This document shows positions 1 to 64,000 of a DNA stretch of 64,000 nucleotides, piece after piece. Source of the DNA: Vibrio sp. YMD68 (GTDB lineage: Bacteria; Pseudomonadota; Gammaproteobacteria; Enterobacterales; Vibrionaceae); the NCBI RefSeq assembly GCF_029958905.1, contig NZ_CP124614.1:1054001-1118000 (forward strand), given 5' to 3'. Within the stretch, counting starts at the first letter, position 1, and each line of letters starts with the position of its first letter. Under the pieces are notes generated by a model, which ran no database searches, was not told the DNA's origin, and saw nothing but the letters and a program-made list of their open reading frames with translations. The position numbers were made by a program, and so were the translations under genes.

Positions 1-696
1 AGCCGTGGTATTGGTCGAGCGATTGCTGAATTATTGGTAGAGCGTGGCGCAACCGTAATTGGTACCGCAACGAGCGAAAATGGCGCAGCAGCGATCAGTG
101 AGTACCTTGGTGAAAATGGTAAAGGTCTTGCGCTTAACGTGACTGATGTTGACTCAATCGCAGCGACGTTGAAAACGATTAACGACGAATTTGGTGTGAT
201 CGATATCCTTGTCAACAATGCAGGGATTACGCGCGATAATCTTCTAATGCGCATGAAAGATGATGAATGGAACGACATCATTGATACTAACTTAACGCCG
301 ATCTTCCGCATGTCCAAAGCGGTACTTCGCGGCATGATGAAGAAACGTAACGGCCGTATCGTGAACGTTGGCTCTGTAGTTGGTACAATGGGCAATGCTG
401 GACAAGCCAACTATGCAGCGGCAAAAGCTGGCGTGATTGGTTTCACTAAGTCAATGGCTCGTGAGGTTGCCTCTCGTGGTATTACCGTTAACACCGTCGC
501 CCCTGGTTTTATTGAAACAGACATGACAAAAGCGCTTAATGATGATCAGCGTGCTGCAACGTTATCAAACGTTCCTGCGGGTCGTTTGGGCGATCCACGT
601 GAAATTGCATCCGCAGTCGCATTTCTAGCATCTCCTGAAGCGGCATATATCACGGGTGAAACTTTGCATGTTAATGGCGGCATGTATATGGTTTAA
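1..696 (+). CDS. fabG: 3-oxoacyl-ACP reductase FabG (5' end cut off by window)
   Basis: NADPH-dependent reduction of 3-oxoacyl-ACP in the type II fatty-acid elongation cycle, cytosolic short-chain dehydrogenase. The reading frame is open from base 1 and begins inside the Rossmann glycine motif (SRGIGRAIAE); compared with E. coli FabG about 13 N-terminal residues lie outside the window. Visible hallmarks are NNAG, the Ser of GSVVGTMG, and the YAAAK active-site Tyr/Lys, then the conserved C-terminus HVNGGMYMV. It precedes acpP and fabF, the usual fab cluster order. The TTG at 34 is only an internal codon, not the start. Confidence 0.97.
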   Translation, partial: SRGIGRAIAELLVERGATVIGTATSENGAAAISEYLGENGKGLALNVTDVDSIAATLKTINDEFGVIDILVNNAGITRDNLLMRMKDDEWNDIIDTNLTPIFRMSKAVLRGMMKKRNGRIVNVGSVVGTMGNAGQANYAAAKAGVIGFTKSMAREVASRGITVNTVAPGFIETDMTKALNDDQRAATLSNVPAGRLGDPREIASAVAFLASPEAAYITGETLHVNGGMYMV

Positions 697-930
697 TACG
701 ACAGTTTTGAATATTTAGGTGAGTAGAATTTTATATTTACCCTACAATATTGAAGGCTTGGCTATTTCATAAACAACACTTGTGTATGATTTAAGTCAAA
801 AATGTACTGAATTTCGGTTAAAATCGCTAAAATTGTGGTTTGACCAGCAAGGTCTCTCTTGCAACTTTCAATAGTTTGAATAAACTACGGAATCATCGCA
901 TTTAGGCGACATCTGTAAAGGAAAAGAAAA

Positions 931-1164
931 ATGAGCAACATCGAAGAACGCGTAAAAAAAATCATCGTTGAACAGCTAGGTGTAGACGAAGCAGAAGTTA
1001 AAAACGAAGCTTCTTTTGTTGACGATCTAGGTGCAGATTCTTTAGATACAGTTGAGCTAGTAATGGCGCTGGAAGAAGAATTTGATACTGAGATTCCAGA
1101 CGACGAAGCTGAGAAAATCACTACTGTTCAAGCTGCAATCGACTACGTAAACAGCGCTCAGTAA
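931..1164 (+). CDS. acpP: Acyl carrier protein
   Basis: 77-residue acidic carrier that holds growing acyl chains on phosphopantetheine. The attachment serine is in the DSLDTVEL motif (about residue 37). Start ATG is preceded by a purine-rich AAAGGAAAAG. The 234-bp gap after fabG is long enough for its own promoter, which fits the very high expression known for acpP. A strong Rho-independent terminator follows directly. Length and sequence are typical of gammaproteobacteria. Confidence 0.98.
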
Positions 1165-1174
1165 TATCTCTCCC

Positions 1175-1203
1175 AGGCGGCTTTCTAGCCGCCTGTGTTT
1201 TTT
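1175..1203 (+). terminator. Rho-independent terminator after acpP
   Basis: Stem AGGCGGC/GCCGCCT (1175-1181, 1188-1194) with a 6-nt loop, followed by GTG and a run of T. Separates acpP transcription from fabF. Confidence 0.85.
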
Positions 1204-1255
1204 CTAGTATTTCTATACCTTTCATAGAATCACTTCAATCCCGGAGAATAATATC

Positions 1256-2497
1256 GTGTCCAAGCGTCGTGTTGTTGTCACTGGCATGGGTATGCTGTCA
1301 CCGGTAGGCAACTCTGTAGAATCTTCATGGAAAGCCCTGCTAGCCGGTCAAAGCGGTATCGTTGATATCGATCATTATGACACTACCAATTTTACTACTC
1401 GCTTTGCAGGTTTAGTCAAAGACTTTAACTGCGAAGAGTATATGACTAAAAAAGATGCTCGTAAGATGGATTTATTTATCCAGTACGGTGTCGCGGCAGG
1501 TATCCAAGCAATGGATGACTCTGGCCTTACCATTACCGAAGACAATGCCCCACGCGTTGGCGTAGCAATTGGATCGGGAATTGGTGGCTTAGATTTGATT
1601 GAGAAAGGACACAATACTCTTATTGAAAAAGGTCCTCGCAAAGTAAGCCCATTTTTTGTTCCATCAACGATCGTAAACATGGTTGCTGGGCACTTATCGA
1701 TTATGCGTGGTTTACGCGGTCCTAACATTGCTATTTCAACAGCATGTACAACAGGCCTTCATAACATCGGCCATGCCGCTCGTATGATCGCTTATGGTGA
1801 TGCAGACGCGATGTTAGCCGGCGGATCAGAAAAAGCCTCTACACCACTCGGTATGGCTGGTTTTGGTGCAGCTAAAGCGCTTTCAACTCGTAATGAAGAG
1901 CCAGAAAAAGCGTCTCGCCCATGGGATAAAAGCCGTGATGGCTTTGTTCTTGGTGATGGTGCTGGCATGATGGTTCTTGAAGAGTACGAACATGCGAAAG
2001 CTCGTGGTGCAAAAATCTATGCAGAGCTAGTGGGTTTTGGTATGTCCGGTGATGCATATCACATGACATCACCAAGTGCTGATGGTTCAGGTGGAGCACT
2101 CGCGATGGAAGCCGCAATGCGTGATGCTGGCATCTCTGGTGAGCAGATTGGCTACGTCAATGCCCACGGTACTTCTACCCCAGCGGGTGATGTTGCAGAG
2201 ATTAAAGGCATCAAACGTGCGCTAGGTGAAGCAGGCTCAAAGCAAGTTTTGGTTTCTTCTACAAAATCGATGACTGGACACCTCCTAGGTGCAGCCGGTT
2301 CGGTTGAAGCGATTATTACGGCTTTATCTTTGCAAGATCAGATCGTTCCTCCAACGATTAACCTTGACGACCCAGAAGACGATCTAGATATCGATCTCGT
2401 TCCACATACTGCTCGAGAAGTGGTCATGGAATACGCTGCGTGTAACTCATTTGGTTTCGGTGGTACTAATGGTTGCTTGATCTTTAAGAAGATCTAG
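1256..2497 (+). CDS. fabF: 3-oxoacyl-ACP synthase II (FabF)
   Basis: Condensing enzyme of fatty-acid elongation (malonyl-ACP plus acyl-ACP), cytosolic thiolase-fold dimer. 413 residues, the usual length. The catalytic triad is visible: Cys in [10 protein letters not shown] (about 164), His in [11 protein letters not shown] (about 304), His in [12 protein letters not shown] (about 341). Start is GTG at 1256 with GGAG at 1243, eight bases upstream. It follows the acpP terminator, so it probably has its own promoter or depends on read-through. Confidence 0.97.
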
Positions 2498-2528
2498 CAA
2501 ACCGAAAGTCTTAAATTGACTTGTATTG

Positions 2529-2567
2529 AAACGGCTTGATGCTTAGCATTAAGCCGTTTCTTTTTTT
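2529..2567 (+). terminator. Terminator/attenuator between fabF and pabC
   Basis: AAACGGCTT (2529-2537) pairs with AAGCCGTTT (2551-2559) and is followed by seven T. The T run abuts the pabC ribosome binding site (AGGAAG), so pabC depends on read-through or on a promoter inside or upstream of this hairpin. Confidence 0.8.
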
Positions 2568-2578
2568 AGGAAGACATA

Positions 2579-3382
2579 ATGTTTTGGGTAAACGGACTGC
2601 CTTGCGACACGATTTCATTGACCGATCGCTCTTTTCAATATGGTGACGGTTGTTTTACTACTATTCTTACCTGCCAAGGAAAGATACAACATTGGCAACA
2701 ACACCAGCAAAGAATGCAACGTTGCTTGGATCAATTATTCATTGTGCAGCCGAACTGGAAGCAAGTACATCAGTGGTTGGATGACGCTGCGTTAAAGTCT
2801 AGATTAGCGGGCCTTCGACTGAATATTACTCGTGGAACGGGCGGCCGAGGTTATAGCCCCAATGAAGTATCAGCACCTAATATCGTCATTAGTACATTCT
2901 GCTACCCTGAACACTATCAAGATTGGGCCAAGCATGGCATAGAGCTAGGAGTATGTGCACATCGACTCGGTATTAATCCGCTCCTTGCCGGGCATAAACA
3001 CAATAATCGTCTAGAGCAAGTGCTAACTAAGCGAGATATGGATGAGCAAGGCTTGGTGGATGGTGTTGTCCTAAATATTCATGATCATGTGATAGAAACC
3101 ACGATGGCCAATTTATTTTGGGTAACAGGTGAGACGCTATATACTCCGTCATTGGCAAATAGTGGGGTAGCAGGAGTGATGCGACAGCTTATTATTGAGT
3201 GTGCCCAAGAAAGAGGGATGCCTGTCCAGATTGGAGATTTTACTCAACATGATCTTGATCGAGCTGACGAGATATTCATGACTAATTCGATTTGCACCGT
3301 CATTCCAGTGATAAAATTGAGAGACAACCTATACCCTATTGGGTCAAAAGCCCGAGACTTTCAGGAGATTTTTCGTTCGTGA
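2579..3382 (+). CDS. pabC: Aminodeoxychorismate lyase
   Basis: PLP fold-type IV enzyme converting 4-amino-4-deoxychorismate to p-aminobenzoate and pyruvate for folate synthesis. 267 residues. The PLP lysine sits in the motif GHKHNNRLEQVL; the N-terminal DRSFQYGDGCFTT and the TTMANLFWV segments are typical of the family. ATG with AGGAAG just upstream. First gene of a tight run pabC-mltG-tmk-holB-ycfH; its stop codon overlaps the mltG start (GTGA). Confidence 0.95.
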   Translation: MFWVNGLPCDTISLTDRSFQYGDGCFTTILTCQGKIQHWQQHQQRMQRCLDQLFIVQPNWKQVHQWLDDAALKSRLAGLRLNITRGTGGRGYSPNEVSAPNIVISTFCYPEHYQDWAKHGIELGVCAHRLGINPLLAGHKHNNRLEQVLTKRDMDEQGLVDGVVLNIHDHVIETTMANLFWVTGETLYTPSLANSGVAGVMRQLIIECAQERGMPVQIGDFTQHDLDRADEIFMTNSICTVIPVIKLRDNLYPIGSKARDFQEIFRS

Positions 3383-4395
3383 TTAAAAAGCTATTCATTT
3401 TATTGTGTATTCTGTCCGCTATGGCTGCGGGTGCCTTTTTTTATATGACCAGTGAAGTTGATGCCTACCTAGAACAACCGCTATCCATTCAAACTGAACA
3501 AATTTTCACCGTTCAATCTGGCAGTAGCTTCAATGGCGTACTAAACCAGTTTGTTAATCAGCAGTGGATAGAAGAAAGTCCGTTTACGCCGTTAGTGCGT
3601 CGTTTCTACCCAGAATTGACCCAAATTCGTGCTGGTACATTCCAGTTACTTCCAGAACAAAGTTTACGCCAGACTCTGGTCTTTTTGACAGAAGGCAAGG
3701 AGCATCAATTTTCGATTACTTTTGTTGAAGGTACACGCTTTGAGGAGTGGCGGACGACGTTGGCCGACGATAAGAACCTAGAACAGACAATCGTGGGTCT
3801 CTCAGAAGAAGATATCGCGGCTTTGATAGGCAGTGAACATCAAAAGCTGGAAGGCCTGATGCTTGCTGAGACCTATAATTATACGCTGGGAACAACGGAT
3901 CTTGATATTTTAAAGAGAGCTTATCGAAAGCTTGGGGAAGTATTGGATGAGGAATGGCAACTCAAGCAATCTGGTCTCCCACTAGAATCACCCTATGAGG
4001 CATTGATTCTCGCGTCAATTATCGAGAAAGAGACGGCCGTTGAATCAGAGCGTGAGCGCGTCTCGGCGGTTTTTATAAATCGTCTTAACAAGCGAATGCG
4101 TCTTCAGACAGACCCGACCGTTATTTACGGAATGGGAGATAGCTATAAGGGAGTTATTGGTAAAAAAGGGTTAAGAACCCCAACGCCATACAATACCTAT
4201 ACTATTTTTGGACTGCCGCCTACGCCGATCGCTATGGCAGGTCGCGCATCAATAAAGGCGGCTCTAAATCCTGAAGACAGTGATTATTTGTACTTTGTAG
4301 CGAGTGGAAAAGGGGGGCATGTGTTTTCTAAAAACTTAAAAGACCACAACACAGCCGTTAGAGCCTATTTAAAAGAGATAAGAAGCCAAAAATGA
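3379..4395 (+). CDS. mltG: Endolytic murein transglycosylase MltG
   Basis: Inner-membrane endolytic lytic transglycosylase (formerly YceG) that cleaves nascent glycan strands and limits their length. One N-terminal membrane segment (residues 4-24) and a periplasmic domain. The catalytic Glu lies in [14 protein letters not shown], followed by [22 protein letters not shown], the family signature. I place the start at GTG 3379, which overlaps the pabC stop and follows TCAGGAG; a longer reading from 3292 would run inside pabC and put a charged tail before the membrane segment. 338 residues. Confidence 0.93.
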
Positions 4396-5027
4396 ATCAA
4401 GCAAAATTTATTGTTGTCGAAGGGCTAGAAGGCGCGGGAAAAAGCACAGCGATCAGTGCGATCTTAGAAACCTTGCACCAAGCGGGTATCACTGAGTTAG
4501 TTCAGACACGCGAGCCAGGTGGTACCGCGCTGGCGGAAAAAATGAGAGCTTTAGTAAAAGAAGAGCATCAAGGTGAAAAGCTCCAAGATATGACCGAGTT
4601 ACTTCTTATGTACGCTGCTCGAGTACAGTTAGTGGAAAATGTCATTAAGCCTGCGTTGAATGAGGGTAAGTGGGTAGTGGGTGATCGTCATGACATGTCC
4701 TCACAAGCTTATCAGGGTGGTGGTCGACAAATACCATCAGCAACGATGAACGCGTTAAAAGAAACCACCCTGGCAGGCTTCAAGCCGGACTTTACCTTGT
4801 ATCTGGATCTTGATCCCCGTGTTGGTTTAGAACGAGCGAGAGGTCGGGGCGAGCTAGATAGAATAGAAAAAATGAATATTGAGTTCTTCGACCGAACAAG
4901 ATCGAAGTACCTAGAAATCGCAAGCAGTGATAAAACGGTCTCTGTTATTAATGCCGAACAGAATATAGAGCAAGTGGCCGAAGACATTAAATCGGCACTG
5001 ATGGTTTGGTTAGAAGAGAATTCATAG
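4392..5027 (+). CDS. tmk: Thymidylate kinase
   Basis: Phosphorylates dTMP to dTDP. 211 residues, P-loop GLEGAGKST near the N-terminus, TREPGGT substrate loop, and [16 protein letters not shown] containing the DR motif (DRH here rather than the commoner DRY). ATG overlaps the mltG stop codon (ATGA), indicating translational coupling. Confidence 0.96.
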
Positions 5028-5028
5028 C

Positions 5029-5991
5029 ATGAATGCGCTTTATCCTTGGTTAGATGATATTTGGCAACATTGGCAGAGAAACCTGCAAAGTGACCACTTT
5101 ACTAACGTGACATTACTCTGCGCTCAAGAAGGGCTGGGTGTTGAACAGCTGGTAAAAAGATTTAGTGACGCCTTAATGTGCAATAATGACAAGTCCCAGG
5201 CTTGCGGGTTTTGTCATAGCTGTAGCTTGATGCAGTCATCCAATCACCCTGATCTTCATTACATTGTTCCTGAAAAAGAAGGAAAAAGTATTTCTGTTGA
5301 TCAAATACGCCAATGCAATCGACAAGCTCAGGAATCTTCTCAGCTTTCCGGCTTTCGTCTGTTCATTATACAGCCAGCTGAGGCGATGAATGAATCGGCG
5401 GCGAATGCATTGCTAAAGACATTAGAGTCCTCGGCGAGTAACTGTCTATTTTTGTTAATCACACAACGTAAAGAACAATTACTGCCAACCATCGTCAGCC
5501 GATGTCAGCAGTGGAATGTGAAAGCCCCAAGCTCTGAGGTGGCATCTGCATGGGTCTCTGATCGTTTAAAGCAAGCTGTGCCAAATTATGTTGCCCATTT
5601 GAATGATAACGCACCTCTAAGGCTCGAAGCGTTTATTAAAGATGGACACTTAAAAAGTTATACGCAAATAGAAAACGCAATGTTAGCGCTGGCAAAAGGG
5701 CAAGACAGTTTCTTAACGTTAAATAGCCACTTGAATGAAGGCTCTCTAGAAAGACTGCAATGGCTTTGGTTACTGCTTTGCGAGGCGCAGAAAGCTCATT
5801 TTGAGGTTGCCGAGCCATCACTTAGCCCTGTTGCTAACGAGCTTTCGAAGCATTTGAGCTATGATTTACTCTATCAGCAAAGTTTACGCCTTAGTGCGTT
5901 AATGACTCAGTTGAAAACATTTCCAGGCCTTAATCACGAGTTAATGATTTCTGATTGGCTAATAAAATTTAATGAGGAAGTATGTTTGTAG
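5029..5991 (+). CDS. holB: DNA polymerase III subunit delta'
   Basis: Clamp-loader delta' subunit, AAA+ fold without ATPase activity. 320 residues. Visible are the zinc module with four Cys between residues 50 and 66 (CNN...CGFC...C), the ESSASNCLFLLIT segment, and the SRC motif in TIVSRCQQW that acts as arginine finger. Starts one base after tmk ends. Its last ten bases overlap ycfH, the same order as in E. coli (tmk-holB-ycfH). Confidence 0.95.
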   Translation: MNALYPWLDDIWQHWQRNLQSDHFTNVTLLCAQEGLGVEQLVKRFSDALMCNNDKSQACGFCHSCSLMQSSNHPDLHYIVPEKEGKSISVDQIRQCNRQAQESSQLSGFRLFIIQPAEAMNESAANALLKTLESSASNCLFLLITQRKEQLLPTIVSRCQQWNVKAPSSEVASAWVSDRLKQAVPNYVAHLNDNAPLRLEAFIKDGHLKSYTQIENAMLALAKGQDSFLTLNSHLNEGSLERLQWLWLLLCEAQKAHFEVAEPSLSPVANELSKHLSYDLLYQQSLRLSALMTQLKTFPGLNHELMISDWLIKFNEEVCL

Positions 5992-6749
5992 ATTCCCACT
6001 GTCATTTAGATAAGCTTGATTATGATGAGATCCATTCAGGCATTGAAGATGTGCTTGAAAAGGCAAAACAAGCCAATGTGACACAGTTATTGTCTGTTGG
6101 GGTGACCTTAGATTCATTTCCTAAAATGATGGAAATGATTCTCCCTTATGATCACGTCCATGCATCTTGTGGTGTCCACCCTTTAGACGTAGAAAGTGAC
6201 TTTGCATTGGATATTTTGCATGAGTACGCTCGTCATGAAAAAGTGGTGGCTATTGGGGAGACTGGTCTGGACTACCACTATAAACCTGAAACCGCCGATT
6301 TGCAGAAATTGCGCTTTGCTCAGCAAGTAGAGTTGGGCGTTGATCTCAATAAACCGCTTATTATCCATACCCGTAATGCTCGGGAGGATACGCTTGCGAT
6401 TTTAAAAGAAGGGAACGCCGAACGTTGTGGTGGAGTGATCCACTGTTTTACAGAAGATTTGCCGTTTGCGGAAGCGGCCATGGATTTGGGCTTTTATATT
6501 TCCATTTCGGGAATTGTCACCTTTCGCCAAGCTAAAGAACTTAAAGAGGTCGTGAAGTCGCTGCCTCTTGAAAGACTGTTGATTGAGACAGATTCACCCT
6601 ATTTAGCACCTATTCCTCACCGGGGGAAAGAGAACCAGCCCGCTTACGTTGTTGAAGTCGCGGCCTACATTGCACAGCTTAAAGGGTTGTCTTTATCCGA
6701 GGTTGGTCGTAAAACAACCGAAAATTTCTCGAATCTTTTTTTGCGATAG
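5982..6749 (+). CDS. ycfH: TatD-family metal-dependent hydrolase YcfH
   Basis: TIM-barrel hydrolase of the TatD DNase family, 255 residues. Metal ligands: HCH in VDSHCHLDKL, Glu in GETGLDYHY, His in IIHTRNA and VIHCFTED, Asp in IETDSPYLAP. GAGGAA lies just before the ATG, inside the end of holB. The exact physiological substrate of YcfH is not settled. A terminator follows, closing the pabC-ycfH operon. Confidence 0.93.
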   Translation: MFVDSHCHLDKLDYDEIHSGIEDVLEKAKQANVTQLLSVGVTLDSFPKMMEMILPYDHVHASCGVHPLDVESDFALDILHEYARHEKVVAIGETGLDYHYKPETADLQKLRFAQQVELGVDLNKPLIIHTRNAREDTLAILKEGNAERCGGVIHCFTEDLPFAEAAMDLGFYISISGIVTFRQAKELKEVVKSLPLERLLIETDSPYLAPIPHRGKENQPAYVVEVAAYIAQLKGLSLSEVGRKTTENFSNLFLR

Positions 6750-6768
6750 AAATCGATAGTTGGTCAAT

Positions 6769-6796
6769 AAAAGAGCTTCGGCTCTTTTTTTTTTTT
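6769..6796 (+). terminator. Terminator after ycfH
   Basis: AAAAGAGC (6769-6776), UUCG tetraloop, GCTCTTTT (6781-6788) and a continuous T run to 6796. Strong intrinsic terminator. Confidence 0.9.
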
Positions 6797-7190
6797 CTTA
6801 AAAGTGATATTTGTCACGCAAAACATCAAGTTCACGAAATTTGTTGAAATTAACAGCCTGATTGGTCAAATTGTAATTTTGTTACATAAAATAACAATGA
6901 TCGCTATTTTATTTACTTAGTGAAATTAATGCTAGTGAATACTATTTTTATTTATATCAATAGCTTACTTTTAATAATGCGCTTTATCGGTGTATCGCCG
7001 ACTGTGACCCATTTAATGTTTTGAAACTAAATTTCGTAACTGTATAGAAAGTATGAGGGGCATCAATATATATTTAGAGGCGAAAAATATAATGTAACAC
7101 ACGGTTACATTATCGTAGGTGCTAACATCAAAGCTACGGGGGTATGCAGTTAGCGCCTAAAAATTCTAATAATCATTCAGGAGCACAATT
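6797..7190 (+). promoter_or_regulatory. ptsG upstream region with structured leader
   Basis: About 390 bp without a gene. It contains a perfect 8-bp inverted repeat AATGTAAC-n5-GTTACATT (7091-7111) and a second pair GGTGCTAAC (7117-7125) / GTTAGCGCC (7151-7159). The latter right arm also overlaps GCGCCTAAA, which could pair instead with TTTAGAGGCG near 7073-7082. These are either an operator (Mlc is encoded in this window and controls ptsG in enterobacteria) or alternative leader folds. The start site is not known. GGAG lies at 7181. Confidence 0.5.
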
Positions 7191-8624
7191 ATGTTTAAGA
7201 ACCTTTTTGCTAACTTGCAGAAAGTCGGTAAATCGCTGATGCTGCCAGTATCAGTTTTACCGGTTGCAGGTATCCTACTTGGGGTGGGCGCTGCCAATCT
7301 AAGTTTTCTTCCAGAGATCGTTTCTAGTTTAATGGAACAAGCTGGTGGTTCAGTGTTTGGTCAAATGGCACTGCTTTTTGCCGTTGGTGTAGCACTTGGC
7401 TTTACAAATAATGACGGTGTAGCAGGTCTTGCTGCAATCGTAGGTTACGGCATCATGACAGCAACATTAAGTGTTATGGCTGGCGTAATGGGTGTCGAGA
7501 GTATTGATACTGGTGTTCTAGGCGGTATTTTGGTCGGTGGTTTGGCTGCATGGTCATTTAACCGATTCTTCAAAATTCAATTGCCTGAATATTTGGGTTT
7601 CTTCGCTGGTAAGCGTGCTGTGCCAATCATTACGGGTTTCTCAGCGATTGGTCTTGCTATTGTTCTTTCTATCGTATGGCCACCAATTGGTTCAGCAATC
7701 GCTTCTTTCTCGCATTGGGCAGCGGACCAAAACCCACAAGTGGCTTTTGGTATTTACGGCATTGTTGAACGTTCACTTATCCCATTTGGTTTACACCACG
7801 TTTGGAACGTACCATTCTTCTTTGAAGCAGGTAGCTGTGTAAACGCTGCTGGCGAAGCTCAAAATGGTGTCCTAACTTGTTACCTAGTGGCTGATGAAGC
7901 ATCTCGTGCGGCAGGTAATGGCTTTGGTCAACTCGCTGGCGGTTACATGTTCAAAATGTTCGGTCTACCGGCTGCTGCTATTGCTATCGCTCACTCTGCT
8001 AAACCAGAGAATCGTGCCAAAGTAATGGGTATTATGGCTTCAGCTGCACTGACGTCATTCCTAACAGGTATTACTGAGCCAATTGAATTCTCATTCCTAT
8101 TTGTCGCTCCAGTTCTCTATGCTATCCACGCGCTACTGGCGGGTTCTGCGTTCTTCCTAACAAATACCCTTGGTATTGTTCACGGTACGTCTTTCTCACA
8201 CGGTCTGATTGACTTTACTGTACTGTCTGGCAATGCACAAAATATGCTGTTGATGGTTGGTTTAGGTCTTGTCTATGCTGTTATCTACTACGTAGTATTC
8301 CGCGCAGTGATCAAGGCAATGGATCTTAAAACACCGGGTCGTGAAGACGAGTCAAGTGAAGCTGTGAGTGTTGCAACGGGTTCTGAGCTAGCAGGTGAAC
8401 TTGTCGCTGCGTTCGGTGGTAAAGCGAACATTACAAACTTAGACGCTTGTATCACTCGTCTGCGTGTTTCTGTTGCAGATACTGAAGTGGTTGATCAAGA
8501 CAAACTTAAGCAACTTGGCGCCGCGGGTGTAGTGGTTGTATCCGGTGGTGTTCAAGCTATCTTTGGTACTAAATCAGACAACCTTAAAACAGATATGGAT
8601 GAGTGGATTCGCTCTAACGGTTAA
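7191..8624 (+). CDS. ptsG: Glucose-specific PTS EIICB
   Basis: Membrane permease that takes up and phosphorylates glucose, receiving phosphate from EIIA-Glc. 477 residues. The EIIC domain (about 1-380, roughly ten membrane segments) contains the substrate segment [14 protein letters not shown]; a linker leads to the EIIB domain (about 395-477) with the phosphorylated Cys in [11 protein letters not shown]. No EIIA domain is fused. Monocistronic between two UUCG terminators. Probably under Mlc and CRP control as in relatives, but I only see candidate sites. Confidence 0.95.
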
Positions 8625-8643
8625 TCCCACATATTGATGATAT

Positions 8644-8668
8644 AAGGAGGCTTCGGCCTCCTTTTTTT
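8644..8668 (+). terminator. Terminator after ptsG
   Basis: AAGGAGGC (8644-8651), TTCG loop, GCCTCCTT (8656-8663), then T run. Confidence 0.9.
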
Positions 8669-8816
8669 ATTGCTATTTGCTCCTTTCCTTTACTATTCGA
8701 TTGCTATTTCTTGATAACGCGTTCCTTTACCATTTGTGTGGATATCGCATTTACTTTGCCCTGACACTGTTAGCTTGATTCAGAATAGAATGCGTGGATT
8801 ATTTCTGGAGAACCTG

Positions 8817-9224
8817 ATGAAAAAGCTTATTCCTTTCTTTACTCTTGTTGCTTCTTTCTCTTCATATTCAGAGGAAGCATCTAGCCCCACTCATTTTTCT
8901 GTTGGCATGGCCGTCGACCAGCAATTGAGCGTCGTCGTTGAGCTCGACAGTCAATATCGTTTTATCATTGGTAACAAAGGGGCGGCATTTGATTACATCA
9001 TCGAACGTGGTGTTTTTGAATCTGATTCACCACTGTCTTGGTATGTTGGTGCAGGCGCTTGGGGAGAGTGGGAGCATGACTTCGGCGTACGTGTGCCTTT
9101 AGGCTTGAGTGTAGAGTTACCAAAAGGTTGGGATATGTACGCACAAGTGCACCCTGAATTAAACCTTTATAAGAGTCCTGAGCTTCAAATTGGTGCTGCT
9201 GTGGGTATTAAATACGCGTTCTAA
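8817..9224 (+). CDS. Small secreted or outer-membrane beta-barrel-like protein, unknown
   Basis: 135 residues beginning MKKLIPFFTLVASFSSYS, a Sec signal peptide with likely cleavage near residue 18. The rest alternates polar and aromatic residues and ends in YAF, a C-terminal aromatic as in outer-membrane barrels; it is short for one. I chose ATG 8817 (GGAGAAC upstream) over 8736 because the earlier codon adds 27 residues in front of the signal peptide. Function not recognised. Confidence 0.7.
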   Translation: MKKLIPFFTLVASFSSYSEEASSPTHFSVGMAVDQQLSVVVELDSQYRFIIGNKGAAFDYIIERGVFESDSPLSWYVGAGAWGEWEHDFGVRVPLGLSVELPKGWDMYAQVHPELNLYKSPELQIGAAVGIKYAF

Positions 9225-9256
9225 TTGTAACAGCCATCCATAAGGTCTACATACAA

Positions 9257-9282
9257 AAAAGCCAGCATTCAAGCTGGCTTTT
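9257..9282. terminator. Bidirectional terminator
   Basis: AAAAGCCAGC (9257-9266) pairs with GCTGGCTTTT (9273-9282) around a 6-nt loop; T-rich on both strands. Serves the plus-strand gene ending at 9224 and the minus-strand transporter operon ending at 9301. Confidence 0.85.
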
Positions 9283-9300
9283 GTTTTATTTGGATGAGGG

Positions 9301-9396
9301 TTACTGTTTATTCATCGCTCGACGGATACAATAAATAGCGCCGCCCCACGTAATGCCTAAACCCAGTACCATCATGATAATTGCACTCGTCGTCAT
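9301..9396 (-). CDS. MetS-family NSS transporter small subunit
   Basis: 31-residue single-span membrane peptide, MTTSAIIMMVLGLGITWGG then a basic tail RRAMNKQ. It starts two bases after the stop codon of the large NSS symporter, in the same operon. Small partners of this kind are known for MetS/MetP-type methionine and alanine transporters, where the small subunit is needed for activity. Length, GITWGG core and position fit that family; the assignment to a particular substrate is not possible from sequence alone. Confidence 0.85.
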   Translation of the reverse strand: MTTSAIIMMVLGLGITWGGAIYCIRRAMNKQ

Positions 9397-9398
9397 AA

Positions 9399-10868
9399 TT
9401 AAGCTTCCTTCTTGCTTGTTAGGTTAATGATAACGCCACCGACAAATAGTAGAGCTAACAAGCCCCAGCCGAGCAGTAATAGATCAGATTGAGCGTACCC
9501 ACCATAGCCTTCAGTCAATGTTGTTTTTAATGTATTGAATACAATCACCGCCAGAATTGCTGGGCTGATGAAGCGTAGACAAATGTCGAACCATCCACCC
9601 ACTTCAAAGTCGGATACTTTGTTCACGTAGCTACGTACGTTCGAGATCTTGAATACCCAAACCATTAGCAACAACTCAACAAAACAGCTAACAACAATAC
9701 CGATGTTATTCGTGAAGTAATCCACTAAATCAAGAAGCAGCAATCCGCCGTTAGTCGCAAACGCCAGTGATACAACTGCACCGACACCACAAACAACGGT
9801 AGCGGCTTTCTTACGACCCCAATTAAGCTTGTCAATGATGGCTGAAGTGACCGCCTCAATGATTGAGATGTGCGAGCTTAAGCCTGCAATCGTTAATGCT
9901 AGGAATAATAGCGGGCCGAAAATGTATGGTGCAGGCAGCTCGTTGATTGCAGCTGGTAAAGTCACAAACGCAAGCCCAACCCCTGCAGATACCACGTCAG
10001 TGAGCTCTTTTCCTTGTTCGTGTGCCATGTAACCCAAAATTGAGAAAATCATGATACCGGCAAGGATCGAGAAACCACAGTTGATCAATACCGTCATAAA
10101 GGCATTGTTATTGATGTCTGACTTCTCTGGAAGGTAGCTTGAGTAGGCAAGCATGATGGCAAAGCCGATGCTCAACGTAAAGAATATCTGTCCGTATGCT
10201 GCTGCCCAAACTTTCAGATCCCATATCTTGCTGAAGTCAGGTTCAAACAGATAGTTCACACCGTTAAGCGCACCTGGAAGGAAGATCATACGGCCAATCA
10301 ATAAGATAACCATAATAAATAGCACTGGCATCATTATCTTGGCTGCACGCTCAATTCCTGATTTTACACCGCCAACGATAGCAGCGTAGGTCACAGCCCA
10401 GGCAATAAGCATTGCCGCTGCGATCTTCCACTGAATAGAACCCAGATTAGAAGGGGAATTATCACCCAGTTTCAGGTATTCACTGAAGAAGTACGCGTTC
10501 GTATCAGTTCCCCAGCTCTGTGTGAAAGACATACCAAGGTATGAAATTGACCAGCCAATAACAGCAACGTAGTAAACGGCTATTGAGGCTGCGATACCTA
10601 CTTGGAACCAGCCAAGCCATTCAAACTTATGATGGATCTTAGACAGTGATATTGGTGCTGAACCGCGGTTTTTCTGCCCCATACTGAATTCCATGATCAT
10701 AAATGGAATACCAGCAGTCAGCATGGCAAAAAGGTAAGGGATAAAAAATGCGCCACCGCCGTTTTCGTAGGCCATATAAGGGAAACGCCAAATATTTCCT
10801 AATCCTATTGCCGATCCTACCGCAGCCAAAATAAATCCAGCACGTGATCCCCATTGTTCTCGCTTCAT
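9399..10868 (-). CDS. Sodium-dependent NSS-family transporter
   Basis: 489-residue inner-membrane symporter of the neurotransmitter:sodium symporter (LeuT) fold with about 12 membrane segments. The family signature WGSRAGFILAAVGSAIGLGN and WRFPYMAYENGGGAF, which builds the sodium sites, is at residues 5-41. Substrate is probably an amino acid. ATG at 10868 follows AAAGGAGTTTAAT on the minus strand. Transcribed ahead of the 31-residue subunit, whose presence supports the MetS branch (methionine or alanine). Confidence 0.9.
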   Translation of the reverse strand: MKREQWGSRAGFILAAVGSAIGLGNIWRFPYMAYENGGGAFFIPYLFAMLTAGIPFMIMEFSMGQKNRGSAPISLSKIHHKFEWLGWFQVGIAASIAVYYVAVIGWSISYLGMSFTQSWGTDTNAYFFSEYLKLGDNSPSNLGSIQWKIAAAMLIAWAVTYAAIVGGVKSGIERAAKIMMPVLFIMVILLIGRMIFLPGALNGVNYLFEPDFSKIWDLKVWAAAYGQIFFTLSIGFAIMLAYSSYLPEKSDINNNAFMTVLINCGFSILAGIMIFSILGYMAHEQGKELTDVVSAGVGLAFVTLPAAINELPAPYIFGPLLFLALTIAGLSSHISIIEAVTSAIIDKLNWGRKKAATVVCGVGAVVSLAFATNGGLLLLDLVDYFTNNIGIVVSCFVELLLMVWVFKISNVRSYVNKVSDFEVGGWFDICLRFISPAILAVIVFNTLKTTLTEGYGGYAQSDLLLLGWGLLALLFVGGVIINLTSKKEA

Positions 10869-11343
10869 ATTAAACTCCTTTACAACTCCCTGAGGAATGA
10901 AGCTTTTCTTCGGCTAATTTAACGCTAAATAGGAGTGATAAATGTCGCTAGCTATATTTCTATTGAATATTTGCTCTATCATCCATGATATTGTTAAAAG
11001 TTAGTTTTTTATTCTAACTACCACAAGAAAACTCAGAATATTGTTCTTTATTGTGTCATGTGTGTTTGCAAAAACTGAAATATTCAGCTACGCATTAATT
11101 GGGAGACTACCGATATAATGAGTTGAGTGCAACACAATATGCGATATGGAAATTAGCAGGTATGTAGTGAATATGTTGATCTGGAGCAACAAAACTGGGC
11201 TTATGTGTTAAATAATAGCGAGATGAAAGGCTGATGCTCTGCCTTGGTCTGAAAGGGTAACTTAATTGACTGAATTGATGGTTAGAGTGTATGACTATAA
11301 TATCATCACTTTTTAGCATCAATCGGTTGGATTTGAACGTAAG
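10869..11343. other. Intergenic region, no gene seen
   Basis: 475 bp between the symporter start and the 3' end of the next minus-strand gene. AT-rich; must contain the symporter promoter. An open frame at 11107-11322 (minus) has no signal, no ribosome binding site and unlikely composition, so I do not call it. I see no terminator for the gene ending at 11344. Confidence 0.5.
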
Positions 11344-11928
11344 CTAGAAACGTACGACTAGCCCTACATTGGCTGAAAATTGATTCATCCAGTCGGTTTT
11401 AAATCGAATTGTGCAAGATTCTTCGGTCGGCAGATTACAAATCCCCGATGTTTCGTTATCCACAACGGTACCCAGCCAACGCAACTGGCTATTGAGTGAA
11501 AAGGTGTCGTTGATTTCATATTCAAATCCACCAAACATGCTGGCTGAGAAGCCATATTTGTCGCTGGCCCAATCCACATCGACATAAGACATACCAAGTC
11601 CGACGCCAACATAAGTTTTGAATCTGTCTTGGACTGGATAGTAGATGCTGCTTTGAAAATGTAGGTATTGAATCGTGCTGCTTTCATTGAGCGTTTCAAT
11701 GTGGCTATTTTGTTGACTGTAAAATACGCCAATTCGACCCTGTTCGAGGGTACTTTCTAAGGTAATGGCGTAGCTTTCGGATTCTTTGATATCGTATTCA
11801 ATGTCATTTTGGTCAACCACGACCCCACCCCCGGTGTAACCTACCCAGGGAGTCAGATAGAAATCGGCTTCGGCCACCGAACTCATGAGTAACATACCTA
11901 GCCCCAAGACTTTGGTAAAACTGTACAT
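11344..11928 (-). CDS. Outer-membrane beta-barrel protein
   Basis: 194 residues with signal peptide MYSFTKVLGLGMLLMSSVAEA and likely cleavage after AEA. The mature part has alternating hydrophobic strands (YVGVGLGMSYVDVDW, SASMFGGFEYEI) and ends in VVRF, the C-terminal aromatic that the Bam machinery recognises; this suggests an eight-stranded barrel. One Cys pair (CNLPTEESC) lies near the C-terminus. I use the ATG at 11928 (GAGGG upstream) since 11970 would put 14 charged residues before the signal peptide. Function unknown. Confidence 0.8.
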   Translation of the reverse strand: MYSFTKVLGLGMLLMSSVAEADFYLTPWVGYTGGGVVVDQNDIEYDIKESESYAITLESTLEQGRIGVFYSQQNSHIETLNESSTIQYLHFQSSIYYPVQDRFKTYVGVGLGMSYVDVDWASDKYGFSASMFGGFEYEINDTFSLNSQLRWLGTVVDNETSGICNLPTEESCTIRFKTDWMNQFSANVGLVVRF

Positions 11929-12109
11929 AATGAATGGCCCTCGCTGCTTTTTGATGTATTGGTGTGACAACCCGTTTAATCTCTAAGTGCAATCTCTGAG
12001 TCTAGTACCCAAGTGTGAGGCTAACAGCATAATTGTGCTTAGAAAATACACATAATTTGAAGATACTTCACACTGCTGTTATTACTTTAAGAAGAGCAAG
12101 GAGGAGTTT

Positions 12110-12199
12110 ATGGATCAAGACCTAAAATATTCACTCATTATCACAGCAACAATTTTTACAGTTTTGCTGGGTTACGGAGCGATTGTTATCACTCATTAA
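12110..12199 (+). CDS. Possible 29-residue membrane peptide
   Basis: Small frame MDQDLKYSLIITATIFTVLL then GYGAIVITH. A near-perfect Shine-Dalgarno (AAGGAGGAG) sits 4-5 bases before its ATG, much stronger than that of the downstream patatin gene. One hydrophobic span of about 20 residues. It ends 13 bases before the patatin ATG, so it may be a real small protein or a leader that couples translation. No family recognised. Confidence 0.6.
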   Translation: MDQDLKYSLIITATIFTVLLGYGAIVITH

Positions 12200-12212
12200 C
12201 GGTGCATTATTG

Positions 12213-13424
12213 ATGAGAAATAGTGGCGTTGTTACGAATTTATTGACGCAAGTTGATACCAATCAGCTCTCGCATTACATTGGTGGGAAACATGCGCTTG
12301 TTGCACAAGGGGGAGGGCAACGCGGTATTTTTACCTCTGGTGTCTTAGATGCATTCCTACTGTCAAATTTTGATCCTTTTCATGAGTTTTATGGTACATC
12401 GGCAGGTGCTTTAAACCTCTGTGCCTTTCTTTGTCGTCAAAAAGGGTTAGGCCACTCATTTCTTATTGACCTCACGACGGATCCTCGATTTTTTAGTCTC
12501 TTTCATTACATTCGTCGTAAGCAGTATTTGGGTCTGGAATGGGCCATCGATAGTATCTGCCATTATCCATATAAACTCGATATTGATATGGGTCGTATGG
12601 TGTTGGGTGAGAGAAAGGCGTTCGCAGCGGTCACCCACAGCACCACGTTACATGACCACTATTTACCCATGCTCGCCGATGATTGGTACAAGGTGATGGT
12701 CGCCACCTGTGCGATCCCTCGCCTTTATCCGAATGAGGTGATGGTCGGAGGTGAGCCATTCGTAGATGGGGGTGTTTCGGCTGCAATCCCAGTGCAGCAA
12801 GCGTGGCGCAATGAAGCGCGTTGTATCGTTGTTATTCGCACAGAAGGAAGTGGGATAGAGCCTGAGCCTTCTACGACTGTTTCTCTTAACTCTGCCTCTC
12901 TTCATGATACTCCTGCTCGTCATGTTGAGTGGTACCGAGAGTCATTGAATGCTATTCAAGAGCAGTGGCAAGAAAAACTGGGTCAGTGGAAGTTAGATTG
13001 GAACGGTTTTTTTCAACAGCAGATCACTAAATCAAAGCAGCAGAAAAACGACGCTAACCATCTTGAATTGGTCAATGGCGGGCGATGGTTATTTGGTGCT
13101 GACGATATCTATCGATTAAGTCATTTAGTTGGAGATAAATTTGATTCAGGTCTGGCTGATATGTTGATGGCCCATTACCAAACCTACTCATTAACGCAAG
13201 ACTTTTTACATCACCCGCCAGATGATTGTTTTATCGTACAGATAAAACCAGATAGCCCCTTAAAATCCAATTCATTGATGAGTAAAAAAGAAGATCTTCA
13301 GCACGACTATCAGCTTGGTTTAGATGCCGGTCAAAAGTTTGTTGAAATGTATTCGAAGATAAAGCCAAACGAGGGAATAAAGCGAGGCCCACACAGTGAG
13401 CCTTTACTTTATGATTTCGATTAA
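12213..13424 (+). CDS. Patatin-like phospholipase
   Basis: 403-residue predicted serine lipase of the patatin family, cytosolic or peripheral (no signal peptide). Oxyanion loop GGGQRGIF, nucleophile Ser in GTSAG, and the partner Asp in VDGGVSAAIP are all present, so the Ser-Asp dyad is intact. The C-terminal part resembles the extra domain of YjjU-like bacterial patatins. I choose ATG 12213; the frame is open from 12183 but only through a TTG that overlaps the small upstream gene. Substrate not predictable. Confidence 0.85.
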   Translation: MRNSGVVTNLLTQVDTNQLSHYIGGKHALVAQGGGQRGIFTSGVLDAFLLSNFDPFHEFYGTSAGALNLCAFLCRQKGLGHSFLIDLTTDPRFFSLFHYIRRKQYLGLEWAIDSICHYPYKLDIDMGRMVLGERKAFAAVTHSTTLHDHYLPMLADDWYKVMVATCAIPRLYPNEVMVGGEPFVDGGVSAAIPVQQAWRNEARCIVVIRTEGSGIEPEPSTTVSLNSASLHDTPARHVEWYRESLNAIQEQWQEKLGQWKLDWNGFFQQQITKSKQQKNDANHLELVNGGRWLFGADDIYRLSHLVGDKFDSGLADMLMAHYQTYSLTQDFLHHPPDDCFIVQIKPDSPLKSNSLMSKKEDLQHDYQLGLDAGQKFVEMYSKIKPNEGIKRGPHSEPLLYDFD

Positions 13425-13469
13425 GCGAGAAGCTAAATCATTTTTGTTACTTGCCTTAAAGAGCCGTGA

Positions 13470-14915
13470 TTAGGTGACGGGCAATATTCTCAGGCAGTTG
13501 GTTGAACCTGCGACATCCATAATATCGCCTTGAGTGATGATCAAAATATCGCCAAACTCAACCAATTTTCGCTCCTTGAGGGATTGAAGCGCTTCTAACG
13601 CGACGTCAAATCCTGATTCTGCCGAGGTATCAAAATAAAGCGGAGTGACACCTCGATACATACTGCAACGATTCAACGTACCTTCATTTCTAGACAGAGC
13701 AAAAATGGGTAACCCTGAGCTTAAGCGAGACATCATCAAGGCCGTTCGGCCAGATTCCGTTAACGCCACCATGCCTTTTATCCCTTCCATATGATTAGCC
13801 GAGTAGATGGTTGCCATTGAAATGGTCTCTTCAGCCGTCACAAAACGTCGGTCAATCCGATAGCTTGATGTGCTTTCTAGGGCTTTTTTCTCTGCACCGA
13901 CACACACTTCCGCCATTGATTTTACCGTTTCAACTGGATAAGCCCCTGCCGCAGTTTCTCCTGAAAGCATGACGGCATCCGTACCATCGAGGACAGCGTT
14001 CGCCACATCCATCACCTCAGCACGAGTTGGCATTGGGGCGTAAATCATCGACTCCATCATCTGAGTTGCGGTAATAACGGTACGATTTAAGGCACGAGCG
14101 CGTTGTATTAGCTGTTTCTGGACACCGATTAATTCAGGGTCTCCAATCTCAACCCCTAAGTCTCCTCTGGCCACCATGACTGAGTCTGAAGCCATAATGA
14201 TGTCATCCATATTTTCTACGGTTGCGACGGTTTCAGCGCGTTCCACTTTGGCCACTAAATTGGCTTCTAAACCGGCATCTCTTGCTAAGCGTCTCGCATA
14301 GTTCATATCTTCCCCATTTCTCGGGAACGAAACGGCTAAATAGTCCACTTTAAGCTCAGCGGCGAGAAGAATATCTCTCTTATCTTTTTCGGTTAATGCG
14401 TCTGCGGAAAGGCCACCCCCTTTCTTATTGATGCCTTTGTTATTTGAAAGCTGCCCACCAATCGTGACGATAGTGTGGACTCTGTTTCCTTCCACCGAGA
14501 CAACCTCTAGCTGAACTCGACCATCATCCAGAAGTAAAATGTCATTGGCTACCACATCATTGGGCAGTTCTTTGTAATCTAGGCCTACGGCGTCCTGGTC
14601 GCCCTCACCAGGGCCAAGGTCGCTATCTAGAGTAAATCGATCGCCTGGGTTGAGTGTTATTTTTCCCTCTTTGAACGTTGAGACACGAATTTTAGGCCCT
14701 TGCAAATCGCCTAACACGGCGATGTGTATTCCCAATTTTGCGGCGATTTCGCGTACTTTTGCCGCTCGATTTTTGTGGTCTTCGGCCGTGCCATGGGAAA
14801 AATTCATTCTGACAACATTGGCACCGGCTTTGATTATTTCGAGGAGGTTATCGCCTTTATCGGTAGAAGGGCCAAGGGTCGTTACAATCTTTGTTCTTCG
14901 TGTTGCTGAGGTCAT
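13470..14915 (-). CDS. pykA: Pyruvate kinase II
   Basis: Phosphoenolpyruvate plus ADP to pyruvate plus ATP, final step of glycolysis. 481 residues, colinear with E. coli PykA ([22 protein letters not shown] N-terminus, [18 protein letters not shown] here). Key motifs: [19 protein letters not shown] with the catalytic Lys, [18 protein letters not shown], and [26 protein letters not shown] precedes the ATG. Divergent from mlc, 263 bp apart. Confidence 0.96.
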
Positions 14916-15178
14916 CCTGTTCTCCTAAACATTCCATTGCTTTTCTAAGTATATGCAGTGTGGGTAATTTGGTGAGGTGAATCATTGATATTTCAACATT
15001 GATCAGATAATTACTTTGCGACTGGAAAAAAATGCGGGTGAATAATCCTTAACAATTCGACACCTTCCGCAAAGATGGGTTTTTCTCCGTGATACCTGTC
15101 ACGGCATACTATCAAAGCACTTCACAATTACTTCGCAAAGTAAAAAAATTAATATGTTGCTGATTTTTGGAGTACATC
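14916..15178. promoter_or_regulatory. pykA/mlc divergent promoter region
   Basis: 263 bp between two divergent start codons; both promoters must lie here. I could not assign a specific operator with confidence. Confidence 0.4.
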
Positions 15179-16396
15179 ATGTACATGGCTCAACCCGGTC
15201 ACATTGATCATATTAAGCAGGTCAACGCTGGTCGTGTCTATAAACTCATAGACCAAAATGGTCCTATTTCTCGAATTGATCTTTCGAAGAAGAGTTCACT
15301 TGCGCCTGCAAGTATCACTAAAATTACTCGTGAGTTAATAGAGTCTCATCTGATTCATGAAACGACGGTTCAGGAATCAACCAGTCGAGGTCGCCCTGCG
15401 GTTGGCTTGCAAGTGAATAATCAAGGCTGGCAGTTTTTGTCGATGCGTTTAGGCCGCGGTTATTTGACCATTGCGCTTCATGAGCTCGGTGGTGATGTTC
15501 TAATCGATACCAAAATTGACATTCACGAACTCGATCAAGACGATGTCTTAGCGCGTTTATTGCATGAAATTGATGAATTTTTTCAAACGTATTCAGAGCA
15601 GCTTGATAGAGTGACCAGTATTGCGATTACCTTGCCAGGGCTGGTTAATTCGGAAGACGGTATCGTACTGCAAATGCCGCACTACAATGTGCAGAACTTG
15701 GCGTTGGGGCCTGAAATTTATAAAGCGACTGGGCTACCTGTTTTCGTCGCTAACGATACCCGAGCCTGGGCTTTGGCCGAAAAACTGTTTGGCCACTCAC
15801 AAGACAATGATAATTCAGTGCTTATCTCTATTCACCATGGGTTAGGTGCGGGCATTATTCTAGACGGTCGAGTGCTGCAAGGTCGTCATGGAAACATTGG
15901 CGAATTGGGTCATATTCAAATCGACCCTAACGGAAAGCGATGCCATTGTGGTAATCGTGGCTGCCTTGAGACGGTTGCCAGCTCTCAAGCGATTCGAGAA
16001 GAGGTGGCAAGGCGCATCGATAACGGTGAAGCTTCGGAATTAAGTGCACTTGAAGAAATGACCATTGAATCGATTTGCGCTGCCGCCGCTAATGGCGACC
16101 CTTTAGCCGTTGATGTTATAGAGAAACTTGGCCGTTATTTGGGGGGAGCAATCGCGATTGTGATCAATCTCTTCAACCCAGAAAAAATCTTGATTGGTGG
16201 TGTTATTAACCAAGCAAAAGATGTGCTCTATCCGGCGGTGTTAACGTGCATCAAAGAGCAGAGTCTTCCAGTGTATCATCAAGATTTAGAGCTGGTGGAG
16301 TCGCGCTTTTATAAACAAGCAACGATGCCGGGCGCTGCGCTGATTAAACAGGCGCTTTTTGATGGTCTACTTTTAATGAAAGTCATTGAAGGTTAA
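15179..16396 (+). CDS. mlc: Transcriptional repressor Mlc (ROK family)
   Basis: 405-residue repressor that in enterobacteria controls ptsG, ptsHI and other sugar genes and is inactivated by binding dephosphorylated PtsG. N-terminal winged helix (about 10-75) starts AQPGHIDHIKQVNAG, nearly the E. coli Mlc sequence; then a ROK sugar-kinase-like domain with the zinc motif CHCGNRGCLET. Start is ATG 15179 with GGAG six bases upstream; the TTG at 15167 overlaps that site. ptsG lies 6.6 kb away in the same window. Confidence 0.93.
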   Translation: MYMAQPGHIDHIKQVNAGRVYKLIDQNGPISRIDLSKKSSLAPASITKITRELIESHLIHETTVQESTSRGRPAVGLQVNNQGWQFLSMRLGRGYLTIALHELGGDVLIDTKIDIHELDQDDVLARLLHEIDEFFQTYSEQLDRVTSIAITLPGLVNSEDGIVLQMPHYNVQNLALGPEIYKATGLPVFVANDTRAWALAEKLFGHSQDNDNSVLISIHHGLGAGIILDGRVLQGRHGNIGELGHIQIDPNGKRCHCGNRGCLETVASSQAIREEVARRIDNGEASELSALEEMTIESICAAAANGDPLAVDVIEKLGRYLGGAIAIVINLFNPEKILIGGVINQAKDVLYPAVLTCIKEQSLPVYHQDLELVESRFYKQATMPGAALIKQALFDGLLLMKVIEG

Positions 16397-16422
16397 CAAG
16401 ACTTATCTACAATATTGATAAT

Positions 16423-16456
16423 AAACCCATGTGACATGACGTTATATGGGTTTTAT
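16423..16456 (+). terminator. Likely terminator after mlc
   Basis: AAACCCAT (16423-16430) pairs with ATGGGTTT (16446-16453), followed by TATTTTC. It is moderate in strength. Confidence 0.6.
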
Positions 16457-16519
16457 TTTCTGTCTAAGCCCCATACTATGGACTATGTTATTTATAGACC
16501 AGTAATCCTGAGAGTATGT

Positions 16520-17467
16520 ATGTCTGGAGTTCTAAATACCGTTGATCAGAGAACCAATTTGGTTGGTGAGAATCGTCTAGAGCTATTACTTTTTAGCTTG
16601 AATAGCCGACAGATTTTCGCCATTAATGTCTTTAAAGTCAGGGAAGTGCTTAAAGTGCCTGTGCTGACCAAGATGCCCGGTTCTCACCACCATATTACCG
16701 GGGTTGCGTCATTGCGCGGGGAATCACTGCCTGTGATTGATCTGCGCGCGGCGATAGGCTTCCCTGCGAATCATGATTCGTCTCTAGAGCAAAACTTAAT
16801 CATTACCGAGTATAACCGCTCTATTCAAGGGTTCTTGGTTGGGCAAGTACGTAATATTGTGAATACCGCGTGGACAGAAATTCAGCCGCCCCCAAAGACA
16901 GCAGGAAGAGCGAACTACTTAACGGCGATCACCCATGTGAAAGAAGATGATGTATCTCATATTGTTGAAATCATTGATGTAGAAAAAGTGCTCGCTCAGA
17001 TTATTGACTATGATGTGTCTATTTCTGAAGGTGTACTGGATGCTGAGCTTGCATCTGAGATGATTGGACGTAACGTGTTGATCGTCGATGATTCTTCCAC
17101 GGCTCGTAATCAAGTCAAAGGAACGCTATCTCAACTTGGGCTCAACATCATCGAGTGTAGTGATGGCCTTGAAGCGTTAACGTTACTCAAATCGTGGTGT
17201 GATGAAGGGAAAGATATCTACTCTGAATTACTCATGATGATAACCGATGCGGAAATGCCGGAAATGGATGGCTATAAGTTGACTCATGAAGTTCGAAGCG
17301 ACCCTCGAATGAAGGATTTGCATATCACGCTTAACACGTCATTAAGTGGCAGCTTTAATGAAGCGATGGTACAAAAAGTGGGTTGTGATCGTTTTATTTC
17401 CAAGTTCCAACCGGATCTCTTGGTTGAAGTTGCTCAAGACCGATTACGAAATTTGCTACAGGGTTAA
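16520..17467 (+). CDS. cheV: Chemotaxis coupling protein CheV
   Basis: 315-residue protein with an N-terminal CheW domain (about 15-165; KVREVLKVP and GVASLRGESLPVIDL are typical) and a C-terminal receiver domain (about 183-312; LIVDDSSTARNQ acidic pocket, phospho-Asp in MITDAEMPEMDGY, Lys in RFISKFQ). Couples chemoreceptors to CheA and is tuned by phosphorylation. ATG 16520 is chosen because MSGVLNTVDQRTNLVGENRLELLLF is the usual CheV start. Vibrios carry several cheV genes; this one is a stand-alone copy. Confidence 0.92.
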   Translation: MSGVLNTVDQRTNLVGENRLELLLFSLNSRQIFAINVFKVREVLKVPVLTKMPGSHHHITGVASLRGESLPVIDLRAAIGFPANHDSSLEQNLIITEYNRSIQGFLVGQVRNIVNTAWTEIQPPPKTAGRANYLTAITHVKEDDVSHIVEIIDVEKVLAQIIDYDVSISEGVLDAELASEMIGRNVLIVDDSSTARNQVKGTLSQLGLNIIECSDGLEALTLLKSWCDEGKDIYSELLMMITDAEMPEMDGYKLTHEVRSDPRMKDLHITLNTSLSGSFNEAMVQKVGCDRFISKFQPDLLVEVAQDRLRNLLQG

Positions 17468-17530
17468 AGAAAGGGCTAAAAGGGGTTAAAGAAAGGGCTA
17501 AAAGGGCTAAAAGGGCTAAAACGGGTCAAA
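17461..17530. repeat. Short tandem repeats at the 3' end of cheV
   Basis: A 22-bp unit (17461-17482, 17483-17504) is followed by further copies of its 10-bp core AGGGCTAAAA. The cheV stop codon lies in the first unit, so copy-number change would not alter the protein. Confidence 0.85.
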
Positions 17531-17594
17531 GTTGAAAAATCAACGGGAGTGTATCGCTTCCGGTAAATGTCTTTGCCCTAATTTTCTTGTCAGT

Positions 17595-20500
17595 TTAATG
17601 AAAGTCTCGGGATCGAGTATCTAGGTGCTCAAAATGCTGGGTGAGATCGATTAATCGCCCTGCAATGACATGTGTGACATTGCCCTCTTTTTCTAATATC
17701 CCTTTTACCATTAATATCTTAGCGGTTAAGTAGGCTTGTTTTTGAGCTCTTGCTGTCGCTTTCCAAACAACGACATTGATGTTGCCAGTATCATCTTCTA
17801 GGGTGAAAAATGTCACTCCCGCCGCAGTGCCTGGCGACTGCCTTCCTGTGACCAATCCAACCACCGTCACCATGGATTGGTGCTCTTTGTTCATTAGGTC
17901 TTTCATGCGAGTGAATGGGCTTAACTGACGCGCATTATCGAGGAGAGTGATGGGGTGCAGGTCGAGAGAGACACCGGTTGAGGAAAGGTCTTCCATTAAT
18001 GTCTGCATATCACTCGGCGTCTCAAGGCGATGGTTTTGAACAAGGCTATGGCTTTGCATGTTGTCGTCTTCAGTCTCGACCACGTGTTGGAAAAGTGGCA
18101 AATCGGTCATGGAATCCATCATACTCCAACGGGCTTGGTAACGATTATGGGCGAATGAGTGCATGGCATTCGCAGAGGCTAATAGCTCTATATCTCGTTT
18201 ATTGATACCAATGTGTTGCAGCTGAGATGGGGACTGATAACCCTGAGGTGGTCTTGCCTTGATCAATTGTTGCATACCATCTTGCGTAACCCCTTTGATT
18301 TGCCGTAATCCTAAACGAATCGCCAACGTAGAGGAATGAGCCACCACAAGGTGATCATAATCTGAATGATTAATGCATACGGGTAATACGGTGATATGGT
18401 GCCTCTTGGCGTCTTGAATCAGTTGCGAGGCGGTATAAAAGCCCATCGGTAAGCTATTGAGCAATGACGTATAAAAAGCCTCTGGATAGTAATATTTCAA
18501 CCAAGCCGAGCAATACGCCAAAACAGCAAATGAGGCGGAATGACTTTCTGGGAATCCGTATTCACCAAACCCACAAATTTGATCGAATATTCTTTCAGCA
18601 AAATCGAGTTCATAGCCACGAGCTAACATCCCGTCAATGAGCTTCGTTTTAAATTTGACCAGTTCACCGTTTTTTTTCCATGAGGCCATTGCTCGTCGAA
18701 GTTTATCGGCTTCACCGCCACTGAATCCAGCCGCCACCATCGCGAGTTTAATGACCTGCTCTTGAAAAATAGGGACGCCCATTGTGCGAGAAAGCACTTC
18801 TTTGACTTCTTCTGATGGGTAGCTGGTGAGCTCAATGCCATCACGCCGTTTCAAAAATGGATGCACCATGTCGCCCTGTATAGGCCCAGGACGAACAATC
18901 GCTATTTGAATGACTAGGTCGTAGTAACACTTGGGTTTAAGCCGTGGCAGCATGCTCATTTGCGCTCGTGATTCAATTTGAAACACCCCAACGGTATCGG
19001 CGCGTTGTATCATGCCATAGACGTTGGGATCGTCTTCTTTTCGGGTAATATCCGCGATAGAGAGTGATTGACCATGATATTGCTGAATGAGTGAAAAACA
19101 TTTTCGAATGGCCGTCAGCATACCCAACGCGAGCACATCAACCTTGAGTAGCCCCAGACTTTCTAAATCATCTTTATCCCACTGAATCACCGTACGCTCA
19201 TCCATTGCTGCGTTTTCAATAGGGACAAGCTCGTACAAAGGGCCAGAGGAAATGACAAAGCCTCCCACGTGCTGAGAGAGGTGACGTGGAAACCCGATGA
19301 TGTCATTGACGAGCGTAATGAAATGTTCGCCTTTTAATGAATCGGGTTTAAGTCCTAATTCAATAAGTTGAGCCTGCCACCCCAATTGGTGATCTCGTCG
19401 GTTAATATTCTTAATGAAAAAATCTAATTGAGTGTCATTAATGCCGAGTGTTTTTCCAATATCTCGAATGGCACTTTTTAAACGATAAGAGATCACCGAT
19501 GCGGCTAATGCTGCACGCTCTCGACCGTATTTGTTATAAATATATTGAATCACTTCTTCGCGTCTTTCGTGCTCAAAGTCCACATCAATGTCTGGTGGTT
19601 CGTTTCTCTCTTTGCTGATGAAGCGTTCAAATAGTACCGAGACTTGCCTTGGATCGACGGAGGTAATTTCAAGGCAATAGCACACGACGGAATTGGCTGC
19701 GGATCCTCTTCCTTGGTAAAGAATGCCTTGCCTCTTGGCAAACATAACGATGTCATGAATGGTGAGGAAGAAAAATGCGTACTTGAGTTGTTCAATCAGC
19801 ATGAGCTCCTTCTCGATTATGTCCTCAATCATGTTGGGTACCCCGTTTGGGAATCGGTGCTTTTTCCCTTGCGCGGTTAGCTGACGTAAATAACCCATTG
19901 GGGTCATTTGATTAGGAATGAGCTCACTGGGGTATTCATAGCGCAAAGACGCTAAATCGAACTGACAACGTTGAGCAATATGTTCTGTTTCAGCCAGCCA
20001 CTCTGGCTTAAATATTCGAGCCAGCTTTTCTTGGCTACGCAGCGCTCTTTCTGTGTTGGTTAACATATGCTCACCGATGGTATCCAGTGTGCTGCCATGT
20101 TTAATCGCGGTGAGTGTGTGTTGTAAAGGAAGCCTTGTCGCAGTATGCATTAACACGCCACCGCAAGCGGTGATGGGCAACTGAAACTCGGTGGCTAGTG
20201 TTTGGCAGTGCGCGGTGTACTCTTTGTCATTCCCATTGAGGTGACGCTGTAAACCGAGCCATAGCCGATCTGCGTGGTGTTGGTTGAGCCATTTTCCCCA
20301 ATGGTGGTCGATGGAGTGATGGCAAGGTAACCAAATGATCAAGCAGTGTTGCACCGACATGATGTCCCACTCTGAAAGTTGGTATTCCCCTTTGTTAGCG
20401 CGTCTTCTAGCATTGGTGATAATTCGACACAATTCGGCATAGGCTTGTCGGTTAGGGCAAAGCAATACCAACTGGCATTCAGCGTTTAGCCAGAACATGC

Positions 20501-20699
20501 TGCCAATGATCTGTTTGATAGCAAGATGGTGATCTTTGATGGCAGTGTGCGCTCGAACCACGCCCGCGACAGAGCACTCATCGGTAATCGCGATGGCTTG
20601 ATAACGTAAAAAGTCAGCCTGAATCACCAACTCTTCCGCATGTGAAGCACCGGTTAAAAAAGAAAAGTTACTCTGACAAAAAAGTTCTGCGTATTTCAT
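17595..20699 (-). CDS. dnaE2: Error-prone DNA polymerase DnaE2 (ImuC)
   Basis: C-family polymerase of damage-induced mutagenesis, acting with ImuA and ImuB through the beta clamp. 1034 residues: N-terminal PHP domain (starting [22 protein letters not shown]), palm and fingers ([20 protein letters not shown] holds the catalytic Asp cluster), helix-hairpin-helix region and an OB-fold near the C-terminus. Start is ATG 20699; the frame is open further upstream but overlaps imuB. Seven bases separate it from the imuB stop. Confidence 0.94.
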   Translation of the reverse strand: [1034 protein letters not shown]

Positions 20700-20706
20700 A
20701 TCAACA

Positions 20707-22191
20707 TTAACTAAATTGACCGTGAATAAACCAGTTTTTCTGGTGATCTCGAAAAACCCAAAGCCAGCGACCTTCAGCGCTACGAGCAATGAAATAGTCA
20801 CGGATCATGTCATTGCCGTCCCACCAACCTGTGACGATGCGTTCAGGCCCACTGATGATATGGGCTTTCTCGGTGAGCGGTTGCGGCGAGGAGTGCATGA
20901 ACGTCGGGCGGAGACGGGCAGGCATTGATTGAGATCTCATGGGCATGGATTTCATTGACATAGGTTTTATTGAGTTAGATTCCATTGAGTTAGATGTCAT
21001 TGACCGAGGTTTTGTTGATTCAGGAGGATGACTGGGGTTATAGAGAGTGGTGGACTTCTCTGGTCTTGGGTCATGGGTTGTATGCACTTTATAAAGGGTG
21101 TCGTTACCCAGCTTGGCTTGCAGTAAAGAGATCAGTTCTAACTCTGTCTGCTGCCCCTTAAATCCACAAAAAATATCTTGCGTCGCGCTTTGGCGATCAC
21201 CGTATCGAATAATGACCAGTCTCATACTGTGGGTAGGCGCATTGAGAGCTAATGACTCTAAAGACAAATGGCACAACACCGCCCACTTATCTGAGAGGTA
21301 GTCCCCACTTGCTGATGTAAAAGAGATCTTCTGTTCTTTATGATCTCTCAAATACAAGATTAAGCACAGCTCATAAGCTACCTGGCTTCGTAATGTTAAA
21401 AATCGCTCTAATTGCTTGAGCAGTCTCATTAATGGTCTTTCAAGCCATTGCACATTATCAATATCAAACAGCAGCTCTAAGTGTCTCTCAAAGGTTTCTG
21501 GTGGGTGATAAAAGGTGACCGGATGTTTGAATTGACCCAACAGGCGGCCCACGTAATTCACAAGGTCAATGTTGAAGCGTCTCGCAAGCTCTTGCATAGG
21601 CAAAGGGAGGAGCTCTTGAAATGTGCGAATCCCAATACGACGAAGTTGTTCCACTTGTTTTCTATCAAGATCACTGATGGACAGAGGAAGGTGATGAATC
21701 TGTGCCATGATCGATTCTTTATCTTCATAAAGGCGGTTTTTTGCCGATTTTGCCAGCAACATTGCCGAGAAAGGGGAAAAGCCGGTGGCGAACTGATAGC
21801 GAAAATTAAGCTGTTCAAGGTGCTGACTGGTTATTTGCCAGTAGGTGTCTAAATCGTGGTAGAGAGACAGCATGTTAGACACCTTTAACAGTATCCCTTT
21901 GGGTGGAAAAAGGGTGATGTCTGATGTTTTCAAATATAGCCACTGAGCAATGTGAGTTAGCGTTTGTTGTTCTGTTTGAGCGTCATAAGCGTGCACCTGC
22001 AAATGGGTACACAAGGTGGCTGCGCTGCCTAATCCCATCCCAATATTGAGGCTCTGATTTAGCGCAGCATCATTGAGCTGCACTATTTGATGTTTCTTTT
22101 CATCGACAATCACTAAGGGCGCTTCAGACTGCTCAGAAAACAGCGCATCGAGTTGCAAATGAGGGAAATGTAAATAGAGCCACAGCTGCAC
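20707..22191 (-). CDS. imuB: Y-family-like polymerase subunit ImuB
   Basis: 494 residues, structural relative of DinB without polymerase activity; bridges ImuA, DnaE2 and the clamp. Begins with GTG (QLWLYLHFPHLQLDAL). The usual S-D-E active-site motif is replaced (SNMLSLYHDL), as in other ImuB proteins. Before the conserved C-terminal segment (ERIVTGWWDGNDMIRDYFIA) there is a low-complexity stretch rich in Ser-Met pairs (residues about 398-435). GTG start three bases after the imuA stop. Confidence 0.92.
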   Translation of the reverse strand: MQLWLYLHFPHLQLDALFSEQSEAPLVIVDEKKHQIVQLNDAALNQSLNIGMGLGSAATLCTHLQVHAYDAQTEQQTLTHIAQWLYLKTSDITLFPPKGILLKVSNMLSLYHDLDTYWQITSQHLEQLNFRYQFATGFSPFSAMLLAKSAKNRLYEDKESIMAQIHHLPLSISDLDRKQVEQLRRIGIRTFQELLPLPMQELARRFNIDLVNYVGRLLGQFKHPVTFYHPPETFERHLELLFDIDNVQWLERPLMRLLKQLERFLTLRSQVAYELCLILYLRDHKEQKISFTSASGDYLSDKWAVLCHLSLESLALNAPTHSMRLVIIRYGDRQSATQDIFCGFKGQQTELELISLLQAKLGNDTLYKVHTTHDPRPEKSTTLYNPSHPPESTKPRSMTSNSMESNSIKPMSMKSMPMRSQSMPARLRPTFMHSSPQPLTEKAHIISGPERIVTGWWDGNDMIRDYFIARSAEGRWLWVFRDHQKNWFIHGQFS

Positions 22192-22194
22192 GAT

Positions 22195-22872
22195 TCAACC
22201 TTGCTTTCGTAACGGGAAAGGAACAATGACTGGGGAAGCTTGATCCAAGGTTAAACTTGGCCATAAGTGATCCATAGAGAGGATAAAACGTCCTTGAGGC
22301 CAGCCTCCCTTTCGCTTCGTGATGGTCACTTCGAGCCCATTTCGGTGAGGGAACAGAGTCATACTTAAATTGACGGGAAGCGAAAATCGCCCTTTTTGTG
22401 GTGGGCGAAAAATAAATTGTAAGCAGTCGCCTTCTTCACTGGCTACTTGAAGCCGCCTTGCCTGATGAACTTCAAGATCCGCGTTCCATAAAAAGACTCG
22501 GCTACACGCGCCACTTCTTAAGCATTGTTCTGCCGCCCATAACGCCTGTTGGTGAGTATGGGGTGAAATAATGAGTACGTTTTTGTTATCAATGCCTTCG
22601 GCTTCAAGTTGCTCTGCACACAAATAGCCAGGAGGTTGAATAAAGACCGATAATCGTTTCGATTCTGTTTTTTTAATGTGAGGTAGGATCAAGCGTAATT
22701 CTCCAATCCCACTGAGCGATTGAATGTCAACCACGCCATGTTTTGGGTAGCCGCCTTCTAGCTTCTGATCGAGAACATTGAAGCCCGTAGAGAGGTATTC
22801 ACCTGATACGGGGGTATGGGTACCTTGCCATATCAGCTGATTATTTTTGAGTTTTTCTATCAATTCACACAT
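22195..22872 (-). CDS. imuA: ImuA, RecA-like mutagenesis protein
   Basis: 225-residue RecA/SulA-like protein, first gene of the SOS-controlled imuA-imuB-dnaE2 operon. Features: STGFNVLDQKLEGGYPKHGVVDI resembles the RecA-fold entry but without a functional Walker A lysine motif, which is the ImuA norm. Ribosome binding site AGGTGA partly coincides with the end of the LexA box. In well-studied species this cassette makes damage-induced mutations and needs all three proteins. Confidence 0.9.
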   Translation of the reverse strand: MCELIEKLKNNQLIWQGTHTPVSGEYLSTGFNVLDQKLEGGYPKHGVVDIQSLSGIGELRLILPHIKKTESKRLSVFIQPPGYLCAEQLEAEGIDNKNVLIISPHTHQQALWAAEQCLRSGACSRVFLWNADLEVHQARRLQVASEEGDCLQFIFRPPQKGRFSLPVNLSMTLFPHRNGLEVTITKRKGGWPQGRFILSMDHLWPSLTLDQASPVIVPFPLRKQG

Positions 22873-22880
22873 AAAATCAC

Positions 22881-22896
22881 CTGTATATACATACAG
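22881..22896 (-). promoter_or_regulatory. LexA (SOS) box of imuA operon
   Basis: CTGTATATACATACAG, matching the gammaproteobacterial consensus CTGT-n8-ACAG perfectly at both half-sites. It ends eight bases before the imuA ATG, so a bound repressor would cover the translation start and leader. Confidence 0.93.
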
Positions 22897-23010
22897 TATA
22901 TATCATGTATTAAAAGCAGCAATAAAAAGATTGGAATGAGAGTGAATTTGACCCTTGTAAAATGGGTAAGCATCTATGAATTAAGCAGAAATAAATACGC
23001 AGAAAATAAA

Positions 23011-23038
23011 AATGCCTTGCTAAGCGTAACAAGGCATT
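23011..23038 (-). terminator. Terminator of yciK
   Basis: AATGCCTTG (23011-23019) pairs with CAAGGCATT (23030-23038); on the minus strand it is followed by TTTTATTTTC. Confidence 0.85.
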
Positions 23039-23069
23039 GTTGATTTTTTAGAGCAACACGGGTGTCATG

Positions 23070-23810
23070 TTATTTGGGCTGGGCATCAATACATTGACCG
23101 TGAATGTCTTTTCCTTCTGGTGCCATTAAGTAAAGGTACAGAGGGATAATATCCTTTGGTGTTTTGAGTAACTCAACATCTTCTGCTGGGAAAGCTTTAG
23201 CCCGCATTCCAGTACGAGTGCCGCCAGGGTTGATCGCATTAACACGAACGGGAGAATCGGTTAACTCATCCGCAAGGACTTGCATCATGCCTTCGGTAGC
23301 AAACTTCGACATCGCATACGTTCCCCAGTAAGCACGACCCGAATGCCCGACGGTTGAGGTGGTAAAGGTGACACGTGCATCTTCAGATTCCAGCAGCAAT
23401 GGCAACAGCGCTTGAGTCATCAAAAATTGAGCCTTGACGTTCACTTGCATCACATCATCAAAGGAATCTTCGCCAATTTGAGCGAAAGGGCTGATAACCC
23501 CCAAAATACTGGCGTTATGCAAAACACCATCAAGACGACCAAATTGCGTTTGAATCGTGTCGGCCATATCAATGTAGTTCTGTTTTGTTGCCCCTTTCAT
23601 GTCTAAAGGCACAATGGCTGGCTGAGAGTAACCCGCTTCAACGATTTCATCGTAAGTGTGCTCAAGTTTTTTAACGGTACGGCCAAGCAGAATAACCGTC
23701 GCGCCATGTTCGGCAAAACTCATGGCTGCTTGTTTGCCGATGCCTGCGCCAGCGCCTGTAACGAGGATAACTTTGTCTTTGAGGGCGTTTGCAGAAACTG
23801 AATAATCCAC
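23070..23810 (-). CDS. yciK: Short-chain dehydrogenase YciK
   Basis: 246-residue SDR oxidoreductase, colinear with E. coli YciK. Rossmann motif GAGAGIGK, then LHNASILG, active-site Tyr/Lys in YAMSKFATEGM and NPGGTRTGMRAKAFP. Begins with GTG at 23810 preceded by AAGGAAG. The substrate is not established for this family. Divergent from sohB as in many gammaproteobacteria. Confidence 0.9.
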   Translation of the reverse strand: MDYSVSANALKDKVILVTGAGAGIGKQAAMSFAEHGATVILLGRTVKKLEHTYDEIVEAGYSQPAIVPLDMKGATKQNYIDMADTIQTQFGRLDGVLHNASILGVISPFAQIGEDSFDDVMQVNVKAQFLMTQALLPLLLESEDARVTFTTSTVGHSGRAYWGTYAMSKFATEGMMQVLADELTDSPVRVNAINPGGTRTGMRAKAFPAEDVELLKTPKDIIPLYLYLMAPEGKDIHGQCIDAQPK

Positions 23811-23913
23811 CGTAAGCTTCCTTATTGTCGTGATTTTATTTTTTTCTATGCGATAAGACGGTTACAATAACCGAGTAGAACGAACAATACACTAATTCGT
23901 ACATTTGAGGATA

Positions 23914-24981
23914 ATGACATTGGAATTTTTGTTGGACTATGGCCTATTTTTGGCCAAGATTGCGACTGTCGTCGTCGCGATTATTGCGATTTTAGTGATA
24001 GCTAAAGCCGTTGGTGGTAAAGGCAGCGGTGATAAGGGTGAGCTAGAGATTACAAATTTGACCGAACAGCACAAAGCACGTGTTGAACAACTTGAGCATC
24101 ACTTACATGATGACGCTTTTCTTAAAGCTCGCGATAAAGCCGAGAAGAAAAACGACAAAGAAAAAACAAAATCTCGTGAGAAAGAGATAAAACAAGCCGT
24201 CAAAAAGGGTGAGTTGGATGCGAAACGAGAGTCGCATTTATTTGTATTGGACTTTAATGGCAGCATTGATGCAAAAGAAGTGGCGTCATTACGCGAAGAA
24301 GTGACGGCTATTTTGGCGGTGGCGCGAAAAGGCGATGAAGTTTTATTACGTTTAGAGTCTGGTGGTGGCATGGTACATGGCTATGGCTTGGCATCGTCTC
24401 AACTTGATCGTATTAAAGCAGCGGGCTTACCACTGAGTATTTCGGTTGATAAAGTCGCTGCGAGTGGCGGTTATATGATGGCGTGTATCGCGGATAAAAT
24501 TATCTCAGCACCGTTTGCCATTGTTGGGTCGATCGGTGTGATCGCTCAGCTCCCAAATTTCAATAAACTGCTTAAAAAGCATGATATTGAATTTGAACAG
24601 TTAACGGCAGGCGAGTACAAACGTACATTGACCATGTTTGGTGAAAACAGCGATAAAGCCCGTGATAAGTTCAAGCAAGAGCTAGAAGAAACACATGGCT
24701 TATTTAAAGACTTCATTCGTGAACGTCGCCCTGAACTCGATCTTGAGAAAGTGGCAACGGGCGAACACTGGTTTGGCACACAGGCGAAAGAGCTTGGCTT
24801 GGTTGATGAGATCAGAACGTCTGATGATGTTGTCGTGGAAGCGTGTAAAGATAAAACCGTTCTGTCTATTCATTATGTGCAGAAAAAGAAGCTCACCGAC
24901 AAATTAGCTGGCGTTGCCGGTGAAGCCGCAGACAATGTATTAATGAAACTGATTAGCCGCGGTCAAAAGCCGATTATTTAA
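23914..24981 (+). CDS. sohB: Inner-membrane peptidase SohB
   Basis: 355-residue signal-peptide-peptidase-like serine protease (family S49). N-terminal membrane segment (about 7-28), a charged coiled linker rich in Lys/Glu (about 50-105), then the protease domain. Nucleophile Ser in DKVAASGGYMMAC and general base Lys in AGEYKRTLT are both present. ATG 23914 with TGAGGA upstream is preferred to the TTG at 23905. Confidence 0.92.
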   Translation: MTLEFLLDYGLFLAKIATVVVAIIAILVIAKAVGGKGSGDKGELEITNLTEQHKARVEQLEHHLHDDAFLKARDKAEKKNDKEKTKSREKEIKQAVKKGELDAKRESHLFVLDFNGSIDAKEVASLREEVTAILAVARKGDEVLLRLESGGGMVHGYGLASSQLDRIKAAGLPLSISVDKVAASGGYMMACIADKIISAPFAIVGSIGVIAQLPNFNKLLKKHDIEFEQLTAGEYKRTLTMFGENSDKARDKFKQELEETHGLFKDFIRERRPELDLEKVATGEHWFGTQAKELGLVDEIRTSDDVVVEACKDKTVLSIHYVQKKKLTDKLAGVAGEAADNVLMKLISRGQKPII

Positions 24982-25034
24982 TTAAAGCTGATTGTTTAAT
25001 GAAAACAATGCAATAAAAAGAGCCATTCAAGTTT

Positions 25035-25083
25035 AAACGCCTAGCCAGAACACTTAACAGTGAATGACGGTTAGGCGTTTTTG
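25035..25083 (+). terminator. Terminator of sohB, overlapping the end of rrtA
   Basis: AAACGCCTA (25035-25043) pairs with TAGGCGTTT (25072-25080) across a 28-nt loop that itself contains CACTTAACAGTG; a short T run follows. The right arm lies inside the last codons of the opposing rrtA gene. Confidence 0.65.
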
Positions 25084-25622
25084 TTTCTACCATACCAATA
25101 AGAGAAGTAAGCGAGTAAAAGCCCAGAGACGGCACCAAATAAGTGAGATTCAATGGCAACACGAGCATCAATCAAACCACTTGTCACGGTGGACGCACCA
25201 AAACTGAATTCCCATACTATCTTCGCCATTAATCCGAACACTAACAATCCACTGCTTTTTCGGCCGTGTAAGCTTTCGCGTAGGGCGTAGTAGCCAAAGA
25301 GCCCGTGTAACGATCCGGATAACCCCGCATAGAGCTGCATGTCGGTAAATAGGTTGCCAATGCCAACGGCCATACTGGTTAGCAGTAGAGGGAAGAGCAG
25401 GGTTGGAAGGCTAGGTTTAAAAATGAAGCCAATAAACCATAATCCAATAAGATTCATGGCCCAATGAGCAAAGTTGGTGTGAGTGAAATTTCCTGTTAGG
25501 ATCCGCCACCATTGTCCAGAATGAATGGCCGTAGCATTCCATTCAACGTAAGAGTGTAATGGCTCAAATTGTAAGCCTAAGCAGATAATGCTGATGACAG
25601 ATAAAAGAAGGTAAACGCGCAA
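25071..25622 (-). CDS. rrtA: Rhombosortase (rhomboid-family intramembrane protease)
   Basis: 183-residue, six-span rhomboid protease. The catalytic Ser is in the GLSGSLHG motif (rhombosortases have this form) and the catalytic His in ESHLFGAVSG. In Vibrio, rhombosortase cleaves the GlyGly-CTERM tail of type II-secreted proteins so that they can be anchored at the surface. I see no GlyGly-CTERM protein in this window. The start appears to be TTG at 25622, only three bases from the ATG of the divergent tapT, so each promoter must lie in the other gene. Confidence 0.87.
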   Translation of the reverse strand: MRVYLLLSVISIICLGLQFEPLHSYVEWNATAIHSGQWWRILTGNFTHTNFAHWAMNLIGLWFIGFIFKPSLPTLLFPLLLTSMAVGIGNLFTDMQLYAGLSGSLHGLFGYYALRESLHGRKSSGLLVFGLMAKIVWEFSFGASTVTSGLIDARVAIESHLFGAVSGLLLAYFSYWYGRNKNA

Positions 25623-25625
25623 GAT

Positions 25626-26279
25626 ATGTACCGATATTGTTTAGAATGTGGAAAATCACACAAAGCTTGTATTTGTCGTTGGATCAAAAGACTACCATCG
25701 AATGTGGAATTGATCATCCTACAACATTCTAGCGAAGTACAAAGACCGATGGGAACGGCGAAAATTTTGACGCTATCTTTGGAGAACAGCCACAGTTTTA
25801 TTGGTGAAGACTTTAGCCAGGATCGTCAACTCAACGCGTTATTGAATGATGCCGATTACGCCCATTACATTATGTACCCCTGTGATCAATCACGCTGTGT
25901 TTCAACATTACTCGCCGATGATGCCGGGCAAGACCGAGATGAAGAAAGGAGTGATGGTAATCCAGCAAAGCTGCGAGTTATTTTGCTGGATGGCACATGG
26001 AAGAAAGCGTACAAAATGTGGCAATTGTCCGCTAACTTACATGATCTTCCAATGTTGCATTTACCTAAAGGGCTGAAAGGAAACTACCGTATCCGAAAAG
26101 CGCCGAGTGACAATAGCCTATCTACGGTGGAAGCTGGGTATCACTTACTCAGTATTTTGCAGCCAGAGCAAGATTTCTCACCGCTACTGACCACTTTTGA
26201 CAACATGATTCAATTTCAAATAGATCAGATGCCAGAAGGGGTTTTTGAGCGAAACTATCTCCGTAGCCTTAATGATTAG
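25626..26279 (+). CDS. tapT: tRNA-uridine aminocarboxypropyltransferase
   Basis: 217-residue DTW-domain enzyme that adds the 3-amino-3-carboxypropyl group from SAM to uridine 47 of tRNAs (E. coli YfiP/TapT). N-terminal zinc-binding cysteines CxECGKxxxxCxC, and the DTW motif as DGTW in ILLDGTWKKAYKM. The C-terminal SDNSLSTVEAGYH segment is typical. Divergent from rrtA. Confidence 0.9.
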   Translation: MYRYCLECGKSHKACICRWIKRLPSNVELIILQHSSEVQRPMGTAKILTLSLENSHSFIGEDFSQDRQLNALLNDADYAHYIMYPCDQSRCVSTLLADDAGQDRDEERSDGNPAKLRVILLDGTWKKAYKMWQLSANLHDLPMLHLPKGLKGNYRIRKAPSDNSLSTVEAGYHLLSILQPEQDFSPLLTTFDNMIQFQIDQMPEGVFERNYLRSLND

Positions 26280-26301
26280 CTTAACTCCGTAGATTTTCAT
26301 T

Positions 26302-27621
26302 TTATGTGTTGGAAAACAGTTGTTGATGAAGCCGTTGCGCGTGGCCATCGGTCATTGCGGAAATATAGTCAGCGATCACTCGCAGTTTTTGGCTAGGGTC
26401 TCCTTTCGAGAGTTGCCACTTACTTTTTTCAACGTCGGGAAGTAGGCGTTCCGCGTTGGGACTGAGCGCTTCAAACAAATCCATAATAATTTGTTGGCCC
26501 TTGTATTCCACAATCTGTACTTGCGGAATTTGAATAACGTACTGGCTGACAAAGTGCTTTAAGATATTCAGCGCTTTACTCATATTCACATCTAAATACG
26601 CATTATAGGCCAGTAAATGGGTCTCAAAATCAGCATCGACGGGTTGAATGGTGACACTGGTGAGTAGCGCGTTCACCATGCCGCCGATAGCGTCTTTACG
26701 TTGATGGTGTTTTCCAGAGAAGAGCATCTCAGTAATCGAGGCAATATGCGCTTCAAACCAAGGCTCACCACACTCTGATAATCGACTGGCTGCGGCTTCT
26801 ACCCATTGGTTTCGATTAATCATGCCAAGCGCAATGGCATCTTCAAGATCGTGAACACCGTAGGCAATATCATCGGCCAATTCCATGATGGAGCAATCTA
26901 AAGATTTGAAACGAGTTTTGCTGTGTTGGTGGCTCGATAAAGGGGCGCTGCGAAGTTCGCACAGTAACGCTTGATCTTTTTTTGAAAGGGGTTTGATGAC
27001 CCAATCAAAGAAATGCTTATCGCAGTCATAAATACCTTTAGCAGGAAGCCAGTCGGTCGCTTTTAACCGGCGCTGATCAAACGTCGCTTTAGGCTTTGTT
27101 TTGGCTTGAGTCTGGCTCAAAAAGGCCGGGTACTTAATCAGCCCCAATAAGGCTCTGCGAGACAAATTCATACCAAAATGTTCGGTATAAGGTTCGAGCT
27201 GAGTGACAATGCGGAAGGTTTGCGCATTACCCTCAAATCCCCCATGATTACGCATCATATAATTGAGAGCGATTTCTCCCCCGTGTCCATAGGGAGGGTG
27301 CCCAATATCATGCGCTAAGCAGAGAGAATCGATAAGGCTGTCTGAGGGAAGTAAGTCTTTAAATTCAGGCTGTTTCTTTTTCAACTGAGCGACAATGCCA
27401 GTGCCGAGTTGTGCCGCTTCTAAGGAATGAGTCAAACGGGTACGGTGAAAGTCATCCACACTATTACCATGTACCTGAGTTTTGGCCTGTAGTCGCCTAA
27501 ACGCGGCAGAATGTAAAATGCGCGCTCGATCACGTTGGTATGGGCTTCGGTGATCATCGCGCCTAATTTTATGTTCATCATCGTGTCTATCTTGCCAAAG
27601 AAGGCTGATCTCTGTATCCAT
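26302..27621 (-). CDS. dGTPase-like HD-domain triphosphohydrolase
   Basis: 439 residues of the dNTP triphosphohydrolase family. Metal-binding HD motifs: RLTHSLEAAQ, AHDIGHPPYGHGGE, and the later Asp in MELADDIAYGVHD. Probably converts dNTPs to deoxynucleoside plus triphosphate; relatives act in dNTP balance or phage defence, and I cannot tell which here. Start at 27621 (MDTEISLLWQDRH, preceded by AAGGA) is chosen over the longer frames from 27663 or 27687. Confidence 0.87.
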   Translation of the reverse strand: MDTEISLLWQDRHDDEHKIRRDDHRSPYQRDRARILHSAAFRRLQAKTQVHGNSVDDFHRTRLTHSLEAAQLGTGIVAQLKKKQPEFKDLLPSDSLIDSLCLAHDIGHPPYGHGGEIALNYMMRNHGGFEGNAQTFRIVTQLEPYTEHFGMNLSRRALLGLIKYPAFLSQTQAKTKPKATFDQRRLKATDWLPAKGIYDCDKHFFDWVIKPLSKKDQALLCELRSAPLSSHQHSKTRFKSLDCSIMELADDIAYGVHDLEDAIALGMINRNQWVEAAASRLSECGEPWFEAHIASITEMLFSGKHHQRKDAIGGMVNALLTSVTIQPVDADFETHLLAYNAYLDVNMSKALNILKHFVSQYVIQIPQVQIVEYKGQQIIMDLFEALSPNAERLLPDVEKSKWQLSKGDPSQKLRVIADYISAMTDGHAQRLHQQLFSNT

Positions 27622-27699
27622 GCCTACCGTCCTTTTTCCTGGATGCTTATCACCGAAATACATGGCTCCCGATTGCGATAATAACAATAGCGGTCACCT

Positions 27700-30195
27700 C
27701 TAAGCTAATGTACGGTCATTCCGGTAGTTTACAAGCTCATTCATAAGGATAGGTTTAGAAAAATAATATCCTTGACCTAAATTGCATTGGTATTCATTGA
27801 GTTTTTGGTATTGCTCTAGAGATTCAATGCCTTCTGCGACCACTTTTAATGAGTGTGAATCACCAATCGCGATAATGGCTTTAATCAAGGCGTCACTTTG
27901 CTTGCTGACTAATAGCTTATCGATGAAACTTCGGTCGATCTTTATCTCCGTTATTGGCAGATTAGACAGGTAGCTGAGTGATGAGAACCCAGTGCCAAAA
28001 TCATCCAAAGAAATAGAGAAGTGACTCTCGCGAAGTTGTTTGAGTATAGGTGTGACTATCTCCAAATCATTAATCAACACATTTTCAGTGATTTCAACCG
28101 TGATTCGGTGTCGATCAATACCCAGCCTATCCACCGTTGATGTTAAATCGTGAATGAAATTTTTGGCGATCAGTTGGCTAGGTGACACATTGATTGACAG
28201 AGCAAGGCTGTCATCACCATTTGGATAGTGATTGATGATCTCTTGGCACGAGCGTTCAATAACAAATAGGCCCACTTCGTGGATAAGCCCGATCTCTTCG
28301 GCTTTTCGGATAAGCTCAACAGGGGACACATGGCCAAGCAACGGATTATTCCAGCGAATCAGTGCTTCAACACTCTGTAACTTCCCTGTGTTTAAGTCGA
28401 TTTGTGGTTGGTACACCATGTAGAGTTCCCCAAGCTTTAGAGCGCAGCGAAGCTCATTCTCAAGGCTTAATTCATACTGGACTTGGCGGTTGATAGATTC
28501 ATCATAGAATAATACGTTCCCTTTCTTACGGGCTTTTGATGTGTAAAGTGCCGTATCGGCCTTAGCAATAAGATCTTCTGCGTCACGAGCATCTTGCGGG
28601 TAGATGGAGACACCCACACTGCAACTCGATGAAATAACTTTACCGGCGATCAGAAACTCTTCCTGGAAGATCTGACAAATCTCGACACCTCGATTTTCCG
28701 CTTCTAAGACATTAGAAAGGTTAGAAAAACAGAAGACGAATTCATCGCCACCAAACCGAGCCACGATTTCATTCTGGTTAAGCAAGGTTTCAAATTTCGC
28801 CCCTATTTGCGCCAAAAGTTGGTCGCCAGTTGAATGCCCAAAGGCATCATTGACTTTCTTAAAATCATCGAGGTCAACAAACATGATGGCGGTGTATTTT
28901 CCATTCCCCTGACACTGCTTAATTTGCTGATTAATAAAGTCGATAAGGAAGACCCGATTGGGCAGTTTAGTTAAGCTATCGTGAAGCGCGAGATATTGAA
29001 GCTGATTTTTGGTTTCTTCTAACTCGTGGAAATCTTGGTTAATCTTATGCTGTAAGCGTAAAAATCGACGGCCAACCGTATTACCAATAAATAAAGACAA
29101 AGCCGCCAATACCAGCGAAACCACTATACCTAGAAAAGTGATCTTCAATACTTCTTCCGAATTTTTTTGCTGGATCAACGCTTCTCTTTCTGCAAGAAAG
29201 CTGTCTATTTTTTCGGTATACACACCAGTGCCGATTACCCAGTCCCAATCGGGCAGGTAATTCACATAGCTGAGTTTATCGGGTGTCATGGTGCCAACAG
29301 GGGTATAACTGGATTGGTATTCGACAAAGCCGCCACCATTACGCGCTTGATTAATCAGTTCTTGTACGTAATACGTTCCGTTACCATCTTGGGCATCCAG
29401 CCTACCCACCCCTATCAGGGATTGATTGGGGTGCGAGATCAATTCGCCGTTACTGTTCATAATAAAGATGTAACCACCTTCACCATAACTGTAATCTGAA
29501 AACCGTTGTATTAGACGATGTTGAATATCCTCTTCGACATCCACAACATACTCACCTGCTCCGATGAACCAGTCAAAGGGTTCAAATAGTGAGAGGTAGC
29601 CGATTTTATCAAACTCTTGATCAATGGCGTCGGGTTTAACCCACCACCAGCGGTGAAATGCTTGTGTTTGTGTTTGCGCTAGCTCTGCCGAGTCTCTGAT
29701 GACATAGGCGCCGCGAGCATCTTGCAAATCCCAAAGCGATTTTCCTTCAACATGAGGCAAAATGGGGTGCATAACATTGGTGCCATCGAGTTGATAGATG
29801 AAAAAGTATCCGCGATCATTATTAAAGCGTATCGGCCTTAGCGCATCTGTGATCATTTTACTGACGATGGATTTGTCGAGGTGTTGGTTTTGAGCATAAA
29901 TATTATTTGCCGCCGCCACTGCTTCATCAACCCGGTTTTTGATGTCGTTTTTTAGGATGTTCTCTGTGTTTGATTTTTCAAATTCAATTTGTTCTATGAC
30001 ATTCGCCACTCGGTATTGGATTGTGTCACGCTGTGTTTGATAAAACCCAGTATGAAGGGTGGCAAGATCTTCTTTTAAGGCCGTTCGATTGGCTGATAAC
30101 ACGATAGTAATGAGTACCAGAAGAGAAAGCCCAATGATGACCATTGGTAAGTACTTAATTAACCGAAGTAATTTTTGGTCGCTCGTTATTGACAC
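27700..30195 (-). CDS. Membrane Cache-GGDEF-EAL cyclic-di-GMP enzyme
   Basis: 831 residues. Membrane segments at about 15-35 and 350-372 flank a periplasmic double-Cache sensor (GYFFIYQLDGTNVMHP and GYIFIMNSNGELISHP are the two repeats). GGDEF domain with intact ARFGGDEF (about residue 480), then EAL domain with intact VEALIRW (about 612) and DDFGTGFSS. Both active sites appear complete, so it could make or break c-di-GMP; many such proteins act mainly as phosphodiesterases. The dGTPase-like gene lies 78 bp downstream on the same strand. Confidence 0.92.
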   Translation of the reverse strand: MSITSDQKLLRLIKYLPMVIIGLSLLVLITIVLSANRTALKEDLATLHTGFYQTQRDTIQYRVANVIEQIEFEKSNTENILKNDIKNRVDEAVAAANNIYAQNQHLDKSIVSKMITDALRPIRFNNDRGYFFIYQLDGTNVMHPILPHVEGKSLWDLQDARGAYVIRDSAELAQTQTQAFHRWWWVKPDAIDQEFDKIGYLSLFEPFDWFIGAGEYVVDVEEDIQHRLIQRFSDYSYGEGGYIFIMNSNGELISHPNQSLIGVGRLDAQDGNGTYYVQELINQARNGGGFVEYQSSYTPVGTMTPDKLSYVNYLPDWDWVIGTGVYTEKIDSFLAEREALIQQKNSEEVLKITFLGIVVSLVLAALSLFIGNTVGRRFLRLQHKINQDFHELEETKNQLQYLALHDSLTKLPNRVFLIDFINQQIKQCQGNGKYTAIMFVDLDDFKKVNDAFGHSTGDQLLAQIGAKFETLLNQNEIVARFGGDEFVFCFSNLSNVLEAENRGVEICQIFQEEFLIAGKVISSSCSVGVSIYPQDARDAEDLIAKADTALYTSKARKKGNVLFYDESINRQVQYELSLENELRCALKLGELYMVYQPQIDLNTGKLQSVEALIRWNNPLLGHVSPVELIRKAEEIGLIHEVGLFVIERSCQEIINHYPNGDDSLALSINVSPSQLIAKNFIHDLTSTVDRLGIDRHRITVEITENVLINDLEIVTPILKQLRESHFSISLDDFGTGFSSLSYLSNLPITEIKIDRSFIDKLLVSKQSDALIKAIIAIGDSHSLKVVAEGIESLEQYQKLNEYQCNLGQGYYFSKPILMNELVNYRNDRTLA

Positions 30196-30273
30196 ATAAT
30201 ACCTATAAATTTGTAATCAAAGTTTCTAGTGATTAATCAAAGTGTAGCTAAGTCTTATCAAAACGGTGGACAA

Positions 30274-30876
30274 TTACGTTATTTCGTCCAGTGATAATTC
30301 AAAACTTGGAGCGAAGGTATTCAAAAAATACATCATCTCTTCGGTTCGTCGTTCTTTTAGTGTGATATCAAGACGTTTTTTGGCTAGTGCGTATTCATGG
30401 TTGCCGGCACTGAGTTCTTCTAAACACTTGAGATAAGCACAGATGGTATCCGCTTGTTTGACGATCGCCGCATCTTCAGGGTGTGCTTCTTGGGTGACAA
30501 GATAGGGAGCGAAGTCTTGTTGAAATTCCTCTGGCAGCATCGATAATAATTTTTGCTCTGCTGCCGCTTCGATTTTCTTATATTCCTTGGCTATCTCTTC
30601 GTTGTAATACTTAACCGGGGTAGGGAGGTCGCCAGTGAGTACTTCACTGGTGTCATGGTACATTCCCAAAATGGCGATGCGTTCCGGGTTGAGTTGACCA
30701 TTGAATTTTTTATTTTTAATCACGGCGAGAGCATGGGCGACAAACCCTACTTGAAGGCTATGCTCGGAAATGTTTTCGGTAGAGACCGAACGCATTAACG
30801 GCCAGCGTTGAATCAGTTTCATACGAGCGAGATGCGCGAAAAAGTGGCTTTCTTTTGGGGAATCATTCTCTTTCAT
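30274..30876 (-). CDS. yfbR: 5'-deoxynucleotidase YfbR
   Basis: 200-residue HD-domain 5'-nucleotidase specific for deoxyribonucleoside monophosphates (dUMP, dAMP and others), part of dNTP turnover. Colinear with E. coli Yfb[51 protein letters not shown]. The ATG at 30876 is preferred (AAGGA upstream); an in-frame ATG at 30888 is the alternative. Confidence 0.93.
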
Positions 30877-30924
30877 AATAATAAACATCCTTGAATATCA
30901 TTAAATTATCCTGAGCTTAGGGAG

Positions 30925-30991
30925 CTAGGGTGTGTTGATCTTTCGCGGTTAACTTTTGTACAAATCAGCTCGAAAGATCCACACGTCCTAG
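30925..30991. repeat. Long imperfect inverted repeat
   Basis: A 21-base arm (30925-30945) pairs with 30971-30991 with one mismatch and two G-U pairs, around a 25-nt loop. It lies between yfbR and the alaA terminator. No T run follows on either strand, so it is not a plain terminator. Confidence 0.65.
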
Positions 30992-31007
30992 ACTATATGA
31001 ACTTCAT

Positions 31008-31054
31008 CCAAACAAAAATGGACACTCTCTCAGTCTATGAAAAAGTATCCATTT
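31008..31054 (-). terminator. Terminator of alaA
   Basis: AAATGGACACT (31016-31026) pairs with AGTATCCATTT (31044-31054) with one G-U pair; on the minus strand the stem is followed by TTTTGTTTGG. Confidence 0.7.
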
Positions 31055-31096
31055 AGAAACACGAAATGGGATGTATCGCTACTGTAGCCTATGTAC

Positions 31097-32311
31097 TTAT
31101 TGGCTATAGGTTGAAAGGAATCGTTCAAATCGTCCGATGGCGATTTCTAGGTCTTCAACATGAGGCAGAGTGACGATTCGGAAATGGTCCGGTTTTGGCC
31201 AATTAAAGCCAGTCCCCTGTACCAGCAAGACTTTTTCTTGAATCAAGAAGTCGAGCACCATCTTTTGATCATCTTTGATGCGGTATTTTTTTGTGTCAAT
31301 TTTTGGGAACAGATACATTGCCCCTTTTGGCTTAACGCAAGAAACGCCTGGGATTTGATTAATCAGTTCCCATGCTCGGTCACGTTGCTCTAATAGACGC
31401 CCACCAGGCAAGATAAGTTCATTGATACTCTGGTACCCGCCAAGTGCTGTCTGTATCGCATGTTGCATCGGAACATTGGCGCACAAACGCATGGAAGCGA
31501 GCATTTCTAAGCCTGAAATATAGCCTTTAGCAAGGTGCTTAGGCCCAGTTAAGAACATCCAACCGCCACGGAAGCCACAGACTCGATACGCTTTTGATAG
31601 CCCATTAAAGGTAACAACCAGAACATCCTCGGTGAGTGTCGCAACAGAAGTGTGAGTGGCGCCATCGTAGAGCACTTTGTCGTAAATCTCATCAGCGAAA
31701 ATGATCAGCTTGTGCTTACGAGCAATTTCAATCACTTCCAGTAAAAAATCACGGCTATAAACCGCGCCAGTGGGGTTGTTTGGATTAATTAAAACAATGC
31801 CACGCGTTTTAGGACCAATCTTCTTTTTTATATCGTCAAGATCAGGGTACCAATCAGACTCCTCATCACACATGTAATGAACGGCCTTACCCCCTGAAAG
31901 AGCAACAGAAGCGGTCCATAAAGGGTAATCAGGCGCTGGTACCAGCATTTCATCGCCATTATTGAGCAACGCCTGCATCGCCATGACAATCAACTCGGAC
32001 ACACCATTACCGATATAAACGTCTTCCACATCCAAAGAGTGGATGCCTTTCCGTTGGTAATGTTGAACCACCGCTTTGCGAGCGGAGTAGATACCTTTCG
32101 AATCACAATAGCCTTGAGACGTTGGAAGATTACGAATGACATCAACAAGAATTTCATCTGGGGCATCGAAACCAAATGGGGCGGGATTACCAATATTCAG
32201 TTTAAGAATTTTATGCCCCTCCTCTTCCATGCGTTTAGCATGTTTGAGTACTGGACCCCTAATGTCGTAGCAGACATTATCGAGTTTTGATGACATCTCG
32301 ATATTTTGCAT
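31097..32311 (-). CDS. alaA: Glutamate-pyruvate aminotransferase AlaA
   Basis: 404-residue PLP aminotransferase making alanine from pyruvate and glutamate. Closely colinear with E. coli AlaA (YfbQ): LENVCYDIRGPVLKEAKR-like start, LNIGNPAPFGFDAPDEI, INPNNPTGAVYS, the PLP Lys in FNGLSKAYRVCGFRGGW, and C-terminal WPKPDHFRIVTLPHV. Faces yfbR in the same direction, with an intervening terminator, so it is a separate unit. Confidence 0.94.
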   Translation of the reverse strand: MQNIEMSSKLDNVCYDIRGPVLKHAKRMEEEGHKILKLNIGNPAPFGFDAPDEILVDVIRNLPTSQGYCDSKGIYSARKAVVQHYQRKGIHSLDVEDVYIGNGVSELIVMAMQALLNNGDEMLVPAPDYPLWTASVALSGGKAVHYMCDEESDWYPDLDDIKKKIGPKTRGIVLINPNNPTGAVYSRDFLLEVIEIARKHKLIIFADEIYDKVLYDGATHTSVATLTEDVLVVTFNGLSKAYRVCGFRGGWMFLTGPKHLAKGYISGLEMLASMRLCANVPMQHAIQTALGGYQSINELILPGGRLLEQRDRAWELINQIPGVSCVKPKGAMYLFPKIDTKKYRIKDDQKMVLDFLIQEKVLLVQGTGFNWPKPDHFRIVTLPHVEDLEIAIGRFERFLSTYSQ

Positions 32312-32528
32312 TGCATAATCCCTAAAAATGATTCAATTCTATATTTAAAGTATCTCAATTTCGGGTTTGATAGAATGAAAATCTAGTATTTATTTTAATG
32401 ATGATTGATCTTTGTACGTTTCTTATCACAGGAATATGTAAAAAAAGGGCGACAGCCTTGATTTGAGCGGAGTCTGTAAATAAAGTAGCCGTCTAATAAT
32501 AGCAATATCATCGATATACGAGGTTGAA

Positions 32529-33839
32529 TTGTCTTCTTTTCATCAAGCAGTTTGTGAACTTATTGAACGTGTGAAGTGCGCCAAAGAAGGTGAAGTACGT
32601 CTAGTTCAAGTTCTTGAGGAAAACCCGAACATTGCTTTTATCGACTGGTTGGAAGCGCAACCAGTTTTTCCCAAATTTTATTGGCAATCGAGAGATACTC
32701 GTGAAGAAGTGGTTGCACTGGGGCAGTTGTACACATTTTCGGATCCAGCCCCAGCCTACGCGATATTAGGTGAGGATCAACGAATTTGGGGTGGGCGTTC
32801 TTTTGATGGTAACACTGAAAAAAATCGTCGATGTATGCCGTCCTTTTTCTTTCTACCGCAAATAGAACTGATTCGTTTTGATGACACCTGGGCGCTTGCC
32901 GTCAATATCACATCAGATAACAAGAGAACGCTAACGTCGCTACGCAAACTTCAGTACGATGTGGCGCCATTGCCGTCATTATCCTCACACATTAATCATA
33001 TTGATCATACGCCAACGGAGCATGAGTGGCAGCACTTGGTGGATAAAGTGCTTGATGGTATTGAGTCCGGTGACTTTAAAAAGGTGGTATTGGCAAGAAA
33101 GACGGTGCTTCAACTAGATAAGCCTGTCAGCGCCGCTCAATTGCTCAAAGCCAGCTATAACCAGAATCACCATAGCTTTCATTTTTTGATGTCTCTTGAC
33201 CAGAAGCATAGCTTCATGGGGTCAACACCGGAACGTTTATATTCTCGATTTGACCAAGAGCTGCATACGGAAGCATTGGCCGGTACGATTGGCCGAGGAG
33301 TCAACGCCACACAAGATATGCAATTGGCGAATTGGTTGTCGCAAGATGAAAAGAATTTAAATGAAAATCAATATGTTGTTGATGATATTGTTGAACGATT
33401 AACCCCTCATTCGGAAGAGATTCATGTGGAGCGAGATGCGCGCTTGATTCGATTACGAAAAGTGCAGCATTTAAAGCGCAGCATTCGGGCTCATTTGCAC
33501 AAGGGAACCAACGGTGTTCAGTTGCTGAGTGCCCTGCAACCAACAGCGGCCGTTGCTGGGCTTCCTCGACAGGAGTCGATGGCGTTTATTCGCAATAATG
33601 AACCCTTTGCTCGAGGATGGTACGCCGGCTCAGTGGGTTACGTGAGCCATAAAAAAGCTGAGTTTTGCGTCGCGATACGCAGTGCGCTGGTGGTGAATGA
33701 GCAAGTTCAATTATTCGCTGGTGCGGGTATTGTTCCAGGCTCTGTCGCTAGCCATGAATGGCAAGAGCTAGACAAAAAAATGTCCACATTACTTTCGTTA
33801 TTTTCCGATGTCCCGCCATTGGTTGAGGCCGCATCATGA
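32529..33839 (+). CDS. menF: Isochorismate synthase MenF
   Basis: Chorismate to isochorismate, first step of menaquinone synthesis. 436 residues of the chorismate-utilising family; VVLARKT, FMGSTPERLYSR, EALAGTIGRG, LHPTAAVAG-type motif (LQPTAAVAGLPR) and AGAGIVPGSVASHEWQE are the substrate and Mg sites. The start is a TTG at 32529 with GAGG five bases upstream; no ATG fits the N-terminus. First gene of menF-D-H-B-C-E; its TGA overlaps the menD ATG. Confidence 0.93.
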   Translation: MSSFHQAVCELIERVKCAKEGEVRLVQVLEENPNIAFIDWLEAQPVFPKFYWQSRDTREEVVALGQLYTFSDPAPAYAILGEDQRIWGGRSFDGNTEKNRRCMPSFFFLPQIELIRFDDTWALAVNITSDNKRTLTSLRKLQYDVAPLPSLSSHINHIDHTPTEHEWQHLVDKVLDGIESGDFKKVVLARKTVLQLDKPVSAAQLLKASYNQNHHSFHFLMSLDQKHSFMGSTPERLYSRFDQELHTEALAGTIGRGVNATQDMQLANWLSQDEKNLNENQYVVDDIVERLTPHSEEIHVERDARLIRLRKVQHLKRSIRAHLHKGTNGVQLLSALQPTAAVAGLPRQESMAFIRNNEPFARGWYAGSVGYVSHKKAEFCVAIRSALVVNEQVQLFAGAGIVPGSVASHEWQELDKKMSTLLSLFSDVPPLVEAAS

Positions 33840-35611
33840 TCAACAACCAAGCGGTGATGAACCGTATTTGGTGCCGGGTCATACTCGAAGAATTGACGCG
33901 ATTTGGTGTGACTGAGGTATGCATTGCCCCAGGGTCTCGTTCTACCCCTTTAACTCTCGAATCTGATGCCAATCAGCAGCTCAATATTCACACGCACTTT
34001 GATGAGCGTGGGCTCGGATTCTTGGCGTTGGGCCTAGCGAAGGCAAGCCGTTCTCCCGTTGCCATTATCGTGACATCGGGTACAGCCGTGGCTAACCTAC
34101 TGCCAGCTATCGCCGAAGCCAAATTGACAGGGGAAAAGTTGGTTGTCTTAAGTGCCGATAGGCCTCAGCAATTGGTGGGTTGCGGTGCTAATCAAGCTAT
34201 CGAGCAACGCGGTATCTTTGCACCGCATACGCGCGCGGAGCTTAATCTACCCAGCCCATCTGAGCACATCGGTCTACCTTGGCTTCTTTCTAGCCTCGAT
34301 GAGGTCATGTACCAGCAAGCGCAACAGGGTTCTGCGGTTCATATTAATTGCCCATTTCCAGAGCCGTTGTACGGAGAGGTCGATGATACACTGTTTAAAG
34401 GTTACCAGGATACGGTATCTGGATGGCGTCAAAGCAAAGAACCTTACTGCATACAGCATGACAGAATACCGCATGGCAATCAGTATCAGGATCAGTATCC
34501 ACATTGGGTTTCGACGGATCTCTTTTCAAAAAAAGGCTTGGTAATCATTGGTCGTGTTGAACGCGATCAGGCTGCCGCGGCCATTGAATTTGCGCACCGA
34601 CTAGGTTGGCCGGTTTTATGTGACCCACAATCTGGTGTGAGTAGCGATTGGGCGCACTATGATGTGTGGTTACAGTTATCAAGCGCTTCTCACCCAGAAA
34701 AAAATGTATTAAATCAATGCATGGCTGTCATTCAGTGCGGCTCTCGAATTATCTCTAAGCGCTTAAATCAGTGGCTAGATCAGCACGTCTCCTCCTCATC
34801 TTGTGACTACATTTATGTAGACCCAAGTGCCGATCGAAATAATCAGTCACATCTACCACAAACCCATTATCGCTCTGAGGTCGCTGACTGGTGCCAATGG
34901 CAACTCAATCAGTTATCTCAGTTGCCATTGTCTGAAAAAAGCGAAACGGCGGGTTGGGCCGATGCGTTACAAGTGCTTTCCCGTGTGGTCGCGACAAAAG
35001 CAAACGCGTTTTTAGAAGATGGCGATCGTTTGACTGAAGTTGGTTTGAGTTATGCCATTCCTGGATTACTAAAAGACGTACCTAAAGAGACGATGTTGTT
35101 CTTCGGAAACAGTCTTTTTGTGCGCTTGGTTGATATGTTTTCATCGATTGACTCGTTTCGTGTGCATACCAATCGAGGCGCGTCAGGGATTGATGGTTTA
35201 GTCGCGACCTCCGTTGGTGTTCAACGAGCCTCATCAACACCCATGCTGGTTTTTATCGGCGACACTTCATTGCTGTATGATCTGAACTCTTTGGCGTTAT
35301 TAAGCCATCAAAAGAGCCCGGTTGTGATCGTTGTGACCAACAATGATGGCGGGGCGATTTTTGATTTATTACCAGTGCCTAAGCAGCAGAAAGAAGCCTT
35401 ATATCAAATGCCTCATGGCTACCAGTTTGAGTACGCAGCAAAGCAGTTTGGTTTGGCCTACGATAGGCCAAATACGCTATCTCAATGTTTGCTCAGTATC
35501 TCAACACACCTCAATCAGGGCTGTGGTGCCTTGGTTGTCGAGGTTATAACGCCTTCAAATCAAGCCTCTGAACAACTCGTCGAATTTTCTCGTTTACTTC
35601 ATGATGCCTAG
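33836..35611 (+). CDS. menD: SEPHCHC synthase MenD
   Basis: Thiamine-diphosphate enzyme joining isochorismate and 2-oxoglutarate. 591 residues: pyrimidine-binding domain (CIAPGSRSTPLTL, HFDERGLGFLALGLAK with the cofactor Glu) and diphosphate-binding domain (GDTSLLYDLNSLALL, NNDGGAIFDLLP). ATG overlaps the menF stop by four bases, indicating coupled translation. Confidence 0.95.
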   Translation: MINNQAVMNRIWCRVILEELTRFGVTEVCIAPGSRSTPLTLESDANQQLNIHTHFDERGLGFLALGLAKASRSPVAIIVTSGTAVANLLPAIAEAKLTGEKLVVLSADRPQQLVGCGANQAIEQRGIFAPHTRAELNLPSPSEHIGLPWLLSSLDEVMYQQAQQGSAVHINCPFPEPLYGEVDDTLFKGYQDTVSGWRQSKEPYCIQHDRIPHGNQYQDQYPHWVSTDLFSKKGLVIIGRVERDQAAAAIEFAHRLGWPVLCDPQSGVSSDWAHYDVWLQLSSASHPEKNVLNQCMAVIQCGSRIISKRLNQWLDQHVSSSSCDYIYVDPSADRNNQSHLPQTHYRSEVADWCQWQLNQLSQLPLSEKSETAGWADALQVLSRVVATKANAFLEDGDRLTEVGLSYAIPGLLKDVPKETMLFFGNSLFVRLVDMFSSIDSFRVHTNRGASGIDGLVATSVGVQRASSTPMLVFIGDTSLLYDLNSLALLSHQKSPVVIVVTNNDGGAIFDLLPVPKQQKEALYQMPHGYQFEYAAKQFGLAYDRPNTLSQCLLSISTHLNQGCGALVVEVITPSNQASEQLVEFSRLLHDA

Positions 35612-35656
35612 ATTATGGTTCTGGGTTAGTGGAGCTAGGCCTATGGAGCTGAGATT

Positions 35657-36469
35657 GTGGAAAATAAAGTGAACGGCATGCTTCATAGTGAACATCATTA
35701 TGTGGGTAATACAGCCAAACCGGCATTAGTTTTTCTTCATGGCTTACTAGGAAGTGGCGATGATTGGCAATCGAGTATCGAACAGCTAACGGACTACTCA
35801 TGCCTGACAATTGACCTCCCTGGCCATGGTCAAAGTGCACATATTACGTGTACAGGCTTTGACGATTGCTGCGACATGATTTCCAATACTGTTTCAGCAT
35901 TACTCGCGCCCAGCCAGCCAGTGGTTATTATTGGCTACTCTATGGGGGGAAGAATTGCGATGCACGGTGTGGCGAATGGTTTGTTTTCGATGCTTAACGT
36001 GCACGGGCTCATCGTAGAAGGGAGCCACTTGGGATTAGAGAGCACAGAACAAAAGCTTGCAAGAGCTGTCAATGATCGAGGCTGGGCAAATCGCTTCAAT
36101 AATGAGCCAATTGAACAGGTGTTAATCGACTGGTATCAGCAAGGTGTTTTTTCTTCACTAAACAATGAGCAGAAACAAATCTTCCAGTTAAAGCGCAATG
36201 CTAATCTTGGCCCTGCAATTGCGCAGATGTTACTTGCAACTTCATTAGCCGAGCAAGAATACTTGTTAACCGCACTTAAAAAACAGCCGATACGCATGCA
36301 TTACCTTTGCGGTGAGAATGACTATAAATTTAGTCAGATAGCGCGAGAGAGCGGGTTGGCATTTAACCTTGTTTCAGGCGTTGGGCATAATGTGCATCAA
36401 GAAAGCCCACATGCATTTGCGCAAGAGATAAAGAACTTTGCGCATGCGATAAAGAACTTTACGAAATAG
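35657..36469 (+). CDS. menH: SHCHC synthase MenH
   Basis: Alpha/beta hydrolase that eliminates pyruvate from SEPHCHC. 270 residues; [11 protein letters not shown] oxyanion region, nucleophile Ser in [12 protein letters not shown], catalytic His in [11 protein letters not shown]. Starts with GTG 35657 (GGAG upstream); an ATG at 35678 is the alternative. The last codons encode a duplicated short motif ([13 protein letters not shown]) from a 21-bp tandem repeat. Confidence 0.92.
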
Positions 36470-36555
36470 CAATTGATGACAAAACAGTCATTGATCACGA
36501 AACAGTAATTGATGCTCGATTAGCAGAGCACGAATCGGACAAATGGATAATTAAA

Positions 36556-37422
36556 ATGGCAAAGACAGTAGGCATTACCGAAGAAGAGCTTTACGCACCC
36601 GTTGAATGGCAAGACTGCACCAACGAGTATGAAGATATTCATTATCATAAATCCGCTGATGGCATTGCGAAAATTACTATCGCGCGTCCTCAGGTTCATA
36701 ATGCGTTTCGTCCACAGACCGTAAAAGAGATGATCGATGCATTGGCCAACGCTCGCTATGATGAACAAGTGGGCGTTATTATCCTCACGGGTTTAGGTGA
36801 GAAAGCCTTCTGTTCTGGTGGCGATCAGAAGATTCGTGGTGACTACGGTGGTTACCGAGATGATAGCGGTACACATCACCTCAATGTGCTTGATTTTCAA
36901 CGTCAAATTCGCACCTGTCCAAAACCTGTCATAGCTGCAGTCGCTGGCTGGGCTGTGGGTGGTGGCCATGTTTTGCACATGATGTGTGATTTAACCATTG
37001 CGGCTGAAAATGCCCAATTTGGTCAAACTGGCCCTAAAGTCGGATCGTTTGATGGTGGTTGGGGTGCGTCTTACATGGCGAGAATTGTCGGCCAAAAGAA
37101 AGCGCGTGAAATCTGGTTTTTATGCCGATTCTACGATGCCCAGGAAGCGCTTGATATGGGATTAGTGAATACGGTGGTTCCTGTTGATGATCTTGAAAAA
37201 GAAGCGATTCGTTGGTCTCGTGAGACACTTCAGCACAGCCCAATGGCCCTTCGTTGTTTAAAAGCGGCCCTCAATGCGGATTGTGATGGTCAAGCAGGCC
37301 TTCAAGAACTGGCAGGTAACGCAACGATGATGTTCTACATGACAGAAGAAGGCCAAGAAGGTCGAAATGCGTTTAATGAAAAACGTCGTCCAGATTTTGA
37401 TAAGTTCCCTCGAAACCCTTAA
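36556..37422 (+). CDS. menB: 1,4-dihydroxy-2-naphthoyl-CoA synthase MenB
   Basis: Crotonase-family ring-closing enzyme of menaquinone synthesis. 288 residues; [14 protein letters not shown] and [19 protein letters not shown] form the oxyanion hole, [17 protein letters not shown] is the MenB active-site segment, and the C-terminus ends [12 protein letters not shown] as in E. coli. It is 86 bp after menH, a spacer that contains two 18-bp imperfect repeats (36472-36507). Confidence 0.96.
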
Positions 37423-37454
37423 TAAATGAGAGTAAGCCAGTACAGCATTGGTCA

Positions 37455-37490
37455 GCAAAGGTGTGTTTATGTGAATAAAACCACCTTTGC
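37455..37490 (+). other. Hairpin in the menB-menC spacer
   Basis: GCAAAGGTG (37455-37463) pairs with CACCTTTGC (37482-37490) across an 18-nt loop; no T run follows. It may stabilise the upstream mRNA or attenuate menC. Confidence 0.5.
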
Positions 37491-37510
37491 GCACTTTGCC
37501 GACTATGCTT

Positions 37511-37555
37511 GTTTTGCATCAGTACGTTTTGCATCAGTACGTTTTGCATCGGTAC
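37511..37555. repeat. 15-bp tandem repeat, three copies, before menC
   Basis: GTTTTGCATCAGTAC at 37511, 37526 and 37541 (third copy with one change). Lies in the 273-bp menB-menC gap, which holds no gene. Confidence 0.9.
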
Positions 37556-37695
37556 GTTAAGCAAAATAATCTCAAAAGAACTCAGTAAAAAAACACTCTT
37601 AGACAGCAGCTATCTACGATTAAGAGTGAACTTATGGCCTGATTTGATGGTCTATGCATTACTTGCGGTCGCGCATTATCACAGCGGAATCTTAT

Positions 37696-38682
37696 ATGAA
37701 ATCAGCTAAGCTTTATCGTTATCAGTTACCTATGGATAGCGGTGTAGTTCTAAGAAATCATAAGCTCAAAGAGCGTGTTGGGTTTATCGTGGAACTGACG
37801 GAAAATGGTCGGGTCGGTCGAGGTGAAATTTCTCCTTTAATTGGCTTTAGTGTCGAAACCACTGAAGAAGCAGGGCTGCAAGCTCAGAAACAGCTTGAGT
37901 TGTGGGTAGCTGGGCAGAATGCTGATTATGATGAACTCTATCCTTCTGTCGCCTTTGGTTTATCAATGGCCGAATTAGAGCTGGCTGGTGAGTTACCGAA
38001 AGAGGGTAATTATCGCTCTGCTCCTTTGTGCAGTGGTGATCCTGATGAAGTATTACCGGTACTTAGCGCGATGGAAGGCAATAAAGTAGCCAAAGTCAAA
38101 GTGGGGCTGTATGAACCTATTCGTGATGGCATGATCGTCAGCTTATTGCTTGAATCGATCCCAGACCTAACGCTTCGACTCGATGCCAACCGTTCATGGA
38201 CACTGGAACAAGCTCAGAAATTTGCCAAGCACGTCGCCCCTTCTTTGCGTCAACGCGTTCATTATTTAGAAGAGCCTTGCATGCACCCTGGAGACAGTTT
38301 TTCTTTAGCGATAGATACTGGCATAGCGATCGCATGGGATGAAACCCTTCAACACGCAGTGAAAAAACATGACTTTTGTTTGGAGGATTTGACCGGAGCA
38401 AAAGCGATCGTCATTAAACCGATGCTGATTGGTTCGGTTTCACGTTGCATTAATCTTATTGAAAAGGCTAAGGTATTAGGTATTCAAGCTGTGATCAGCT
38501 CAAGTATTGAATCTAGTCTTGGGCTGGATCAGCTTGCTCGTTTCTCTTTATGGCAATTGCCAGATGAAGTTCCAGGTCTTGATACCTTAAATTTATTTCA
38601 GTGCCAGTTAGAGACGGCTTGGCCCGGTTCTACATTGCCTGTGCATCGATTAAGTGATCAACCCGTTATGTGGCAATCCTAG
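37696..38682 (+). CDS. menC: o-Succinylbenzoate synthase MenC
   Basis: Enolase-superfamily dehydratase, SHCHC to o-succinylbenzoate. 328 residues. Metal and catalytic residues: KVKVGLYE (Lys pair), RLDANRSW (Asp), YLEEPC (Glu), AWDETL (Asp), IKPMLIG (Lys). ATG 37696 (MKSAKLYRYQLPMDSGVV) is chosen over 37654 because it matches the family start and has GCGGA upstream. The stop overlaps the menE GTG. Confidence 0.92.
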   Translation: MKSAKLYRYQLPMDSGVVLRNHKLKERVGFIVELTENGRVGRGEISPLIGFSVETTEEAGLQAQKQLELWVAGQNADYDELYPSVAFGLSMAELELAGELPKEGNYRSAPLCSGDPDEVLPVLSAMEGNKVAKVKVGLYEPIRDGMIVSLLLESIPDLTLRLDANRSWTLEQAQKFAKHVAPSLRQRVHYLEEPCMHPGDSFSLAIDTGIAIAWDETLQHAVKKHDFCLEDLTGAKAIVIKPMLIGSVSRCINLIEKAKVLGIQAVISSSIESSLGLDQLARFSLWQLPDEVPGLDTLNLFQCQLETAWPGSTLPVHRLSDQPVMWQS

Positions 38683-40115
38683 TGTCAACGACTTCGTTAA
38701 GCATTCAAAGGTGGGCTCATGAGAGCCCATTTTCTTGTGCTCTCATTACACCTAAGCAAAGTTATAACTGGCTTCAATTGCATCAATCTGTGGTGGATTG
38801 TGCGTCTCAGCTTATTGCTCAAGGGGTCAGGCAGCATGATGTTGTCACCATTATTGGGAAAAACCAGCAAGACATGGTGTTAATGTATTTGGCGTGCTGT
38901 CATATTGGCGCCATCGGTGCGCTGACCATGCCACAACCTTTGGCATTACTTCAGCAAAAATTTGAACGTTTGTATAAGCGAGACGCAAAGCCGCTTGTTT
39001 GGCTAACAGACACGGTTTGGCAGAGCTTTACCGATGAAGATCAACAAACTCTGCGTACCCGCTGCACCCGATTCGTTATCAATGAAAATCGATCGGATAA
39101 CGGCATCAGTGTTGATGGAGGCAACTCAGTCAATACTATAAACATCGCATCATCCAATATAGCCTCGATCATTTTCACGTCAGGCTCTACCGGTGCCCCA
39201 AAAGCGGTCGCCCATAGCTTTGCTCAACATTTCGCTTCAGCCAGTGGGCTATTGCAAGAATTTGATTACGGCTTTGGCGATACCTGGCTTTTGAGCTTAC
39301 CGCTGTATCACGTGTCTGGGTTGGCGATCTTGTATCGATGGCTCTCTGCGGGTGGTTGCTTAAAAGTAGGGCAAGGGAATCTCAATCTCGACATTAAAGA
39401 TGTCACCCATGCATCGTTAGTGTCGACACAATTGAGCCGATTGTTCGAAGTGAAACTCCCATTGACGTTAACGCGCGTGTTACTGGGTGGTAGCCATATT
39501 CCAGAAAGCCTGACTGCGCAGTGCGCTAAATTACACATTGATGCGTGGCTTGGTTATGGCATGACGGAAGCGGCGTCAACGGTCACAGCAAAGCGGGTGA
39601 ATACTAGTTCGACGGCAGGTCGCGTCATACCAAACAGAAAGCTAAAAATTGAAAATCAACGGATCTTCGTTGGTGGTGATACGTTAGCGGCAGGGTATTT
39701 TCTTCAAGGAAATATCACGCCGATCATCGATAACGACGGTTGGTTTGATACCAAAGATCTGGGCTGCTGGGAAAATAATGAATTACGGGTTATTGGCCGC
39801 GTTGATAACCAATTCATCTCGGGTGGCGAAAATATTCATTGTGAACAAATAGAAGCGGAGCTAAATCGTCATCCAGTGGTAAACCAAGCTTTTGTTGTGC
39901 CCGTCACTGATAAAGAGTTTGGCCATAGACCAGTGGCAATGATTGATGCTGACATCTTACCGTCCAAAATAGAGATGGATGTCTTTTTAAAAGAAAGGTT
40001 AGAAAAATTTAAGTGGCCAGTTGCTTATTATTTGATACCGCCTGAATTGTTCGCGTCAGGCATTAAAGTGTCCCGTAAGGAATTAAAGCGATGGTTAGAC
40101 ATTCAACTTAGTTAA
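38682..40115 (+). CDS. menE: o-Succinylbenzoate-CoA ligase MenE
   Basis: AMP-forming acyl-CoA ligase of menaquinone synthesis, about 477 residues. P-loop-like FTSGSTGAPKAVAH, then GYGMTEAAS, and the DTKDLGCW and GRVDNQFISGGENIH motifs of the adenylating superfamily. Likely starts at GTG 38682, overlapping the menC stop (TAGTG); a GTG at 38670 is the alternative. Ends the men operon. Confidence 0.92.
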   Translation: MSTTSLSIQRWAHESPFSCALITPKQSYNWLQLHQSVVDCASQLIAQGVRQHDVVTIIGKNQQDMVLMYLACCHIGAIGALTMPQPLALLQQKFERLYKRDAKPLVWLTDTVWQSFTDEDQQTLRTRCTRFVINENRSDNGISVDGGNSVNTINIASSNIASIIFTSGSTGAPKAVAHSFAQHFASASGLLQEFDYGFGDTWLLSLPLYHVSGLAILYRWLSAGGCLKVGQGNLNLDIKDVTHASLVSTQLSRLFEVKLPLTLTRVLLGGSHIPESLTAQCAKLHIDAWLGYGMTEAASTVTAKRVNTSSTAGRVIPNRKLKIENQRIFVGGDTLAAGYFLQGNITPIIDNDGWFDTKDLGCWENNELRVIGRVDNQFISGGENIHCEQIEAELNRHPVVNQAFVVPVTDKEFGHRPVAMIDADILPSKIEMDVFLKERLEKFKWPVAYYLIPPELFASGIKVSRKELKRWLDIQLS

Positions 40116-40511
40116 TTTTGGTATTACCTAGTCCAAAACATCATTTCTTCTCTATATAGCGATAATTCATAATAGAACGTATGAATGGATTGAAAGTGCA
40201 TATAGGTTGAAGGATGAGAGCAGTATTATTGAGCGCCGTGGTGATATTGGTTGTGGTAGCGATAAACTCACAAGGGTTAGTCCGATCATTGGCGGAATTG
40301 TCGGCCTTTCTTTGCGTGGTTGGTCTTGTTATTAATGTAAAGCGTAAGAAAAGCGCCAAAGTGACATTATCTAAAGTGAAAATAGAAGCAGAAGAGCTTT
40401 GAATCTTACTGCCGTCCAACTGATGTTGCTGCCTCATGATGTTAAAGCACGATTTTAACAACCGTCTCTTAAAAGCATGATGTGAAACCACCGTTTAAAG
40501 CCCTTCACCCT
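40116..40511. other. Intergenic region after menE, one doubtful small gene
   Basis: 396 bp. A 62-codon frame at 40214-40402 (plus) encodes MRAVLLSAVVILVVVAINSQ and a second hydrophobic stretch followed by a basic tail, so it looks like a small membrane protein. Its only Shine-Dalgarno candidate (GAAGG) directly abuts the ATG. I leave it as possible. Nothing else is seen. Confidence 0.4.
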
Positions 40512-41435
40512 TTACGTTAGCATTAACCATGCAAGTGACGTTGTGGATATTAATACCCACAATGCAATCCCATAGAGCAGAGGCTTTGGCCCAGCAGCTT
40601 TGAGCTTCTCCACTGAAATACCGCACCCGATCAAGAAAAGACACAACACCAAAGTTTGCTTTGCTAAAGCAAATATCCCCTGATAGATATCTTCAAACTG
40701 TGGCAATAAATCACTGACAAAAATTGCCACGCAGTAGAACACAATGAAATAAGGGATGGTGATTTTTTTAGATTCATTGCTAAAAATCAACGCACTTACC
40801 AACGCCACAGGCACGATCCAAAGAGCTCTCGCCAGTTTTAGAGTGGTTGCAGTCGTCAGCGCCTCTTCTCCGTAGGCAGAAGCGGCCCCGACAACCGATG
40901 AAGTGTCATGAATAGCAATAGCAGCCCAGGTACCGAAAGTGTGCTGTTCTAAGCCTAGCGCGTGGCCGATGACAGGGAAGATAAATAACGCGATCGAATT
41001 AAGAACGAAAATTGTCGCCAGTGCTAACCCCGTCTTTTCATCATCCGCCTTAATGGCGGGCGAAACCGCTGCTATGGCACTTCCGCCACAAATAGCGGTT
41101 CCAGCCGCAATCAAATACCCCGTGACTTTATCTAACCGGATCATTTTCGCGATAAACCACCCAATGACAAGCGTCCCGATGATGGTCGTCATGATAATAC
41201 CAATACCATGACGAGTTACCGCTAGCGCTTCTTCAAATTGGATCCCAAACCCTAAGCCTACAATTGAAATGGCCAATAGTTTTTTGGTCATTTTCCCAAT
41301 CGATAAATGGCCAGGAATAAGCCCAAAGCTGGCGAGGAAAAATCCGATAATCAAAGCTGTCGGAGAAGACACATAAGGCGTTAAACAAAAGGCGCCTGCA
41401 AGCCAAAATGGGAATTGGTGTTTTATTTGATTCAT
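40512..41435 (-). CDS. YeiH-family putative sulfate exporter
   Basis: 307-residue membrane protein of the UPF0324/YeiH family with about ten hydrophobic segments; [17 protein letters not shown] and [12 protein letters not shown] are the family-conserved stretches. Members are annotated as putative sulfate exporters on limited evidence. ATG at 41435 has a weak Shine-Dalgarno. A single-gene unit. Confidence 0.82.
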
Positions 41436-41550
41436 ATTAATCGGTCATTTGAAAACAGAGTGTGTAGTGTATAAGAAAAATAAGATCAATGAGTCTTAAT
41501 GATTTGAACAAGCGTTAAGTTAAATTGAACGCTGGTATAAAAGCAGGCAC

Positions 41551-41588
41551 AAAAGCGGGTAGAAAAGGCGGGCTTCTGTTCTACCCGC
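41551..41588 (-). terminator. Terminator of the MFS-acyltransferase gene
   Basis: GCGGGTAGAA (41555-41564) pairs with TTCTACCCGC (41579-41588), followed on the minus strand by TTTTGTG. Confidence 0.8.
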
Positions 41589-41603
41589 GTTTTGGTTTGA
41601 TTA

Positions 41604-43478
41604 TTACTTAAACTCCCCACGGAGTTGCGAAACCTTATCTCGCATCAGTTGGGTTGTCGCGGTACTCGATGCTACAGGCTCCCCGATTTCAATTTCTATT
41701 CTAGACCAGCATCGGCGAGGGAATCCTTTGCAAGCGCGCCCTTTAAATCGGCTAAAATAGCTGCCCCATAAGCCTTTGAGCGCCACTGGAATAACCGGAA
41801 CGGGGCTTCGCTTTAATATGATGTCCATGCCACGCATAAACTCTCCTACCTCGCCGTCTGATGTTAAACGACCTTCAGGAAATATACACACGATATGACC
41901 GTCACTTAATGATTTTTCGACATCTTGAAACGCTCGTCTCAGAGAGCTTTTACGGTTGGCTGAAATTGGAATCACGCCGGCTCGTTTCAAAAAACCTTTG
42001 ATGGGACGAAAGTTTGCGTAGTCCTCTTCCATAACAAAATGAATAAGGCGAGGGCATACCGCACTCAACAGAAGCGCATCCATATAGCTGACATGGTTAC
42101 ACACGATGAGTGCACCGCCTTGTTTTGGAAGATGGTGAGTGTTGGTGTGTTTCACACGATACATAGTGTGGGTTAAGATCCAAACCAAAAACCTAACGAC
42201 AAAAACGGGGACTTGAATACACAGGTAAATCGCAACTAAAAGGTTTAACACCGCGAGTAAGCCAAATAGCTGAGGGATGCTAAATTCAAGAACACTCAGG
42301 AATACAATGCCCAATACCGCACTGCCAACCATTAATAGGGAATTGTAAATATTCAGGGCGGCGATGACTTGTGCTCTTTGCTTAGGTTTGGCTCGTAATT
42401 GCAATAAAGCGTACAAAGGGACAATAAACACGCCCCCTGATGCTCCGAGTAGAAGCAGGTAAGCAAACACCGGCCATAGTGGCTTGTAGGCAATGAACTC
42501 AATAAAGCTCGTAAATTCAGGTAACACGTCAGGAATAGCCGCCACCATTAAATAACCAAACAGGCTAATACCAAGGCTGCCCAGTGGGACAATACCGACT
42601 TCAATTCGATGATTGGACAGCTTGTCACAAGCTAACGATCCTAAGGCGATGCCAACTGAAAAAAGCGCCAAAAGTAAGGAGACCGCACTTTCTTGACCAT
42701 TGAGATGCAACTTAGTGAAATTAGGAAATTGAGTGAGGTAGGTGGCACCCAAAAACCAGAACCAACTGATCGCCATGATGGCTTGAAAAATGACGCGATC
42801 AGATTGGGCAATAGCCAACGTTGTTCTTGTCTGTTTGATGGGTTGCCATTTAAATTCCAGCTCAGGTGCACTAGCCGGTGCTTCTGGAATTTTTCGGCTT
42901 GAGAGGTAGCCTATGATCGCTGAGGCAATGACACAAAATGCAGCAATGTATTTCGCATAGTCTGTTGATGCAATCACACCCGCGGCGAGTGTGCCCAATA
43001 AAATAGCGAGAAACGTTCCTGTTTCAACTAAAGCGTTACCAGACACAAGCTCATCGGATTTTAAATGCTGTGGTAGCAATGCGTATTTTACCGGGCCAAA
43101 AAATGCCGATTGCGTTCCCATCAAGAACAAAAGGACCAATAGAATAAAGTAGCTCTCGGTGATAAATCCAACGGCGCCTAAGCACATGATCCCAATTTCA
43201 AATAGCTTCGTAATGCGAATGAGTTGTGATTTCTCGTACTTATCCGCTAATACGCCTGCCGTCGAGGAAAAGAGAAAAAAGGGAAGAATAAATAGCCCAG
43301 CCGCTAAGTTAATAAATAAGTGACTTGAAAACGGTAGGCTGCCTACTGCTGCAAAAGCAACAAGCAGTAATAGGGTGTTTTTGAATACATTGTCGTTAAA
43401 AGCGCCAAAAAACTGAGTAACAAAATAAGGTAAAAATCGCTTTTTAGTTAGTAACGAAGATTGAGGATGCTCTGGCAT
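41604..43478 (-). CDS. MFS transporter fused to PlsC-type acyltransferase
   Basis: 624 residues. Residues 1-420 form a 12-span MFS domain of the LplT (lysophospholipid flippase) type (RFLPYFVTQFFGAFNDNVFK). Residues about 430-624 are a 1-acylglycerol-3-phosphate acyltransferase domain with CNHVSYMDALLL (H-x4-D) and FPEGRLTSDGEV. It thus resembles LplT-Aas arrangements but lacks the acyl-ACP ligase domain. Probably imports and reacylates lysophospholipids; inferred. AAGGACCTGCA before the ATG. Confidence 0.85.
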   Translation of the reverse strand: MPEHPQSSLLTKKRFLPYFVTQFFGAFNDNVFKNTLLLLVAFAAVGSLPFSSHLFINLAAGLFILPFFLFSSTAGVLADKYEKSQLIRITKLFEIGIMCLGAVGFITESYFILLVLLFLMGTQSAFFGPVKYALLPQHLKSDELVSGNALVETGTFLAILLGTLAAGVIASTDYAKYIAAFCVIASAIIGYLSSRKIPEAPASAPELEFKWQPIKQTRTTLAIAQSDRVIFQAIMAISWFWFLGATYLTQFPNFTKLHLNGQESAVSLLLALFSVGIALGSLACDKLSNHRIEVGIVPLGSLGISLFGYLMVAAIPDVLPEFTSFIEFIAYKPLWPVFAYLLLLGASGGVFIVPLYALLQLRAKPKQRAQVIAALNIYNSLLMVGSAVLGIVFLSVLEFSIPQLFGLLAVLNLLVAIYLCIQVPVFVVRFLVWILTHTMYRVKHTNTHHLPKQGGALIVCNHVSYMDALLLSAVCPRLIHFVMEEDYANFRPIKGFLKRAGVIPISANRKSSLRRAFQDVEKSLSDGHIVCIFPEGRLTSDGEVGEFMRGMDIILKRSPVPVIPVALKGLWGSYFSRFKGRACKGFPRRCWSRIEIEIGEPVASSTATTQLMRDKVSQLRGEFK

Positions 43479-43493
43479 TGCAGGTCCTTATTG

Positions 43494-44084
43494 TTACCAA
43501 TTCGATAGGTAGTTAGACAGTAAATTTTCGATCAGTTCTTTGCCGTCTATAGGAGCAGAAGCAAAGAACTTATCATCCACACTTAAAAGTGTAATACCAT
43601 GTACCCCAGACCACAATACTCGGCTCGCCTGCAGGATCTCGCTCTCAGTTCTTTGAGGGGCCACAATACCCAGTAAGCTTTCAAGCATGCCTGTCATATT
43701 ATCGATACGTTCCGATTGCCATTGAGGTAATGTTTCGCCATTCATGTTATGAGCAAAAATGAGTTGCCAGCGATAGGGATTCTGTTGGGCAAAATCATGA
43801 TAACAATAAGCCAATTCATAAAGAGCAGTTCGTGGATCGCGGCTTTTTTCTACCACTGTTCGTGCTTCAGAGCTTAATTCGTCTAAAGTTTGTGCCACGA
43901 CATGAAGCAGTAGTAAATTATAATTACCAAAGACATTAACCAATGTACTAGGAACATAGCCAATCAAATTCGCTATCTTACGTAAGCTGAGATCGTGGTG
44001 GGGCTTGTCTGCTAAAAAGTCTTTAACAGTTTCAAGAGTCAGGGTGATAAGCTCTTCGCGGGTATGATCGTTTCTACGGGCCAT
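43494..44084 (-). CDS. TetR/AcrR-family regulator
   Basis: 196 residues with an N-terminal helix-turn-helix (TREELITLTLETVKDFLADK...LSLRKIANLIGYVPSTLVNVFGNYNLLL) and a TetR-type C-terminal ligand domain (WSGVHGITLLSVDDKFF). ATG 44084 (MARRNDHTREE) is preferred to 44144. It lies 15 bp upstream of the MFS-acyltransferase gene and is co-directional, so it may control that gene; ligand unknown. Confidence 0.85.
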   Translation of the reverse strand: MARRNDHTREELITLTLETVKDFLADKPHHDLSLRKIANLIGYVPSTLVNVFGNYNLLLLHVVAQTLDELSSEARTVVEKSRDPRTALYELAYCYHDFAQQNPYRWQLIFAHNMNGETLPQWQSERIDNMTGMLESLLGIVAPQRTESEILQASRVLWSGVHGITLLSVDDKFFASAPIDGKELIENLLSNYLSNW

Positions 44085-44261
44085 GATACATTTACAATTA
44101 TGAACAACGTTCAATATTTTAGGGAAGCAATAGGACAGCGTCAACTAAGTCTGTGTGTTTTTGCAATATTCTGATACATACAAATTGAGTTGATTGTTTT
44201 AATAGATTCACTAAATGGTTATGATTAACGTGCTTCTATAATTATTACATTAAGGAAAAGC

Positions 44262-45176
44262 ATGAAAAAGATTTTTTCACTGATAGCACTCATCATGGTG
44301 TCAGTTGCTGTAGCTCCGCTTGCAGAGGCGAAAAGATTTGGTGGTGGTAAATCTTTCGGAAAGAGTTTTAAAACCGCACCAGCTCCAAAACAGCAGACAA
44401 CGAATACCAGTAACGTCAGCCGAGATCAGGGCGCAGCTCAAAAAACCAGTCGTAAAAGTGGTTTGATGGGCGGTCTAATGGGGGGGCTTTTAGCGGGTGG
44501 CCTACTTGCGGCATTCTTTGGTGGTGCTTTTGAAGGTATCCAGTTCATGGACATCCTCATTATGGGGCTTATCGCATTTCTCGCTTTTCGTTTTCTGCGC
44601 GGCATGCTCGGAGCCAAACAAGGCAGTATGAATCAGGCTCGTCAACAGCCGGCGTACGGTGGAGCAGGCCAAAAGTTTGAACAGCCAAATGTTCATAATT
44701 TTGAACAACAGCCAAACACGGCGGCATCGCATACCGCAACGAATGCTGCAACGAATAGCTCAACAGGTGGCTTTGGTTTTGGCGCGCAAAATGATGTTCC
44801 ATTTAACTTTCCACCGTCTTTTGACCAAGCGGGGTTTGTCAACGGTTCTCGTGAACACTACCGTATTTTGCAAGGCGCTTGGAACCACAACCAACTCGAC
44901 ACCATTGAAGAATATGTATCTCCGAGTTTGTTTGAAGATCTCAAAGCAGAGCGTGCTAAAGCGGAAGGTGATCAACATACCGATGTTATGTACGTTGATG
45001 CTGAAATCGTTCGCGCCGACTGTGACGCAACAAAAGCACAGTTGAGCCTGCAGTTTAGCGGCCGATACCGTGACACAGTAGAAGGCGTTGAAGAAGACAT
45101 CGAAGATATTTGGCATTTAGAGCGTGATTTGACGCAACCTAATGCGCCTTGGTTAATCGTTGGTATTCAAGGTTAA
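44262..45176 (+). CDS. Tim44-like domain protein
   Basis: 304 residues. Signal peptide or N-terminal anchor (MKKIFSLIALIMVSVAVAPLAEA), then a Gly/Ala-rich hydrophobic stretch (about 68-110, GLMGGLMGGLLAGGLLAAFFGG) likely spanning the membrane, a Gln/Asn/Thr-rich linker, and a C-terminal Tim44-like fold (about 188-304, ending PWLIVGIQG). Tim44-like domains bind lipid or partner proteins; the bacterial role is not settled. AAGGAAAAGC precedes the ATG. Confidence 0.85.
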   Translation: MKKIFSLIALIMVSVAVAPLAEAKRFGGGKSFGKSFKTAPAPKQQTTNTSNVSRDQGAAQKTSRKSGLMGGLMGGLLAGGLLAAFFGGAFEGIQFMDILIMGLIAFLAFRFLRGMLGAKQGSMNQARQQPAYGGAGQKFEQPNVHNFEQQPNTAASHTATNAATNSSTGGFGFGAQNDVPFNFPPSFDQAGFVNGSREHYRILQGAWNHNQLDTIEEYVSPSLFEDLKAERAKAEGDQHTDVMYVDAEIVRADCDATKAQLSLQFSGRYRDTVEGVEEDIEDIWHLERDLTQPNAPWLIVGIQG

Positions 45177-45214
45177 CACTCACCTTAAAGGTGGTTACTC
45201 AATTTAGTCATTTC

Positions 45215-45248
45215 AAAGCGCTCAGATCTCAAGTCTGAGCGCTTTTTT
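45215..45248 (+). terminator. Terminator after the Tim44-like gene
   Basis: AAAGCGCTCAGA (45215-45226) pairs with TCTGAGCGCTTT (45234-45245), then T run. Marks the end of the core-like part of the window. Confidence 0.9.
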
Positions 45249-45469
45249 ATTTGAGTTTCTAATCCAAAAGATCATAATCAGAAAGCACACAATAAGAAGG
45301 AATCAACAGTGGCTGAATTTAAATACAAAAACCTATCTCAACATAGCTTATAAGTCAGTATCATCAAAGTTTTTATCAATACGTAACATATCCATAAATC
45401 TATGCTAAAATTATAATTCTATTTATGGATTGTAATCGTTTAGTAGAATATTTACTCAAAGGTAGCTTT

Positions 45470-47656
45470 ATGATTTTGAAAAAAAACAATTTAAATTTCG
45501 TTATTCTTTTCGTTATTTTTCAGTTTTTATGTTTATTATTGGCCACTATGCACTACATTTCTATAGATAAAAAAATTCAAAGCCTTATTGATGAACATGA
45601 ACAAGCGAGAGCGACTATTACTTCTTTTATTTATAGCTTTAAAAACAAAAAGAAACTAATCAATCAACCGTTGAATTACTCAAAAGAAGAATATATTGCA
45701 AATTTAAAAGAAATAATTATTTTAGAAAACCAACAGAATAAATATGCATTAGATAAAATAATTTCCAATTCAGATCCATACGATGAAATGGATGAGGTAA
45801 CAAAAAATAATCTTTCAAACCTTCTAAATCATATTTTTAGTTTAAACTCAAAGCAGAACGAGATTTTGATTAGTGTAGCAAAAGAATATCATTCTGCAAA
45901 ATTAAAAAATGACAATCATAGTATTCGAGAAATAATTATTTTTATGTTTGACAACCAATTCACAACCAATCAATATGTGATATTATTAGATAGTATTGAG
46001 TTCTTAAATAAATTAAATTCTTGGTACGTAATGGAAACAGATCGATTACAAAGTCGATTTCACATAGTTACGACTATTATAATATTAATGATCTTGCTCA
46101 TGGCAAGTAGTGTTTTATTTTTTGTAACTGTCATTAAAAAGCACTTTATACAGCCTATATTTAGAGCGTCTTCATACATTGAGAATGGAGAGTTAAACAA
46201 AGATAGAAGATTGTCAAACATAAGAACTAGAAGTAAAGACTGTGAAATTTTATTCAAAAAAATTGATAGTTTAAATATAAAAAATGGCAATCAACTAAAA
46301 AGGCAGGAATTATATATTTTAGAGGTGGAAAGTCTCAAAGTATTAGCTGAGAGAAATTATATAAAGAAAAGTACTTTCTTATCCCAGATGAGTCATGAAA
46401 TACGAACCCCTCTAAATTCTATTATTGTTGGTTTACAGTTATTTGAGCAATCAGAATTTAAAGATAAAGAAGTCTTTTCTAATATAATGTTATCATCAGA
46501 TATTTTAATAAATATAGTTAATGAAATACTTTACATAGGTAAACTTGAAGCAAATGAAATAAATTTAAATTTAAATGAAACTGATTTAAAAGACCTTGTA
46601 TCTAGTATAAAAAGTATTATACAGCCTTTAGCCAAAAATAATAAAATTCATATTGAGATAATGTTATCAAACGAAATTCCCTTAAAAATTAAGATTGATA
46701 AACAAAAAATCAGTCAAATAGTTATTAATATTGTGAATAATGCTATAATACATGCGAATAGCAAAGTGGTTAGAATAAAGATTTCATATAATGAAACCGA
46801 ATCAATGATCGAATTTAAAATAGTTGATGCAGGGATTGGTATAAGTAAAGAAAAAATAAATTTGCTTTTTTTGTCATATAAGCAATTAGATGAAAAATCA
46901 TCTTTTTCGACAACCGGGTTAGGTTTGTCCATTTCAAAAAGTTTAGTAATAATGATGGATGGTAAGATTAAAGTTTGGTCTAAGGAACGAGTTGGAACAT
47001 GTTTCGTTATTAAAATACCTAATCATTCAAAAAATAGTCATCCAAATTCATCTTCTGTACTAAATAGCATCGATTTTTCTAAGGGTGCATATGACTTCCG
47101 AACATATTCTTTTTTGATTAAGCAATTATCCGTTTTAAACTTGGACTCAAATAAGATTGTTTTAAAAAACAACCTAAATGAAAGTAACTTTAAAGTGTTG
47201 GATATTTTTTCAGTATGTGAGTTTTATGAAAATAACAGGTGCTTAAATGATAAAGTTATTGATACTACAGTTAGAGGTAAAAACATAAGCAATATCAAGA
47301 TAGTAGTAGCGGAAGATTATAAGTTAAATATTAATATAATGAAAAAAGTCGCACAACAACATGAATTGAATTTTGATTTCGTACATAACGGTCAGGAGCT
47401 TATAGAGCTCCTGTCCGAAAATCTAGGCTATTACGATTTAATATTAATGGATATTCAAATGCCTATCATGGATGGTCTAGAAGCAACTAAATACATTCGT
47501 CAGGTCAAATTAAGTCATATACCAATAATTGGTCTTTCAGCTAATGTAGAAATAGAGTCACAAAAGGCCTGCTTTAGCGCCGGAATGAATGCTTTTATTC
47601 AAAAACCATTCGATATAATAGAATTAAAAAAACTAATAATTGAGCTCTGTTCATAA
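45470..47656 (+). CDS. Hybrid sensor histidine kinase
   Basis: 728 residues, AT-rich codon use. Membrane segments at about 9-28 and 197-221 flank a periplasmic domain of about 165 residues that I do not recognise. HisKA box FLSQMSHEIRTPLNS with phospho-His 309; HATPase N box NIVNNAIIHANSK (about 421-433), VDAGIGIS, and TTGLGLS. C-terminal receiver (about 610-728) with phospho-Asp 661 in LILMDIQMPIMDG and Lys in FIQKPF. No Hpt domain is fused; a separate Hpt gene lies downstream (48936). ATG 45470 with AAAGGTAG upstream is preferred to 45425. Confidence 0.92.
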   Translation: MILKKNNLNFVILFVIFQFLCLLLATMHYISIDKKIQSLIDEHEQARATITSFIYSFKNKKKLINQPLNYSKEEYIANLKEIIILENQQNKYALDKIISNSDPYDEMDEVTKNNLSNLLNHIFSLNSKQNEILISVAKEYHSAKLKNDNHSIREIIIFMFDNQFTTNQYVILLDSIEFLNKLNSWYVMETDRLQSRFHIVTTIIILMILLMASSVLFFVTVIKKHFIQPIFRASSYIENGELNKDRRLSNIRTRSKDCEILFKKIDSLNIKNGNQLKRQELYILEVESLKVLAERNYIKKSTFLSQMSHEIRTPLNSIIVGLQLFEQSEFKDKEVFSNIMLSSDILINIVNEILYIGKLEANEINLNLNETDLKDLVSSIKSIIQPLAKNNKIHIEIMLSNEIPLKIKIDKQKISQIVINIVNNAIIHANSKVVRIKISYNETESMIEFKIVDAGIGISKEKINLLFLSYKQLDEKSSFSTTGLGLSISKSLVIMMDGKIKVWSKERVGTCFVIKIPNHSKNSHPNSSSVLNSIDFSKGAYDFRTYSFLIKQLSVLNLDSNKIVLKNNLNESNFKVLDIFSVCEFYENNRCLNDKVIDTTVRGKNISNIKIVVAEDYKLNINIMKKVAQQHELNFDFVHNGQELIELLSENLGYYDLILMDIQMPIMDGLEATKYIRQVKLSHIPIIGLSANVEIESQKACFSAGMNAFIQKPFDIIELKKLIIELCS

Positions 47657-48085
47657 GTTATGGTCCTTTATACACAATTGAATCTTAATTTGATAAAATA
47701 TACACATTATTATAATACATTTAATTGCAATTTATCACATTAGACTAATCTAGCCTGAGAATAACCGAGAGGAAAAATTATAAAAAATAGCGCTGTCTTT
47801 ATATAGGTTTAAAAAGGTATAAAGGTTAAATGTTGAAATGAAAAATATAACCTTATTATATGTTGCATATTATTAATGCTGGTTTATTTTAGCGAACTGA
47901 AATTCTAACATTGCGAAAATTACATTCACATCACGTTAAGTATATCAAGATTTCTATCTTATAATGCACATAATAAAGTACAGGTTTTACAGGCTACAAT
48001 TTATGTTTTCATTTATATTCCAAAATGAAATACTCAAATAAATAATAGAATCAGCTTTTTATTCATATATCGCCTCGGATGTATA
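47657..48085. other. Intergenic region, nothing identified
   Basis: 429 bp of AT-rich sequence between the 3' ends of the convergent kinase and response-regulator genes. I see no open frame with a start signal, no clear hairpin with a T run, and no repeat. Confidence 0.5.
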
Positions 48086-48808
48086 TTAATTTTCAGATAA
48101 TAAGTAACCTTTTCCTCGAACTGTTTTAATATTAATGGAATCGTTAATTTTCTGATTTTCTATCTTATTTCTAAGCCGACAAATGATTAGATCAATGCTT
48201 CTTGACCATCCATCATGTGCATATCCCTTGATGATGAAAGAAAGTTGATCACGACCAACAAGCACATTTTTGTTTTTGGCTAAATAAAATAATAAATGTG
48301 CTTCTTTTTTTGTTAGGTCGATTTTCATGTCATTGTTGTATATGATACATTGAGAATTTATATTAATATCAAACTTACCTACTGAGACAATCCCTTCGCG
48401 ACGAAAATTATCTAATAAATCAACTGGGACGTCAGGCATTGAATGTTTGATTAAAAGGCGTTTTACCCTGTTGTAGAGAACCTCTATACCTCTTTCTTTC
48501 ATTAAGAAATCATCGACACCTAAATTAAGGGTTTTAAGCTCCATTTCAATCTGTTTGTTTGATGTATAGATGATAATCGGACAACTTGCTATGTTTTTCA
48601 AATCAGTTATAGCATCAACACTCAATCCAGAAGGTAACGATAAGTCAAGAACGATTGTGGCTATGTTATGCTCTAAAGCTTTATTGTAACCAGCACCAAT
48701 ATCAAACGCCTGATGGGTCACTATCCCTCTATTTTCAAAATACTTCTTTAACAGCCTTGATGTGAATAAGTCATCCTCTATTAATAATATTTCCGGAACT
48801 TTTACCAT
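48086..48808 (-). CDS. OmpR-type response regulator
   Basis: 240 residues: receiver domain (about 5-120; LLIEDD acidic pocket, phospho-Asp 55 in IVLDLSLPS, Lys 104) and winged-helix output domain (about 145-238, ending TVRGKGYLLSEN as in OmpR/PhoB). Lys 104 lies in MKERG rather than the usual KP. Convergent with the hybrid kinase, not divergent or co-operonic. Probably part of the same phosphorelay; inferred from proximity only. Confidence 0.9.
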   Translation of the reverse strand: MVKVPEILLIEDDLFTSRLLKKYFENRGIVTHQAFDIGAGYNKALEHNIATIVLDLSLPSGLSVDAITDLKNIASCPIIIYTSNKQIEMELKTLNLGVDDFLMKERGIEVLYNRVKRLLIKHSMPDVPVDLLDNFRREGIVSVGKFDININSQCIIYNNDMKIDLTKKEAHLLFYLAKNKNVLVGRDQLSFIIKGYAHDGWSRSIDLIICRLRNKIENQKINDSINIKTVRGKGYLLSEN

Positions 48809-48909
48809 TATAACGCACTCTAATCAATTTAAGTTATGCTAAAATTACTATTTTCAAATAGCAAACGAGTTTATACACTATTAAATATAGTCGAGTTTAT
48901 GCGAACCTG

Positions 48910-48942
48910 TGTATCAATGTTGTATCAATGTTGTATCAATGT
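48910..48942. repeat. 11-bp tandem repeat, three copies
   Basis: TGTATCAATGT at 48910, 48921 and 48932. The stop codon of the Hpt gene (minus strand) lies in the third copy. Confidence 0.9.
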
Positions 48943-49301
48943 TGATGCATTGGCAAACTGTCCGTTTTTGAAAATTGACTAGCAGCAGACTGATATGATT
49001 CTCTTAATTCATTGAGCCGGTGACAAAAATCACTTTCAACATACTTAACTCTCTTAAGCTCGTCTTCGAATGCTCTTAAACTATGGGCTAATTCAATAAA
49101 CCCCATTAAGCCACTAGCACCAACAATTTTATGTAGCTCCTCAGCGGCAATGAGGTTTTTGTCATGTTTGGTACTCTTAAGAATACTTTCCACATAAACA
49201 CAAATGCGAGTAAATTGATTTGAAAAATCTTGAATGAACTCAATTGCAGATTCTTTGTCGTCTGCACAGATGTTGCTTGTAAACTCTTGAAAATTAAACA
49301 T
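48936..49301 (-). CDS. Stand-alone Hpt phosphotransfer protein
   Basis: 121 residues, all-helical. The Hpt signature EELHKIVGASGLMGF gives phospho-His 57. Such proteins shuttle phosphate between the receiver of a hybrid kinase and a response regulator, and the neighbouring hybrid kinase (45470-47656) lacks an Hpt domain of its own. AAGGA precedes the ATG. It is followed on the same strand by the OmpR-type regulator, 127 bp away. Confidence 0.88.
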   Translation of the reverse strand: MFNFQEFTSNICADDKESAIEFIQDFSNQFTRICVYVESILKSTKHDKNLIAAEELHKIVGASGLMGFIELAHSLRAFEDELKRVKYVESDFCHRLNELRESYQSAASQFSKTDSLPMHQH

Positions 49302-49479
49302 TTTACTATTCCTTATTGTTATTTGTATTTCTACGATTGTATCGGAAGCTTAAAATACTGACACATTGTTTTTAGAAAAAATCATCTTACTATTCTAATT
49401 GCCCTACCTATTAGCTAATAGGATAATATTAGAACAAACAAAGCTAAAAACTCAATAAAAAGAAACTAAGTGTCACTTT

Positions 49480-50259
49480 TTAAGAGCTATACATTTGATC
49501 TAAATAAACGTTAGAAAAAGACTTTATTGGCATCGGCTTATGGAAATAAAAACCCTGCAGCATATCAACATTAAAGGATTTTATGCTGCTTATTAGTTGT
49601 TCATTTTCTATTCCTTCTGCAACAACCTTTATATTAGTGTTTTTTGTTATACAGTCTAATTGTTCTAAGAGCTTTTTAAACATGGGCTTTCTGTTAAAGT
49701 TGGTGATAATTTCGCGGTCAATTTTTACTTCGTCATAACCAAAGCTCAACAACTCTTCAAAGGTAGAATAACCAGTTCCAAAATCATCTAAAGATACTTT
49801 CATACCGTGATGCTTAATTAATTTAATTGCTGACGCTTTGCTTGGGCTTCGACAGTATTCATGCTCTGTAATTTCAACAGTTATTAGGTTCATTGAAAAT
49901 ACATTTTGACTAGTAAGTAATTGAATTAGATGTTCAATGAACCTGGTGTTTTCAATCAAGCAGTTATCAATATTAATAGATATTGGTATGTCATACATAT
50001 TGCATAAAGCAAAGTCACTAATCGTTTTTTCTATTAACTGTAAGGTAAACATATAACCTAAATCATACTTCCTCATCAAGGGCATGAAATCGCAGGGACT
50101 TATACAGTTACCAGTTATCCGGTTCATTATTCTGCCTAAAACTTCAACACCTGTTATTTTTCTACTTCCAAATGAGACTTGAGGTTGAACATAAGGCTGA
50201 ACAAATAAGTCTTCTGAACCTTTGGCTAACAATACATTACATAACCAGTTGCTATTCAT
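49480..50259 (-). CDS. EAL-domain c-di-GMP phosphodiesterase
   Basis: 259 residues consisting of an EAL domain only; no sensor, receiver or membrane segment. The signature is EVL (residues 39-41) rather than EAL. The other catalytic positions look present: Asn in ISINIDN, Glu in VEITEHEY, DD in SLDDFGTGYS, Lys in EVKIDRE, Glu in VVAEGIEN, and QGFYFHKP. So activity is likely but not certain. Same strand as Hpt and the regulator. Confidence 0.88.
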   Translation of the reverse strand: MNSNWLCNVLLAKGSEDLFVQPYVQPQVSFGSRKITGVEVLGRIMNRITGNCISPCDFMPLMRKYDLGYMFTLQLIEKTISDFALCNMYDIPISINIDNCLIENTRFIEHLIQLLTSQNVFSMNLITVEITEHEYCRSPSKASAIKLIKHHGMKVSLDDFGTGYSTFEELLSFGYDEVKIDREIITNFNRKPMFKKLLEQLDCITKNTNIKVVAEGIENEQLISSIKSFNVDMLQGFYFHKPMPIKSFSNVYLDQMYSS

Positions 50260-50855
50260 AGAGTTTATCTTAAAGTCAATATTTTATGTTAACTATTATG
50301 CATTTAACTTACTGCGTTAGTGTATCGAAAATGTCTCATATGGTTTGTATTATAAGATTGAGTGATATCATAGAATATTTAAGAGATATGTAAATTGACG
50401 TAAAAATGGGAAGCTAACAAACGAACACAATTTCACTACGCAGGATGTTTGATGAACTTACATCCGATAATAAGATTTAAGGCAAGCGTCGTTTCAATCA
50501 AGACTGTGTCGGTATTTTGGTCGTATTGTCAATTTTCTAGGGTAATGCTTGTACAGCAATAATGTAAAAAAAATACATTAGCTGCATTCAATACTCTGTT
50601 AGGAAGCTATGCATCAATGGCATAGAGAAAGCGCGTTTTACCATCAGCATGTAAAAGTGGAAAAGTCTCTAAATTAACGACTCTAGTGACCCGGACATTG
50701 TTTTAGCGATATTTTGGTATCTAGGCAGAGGATGTACAACGATTAAATAAAGCATAATTGAAGTGTTTCAAATTTACTTTTTTGTAACAAAGCTTAAGAA
50801 TAAAGAGAAAACTAATGACTAATTAACAAATAAAAAACAATTAAACATAAAGTGT
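50260..50855. other. Intergenic region, nothing identified
   Basis: 596 bp, AT-rich. I find no convincing open frame, tRNA or terminator. Confidence 0.5.
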
Positions 50856-51080
50856 TTAAGTGCAACAATCATCAAATAATTTAGATAAATAAGTTAACTC
50901 ATCATTAGATAAGATACTGTGCTCCATATTAGTCTGTTCAATCACATGGCTATGCTTTAATTGATTTATTATGTTTGAAAAACCCATTTCAGAAATAGCA
51001 GTATCTAAAGAGACTAAAGTTTGCACGTCAAGATTATTGAGCTGACTATATATTTGTTTTAATAATAATTCTTTATTCAT
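50856..51080 (-). CDS. Hypothetical 74-residue protein
   Basis: Starts MNKELLLKQIYSQLNNLDVQ, with CGGAG nine bases upstream of ATG 51080; a start at 51104 is possible. Predicted helical, acidic near the C-terminus, ending DDCCT. No known domain recognised. Same strand as the EAL, Hpt and regulator genes. Confidence 0.55.
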   Translation of the reverse strand: MNKELLLKQIYSQLNNLDVQTLVSLDTAISEMGFSNIINQLKHSHVIEQTNMEHSILSNDELTYLSKLFDDCCT

Positions 51081-51298
51081 AATAACAAACTCCGTTCTTT
51101 TCACTAATCATACATATGTGCGATTATTTGTCTGTTTCAAAATGGTTTCATCTTGAGGGTTGGTTAAAAATTGGGTGGTAGATCAAAGAATAGCCATGAA
51201 CTAATACTTAAAAGCATATTTATATATTATGTTTTTATGAAAATCATAGTCTTTAAAAATCAAAGACTATCAATAGTTGAATAAAAGCAGTGTATAAA

Positions 51299-51583
51299 AT
51301 GCGAATCGATCAAAAGCAACTAAAGGTTAGAGACCTTATAAGTCACACATCATTACTTATCGAAAAAACATCGCAAAAAGAACCCAATATTATTCAGGTG
51401 TCAATCATATCAAAATTAATTTTATTAACCATGGAACCAAATAAAAATGACAATGAAAAAAAATTAGAAAGAAGTATATTAAGGTTGTATTTTGCAGTAA
51501 AAGGCCACTCTGATTTTATAACTTTACACCAAGATGCTGTGATTGAAAATTGCAGAGAGGTAATCAAACTGTGGTTAGTTTAA
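51299..51583 (+). CDS. Hypothetical 94-residue protein
   Basis: Starts MRIDQKQLKVRDLISHTSLL; GTG at 51290 is an alternative start and no clear ribosome binding site is seen for either. Helical, charged, no signal peptide or membrane segment. Not recognised. It lies on the opposite strand to its neighbours in the signalling cluster. Confidence 0.5.
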   Translation: MRIDQKQLKVRDLISHTSLLIEKTSQKEPNIIQVSIISKLILLTMEPNKNDNEKKLERSILRLYFAVKGHSDFITLHQDAVIENCREVIKLWLV

Positions 51584-51715
51584 AAATATCAATTAATAAC
51601 GCTAGTAAAAGGACGCTGTATACATTAAATATATTATTTATAGTAATGCAGATAAATATTGTTCAGACGTTGAGGAAGTAATCAATATGAGATTAAGTTA
51701 GTAATACAAATGATT

Positions 51716-52159
51716 TTAAGCAACATTTGGTTTATTTAATGATACTATATTCTTTATGAAATTATTCATATCTTGAATGGTATATGGCTTGTGAATGAAC
51801 TCTAAGGAACTTTTAAAAGAATCAAATTCATTATTGAAATTGGTATTCAGAAATATCTCGAATTGTTGTTTAGTAGATAAAATAGCAATAATAGGTTCTT
51901 TTTTGCCAATAGGTGAGTTGCAACTAGTTATCTCGGACACTAAATCAAAATAATCAAATTGAAACCTTCTTGTATCAATGTCAATAAAAATTATATCTGG
52001 AGCAGATATTTTCAAGGTGCTATAGGTCTTCTCATTCAGTAAGGCTCTTATCCCCATCGGGTTCATAGTTAAAATGTTTTCAATAAAGCTGATCTTCCGA
52101 AATGCCTGCTTACATGTAGTTTTTATTAAATCATATTCACTTAAAATTATAACATTCAT
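51716..52159 (-). CDS. Stand-alone receiver-domain protein
   Basis: 147 residues that look like a single response-regulator receiver domain. Likely phospho-Asp 60 in DIIFIDID, Ser 95 in AILST, Lys 124 in FIHKPY. The N-terminal acidic pair is weak (SEYD instead of DD). No output domain. Could accept phosphate from the Hpt protein as a CheY-like output or a phosphate sink. Confidence 0.75.
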   Translation of the reverse strand: MNVIILSEYDLIKTTCKQAFRKISFIENILTMNPMGIRALLNEKTYSTLKISAPDIIFIDIDTRRFQFDYFDLVSEITSCNSPIGKKEPIIAILSTKQQFEIFLNTNFNNEFDSFKSSLEFIHKPYTIQDMNNFIKNIVSLNKPNVA

Positions 52160-52347
52160 AATATATTAAACCTATGTTGTATTATATAGATATTGTTCAA
52201 AGAAAATATACATTCCCAATGTCTAATTGATAGGGTTAATTATATCATTAACTTTCCACATTATTGTATCATAAATGTTTTAGTAAAGTCCCTGTCCTAA
52301 TTTAAAAATAGCCATCAGTCAAAAATAAATGTTTATTTAAACGTAAT

Positions 52348-52370
52348 AAACCACCAGGAATTGGTGGTTT
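52348..52370. terminator. Hairpin downstream of the nitrobindin-like gene
   Basis: AAACCACCA (52348-52356) pairs with TGGTGGTTT (52362-52370), 5-nt loop. On the minus strand it follows the gene ending at 52399 and continues into TTATTACG, a weak T run; plausible terminator. Confidence 0.55.
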
Positions 52371-52398
52371 GTTATCATGTTAACTTAAACGCAAAGAA

Positions 52399-53013
52399 TT
52401 AATTAACTTTAAAAAGAGTACTTGAATCAGTATGTGCAAAGGGTTTGCCATAGATATTTAATGAACTTGTTTGAGAATATGTTAATTTATCACCTTCTAT
52501 TGCCATATTCATAATGAAATCAGTGGTTGTTGCATTATCACTCAGGTAGTTTGATTCTGAAATTCCACGTTTAGAAGAACGGAAAGTAATAGTGTTACCA
52601 GCATCGCCTTCAGCGGTTACACATGCAGCTCTAGGCACACAAAAAGAATTGTAAACTTTATTTTTTTGAGCATCATATATTAAATAACCACGTTGATCGT
52701 GAAACTTAGTATCATTCTCAACCCGAAATACTTCCTGCTTATAATAAATGGAAGTTAAGTATTGATCGCTTGCATTTTTTGCATCAGCGGCAACTTCAAA
52801 TGTCATAACCTCATAGAAAGGTGTAACTGCAGCAGTACCTTTGCCTTGTGGCGAACCTTTTTGTGCCGGGGATATATCTACACCATGCTTAGATTTCCAT
52901 TCACCGATTAGCTGAGCAAGCGGCCCAAGTTCTAAACCTTCAACCATTGTATTAGAGGCAAAGGCAGAACTTGATAAAGCAACACAAGCGCAACATATTA
53001 ATATTTTATTCAT
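52399..53013 (-). CDS. Secreted heme-binding-like (nitrobindin/THAP4-type) protein
   Basis: 204 residues with signal peptide MNKILICCACVALSSSAFAS (cleavage after AFA). The mature part starts LGPLAQLIGEWKSKHGVDIS and continues with FYEVMTFEVA, RGYLIYDAQKNKVYNSF and KLTYSQTSSL, the strand order of nitrobindin-type 10-stranded barrels. Two Cys (CVPRAAC) may form a disulfide. A heme role is inferred from the fold only. AGGACC upstream of the ATG. Confidence 0.65.
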   Translation of the reverse strand: MNKILICCACVALSSSAFASNTMVEGLELGPLAQLIGEWKSKHGVDISPAQKGSPQGKGTAAVTPFYEVMTFEVAADAKNASDQYLTSIYYKQEVFRVENDTKFHDQRGYLIYDAQKNKVYNSFCVPRAACVTAEGDAGNTITFRSSKRGISESNYLSDNATTTDFIMNMAIEGDKLTYSQTSSLNIYGKPFAHTDSSTLFKVN

Positions 53014-53151
53014 AGTAGGTCCTTGTTATAGTGTTTTTTATGAGACGTTCATAAACTTATAAACATTGTTGGTATAGATGATGTAAAATTCAACAAAGCG
53101 ATAAAAATCAGCAGCAATACTAAGATAACTCTGAACTTGTAAGTACAGTTT

Positions 53152-53334
53152 TTATAATCTAAAAAAATACCAAAATAAAAACATTAGAATAAGATAACTA
53201 ATTACAGAGAAAATTTTCTGTTTTTTGATGTGTTTTTGAAATTTCTTTCCATAAGGGTCATTGCTATTACACTGTGAACACCTTGTGACATCGAATTCTA
53301 AAGGATAACCGCATGACCAACAAAAAGGCAGCAT
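53152..53334 (-). CDS. Small zinc-ribbon membrane protein
   Basis: 60 residues: CWSCGYP...CSQCNSND zinc-ribbon (four Cys, residues about 5-21) followed by one hydrophobic segment (about 42-58, SVISYLILMFLFWYFF). No known role. Ribosome binding site is weak, so the start is uncertain. Confidence 0.6.
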   Translation of the reverse strand: MLPFCWSCGYPLEFDVTRCSQCNSNDPYGKKFQKHIKKQKIFSVISYLILMFLFWYFFRL

Positions 53335-53476
53335 AACTAATACCTTGTAATTTTTTATAATCTATAAAAATTAAATTAATAATAGCAATTGGATTTTTTG
53401 CTTACTAAGTTGATGATTAATTTTACGAAATTCGCTGATACCATTAAACAAACAACGAAAAAGAAATATCACCAAA

Positions 53477-54049
53477 TTAGAATCGAAAATCTAAAGAAAC
53501 AGCAAGTTCACTATGATTGTTGATTTTTTCAGAGACCCCGAGGTAAGAATAATCATAAGATTTTCCCATGTAACGATACGTGCCATCGATAGACCAAATT
53601 TGATTTATTTTGTACTGAGATCCAAACTGACCACCAAATGCAAAATCATATTCTTCGTAACTATCAAAGTGGTGATTAAATTCATTATTTATAAAACCAA
53701 TACTAACGCCACCAAAAAGAGAAAACGTTTGATTAATTGGAAATAGATAATCATAAGAAGCAAGCCATTCAATTTGGTTTAACTTAATGTTCGATGTAGT
53801 GCTATGAGAGGAATTATTAAGTTCTTTTTTAGTGACATTGCCAGTTAAATTTGTACGATGATTCTCGTTAATATCTAGACCAGCCCGAATATGAAGCGCG
53901 GAGCCATTGGCACTATCATAAAGATTTATGCTCTGAAACGAAACATCATGATATCCAACTCCGGCACCGACAAAATATTGATGACTTGCAAATGAATAGG
54001 CTGAAAAACTTAATAAAAAAAATGCATAGATAAAAGCTTTATATTGCAT
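53477..54049 (-). CDS. Outer-membrane beta-barrel protein
   Basis: 190 residues with signal peptide MQYKAFIYAFFLLSFSAYSFAS. The mature part shows alternating strands (YFVGAGVGYHDVSF, FSLFGGVSIGFINNEF, YDFAFGGQFGSQY) and ends VSLDFRF with the terminal Phe used by the Bam complex. Resembles small porin-like or OmpA-membrane-domain proteins. Upstream of the DGR-like region on the opposite strand. Confidence 0.75.
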   Translation of the reverse strand: MQYKAFIYAFFLLSFSAYSFASHQYFVGAGVGYHDVSFQSINLYDSANGSALHIRAGLDINENHRTNLTGNVTKKELNNSSHSTTSNIKLNQIEWLASYDYLFPINQTFSLFGGVSIGFINNEFNHHFDSYEEYDFAFGGQFGSQYKINQIWSIDGTYRYMGKSYDYSYLGVSEKINNHSELAVSLDFRF

Positions 54050-54249
54050 GTGAAACTTTCCTAGATTTTCATAGAATAATGAGCACTAAAAACTATTATT
54101 ATTAGTTAAGCATGTTTTTTTTAGCGTTGCTTTTCATTTTTGTATCATTTTGATGCTAAGTTAAAAAAATTTGGCAGATGCCCAATTCTGACGATTGACA
54201 AAAGATTAATAAACACGCTTGTGTAATGATTTTGTGACGATTATTTAAC

Positions 54250-54411
54250 ATTTATCCCGGCAGCTTGCTGCCGGGTGTTTTTATTTTCAAGCGACAGTTA
54301 ATGAATATAGAGCAAAAGTTAGCACGGATAGAGAAAGAAGGCGGTCGTTACATAGTGTGTTTTAAGGAGGGCTTATTTGTTCGTTTCTATAATCAGTCGC
54401 TTTATTTATGC
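54250..54411 (+). pseudogene. Relic 1: hairpin plus truncated MutS-domain-I-like gene
   Basis: An incomplete copy of the cassette found intact at 63316-63918: heptamer TTAACAT, the 20-nt hairpin (54257-54276), then ATG 54301 with the first 37 codons of the accessory gene (MNIEQKLARIEKEGGRYIVC...). From base 54412 the sequence no longer matches; the frame continues as unrelated residues to a stop at 54483. No target gene precedes it, so it probably marks a lost or rearranged one. Confidence 0.8.
54257..54276 (+). repeat. DGR-type GC-rich hairpin, copy 1
   Basis: CCCGGCAGCTTGCTGCCGGG, a perfect 8-bp stem with a 4-nt loop (9 bp if the CG pair in the loop forms). T-rich DNA follows (TGTTTTTATTTTC), so it could also terminate transcription. 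Identical to copies at 56014 and 63316. Confidence 0.9.
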
Positions 54412-54642
54412 GCTTTATTTGCTTTTGCATTATTACGCATGGCGCATTGCACATTACCAATGCGAGGTGACTGGGCGCTCTAATGTCTTACATTCCGCCC
54501 TTCAATACTCTGTTGACTCCTCCTTTTTCCATCCTTCAGTCCACCAAAACAGTACGGAAAGTACGCCTGAAACACTTCCGAAACAATAAAGCTCTTCGAG
54601 TTGCTGATAATATAATCTCACAAACAAAAAAGGTAATGTTTA
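54412..54642. promoter_or_regulatory. Upstream region of variable lipoprotein 1
   Basis: 231 bp from the end of relic 1 homology to the lipoprotein start. Holds the gene's promoter and the ribosome binding site AAAAAAGGTAATG. No further gene is called here; other open frames overlap and lack start signals. Confidence 0.5.
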
Positions 54643-55992
54643 ATGAAAAAGCTCAGTATTCTTGCAGTCACAACAGCATTGGTGTTGTCGGGTTGTGGTT
54701 CAGATTCTGGTGGTTCAGGTTCTGGTGGTTCAGATTCTGGTGATAAGATTTTACCACCAAAATCAGCGGTTCTTTATGATTTGGAAGTTTCACCTAGCCA
54801 ATTGAATTATTTAGACCACATAGAATTGGGCCAAAGCTTTCAAGTTATGGGTAAGTATGACGATGGTTCTGAATACGATATAACAGAATTGGTTTCGTGG
54901 GAATTGTTAAGCGGTGATGAAGCATCAATAGTTAAAGGAAAAGTGGTTAACGCAAAAGGCAGTTCTATTTTTGTCGTCAGCCACGAAGGGGTGGTGAGTG
55001 AAGAGGTCGGCTTAAACGCTAGCTCCGCCGTTTGTGGTGCTAGTTCAGGTGGCACTGTTTATTCAGCTATTAATAATAGCGAAAGGGATGCAGATGGCAC
55101 ATGTTTAAAGCTTGCGGTTGAAGAAGGTAGCGGAATACTTGTCACCTCGGCGCCTAGCATTGCTTTTATGGATGCGATGGGTTATGAGTTGCGAAGCTCG
55201 GAGTTTAGTAACACAAATAATAGCTATAAAGCAGCTAAATCAGCTGATGCCAGTGGGTACAGTAATGTAAAATTTGCATCAATGCACAATGCTGGGGAAG
55301 GTGAGGGGCAGTTTGCGGCCTATTGTGAAGATTTAGCAGCTAAGAACTTTGCAGGCTATAGCAATTGGAAGAGGGTTGAGCGAGGGCCGATTACGAGCAT
55401 AGTTGCAAAAGACTTGGATTCACTTGGTTGGCCTCATGTCGGTTTTTCTGCATACTCCTACCTTTTCCAGGAGGGCGATGGCAGCCATGGTCGTATAGCT
55501 CCTTCAGGTACGATTAGTGGCCAAAGTGTCTCTTGGGATTATCTGCCTTCTTGTCAGACTGAGCGATATGAGGATACAGTCAAATTAGGTAATTTAACAT
55601 TTCACCGCGCATTAACAGAAGCTGAAGCGGTAGCCAAGGGTTTCACTCCAGATGATACTTACACAGAAACTGGAACTAATGGCCCGTCAGGGATGGTGGT
55701 TTCAAGGTTTAACTGGTCAAATGCTGATAATTTTTGTGAAAATGTAGAGATGGGTGGTTATTCAGATTGGCGCTTGCCAAGTCGTGATGAGCTTTCTCAG
55801 CTTTACACTAGCACTCAGCCGGGGAATGACAAGGGTATGTTCAGTGCTTTTGGTTGGCCGCAGTCCAGCGGCTACTGGTCATCGACTACGGACGCCAGTA
55901 GCTACCACTACCGCGTCGGCCTCCTCAATGGCAATGTGGGCAACTACGACGACAGCAACCACGTCTCTGTTAGCTGCGTGCGTGCGGATTAA
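54643..55992 (+). CDS. Variable lipoprotein 1, DGR target candidate
   Basis: 449 residues. Lipobox LVLSGC (Cys 18) and a Ser/Gly/Asp tether, then one Ig-like (Big_2-type) domain (about 43-130), a middle domain (about 135-305) with YCEDLAAKNFAGYSNWKR, which looks like a decayed copy of the C-terminal fold, and a DUF1566/C-type-lectin-like domain (311-449; FCENVEMGGYSDWRLPSRDEL, YWSST, SCVRAD). Residues 407-442 form the variable segment. DNA 55573-55860 nearly matches 62863-63138 in lipoprotein 2. Likely surface displayed with variable ligand contact. Confidence 0.85.
   Translation: MKKLSILAVTTALVLSGCGSDSGGSGSGGSDSGDKILPPKSAVLYDLEVSPSQLNYLDHIELGQSFQVMGKYDDGSEYDITELVSWELLSGDEASIVKGKVVNAKGSSIFVVSHEGVVSEEVGLNASSAVCGASSGGTVYSAINNSERDADGTCLKLAVEEGSGILVTSAPSIAFMDAMGYELRSSEFSNTNNSYKAAKSADASGYSNVKFASMHNAGEGEGQFAAYCEDLAAKNFAGYSNWKRVERGPITSIVAKDLDSLGWPHVGFSAYSYLFQEGDGSHGRIAPSGTISGQSVSWDYLPSCQTERYEDTVKLGNLTFHRALTEAEAVAKGFTPDDTYTETGTNGPSGMVVSRFNWSNADNFCENVEMGGYSDWRLPSRDELSQLYTSTQPGNDKGMFSAFGWPQSSGYWSSTTDASSYHYRVGLLNGNVGNYDDSNHVSVSCVRAD
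55861..55968 (+). other. Variable region 1 (VR1)
   Basis: 108 nt (36 codons) between the shared GGTTGGCCG and the shared GTTAGCTGCGTGCGTGCGG. Codons are mostly NNC (TAC, GGC, GAC, AGC), unlike the T/A-ending codons before it. In DGRs, AAC codons of the template become NNC when adenines are randomised. Confidence 0.75.
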
Positions 55993-56033
55993 CATTTAAC
56001 ATTTAACATTTATCCCGGCAGCTTGCTGCCGGG
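55993..56033 (+). repeat. Heptamer array plus DGR-type hairpin, copy 2
   Basis: Starts immediately after the stop codon: three copies of AACATTT, then the hairpin at 56014-56033, identical to copies 1 and 3. In position it matches the IMH-flanking hairpin that follows variable repeats in other DGRs. Confidence 0.88.
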
Positions 56034-56058
56034 TGTTTTTATTTTCAAGTGACAGTTA

Positions 56059-56140
56059 ATGAATATAGAGCAAAAGTTAGCACTGAAAAGTTAGCACGGA
56101 TAGAGAAAGAAGGCGGTCGTTACATAGTGTGCTTTAAGAA
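56059..56140 (+). pseudogene. Relic 2: truncated MutS-domain-I-like gene
   Basis: Begins ATGAATATAGAGC like the intact gene at 63361, but an internal duplication of AAAAGTTAGCAC creates a stop after 10 codons. Homology continues to GTGTGCTTTAAG and ends near 56138. Non-functional copy. Confidence 0.85.
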
Positions 56141-56726
56141 GGTATCAAAAATGCTGCGTTGTTCTTAAGATTTTTCCTACGATAGATATTTCTGAACACT
56201 TGGTTGGCGTGATTGTATAATACGGCGCTGGAAATCCTTGGGTTTAAATTAAGCCGTATTTACGCCATGAAACACTAGAAGTTCATACTTACAAGTTTTC
56301 AAATCTCGATTGACTTAGAAAAAAAAAGAGCAACTGGGGAAGTCGCTCTGAAACTACAGAGTAGTAATGTGTTCAAGTTAATTAAAACACTTTTTTATCA
56401 TCATTGTGTATCCATCCTGTATCATTAATCCTCATTCTATTTAACGCAATACAAACGCTTAAACCATTAGCAGCCAAACGATGTTTAAAGCTAATCAAAA
56501 ATAATTGTGTGTTTAGAAAGGATTTTAGCTAGCAAAAATAAATGTTTTATTAAATGACCTGAATTCATCAGGTTATTCTTTGACTTATCATGTGTTTCTT
56601 TTGGTTGTTTGTGTATCAATAACCAGGGTAACTTTCAGATGCTATTATGCTGATGCAAAACTGAAACACTTAAGTTGACGCAGGGTGTTTAAATAAATGT
56701 ACAGAAACACCATAGTGGATGAACCG
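56141..56726. other. Long non-coding stretch before the metallopeptidase
   Basis: 586 bp, no open frame with a start. It has an inverted repeat AATACGGC (56218-56225) / GCCGTATT (56252-56259), and a terminator-like hairpin AATGACCTGA (56553-56562) / TCAGGTTATT (56568-56577). The first part could be a decayed insertion sequence; I cannot confirm it. Confidence 0.4.
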
Positions 56727-59480
56727 ATGAAAAAAATTAGTATTATAGCAACAATATCAATACTCTTTCTGTCTTTATCAGGCTGTAGGGATGAATCAAG
56801 TGCAACAAAAATCCTCGATGTCGATAAATCTTGTAAAAAAGGTACAATTTGGAATGAAATTACGCAGCAGTGTGATACTGAATTAGTTAGAACTTATCCT
56901 GACTTCACTGCGCAAGAGTTAGTGTATGAATATGGCAATGTTGTAAACACTATATTTTCTGGTTGTGCAATTTATACTGAGTCTTTATTGCCCAATGGGC
57001 TACAGATTGGTTCTGGCAATCGGAACTGGTTTAGTCAACTTCGTTCAAATAATATCTCAAACCATGTGCCTGCATTAATTGGCGAGAGTGGCAATGTCTA
57101 TGCCTACAAGGGGGATAATAACCGTTCAAAATATTTTGTTTCTGGTATTAATTTGTGGAGTGGAAATAATAGTTCAGATATTAGCCACAGTATTCTGTTA
57201 CAAGAGAATGTTCTTAATGATTTGCTCGAAGTTGAAGATTACAAAAATGAATCCTTGGTAGTTTGGTCGGAAGACACCTCCTTTAACAGTCATGCAGTCG
57301 CTGCTAATGTGACTTTAGTTTCCAGCAGTGAAAAAGCAAAAGGTGTTGAACATGTTGACTTTGATTTGTTTATTGGTAAATCAACGACTATTGACACAAT
57401 GAATAAAGTCATGTCAAAAGGTGTACCGATCATAATTGCCTATAACCATCATAACTGGGTTGACGGAAGTACTGCAAATATGTTTGATGTTTCATATTCC
57501 TCTGGTGAATTAGAGCCTTTGGTAACAGGAAAAGAGCCGTGTGAAGGGCTAACCGAAGTGTATAAAAACACCGCGTCAATGCTCGATTACCTCGTTAACG
57601 ATAAATATATTATCAGTTCTAGTACAATGCCAGAAAATACAGTTATTGGTGATAAGGTCTATTTTAATAAGATTGTAGATCCAAATTCGAATAAGAATTT
57701 ATCAGAGTTATTTGAAGAGCCATTAAAAATGATTCGTGATTCTATAAAGCATTTTGATAATCAAGGAATTAACATCTTAGAGCAAGAAAATTTAAAACAC
57801 TTGCAAATTCCGGTGTACATTGCTGATATATTTAGAGATTCGGCTGAATATAAGGGGGGGCGATTTTATGCTGATATTTACGGTTCAGCAAACGCGGTTG
57901 ATTATAATCAGTGGTTAAAAACTTATTTTATGGACCTCACTTCTCATTTTGCTAGACCAAACAATAAACTCAATGTTAATCTTGGTGAGTTTTCACCAAG
58001 AGAAGTTGAAATACAGAGGTTGTCTACTTTTAACACGGACTTTGAGTATGAATTAACGAGTGCTGCTCACACCACTGCTACAGGGTATTATGTAAAAGCA
58101 GGTCAGAAAACAGTTATAAGTCGTACCGACAGTCACCCTGATGATGTCAAAATATATGTCAATTACCAACGAGATGGGGCCACCAAGCTTTTCGGAACAG
58201 GAAGTGGCCGTGCTTACAATAGGCCTGCTTATGATAGAAGTCATCCTGTAAGTCTTAGTGCAGGGGGGAAAATATCAATGTCTTCTCCTGTGGGTGGTAC
58301 GCTTTTTGTTACTGTACCAAATAATAACGAAGGCAATGTAATCAGCCTAAATATACAGAATATACTAAAAAACCCTTCGATTTCAGGAGCTTCAGATACT
58401 GATATTGAACTTTTTGAAAATGCACTGAGTGATACCCCATTCAATTGGATAACGGTTATCACAAAAGAAGTTCAAATTCACTCGATTGCTTCTAAGTTTC
58501 GCGATACGCTTAACAGCTATAATAGCGACATCAAAAAGTTCATGGATGATATTATTAAATATACGTTGGGTAACTTCGGGTATGCAGGTTATTTAAGTAA
58601 CGTTTTGCCAGACCATTCAGATTCAATTAAGCAGTTCTGTAGCGACTTTGGTATAGATGAGCTATGTACTGATCTTCGCTTACACGAAAGGAATAATGTA
58701 CAGCACGTATATGTAGACCGTCCGACATGTGGAAGCTTATGTTCAGGTAATCCTTATGATAGAACATCGGCTTATATACCAGGAGATTGGGGCGACTCTC
58801 ATGAGATTGGACACAATCTACAGACGAATAAACTAAAAATTTACGGTGGTCGAAGTAACGAAGTGTCAAATAATATTTTTCCTGTAGAATCTGCTCGCTT
58901 AAAAGCGATTGAAAATGGAGAAAGTACGTATAATATTCGATCAAACTTTGCATCGACGTTTGAATTGATGAAAAACGGTATAGGCCTTCTCAATGTTAAT
59001 GACCATCCTCTTTGGAATAAGACAGGTGTCTATGACAACGCCTTTGAAAGATTAGGTTTCTATAATCAATTAAATTTTGCCAGTGGAGACTTAGAATTTT
59101 ATACAAAAATGTATCTTTTACAAAGAATTTCAGAAGACAGAGCTAAAAATATAACAGATTGGGCTAACTATAAAGATCGTCTCGGTTTTACTAATTACAC
59201 GATTGATGATTTTAAAGCGATGAATGGTAATGACTTTATGGCTATTAGTTCATCAATGCTAATAGGTAAAGATATGAGTCAATTTTTTGAAGGGTTTGGT
59301 ATTCAAGTATCTGAAGAAGCTAAAGCTCAAATTTTATCAGCAGGTTACACGCAAAGCTTAGGTAAGGGTATCTACTTTGTCGATTACGAAGGTGTTCCAA
59401 CTGATTATGTTACATCAAATAAAGATCAATACTTCATTGATCTAACACCGAATGCACGGTTTGAAAAGCCACAGCCTTAA
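56727..59480 (+). CDS. Lipoprotein M60-family-like zinc metallopeptidase
   Basis: 917 residues. Signal peptide and lipobox FLSLSGC (Cys 20). Zinc site HEIGH (692-696) with a likely third ligand Glu 712, fitting the M60 pattern HExxHx(8,28)E; GDWGDSHEIGHNLQ is typical of M60 enzymes such as SslE/AcfD mucinases. N-terminal region (about 60-330) resembles the AcfD type (ALIGESGNVYAY). Probably cleaves mucin-type glycoproteins at the surface. ATG 56727 (MKKISI) is preferred to 56697, which adds residues before the signal peptide. Confidence 0.85.
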   Translation: MKKISIIATISILFLSLSGCRDESSATKILDVDKSCKKGTIWNEITQQCDTELVRTYPDFTAQELVYEYGNVVNTIFSGCAIYTESLLPNGLQIGSGNRNWFSQLRSNNISNHVPALIGESGNVYAYKGDNNRSKYFVSGINLWSGNNSSDISHSILLQENVLNDLLEVEDYKNESLVVWSEDTSFNSHAVAANVTLVSSSEKAKGVEHVDFDLFIGKSTTIDTMNKVMSKGVPIIIAYNHHNWVDGSTANMFDVSYSSGELEPLVTGKEPCEGLTEVYKNTASMLDYLVNDKYIISSSTMPENTVIGDKVYFNKIVDPNSNKNLSELFEEPLKMIRDSIKHFDNQGINILEQENLKHLQIPVYIADIFRDSAEYKGGRFYADIYGSANAVDYNQWLKTYFMDLTSHFARPNNKLNVNLGEFSPREVEIQRLSTFNTDFEYELTSAAHTTATGYYVKAGQKTVISRTDSHPDDVKIYVNYQRDGATKLFGTGSGRAYNRPAYDRSHPVSLSAGGKISMSSPVGGTLFVTVPNNNEGNVISLNIQNILKNPSISGASDTDIELFENALSDTPFNWITVITKEVQIHSIASKFRDTLNSYNSDIKKFMDDIIKYTLGNFGYAGYLSNVLPDHSDSIKQFCSDFGIDELCTDLRLHERNNVQHVYVDRPTCGSLCSGNPYDRTSAYIPGDWGDSHEIGHNLQTNKLKIYGGRSNEVSNNIFPVESARLKAIENGESTYNIRSNFASTFELMKNGIGLLNVNDHPLWNKTGVYDNAFERLGFYNQLNFASGDLEFYTKMYLLQRISEDRAKNITDWANYKDRLGFTNYTIDDFKAMNGNDFMAISSSMLIGKDMSQFFEGFGIQVSEEAKAQILSAGYTQSLGKGIYFVDYEGVPTDYVTSNKDQYFIDLTPNARFEKPQP

Positions 59481-59907
59481 CCCAAATGAGAAGAGGATAA
59501 AAATCTGAGGCACTATTATTGGTTAACGGTTTAAGTTCATTATGCCAATATAAAATAGTGCCTTTTATTAATTAGAAGGCACAATTGCTTAAGTGTCAGT
59601 TAATGGTATCCATTTGTCTATTGTATTCTGCGACCTTGTAAAAACTCAGACAAGATCCCAATCAATGCTTTCCCCTCCATGAAAAAATCCCATAAAATAT
59701 TGACTCAAGACCTGTTAGAAACGTTGTAATTATCATTGAATCAATCAACAAAGACGTCGTTTATCTCATTCGAACTTGGTCAATGCACCATTAATACAGA
59801 TTCTAAAAGGGTCTGAATATTAAATTACTAATGATACGCTCTTGAAACACATGATTATTGATAAAATGGATAATGACTTGATGTTTTAAAAGCAGAGGTC
59901 AATTGAC
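59481..59907. other. Region between peptidase and variable lipoprotein 2
   Basis: 427 bp without a gene. Contains the inverted repeat AGGCACTATT (59508-59517) / AATAGTGCCT (59554-59563), loop 36 nt, a probable terminator of the peptidase, and the promoter and ribosome binding site (AGAGG) of the next gene. Confidence 0.55.
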
Positions 59908-62900
59908 ATGAGAATACGAAGTTTAGGGTTGGTGCTGATGAGTGCCGTTGTGGTGCTTTCAGGTTGCCGCAGTAGCATTGGGGAAGATGTCGACACAGGA
60001 GCAAAACAGGATGCTATTTTATTAGATTTAGTAGTAAGTTCAAAAGAAAACATTGCTTTGGGCGTGCCAGTTGGCTATCAGCAAGAGTTTATAGCAATGG
60101 CCGAATATTCAGATAGCTCGACAGAGGATGTGAGTGATTTGGCGGTTTGGTTGAGCTCTGATGAAGATGGAGCAATCATGGATGGTGCAGTGCTGATGGC
60201 ATTAGCTGAGGGAAGTGTTGCAATTTCAGCCAGTTTTAATGATCTTGCTAGCAGCAACGCAGTTGATGTTGAAATTGTTCCTGCTGTTTTAGAAAGTATT
60301 GTTATCGATATTTCAACCCCAAAGACACCGGTGGGTTTAGATATTCAATTGATCGCGAATGGTCTTTTTGGAGATGGATTTAGTCGACCGCTGCAGGGTG
60401 GGGTTTGGTCATCGTCTGATGAGTTAATTGCTAAGGTGTCAGCTCAGGGGGTAGTCACTCCTGTAGTGCCAGGGTCTGTGGTGATAACTGTCGAAAAAGA
60501 AGACAAAGTAGCCAGTGTGGATATCACTGTCACAGACGCAGAGTTGGTGTCTATCCAATTAGAGCCATCAGCAACGTCGACGCCACTGGGTCAATCGGTT
60601 CAGATGATAGCCACGGGTGAATACACGGACGGTACAACGGCTGAGCTAACGGGCGTGTCTTGGGTATCATCAACACCAGCGACAGCGACGGTATCTAACT
60701 CAGGTCTTGTTACGCCAGTAGCGTTAGGCACAACGGTGATTACCGCGACGAAAGATGGCGAGCAAGCGTCCACGGTGAGCTTTGAGGTAACGGCTGCTGA
60801 ATTGGTGTCTATCCAATTAGAGCCATCAGCAACGTCGACGCCACTGGGTCAATCGGTTCAGATGATAGCCACGGGTGAATACACGGACGGTACAACGGCT
60901 GAGCTAACGGGCGTGTCTTGGGTATCATCAACACCAGCGACAGCGACGGTATCTAACTCAGGTCTTGTTACGCCAGTAGCGTTAGGCACAACGGTGATTA
61001 CCGCGACGAAAGATGGCGAGCAAGCGTCCACGGTGAGCTTTGAGGTAACGGCTGCTGAATTGGTGTCTATCCAATTAGAGCCATCAGCAACGTCGACGCC
61101 ACTGGGTCAATCGGTTCAGATGATAGCCACGGGTGAATACACGGACGGTACAACGGCTGAGCTAACGGGCGTGTCTTGGGTATCATCAACACCAGCGACA
61201 GCGACGGTATCTAACTCAGGTCTTGTTACGCCAGTAGCGTTAGGCACAACGGTGATTACCGCGACGAAAGATGGCGAGCAAGCGTCCACGGTGAGCTTTG
61301 AGGTGACGGCTGCTGAATTGGTGTCTATCCAATTAGAGCCATCAGTAACGTCGACGCCACTGGGTCAATCGGTTCAGATGATAGCCACGGGCGAATACAC
61401 GGACGGTACAACGGCTGAGCTAACGGGCGTGTCTTGGGTATCAACAACACCAGCGACAGCGACGGTATCTAACTCTGGTCTTGTTACGCCAGTAGCGTTA
61501 GGCACGACGGTGATTACCGCGATGAAAGATGGCGAGCAAGCGTCCACGGTGAGCTTTGAGGTAACGGCTGCTGAATTGGTGTCTATCCAATTAGAGCCAT
61601 CAGTAACGTCGACGCCAGTGGGTCAATCGGTTCAGATGATAGCCACGGGTGAATACACGGATGGTACAACGGCTGAGCTAACGGGCGTGTCTTGGGTGTC
61701 ATCAACACCAGCGACAGCGACGGTATCGAACTCTGGTCTTGTTACGCCAGTAGCATTAGGCACGACGGTGATTACCGCGACGAAAGATGGCGAGCAAGCG
61801 TCCACGGTGAGCTTTGAGGTAACGGCTGCTGAATTGGTGTCTATCCAATTAGAGCCATCAGTAACGTCGACGCCACTGGGTCAATCGGTTCAGATGATAG
61901 CCACGGGCGAATACACGGACGGTACAACGGCTGAGTTAACAGGTGTTTCTTGGGTGTCATCAACACCAGCGACAGCGACGGTATCGAACTCTGGTCTTGT
62001 TACGCCAGTAGCGTTAGGCAGGACGGTGATTACCGCGACGAAAGATGGCGAGCAAGCGTCCACGGTGAGCTTTGAGGTGACGGCTGCTGAATTGGTGTCT
62101 ATCCAATTAGAGCCATCAGTAACGTCGACGCCATTAGGTCAATCGGTTCAGATGATAGCCACGGGTGAATACACGGACGGTACAACGGCTGAGTTAACAG
62201 GTGTTTCTTGGGTATCAACAACACCAGCGACAGCGACGGTATCTAACTCTGGTCTTGTTACGCCAGTAGCGTTAGGCACGACGGTGATTACCGCGACGAA
62301 AGGTGGCGAGCAAGCCTCCACGGTGAGCTTTGAGGTAACGGCTGCTGAATTGGTGTCTATCCAATTAGAGCCATCAGCAACGTCGACGCCACTGGGTCAA
62401 TCGGTTCAGATGATAGCTACGGGTGAATACACGGACGGTACAACGGCTGAGCTAACGGGCGTGTCTTGGGTGTCATCAACACCAGCGACAGCGACGGTAT
62501 CGAACTCTGGTCTTGTTACGCCAGTGTCTGTGGGCACAACGGTGATTACCGCAACGAAAGATGGCGAGCAAGCCTCCACGGTGAGCTTTGAGGTAACGGC
62601 TGCTGAATTGGTGTCTATCCAATTAGAGCCATCAGTAACGTCGACGCCACTGGATCAATCGGTTCAGATGATAGCCACGGGTGAATACACGGACGGCACA
62701 ACGGCTGAGCTAACGGGCGTGTCTTGGGTGTCTTCAGTACCAGCGACAGCGACGGTATCGAACTCAGGTCTTGTCACGCCAGTGTCTGTGGGCACAACGG
62801 TGATTACCGCGACGAAAGATGGCGAGCAAGCGTCCACGGTGAGCTTTGAGGTGACGGCGATAGATACAGTCAAATTAGGTAATTTAACATTTCACCGCGC

Positions 62901-63279
62901 TTTAGCAAAAGCTGAAGCGGTAGCCAAGGGTTTCACTCCAGATGGTTGGCACACAGTAGGTGGAAGTACCGGCCCGGATGGGATGGTGGTTTCAGCTTTT
63001 AACTGGTCAAATGCTGATAATTTTTGTGAAAATGTAGAGATGGGTGGTTATTCAGACTGGCGCTTGCCAAGTCGTGATGAGCTTACTCAGCTTCAAGCTA
63101 GCACTCAGGCGGGTGTGTTCGTTGCCTTTGGTTGGCCGATTTACTACTCCTACTGGTCATCGACGCTAGACACCAGTTACACCGGTACCCGGCACTACAG
63201 CATCAGCCTCACCAATGGCTATGCGTTCAAGAACGGCGACTTGAGCAACAACTATGTTAGCTGCGTGCGTGCGGATTAA
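59908..63279 (+). CDS. Variable lipoprotein 2 with nine Ig-like repeats, DGR target candidate
   Basis: 1123 residues. Lipobox VVVLSGC (Cys 20); two diverged Ig-like (Big_2-type) domains (about 33-120 and 121-211); nine near-identical 86-residue Ig-like repeats (212-985); then the DUF1566/C-type-lectin-like domain (986-1123) shared with lipoprotein 1, variable segment 1078-1116, ending SCVRAD. The design is a lipid anchor, a long stalk and a diversified tip. The stalk is probably adjustable by recombination between repeats. No transport system is encoded nearby, so surface export is inferred. Confidence 0.88.
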   Translation: MRIRSLGLVLMSAVVVLSGCRSSIGEDVDTGAKQDAILLDLVVSSKENIALGVPVGYQQEFIAMAEYSDSSTEDVSDLAVWLSSDEDGAIMDGAVLMALAEGSVAISASFNDLASSNAVDVEIVPAVLESIVIDISTPKTPVGLDIQLIANGLFGDGFSRPLQGGVWSSSDELIAKVSAQGVVTPVVPGSVVITVEKEDKVASVDITVTDAELVSIQLEPSATSTPLGQSVQMIATGEYTDGTTAELTGVSWVSSTPATATVSNSGLVTPVALGTTVITATKDGEQASTVSFEVTAAELVSIQLEPSATSTPLGQSVQMIATGEYTDGTTAELTGVSWVSSTPATATVSNSGLVTPVALGTTVITATKDGEQASTVSFEVTAAELVSIQLEPSATSTPLGQSVQMIATGEYTDGTTAELTGVSWVSSTPATATVSNSGLVTPVALGTTVITATKDGEQASTVSFEVTAAELVSIQLEPSVTSTPLGQSVQMIATGEYTDGTTAELTGVSWVSTTPATATVSNSGLVTPVALGTTVITAMKDGEQASTVSFEVTAAELVSIQLEPSVTSTPVGQSVQMIATGEYTDGTTAELTGVSWVSSTPATATVSNSGLVTPVALGTTVITATKDGEQASTVSFEVTAAELVSIQLEPSVTSTPLGQSVQMIATGEYTDGTTAELTGVSWVSSTPATATVSNSGLVTPVALGRTVITATKDGEQASTVSFEVTAAELVSIQLEPSVTSTPLGQSVQMIATGEYTDGTTAELTGVSWVSTTPATATVSNSGLVTPVALGTTVITATKGGEQASTVSFEVTAAELVSIQLEPSATSTPLGQSVQMIATGEYTDGTTAELTGVSWVSSTPATATVSNSGLVTPVSVGTTVITATKDGEQASTVSFEVTAAELVSIQLEPSVTSTPLDQSVQMIATGEYTDGTTAELTGVSWVSSVPATATVSNSGLVTPVSVGTTVITATKDGEQASTVSFEVTAIDTVKLGNLTFHRALAKAEAVAKGFTPDGWHTVGGSTGPDGMVVSAFNWSNADNFCENVEMGGYSDWRLPSRDELTQLQASTQAGVFVAFGWPIYYSYWSSTLDTSYTGTRHYSISLTNGYAFKNGDLSNNYVSCVRAD
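60541..62862 (+). repeat. Nine 258-bp in-frame tandem repeats
   Basis: Units begin at 60541, 60799, 61057, 61315, 61573, 61831, 62089, 62347 and 62605, each encoding 86 residues starting ELVSIQLEPS. The first three encode the same protein sequence; others differ at few sites (for example SVTSTP for SATSTP, VSVG for VALG). High DNA identity implies recent duplication or gene conversion, and copy number may vary between isolates or be mis-assembled. Confidence 0.97.
63139..63255 (+). other. Variable region 2 (VR2)
   Basis: 117 nt (39 codons) between the same flanks as VR1. Compared with VR1 it has a 9-nt insertion and many substitutions in codon positions 1 and 2. NNC codons dominate here as well. 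Confidence 0.75.
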
Positions 63280-63335
63280 CATTTAACATTTAACATTTAA
63301 CATTTAACATTTATCCCCGGCAGCTTGCTGCCGGG
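63280..63335 (+). repeat. Heptamer array plus DGR-type hairpin, copy 3
   Basis: Five AACATTT-type units after the stop codon, then the hairpin at 63316-63335. The hairpin is preceded by one extra C compared with the other copies. Confidence 0.88.
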
Positions 63336-63360
63336 TGTTTTTATTTTCAAGTGACAGTTA

Positions 63361-63918
63361 ATGAATATAGAGCAAAAGTTAGCACTGATAAAGAAAGAGG
63401 GCGGTCGTTACATAGTGTGCTTTAAGGAGGGGCTATTTGTTCGTTTCTATAATCAGTCGCTTTATTTATGCAATCAAGCACTTGTAGCGCGCAATCAAAA
63501 GGCATTATGCATTCGCAGTAAGCCCTTAAAAGTACTTGAAAACCAGTATGTAGTATCAGGAGGTTTTCCTCAAACGCATTTGATGAAAAAGCTAGGGGAG
63601 GCAGTAATTGATAAAGGCCAAGGGTGTTACTATATTGAGCATGCTTTTGAGTTGAGCGGTTATCAAAGTTGGTTTGTAAATAACGTGGCGCATGAAGAGT
63701 CTCGACTTGTCACTGAGAATGGTTGCTCCTTCGCTGCTAACCAAGCGGCCCAACAAAGCAGCCAAATTAACAATCACGATATCAGCGTAAAAATAACATC
63801 AGAATTGGTAAATAAAATAATTCTTATAGATTACTGGCATGCAACACCTTATGACATGATAAGTCTTTTGGCAGAATTAAAACGGCTTATTATTCAATTA
63901 ACGCCTAATGGAAAATAA
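63361..63918 (+). CDS. MutS domain I-like protein, possible DGR accessory (MSL type)
   Basis: 185 residues. Residues 21-37 (FKEGLFVRFYNQSLYLC) and 63-94 (YVVSGGFPQTHLMKKLGEAV then CYYIEH) line up with MutS domain I, where the first stretch holds the mismatch-reading Phe-x-Glu and the second the AGxPxxxxxxYLxxL segment. Here Glu is replaced by Arg (Phe26-Val27-Arg28). MutS-like proteins are one of the accessory classes described for DGRs. It begins 25 nt after hairpin copy 3. The C-terminal half (about 105-185) is not recognised. A reverse transcriptase gene could follow beyond the window. Confidence 0.65.
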   Translation: MNIEQKLALIKKEGGRYIVCFKEGLFVRFYNQSLYLCNQALVARNQKALCIRSKPLKVLENQYVVSGGFPQTHLMKKLGEAVIDKGQGCYYIEHAFELSGYQSWFVNNVAHEESRLVTENGCSFAANQAAQQSSQINNHDISVKITSELVNKIILIDYWHATPYDMISLLAELKRLIIQLTPNGK

Positions 63919-64000
63919 AGAGCAAGATGAATAGAGAGTTTTATTAAGGTAGGGGCTTTAGGGTAAAGCAGCTTAATGTGTATGTTGCGCTTAGTGTGGA
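63919..64000. other. Window edge, unassigned
   Basis: 82 bases after the accessory gene. No open frame and no match to VR1 or VR2, so no template repeat is seen here. Confidence 0.5.

What the first reader, a model, noticed from the sequence alone, without database searches (positions are those of the whole stretch)
54250..63918. Likely DGR target locus: two diversified lipoproteins with accessory cassettes
Seen: two lipoproteins share a near-identical C-terminal DUF1566/lectin-like domain that ends in a hypervariable segment, then an identical 3' end, a short repeat, an 8-bp-stem/4-nt-loop hairpin and a MutS-I-like gene or relic. Known: DGRs diversify C-type-lectin-fold tips of lipoproteins (Legionella LdtA) and need an IMH with a GC-rich hairpin downstream of the variable repeat. 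Inference: this is a Vibrio-type multi-target DGR. No reverse transcriptase or template repeat lies in the window, so the claim is incomplete.
Basis: partly seen in the sequence, partly recalled or inferred. Interest (0 to 1): 0.95.

Follow-up and report, generated by a model that had tools for sequence, protein, structure and literature searches.

The report
Two-target Vibrio DGR, broken reverse transcriptase
Two surface lipoproteins of a Vibrio carry a tip that was rewritten at random by a built-in mutation machine (a diversity-generating retroelement); its template lies just past the window, but its reverse transcriptase gene has been split by insertion sequences, which leaves open whether an intact copy on what looks like a plasmid in the same genome can still drive it.

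Summary
A 144-nt template repeat (TR) starts 158 bases past the window. VR1 differs from it at 24 of 48 template adenines but only 2 of 93 other bases (p = 9e-12). A DGR-type reverse transcriptase (RT) lies on the opposite strand, with Avd behind it: the published "inverted" DGR architecture (PMC3521204). VR2 fits the TR less well (19/48 against 12/93, plus 9 nt).

New here: (1) the chromosomal RT is split by IS5/IS66 material with loss of sequence; (2) a second DGR with uninterrupted RT lies on a plasmid-like 168-kb contig; (3) the "MutS-I-like" gene is a conserved family with a predicted MutS domain-I fold; (4) of 16 genomes with that gene among 296 searched, 10 gave no DGR RT, yet VRs in seven of those ten show an adenine bias against foreign templates.

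In one V. vulnificus strain three plasmid copies have flanks without a single mismatch and VRs differing at 18-21 adenines, so the family has been active in nature; in one V. harveyi strain three copies are identical. Whether the focal locus is still diversified is not shown.

The parts
54643..55992 (+). target 1: lipoprotein, 449 aa, Lcl_C/InvE_AD domain at its C-terminus
55844..55987 (+). VR1 (variable repeat), last part of target 1
   Evidence: 24 of 48 template A changed, 2 of 93 other bases
55988..56033 (+). AACATTT repeats and hairpin CCCGGCAG-CTTG-CTGCCGGG (from 56014) after VR1
56059..56133 (+). relic of the start of the MutS-I-like gene after target 1
54243..54411 (+). relic cassette without VR: repeat, hairpin (from 54256) and start of the MutS-I-like gene
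59908..63279 (+). target 2: lipoprotein, 1123 aa, nine Big_2 stretches and C-terminal Lcl_C domain
63123..63274 (+). VR2, 9 nt longer than the TR
   Evidence: 19 of 48 template A changed, 12 of 93 other bases
63275..63335 (+). AACATTT repeats and hairpin (from 63316) after VR2
63361..63918 (+). MutS-I-like accessory gene, 185 aa, between VR2 and the TR as in related DGRs (TR, RT pieces, insertion sequences and Avd lie beyond the window end and are placed in the full report)

Best explanation
This is the target half of a chromosomal 'inverted' diversity-generating retroelement in a Vibrio, with two diversified lipoproteins. How such a system works (established for BPP-1, inferred here): TR RNA is copied by the RT-Avd complex with errors opposite adenines. 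The cDNA replaces the VR at the 3' end of a target gene, anchored by the invariant GC-rich end of the VR. The lectin-like tip of a surface lipoprotein is thereby randomised, mostly at AAC codons, while the scaffold stays constant. Shown here: TR, VRs, Avd, accessory gene, RT gene, and a record of mutagenic homing in VR1. Also shown: in this assembly the RT gene is split by IS5/IS66 material with loss of part of the gene. Inferred: the locus is at present non-autonomous, and either recently silenced or dependent on the DGR on contig C3. Inferred, and a guess: the MutS-I-like protein binds the mismatched cDNA/VR duplex and keeps host mismatch repair from reversing the changes.
Against: No isolate of the same species was available, so present activity or silence of this locus is untested. 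The truncated RT keeps the catalytic motifs, and the solved DGR RT is only 328 residues long, so the 353-residue product might still work. VR2 fits poorly (12 of 93 non-A changes). Three V. harveyi plasmid copies have identical VRs, so activity is not constant. The MutS likeness rests on a model with middling Z (below 8) and Foldseek E 0.035 at best; the profile comparison gave probability 0.5%. The role of that protein is a guess.
Confidence: 0.82

Rival explanations
1. The locus is still written in trans: the RT and Avd of the DGR on contig C3 (50% identical RT) use the chromosomal TR RNA, or did until recently.
For: The C3 RT is uninterrupted; the Avd frame there has an early stop but a TTG start two codons later. 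The chromosomal TR and the 186 nt after it, up to the end of the RT piece, are uninterrupted. VR1 carries almost no non-A changes. Precedent: distal targets beside a mutated RT in Pseudogulbenkiania (PMC3521204 section 14).
Against: The TR ends (GCTGCGTGCGTGCGG against CATCCTGCGTCTCA) and Avd (36% identical) differ; in BPP-1 a structure in the RNA next to the TR recruits its own RT-Avd complex (PMC12875486, passages). No direct evidence.
Confidence: 0.2
2. Fossil: the RT was recently broken and nothing writes the VRs any more; VR1 looks fresh only because little time has passed.
For: RT split with loss of sequence; relic cassette at 54243 and third lipoprotein fragment; VR2 drifting or orphaned; 10 of 16 genomes with the accessory gene gave no DGR RT.
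Against: Both target ORFs, the accessory gene and Avd are open; VR1 has only 2 non-A changes.
Confidence: 0.5
3. The shortened RT (353 aa) is sufficient and the DGR is active as it stands.
For: RT motifs incl. YMDD retained; aligned to 8ub7 up to chain residue 293 of 328.
Against: The five uninterrupted relatives aligned carry about 70-85 further residues with a conserved SYYGLLSxANHCxLRK stretch, most of which is detached here.
Confidence: 0.2
4. No retroelement: ordinary paralogous adhesins with fast-evolving tips and gene conversion of their ends.
For: The ends after the VR are more alike than the domain before it.
Against: Change concentrated at template adenines, with TR, RT and Avd adjacent; no consistent bias upstream of the VR.
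Confidence: 0.01

Closest known systems
'Inverted' DGRs of Shewanella baltica OS155, Vibrio sp. RC586 and Photobacterium angustum S14 (PMC3521204, section 15 read)
   Same: RT on one strand, TR, VR and target on the other; repeats of 130-139 nt there, 144 here; S. baltica RT 49% identical with the same accessory gene
   Different: two diversified targets here; RT interrupted; second DGR in the same genome; relic cassettes
BPP-1 DGR (PMC3240598, passages)
   Same: A-specific change, GC-rich VR end, GC-rich 8-bp hairpin with 4-nt loop downstream of the VR, Avd
   Different: loop CTTG instead of GRNA; hairpin 26 and 41 nt after the VRs (4-34 in the phage DGRs compared there); RT on opposite strand; MutS-I-like gene
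Legionella LdtA-type lipoprotein DGR (recalled; search listing only)
   Same: surface lipoprotein with variable C-terminal tip
   Different: not compared here
Pseudogulbenkiania NH8B distal targets beside a mutated RT (PMC3521204, section 14 read) and RT-less DGR fragments in Nanoarchaeota (PMC4372165, passages)
   Same: VRs left without a working RT next to them
   Different: Pseudogulbenkiania keeps a working DGR, and the archaeal case offers one elsewhere in the genome as one option; in 10 Vibrionaceae genomes here no DGR RT was found

Membership tests
diversity-generating retroelement | TR and VR near-identical, differing almost only at template adenines | tested here: met
   VR1 24/48 A, 2/93 other, p = 9e-12; VR2 weaker, 19/48 and 12/93, p = 5e-4
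diversity-generating retroelement | RT of the DGR type beside the repeats | tested here: met
   PHROG 1423 reverse transcriptase E 8.5e-76; GLPIGSVTSQ motif; best solved match 8ub7; no tree was built
diversity-generating retroelement | RT gene intact | tested here: not met
   split into two pieces by IS5/IS66 material: filed as a non-autonomous variant
diversity-generating retroelement | accessory protein Avd | tested here: met
   PHROG 3206 E 8e-11; NCBIfam NF033474 below its cut-off (31 of 80 bits)
diversity-generating retroelement | VR at the 3' end of a gene for a lectin-like ligand-binding domain | tested here: met
   VR ends next to the stop codon; Lcl_C domain in both targets; the fold itself could not be modelled (pLDDT 34.9)
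diversity-generating retroelement | GC-rich hairpin with 4-nt GRNA loop after the VR | tested here: inconclusive
   8-bp stem and 4-nt loop present, loop sequence CTTG; the stem could be a terminator
diversity-generating retroelement | cDNA synthesis and homing observed | not testable with these tools
   -
inverted DGR class | RT on the strand opposite to TR and targets | tested here: met
MutS domain I | fold of MutS domain I | tested here: inconclusive
MutS domain I | mismatch-reading F-x-E motif | tested here: inconclusive
   at the place that corresponds by eye the family has F26-x-R28, invariant in A1 (7 rows) and at 90% or more in A2 (27 rows); motif and E. coli numbering recalled; no residue-level alignment was obtained

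The most novel reading that the evidence does not exclude
Vibrionaceae keep a resident library of target cassettes (lipoprotein - VR - hairpin - start of the MutS-I-like gene) that are rewritten in trans by mobile, plasmid-borne inverted DGRs passing through the population, so that writer and targets are separate genetic entities; the stand-alone MutS-I-like protein, with F-x-R in place of F-x-E, coats the mismatched cDNA/VR duplex and shields the new mutations from host mismatch repair.
Probability: 0.15. Interest if true: 0.85.

Novelty: new variant of a known kind. Interest (0 to 1): 0.55.

Why it matters
A mutagenic retroelement should make a heavily mismatched duplex, which host mismatch repair could erase; a DGR-encoded MutS-like domain is a candidate for dealing with that. 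The same-strain plasmid copies with mismatch-free flanks and different VRs are a ready natural experiment on rate and spectrum.

Tried and rejected
Ordinary paralog divergence: rejected by the adenine bias of VR1. Seven control comparisons of the stretch upstream of the VR gave p from 0.037 to 0.99; one of the seven is below 0.05 (target 1 against target 2; reversed, 0.99).

Second TR for VR2 in the genome: not found. The TR and VR2 queries return VR1, VR2, the chromosomal TR, the C3 TR and a relic, plus four short weak matches (E 0.04-0.45; not examined).

Sequence proof that the accessory gene is MutS-I: Pfam, PHROGs and NCBIfam gave nothing usable and hhalign gave probability 0.5%, with a control against the RT alignment at 0.3%; only the model pointed there. 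A single-sequence search found only itself; the profile of seven found 86.

Structure of the target domain: useless model from two sequences. Genome-contig search with the RT gave 6 distant loci only. Search of 54400-54660 elsewhere in the genome: only itself.

First attempts that failed: the self-comparison printed no TR/VR pair and was redone with other settings; the VR2 codon table was one base out of frame (its VR2 counts are void) and was redone.

Literature: the accessory gene is, from recall, the 'MSL' (MutS-like) gene of a 2018 survey that I did not find in the library; two searches did not show it. Searches for RT-less or remote targets led to PMC7517822 and PMC4372165, of which I saw passages; of PMC8144416 I also saw passages. 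I make no claim that RT-less Vibrio cassettes are unpublished beyond these searches.

Full report
OBSERVATION. The two lipoproteins (54643-55992 and 59908-63279) end in an Lcl_C domain, are 69% identical there, diverge in a short terminal segment and become alike again at its end: 225/259 upstream of the VR, 100/138 in it, 148/151 aligned bases after it with 32 gap columns. The 8-bp/4-nt hairpin occurs three times. The gene 63361-63918 follows VR2. Its first 75 to 110 bp are repeated after target 1 and from 54301 to 54411, where no VR precedes.

WHAT IT IS. Beyond the window end (L008 = genome C2:1117001-1130000; window-equivalent position = L008 position + 63000) lies a 144-nt repeat rich in AAC codons, the TR, at L008:1158-1301 = window-equivalent 64158-64301. 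Against it VR1 has 26 mismatches, 24 at template A. In codon register this is 24 of 48 A changed and 2 of 93 other bases changed, p = 9e-12. VR2 has 19 of 48 and 12 of 93 changed, p = 5e-4, and 9 extra nt. This is the defining signature of a DGR. Genome search with the Pfam RT model found three RTs, one of them 3.4 kb past the window end on the minus strand. It has GIGLPIGSVTSQ and YMDD and best matches the solved 328-residue reverse transcriptase 8ub7, which I take from recall to be the BPP-1 DGR enzyme. Avd follows on the plus strand at L008:5463-5843 (PHROG E 8e-11). The arrangement, RT opposite to TR and targets, is the 'inverted' class described for S. baltica OS155, Vibrio RC586 and P. 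angustum S14 (PMC3521204, section 15, read).

I place the organism in Vibrio by inference. Its same-genus relative G183 carries this RT type on a 32,677-base contig, and an accessory-gene homolog named Vibrio sp. S17_S38 has a longest contig of the same length. Of 100 plasmid records matching a stretch of contig C3, 84 are Vibrio.

BROKEN WRITER. The chromosomal RT (L008:4364-5425, minus strand) has 353 codons against 418-434 in five relatives. Its native residues end near 341. A piece 70-72.5% identical to residues 376-415 of three relatives (46-49% to the other two) lies 2.9 kb away at L008:1368-1487, next to the TR. Between them lie an IS5-type transposase ORF (L008:1568-2275), a fragment of another lipoprotein of this domain type (about 2266-2798, left limit by eye, no VR recognised) and an IS66 transposase (2879-3967). 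The residues between the two pieces (about 26-34) were not found. So in this assembly the gene is split with loss. A second DGR lies on contig C3 (168 kb; the neighbouring backbone matches Vibrio plasmids): target 1406 aa, accessory gene, TR, RT 434 aa, and an Avd frame that has a stop in its first codons but a TTG start two codons later. Its TR/VR pair has 22 mismatches, 21 at A. The two RTs are 50% identical.

ACTIVITY OF THE FAMILY. I fetched eleven plasmid regions. Two of them, L044 (Yersinia) and L049 (Aeromonas), are more distant and were left out of the next count. In the close group of 11 loci (nine plasmid regions, C3 and L029) VR changes were 16-21 at A and 0-2 elsewhere per locus. 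The three plasmids of V. vulnificus GCU-01 have flanks without a mismatch (250/250 upstream; 900/900 or 893/893 downstream, the latter with a 14-column gap), yet their VRs differ pairwise at 18-21 template A and 1-2 other sites. The three plasmids of V. harveyi NH-LM1 have identical VRs and flanks, which speaks against constant activity or means very recent copying.

TARGETS WITHOUT WRITERS. A search of 296 genomes of the family found the accessory gene in 16 at E <= 1e-8. Six of these have the DGR RT (G000, G011, G032, G045, G163, G183). Ten do not: G070, G074, G087, G115, G135, G154, G171, G280, G289, G305. In that search (C3 RT as query, E <= 1e-5) four of the ten gave only weak matches of E 2e-8 to 9e-6, which I read as other RT families, and six gave none. 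TR-like sequence in TR position was found in one of the ten (G280). The other hits lie in VRs, except G070:C44:64588-64723, which I did not examine. In seven of the ten (G070, G074, G087, G135, G154, G171, G305) the accessory-gene match stops after 44 to 107 of 167 profile positions, as in our window; in G115 and G280 it is full length, in G289 it is in two pieces. The target domain was found in eight of the ten loci (not in G135 and G171), and an open lipoprotein frame over it was listed for seven of those eight (not G289).

Their VRs were compared with eight TRs of other genomes; the TR giving the best alignment was used for each, so p values are optimistic. Changed A against changed others: G115 17/32 and 0/60, 19/43 and 5/92, 14/43 and 10/92; G070 19/40 and 6/96; G074 12/40 and 4/96; G087 22/40 and 14/95; G305 18/40 and 18/96; G289 24/39 and 25/88; G154 16/36 and 16/78, and a paralog without bias 8/30 and 23/55. 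G280 matched only as a TR; G135 and G171 gave no match. So seven of the ten show a bias at p < 0.01, clean in G115 and weak in G154, G305 and G289. Five control comparisons upstream of VRs in these loci show none (p 0.37-0.95). In G154 two tandem targets are 1984/2044 identical in the body, 293/293 in the DNA after them and 106/170 in the last 170 bases. These genomes may have lost a plasmid in culture or lack its assembly.

MECHANISM. Best reading: an inverted two-target DGR whose VR1 was written recently from the present TR and whose RT was then split. Identity as a DGR is near certain; present silence is likely but not shown; use of the C3 machinery in trans is possible and testable. VR2 was probably written by another or older template. 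The repeated unit VR-hairpin-start of accessory gene behind different lipoprotein scaffolds suggests, as inference, that targets multiply by recombination between such ends.

NOVELTY. Known: DGRs, inverted class, multiple VRs (PMC3521204 sections 14 and 15, read), remote VRs (PMC7517822, PMC4372165, passages). Not met in my searches of the open library, which lacks most subscription papers: this locus, the split RT beside a second DGR, the RT-less accessory-gene cassettes, the MutS-I fold prediction with F-x-R.

Noticed in passing
L026 (G163:C322) 1133-1267: The sequence in TR position of this DGR is itself changed at 14 of 43 adenines (4 of 92 others) relative to the TR of L027, with TR-type flanks: a template that seems to have been overwritten by its own mutagenised copy.
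   Followed up: partly
G115, L078:187-8830: Three tandem lipoprotein targets (877-881 aa) with hypervariable ends and a full-length MutS-I-like gene, but no TR and no DGR RT found in a two-contig genome.
   Followed up: partly
window 56697-59480: ImpA-family M60-like metalloprotease ORF between the two diversified lipoproteins; whether it belongs to the system is unknown.
   Followed up: no
window 60540-62850: Target 2 carries nine very similar Big_2 stretches in tandem, likely to change in number by recombination (inference).
   Followed up: no
L025 2646-3719 and plasmid relatives L043, L045-L048: An OmpA-family or beta-barrel gene directly precedes the target in these DGRs, possibly a partner for surface display.
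   Followed up: no
G000:C1:948945-949562: A third RT in the genome, open frame 529 aa; its type was not examined.
   Followed up: no
G070:C44:64588-64723: A second TR/VR-like stretch (69% to the C3 TR) in a genome without DGR RT.
   Followed up: no
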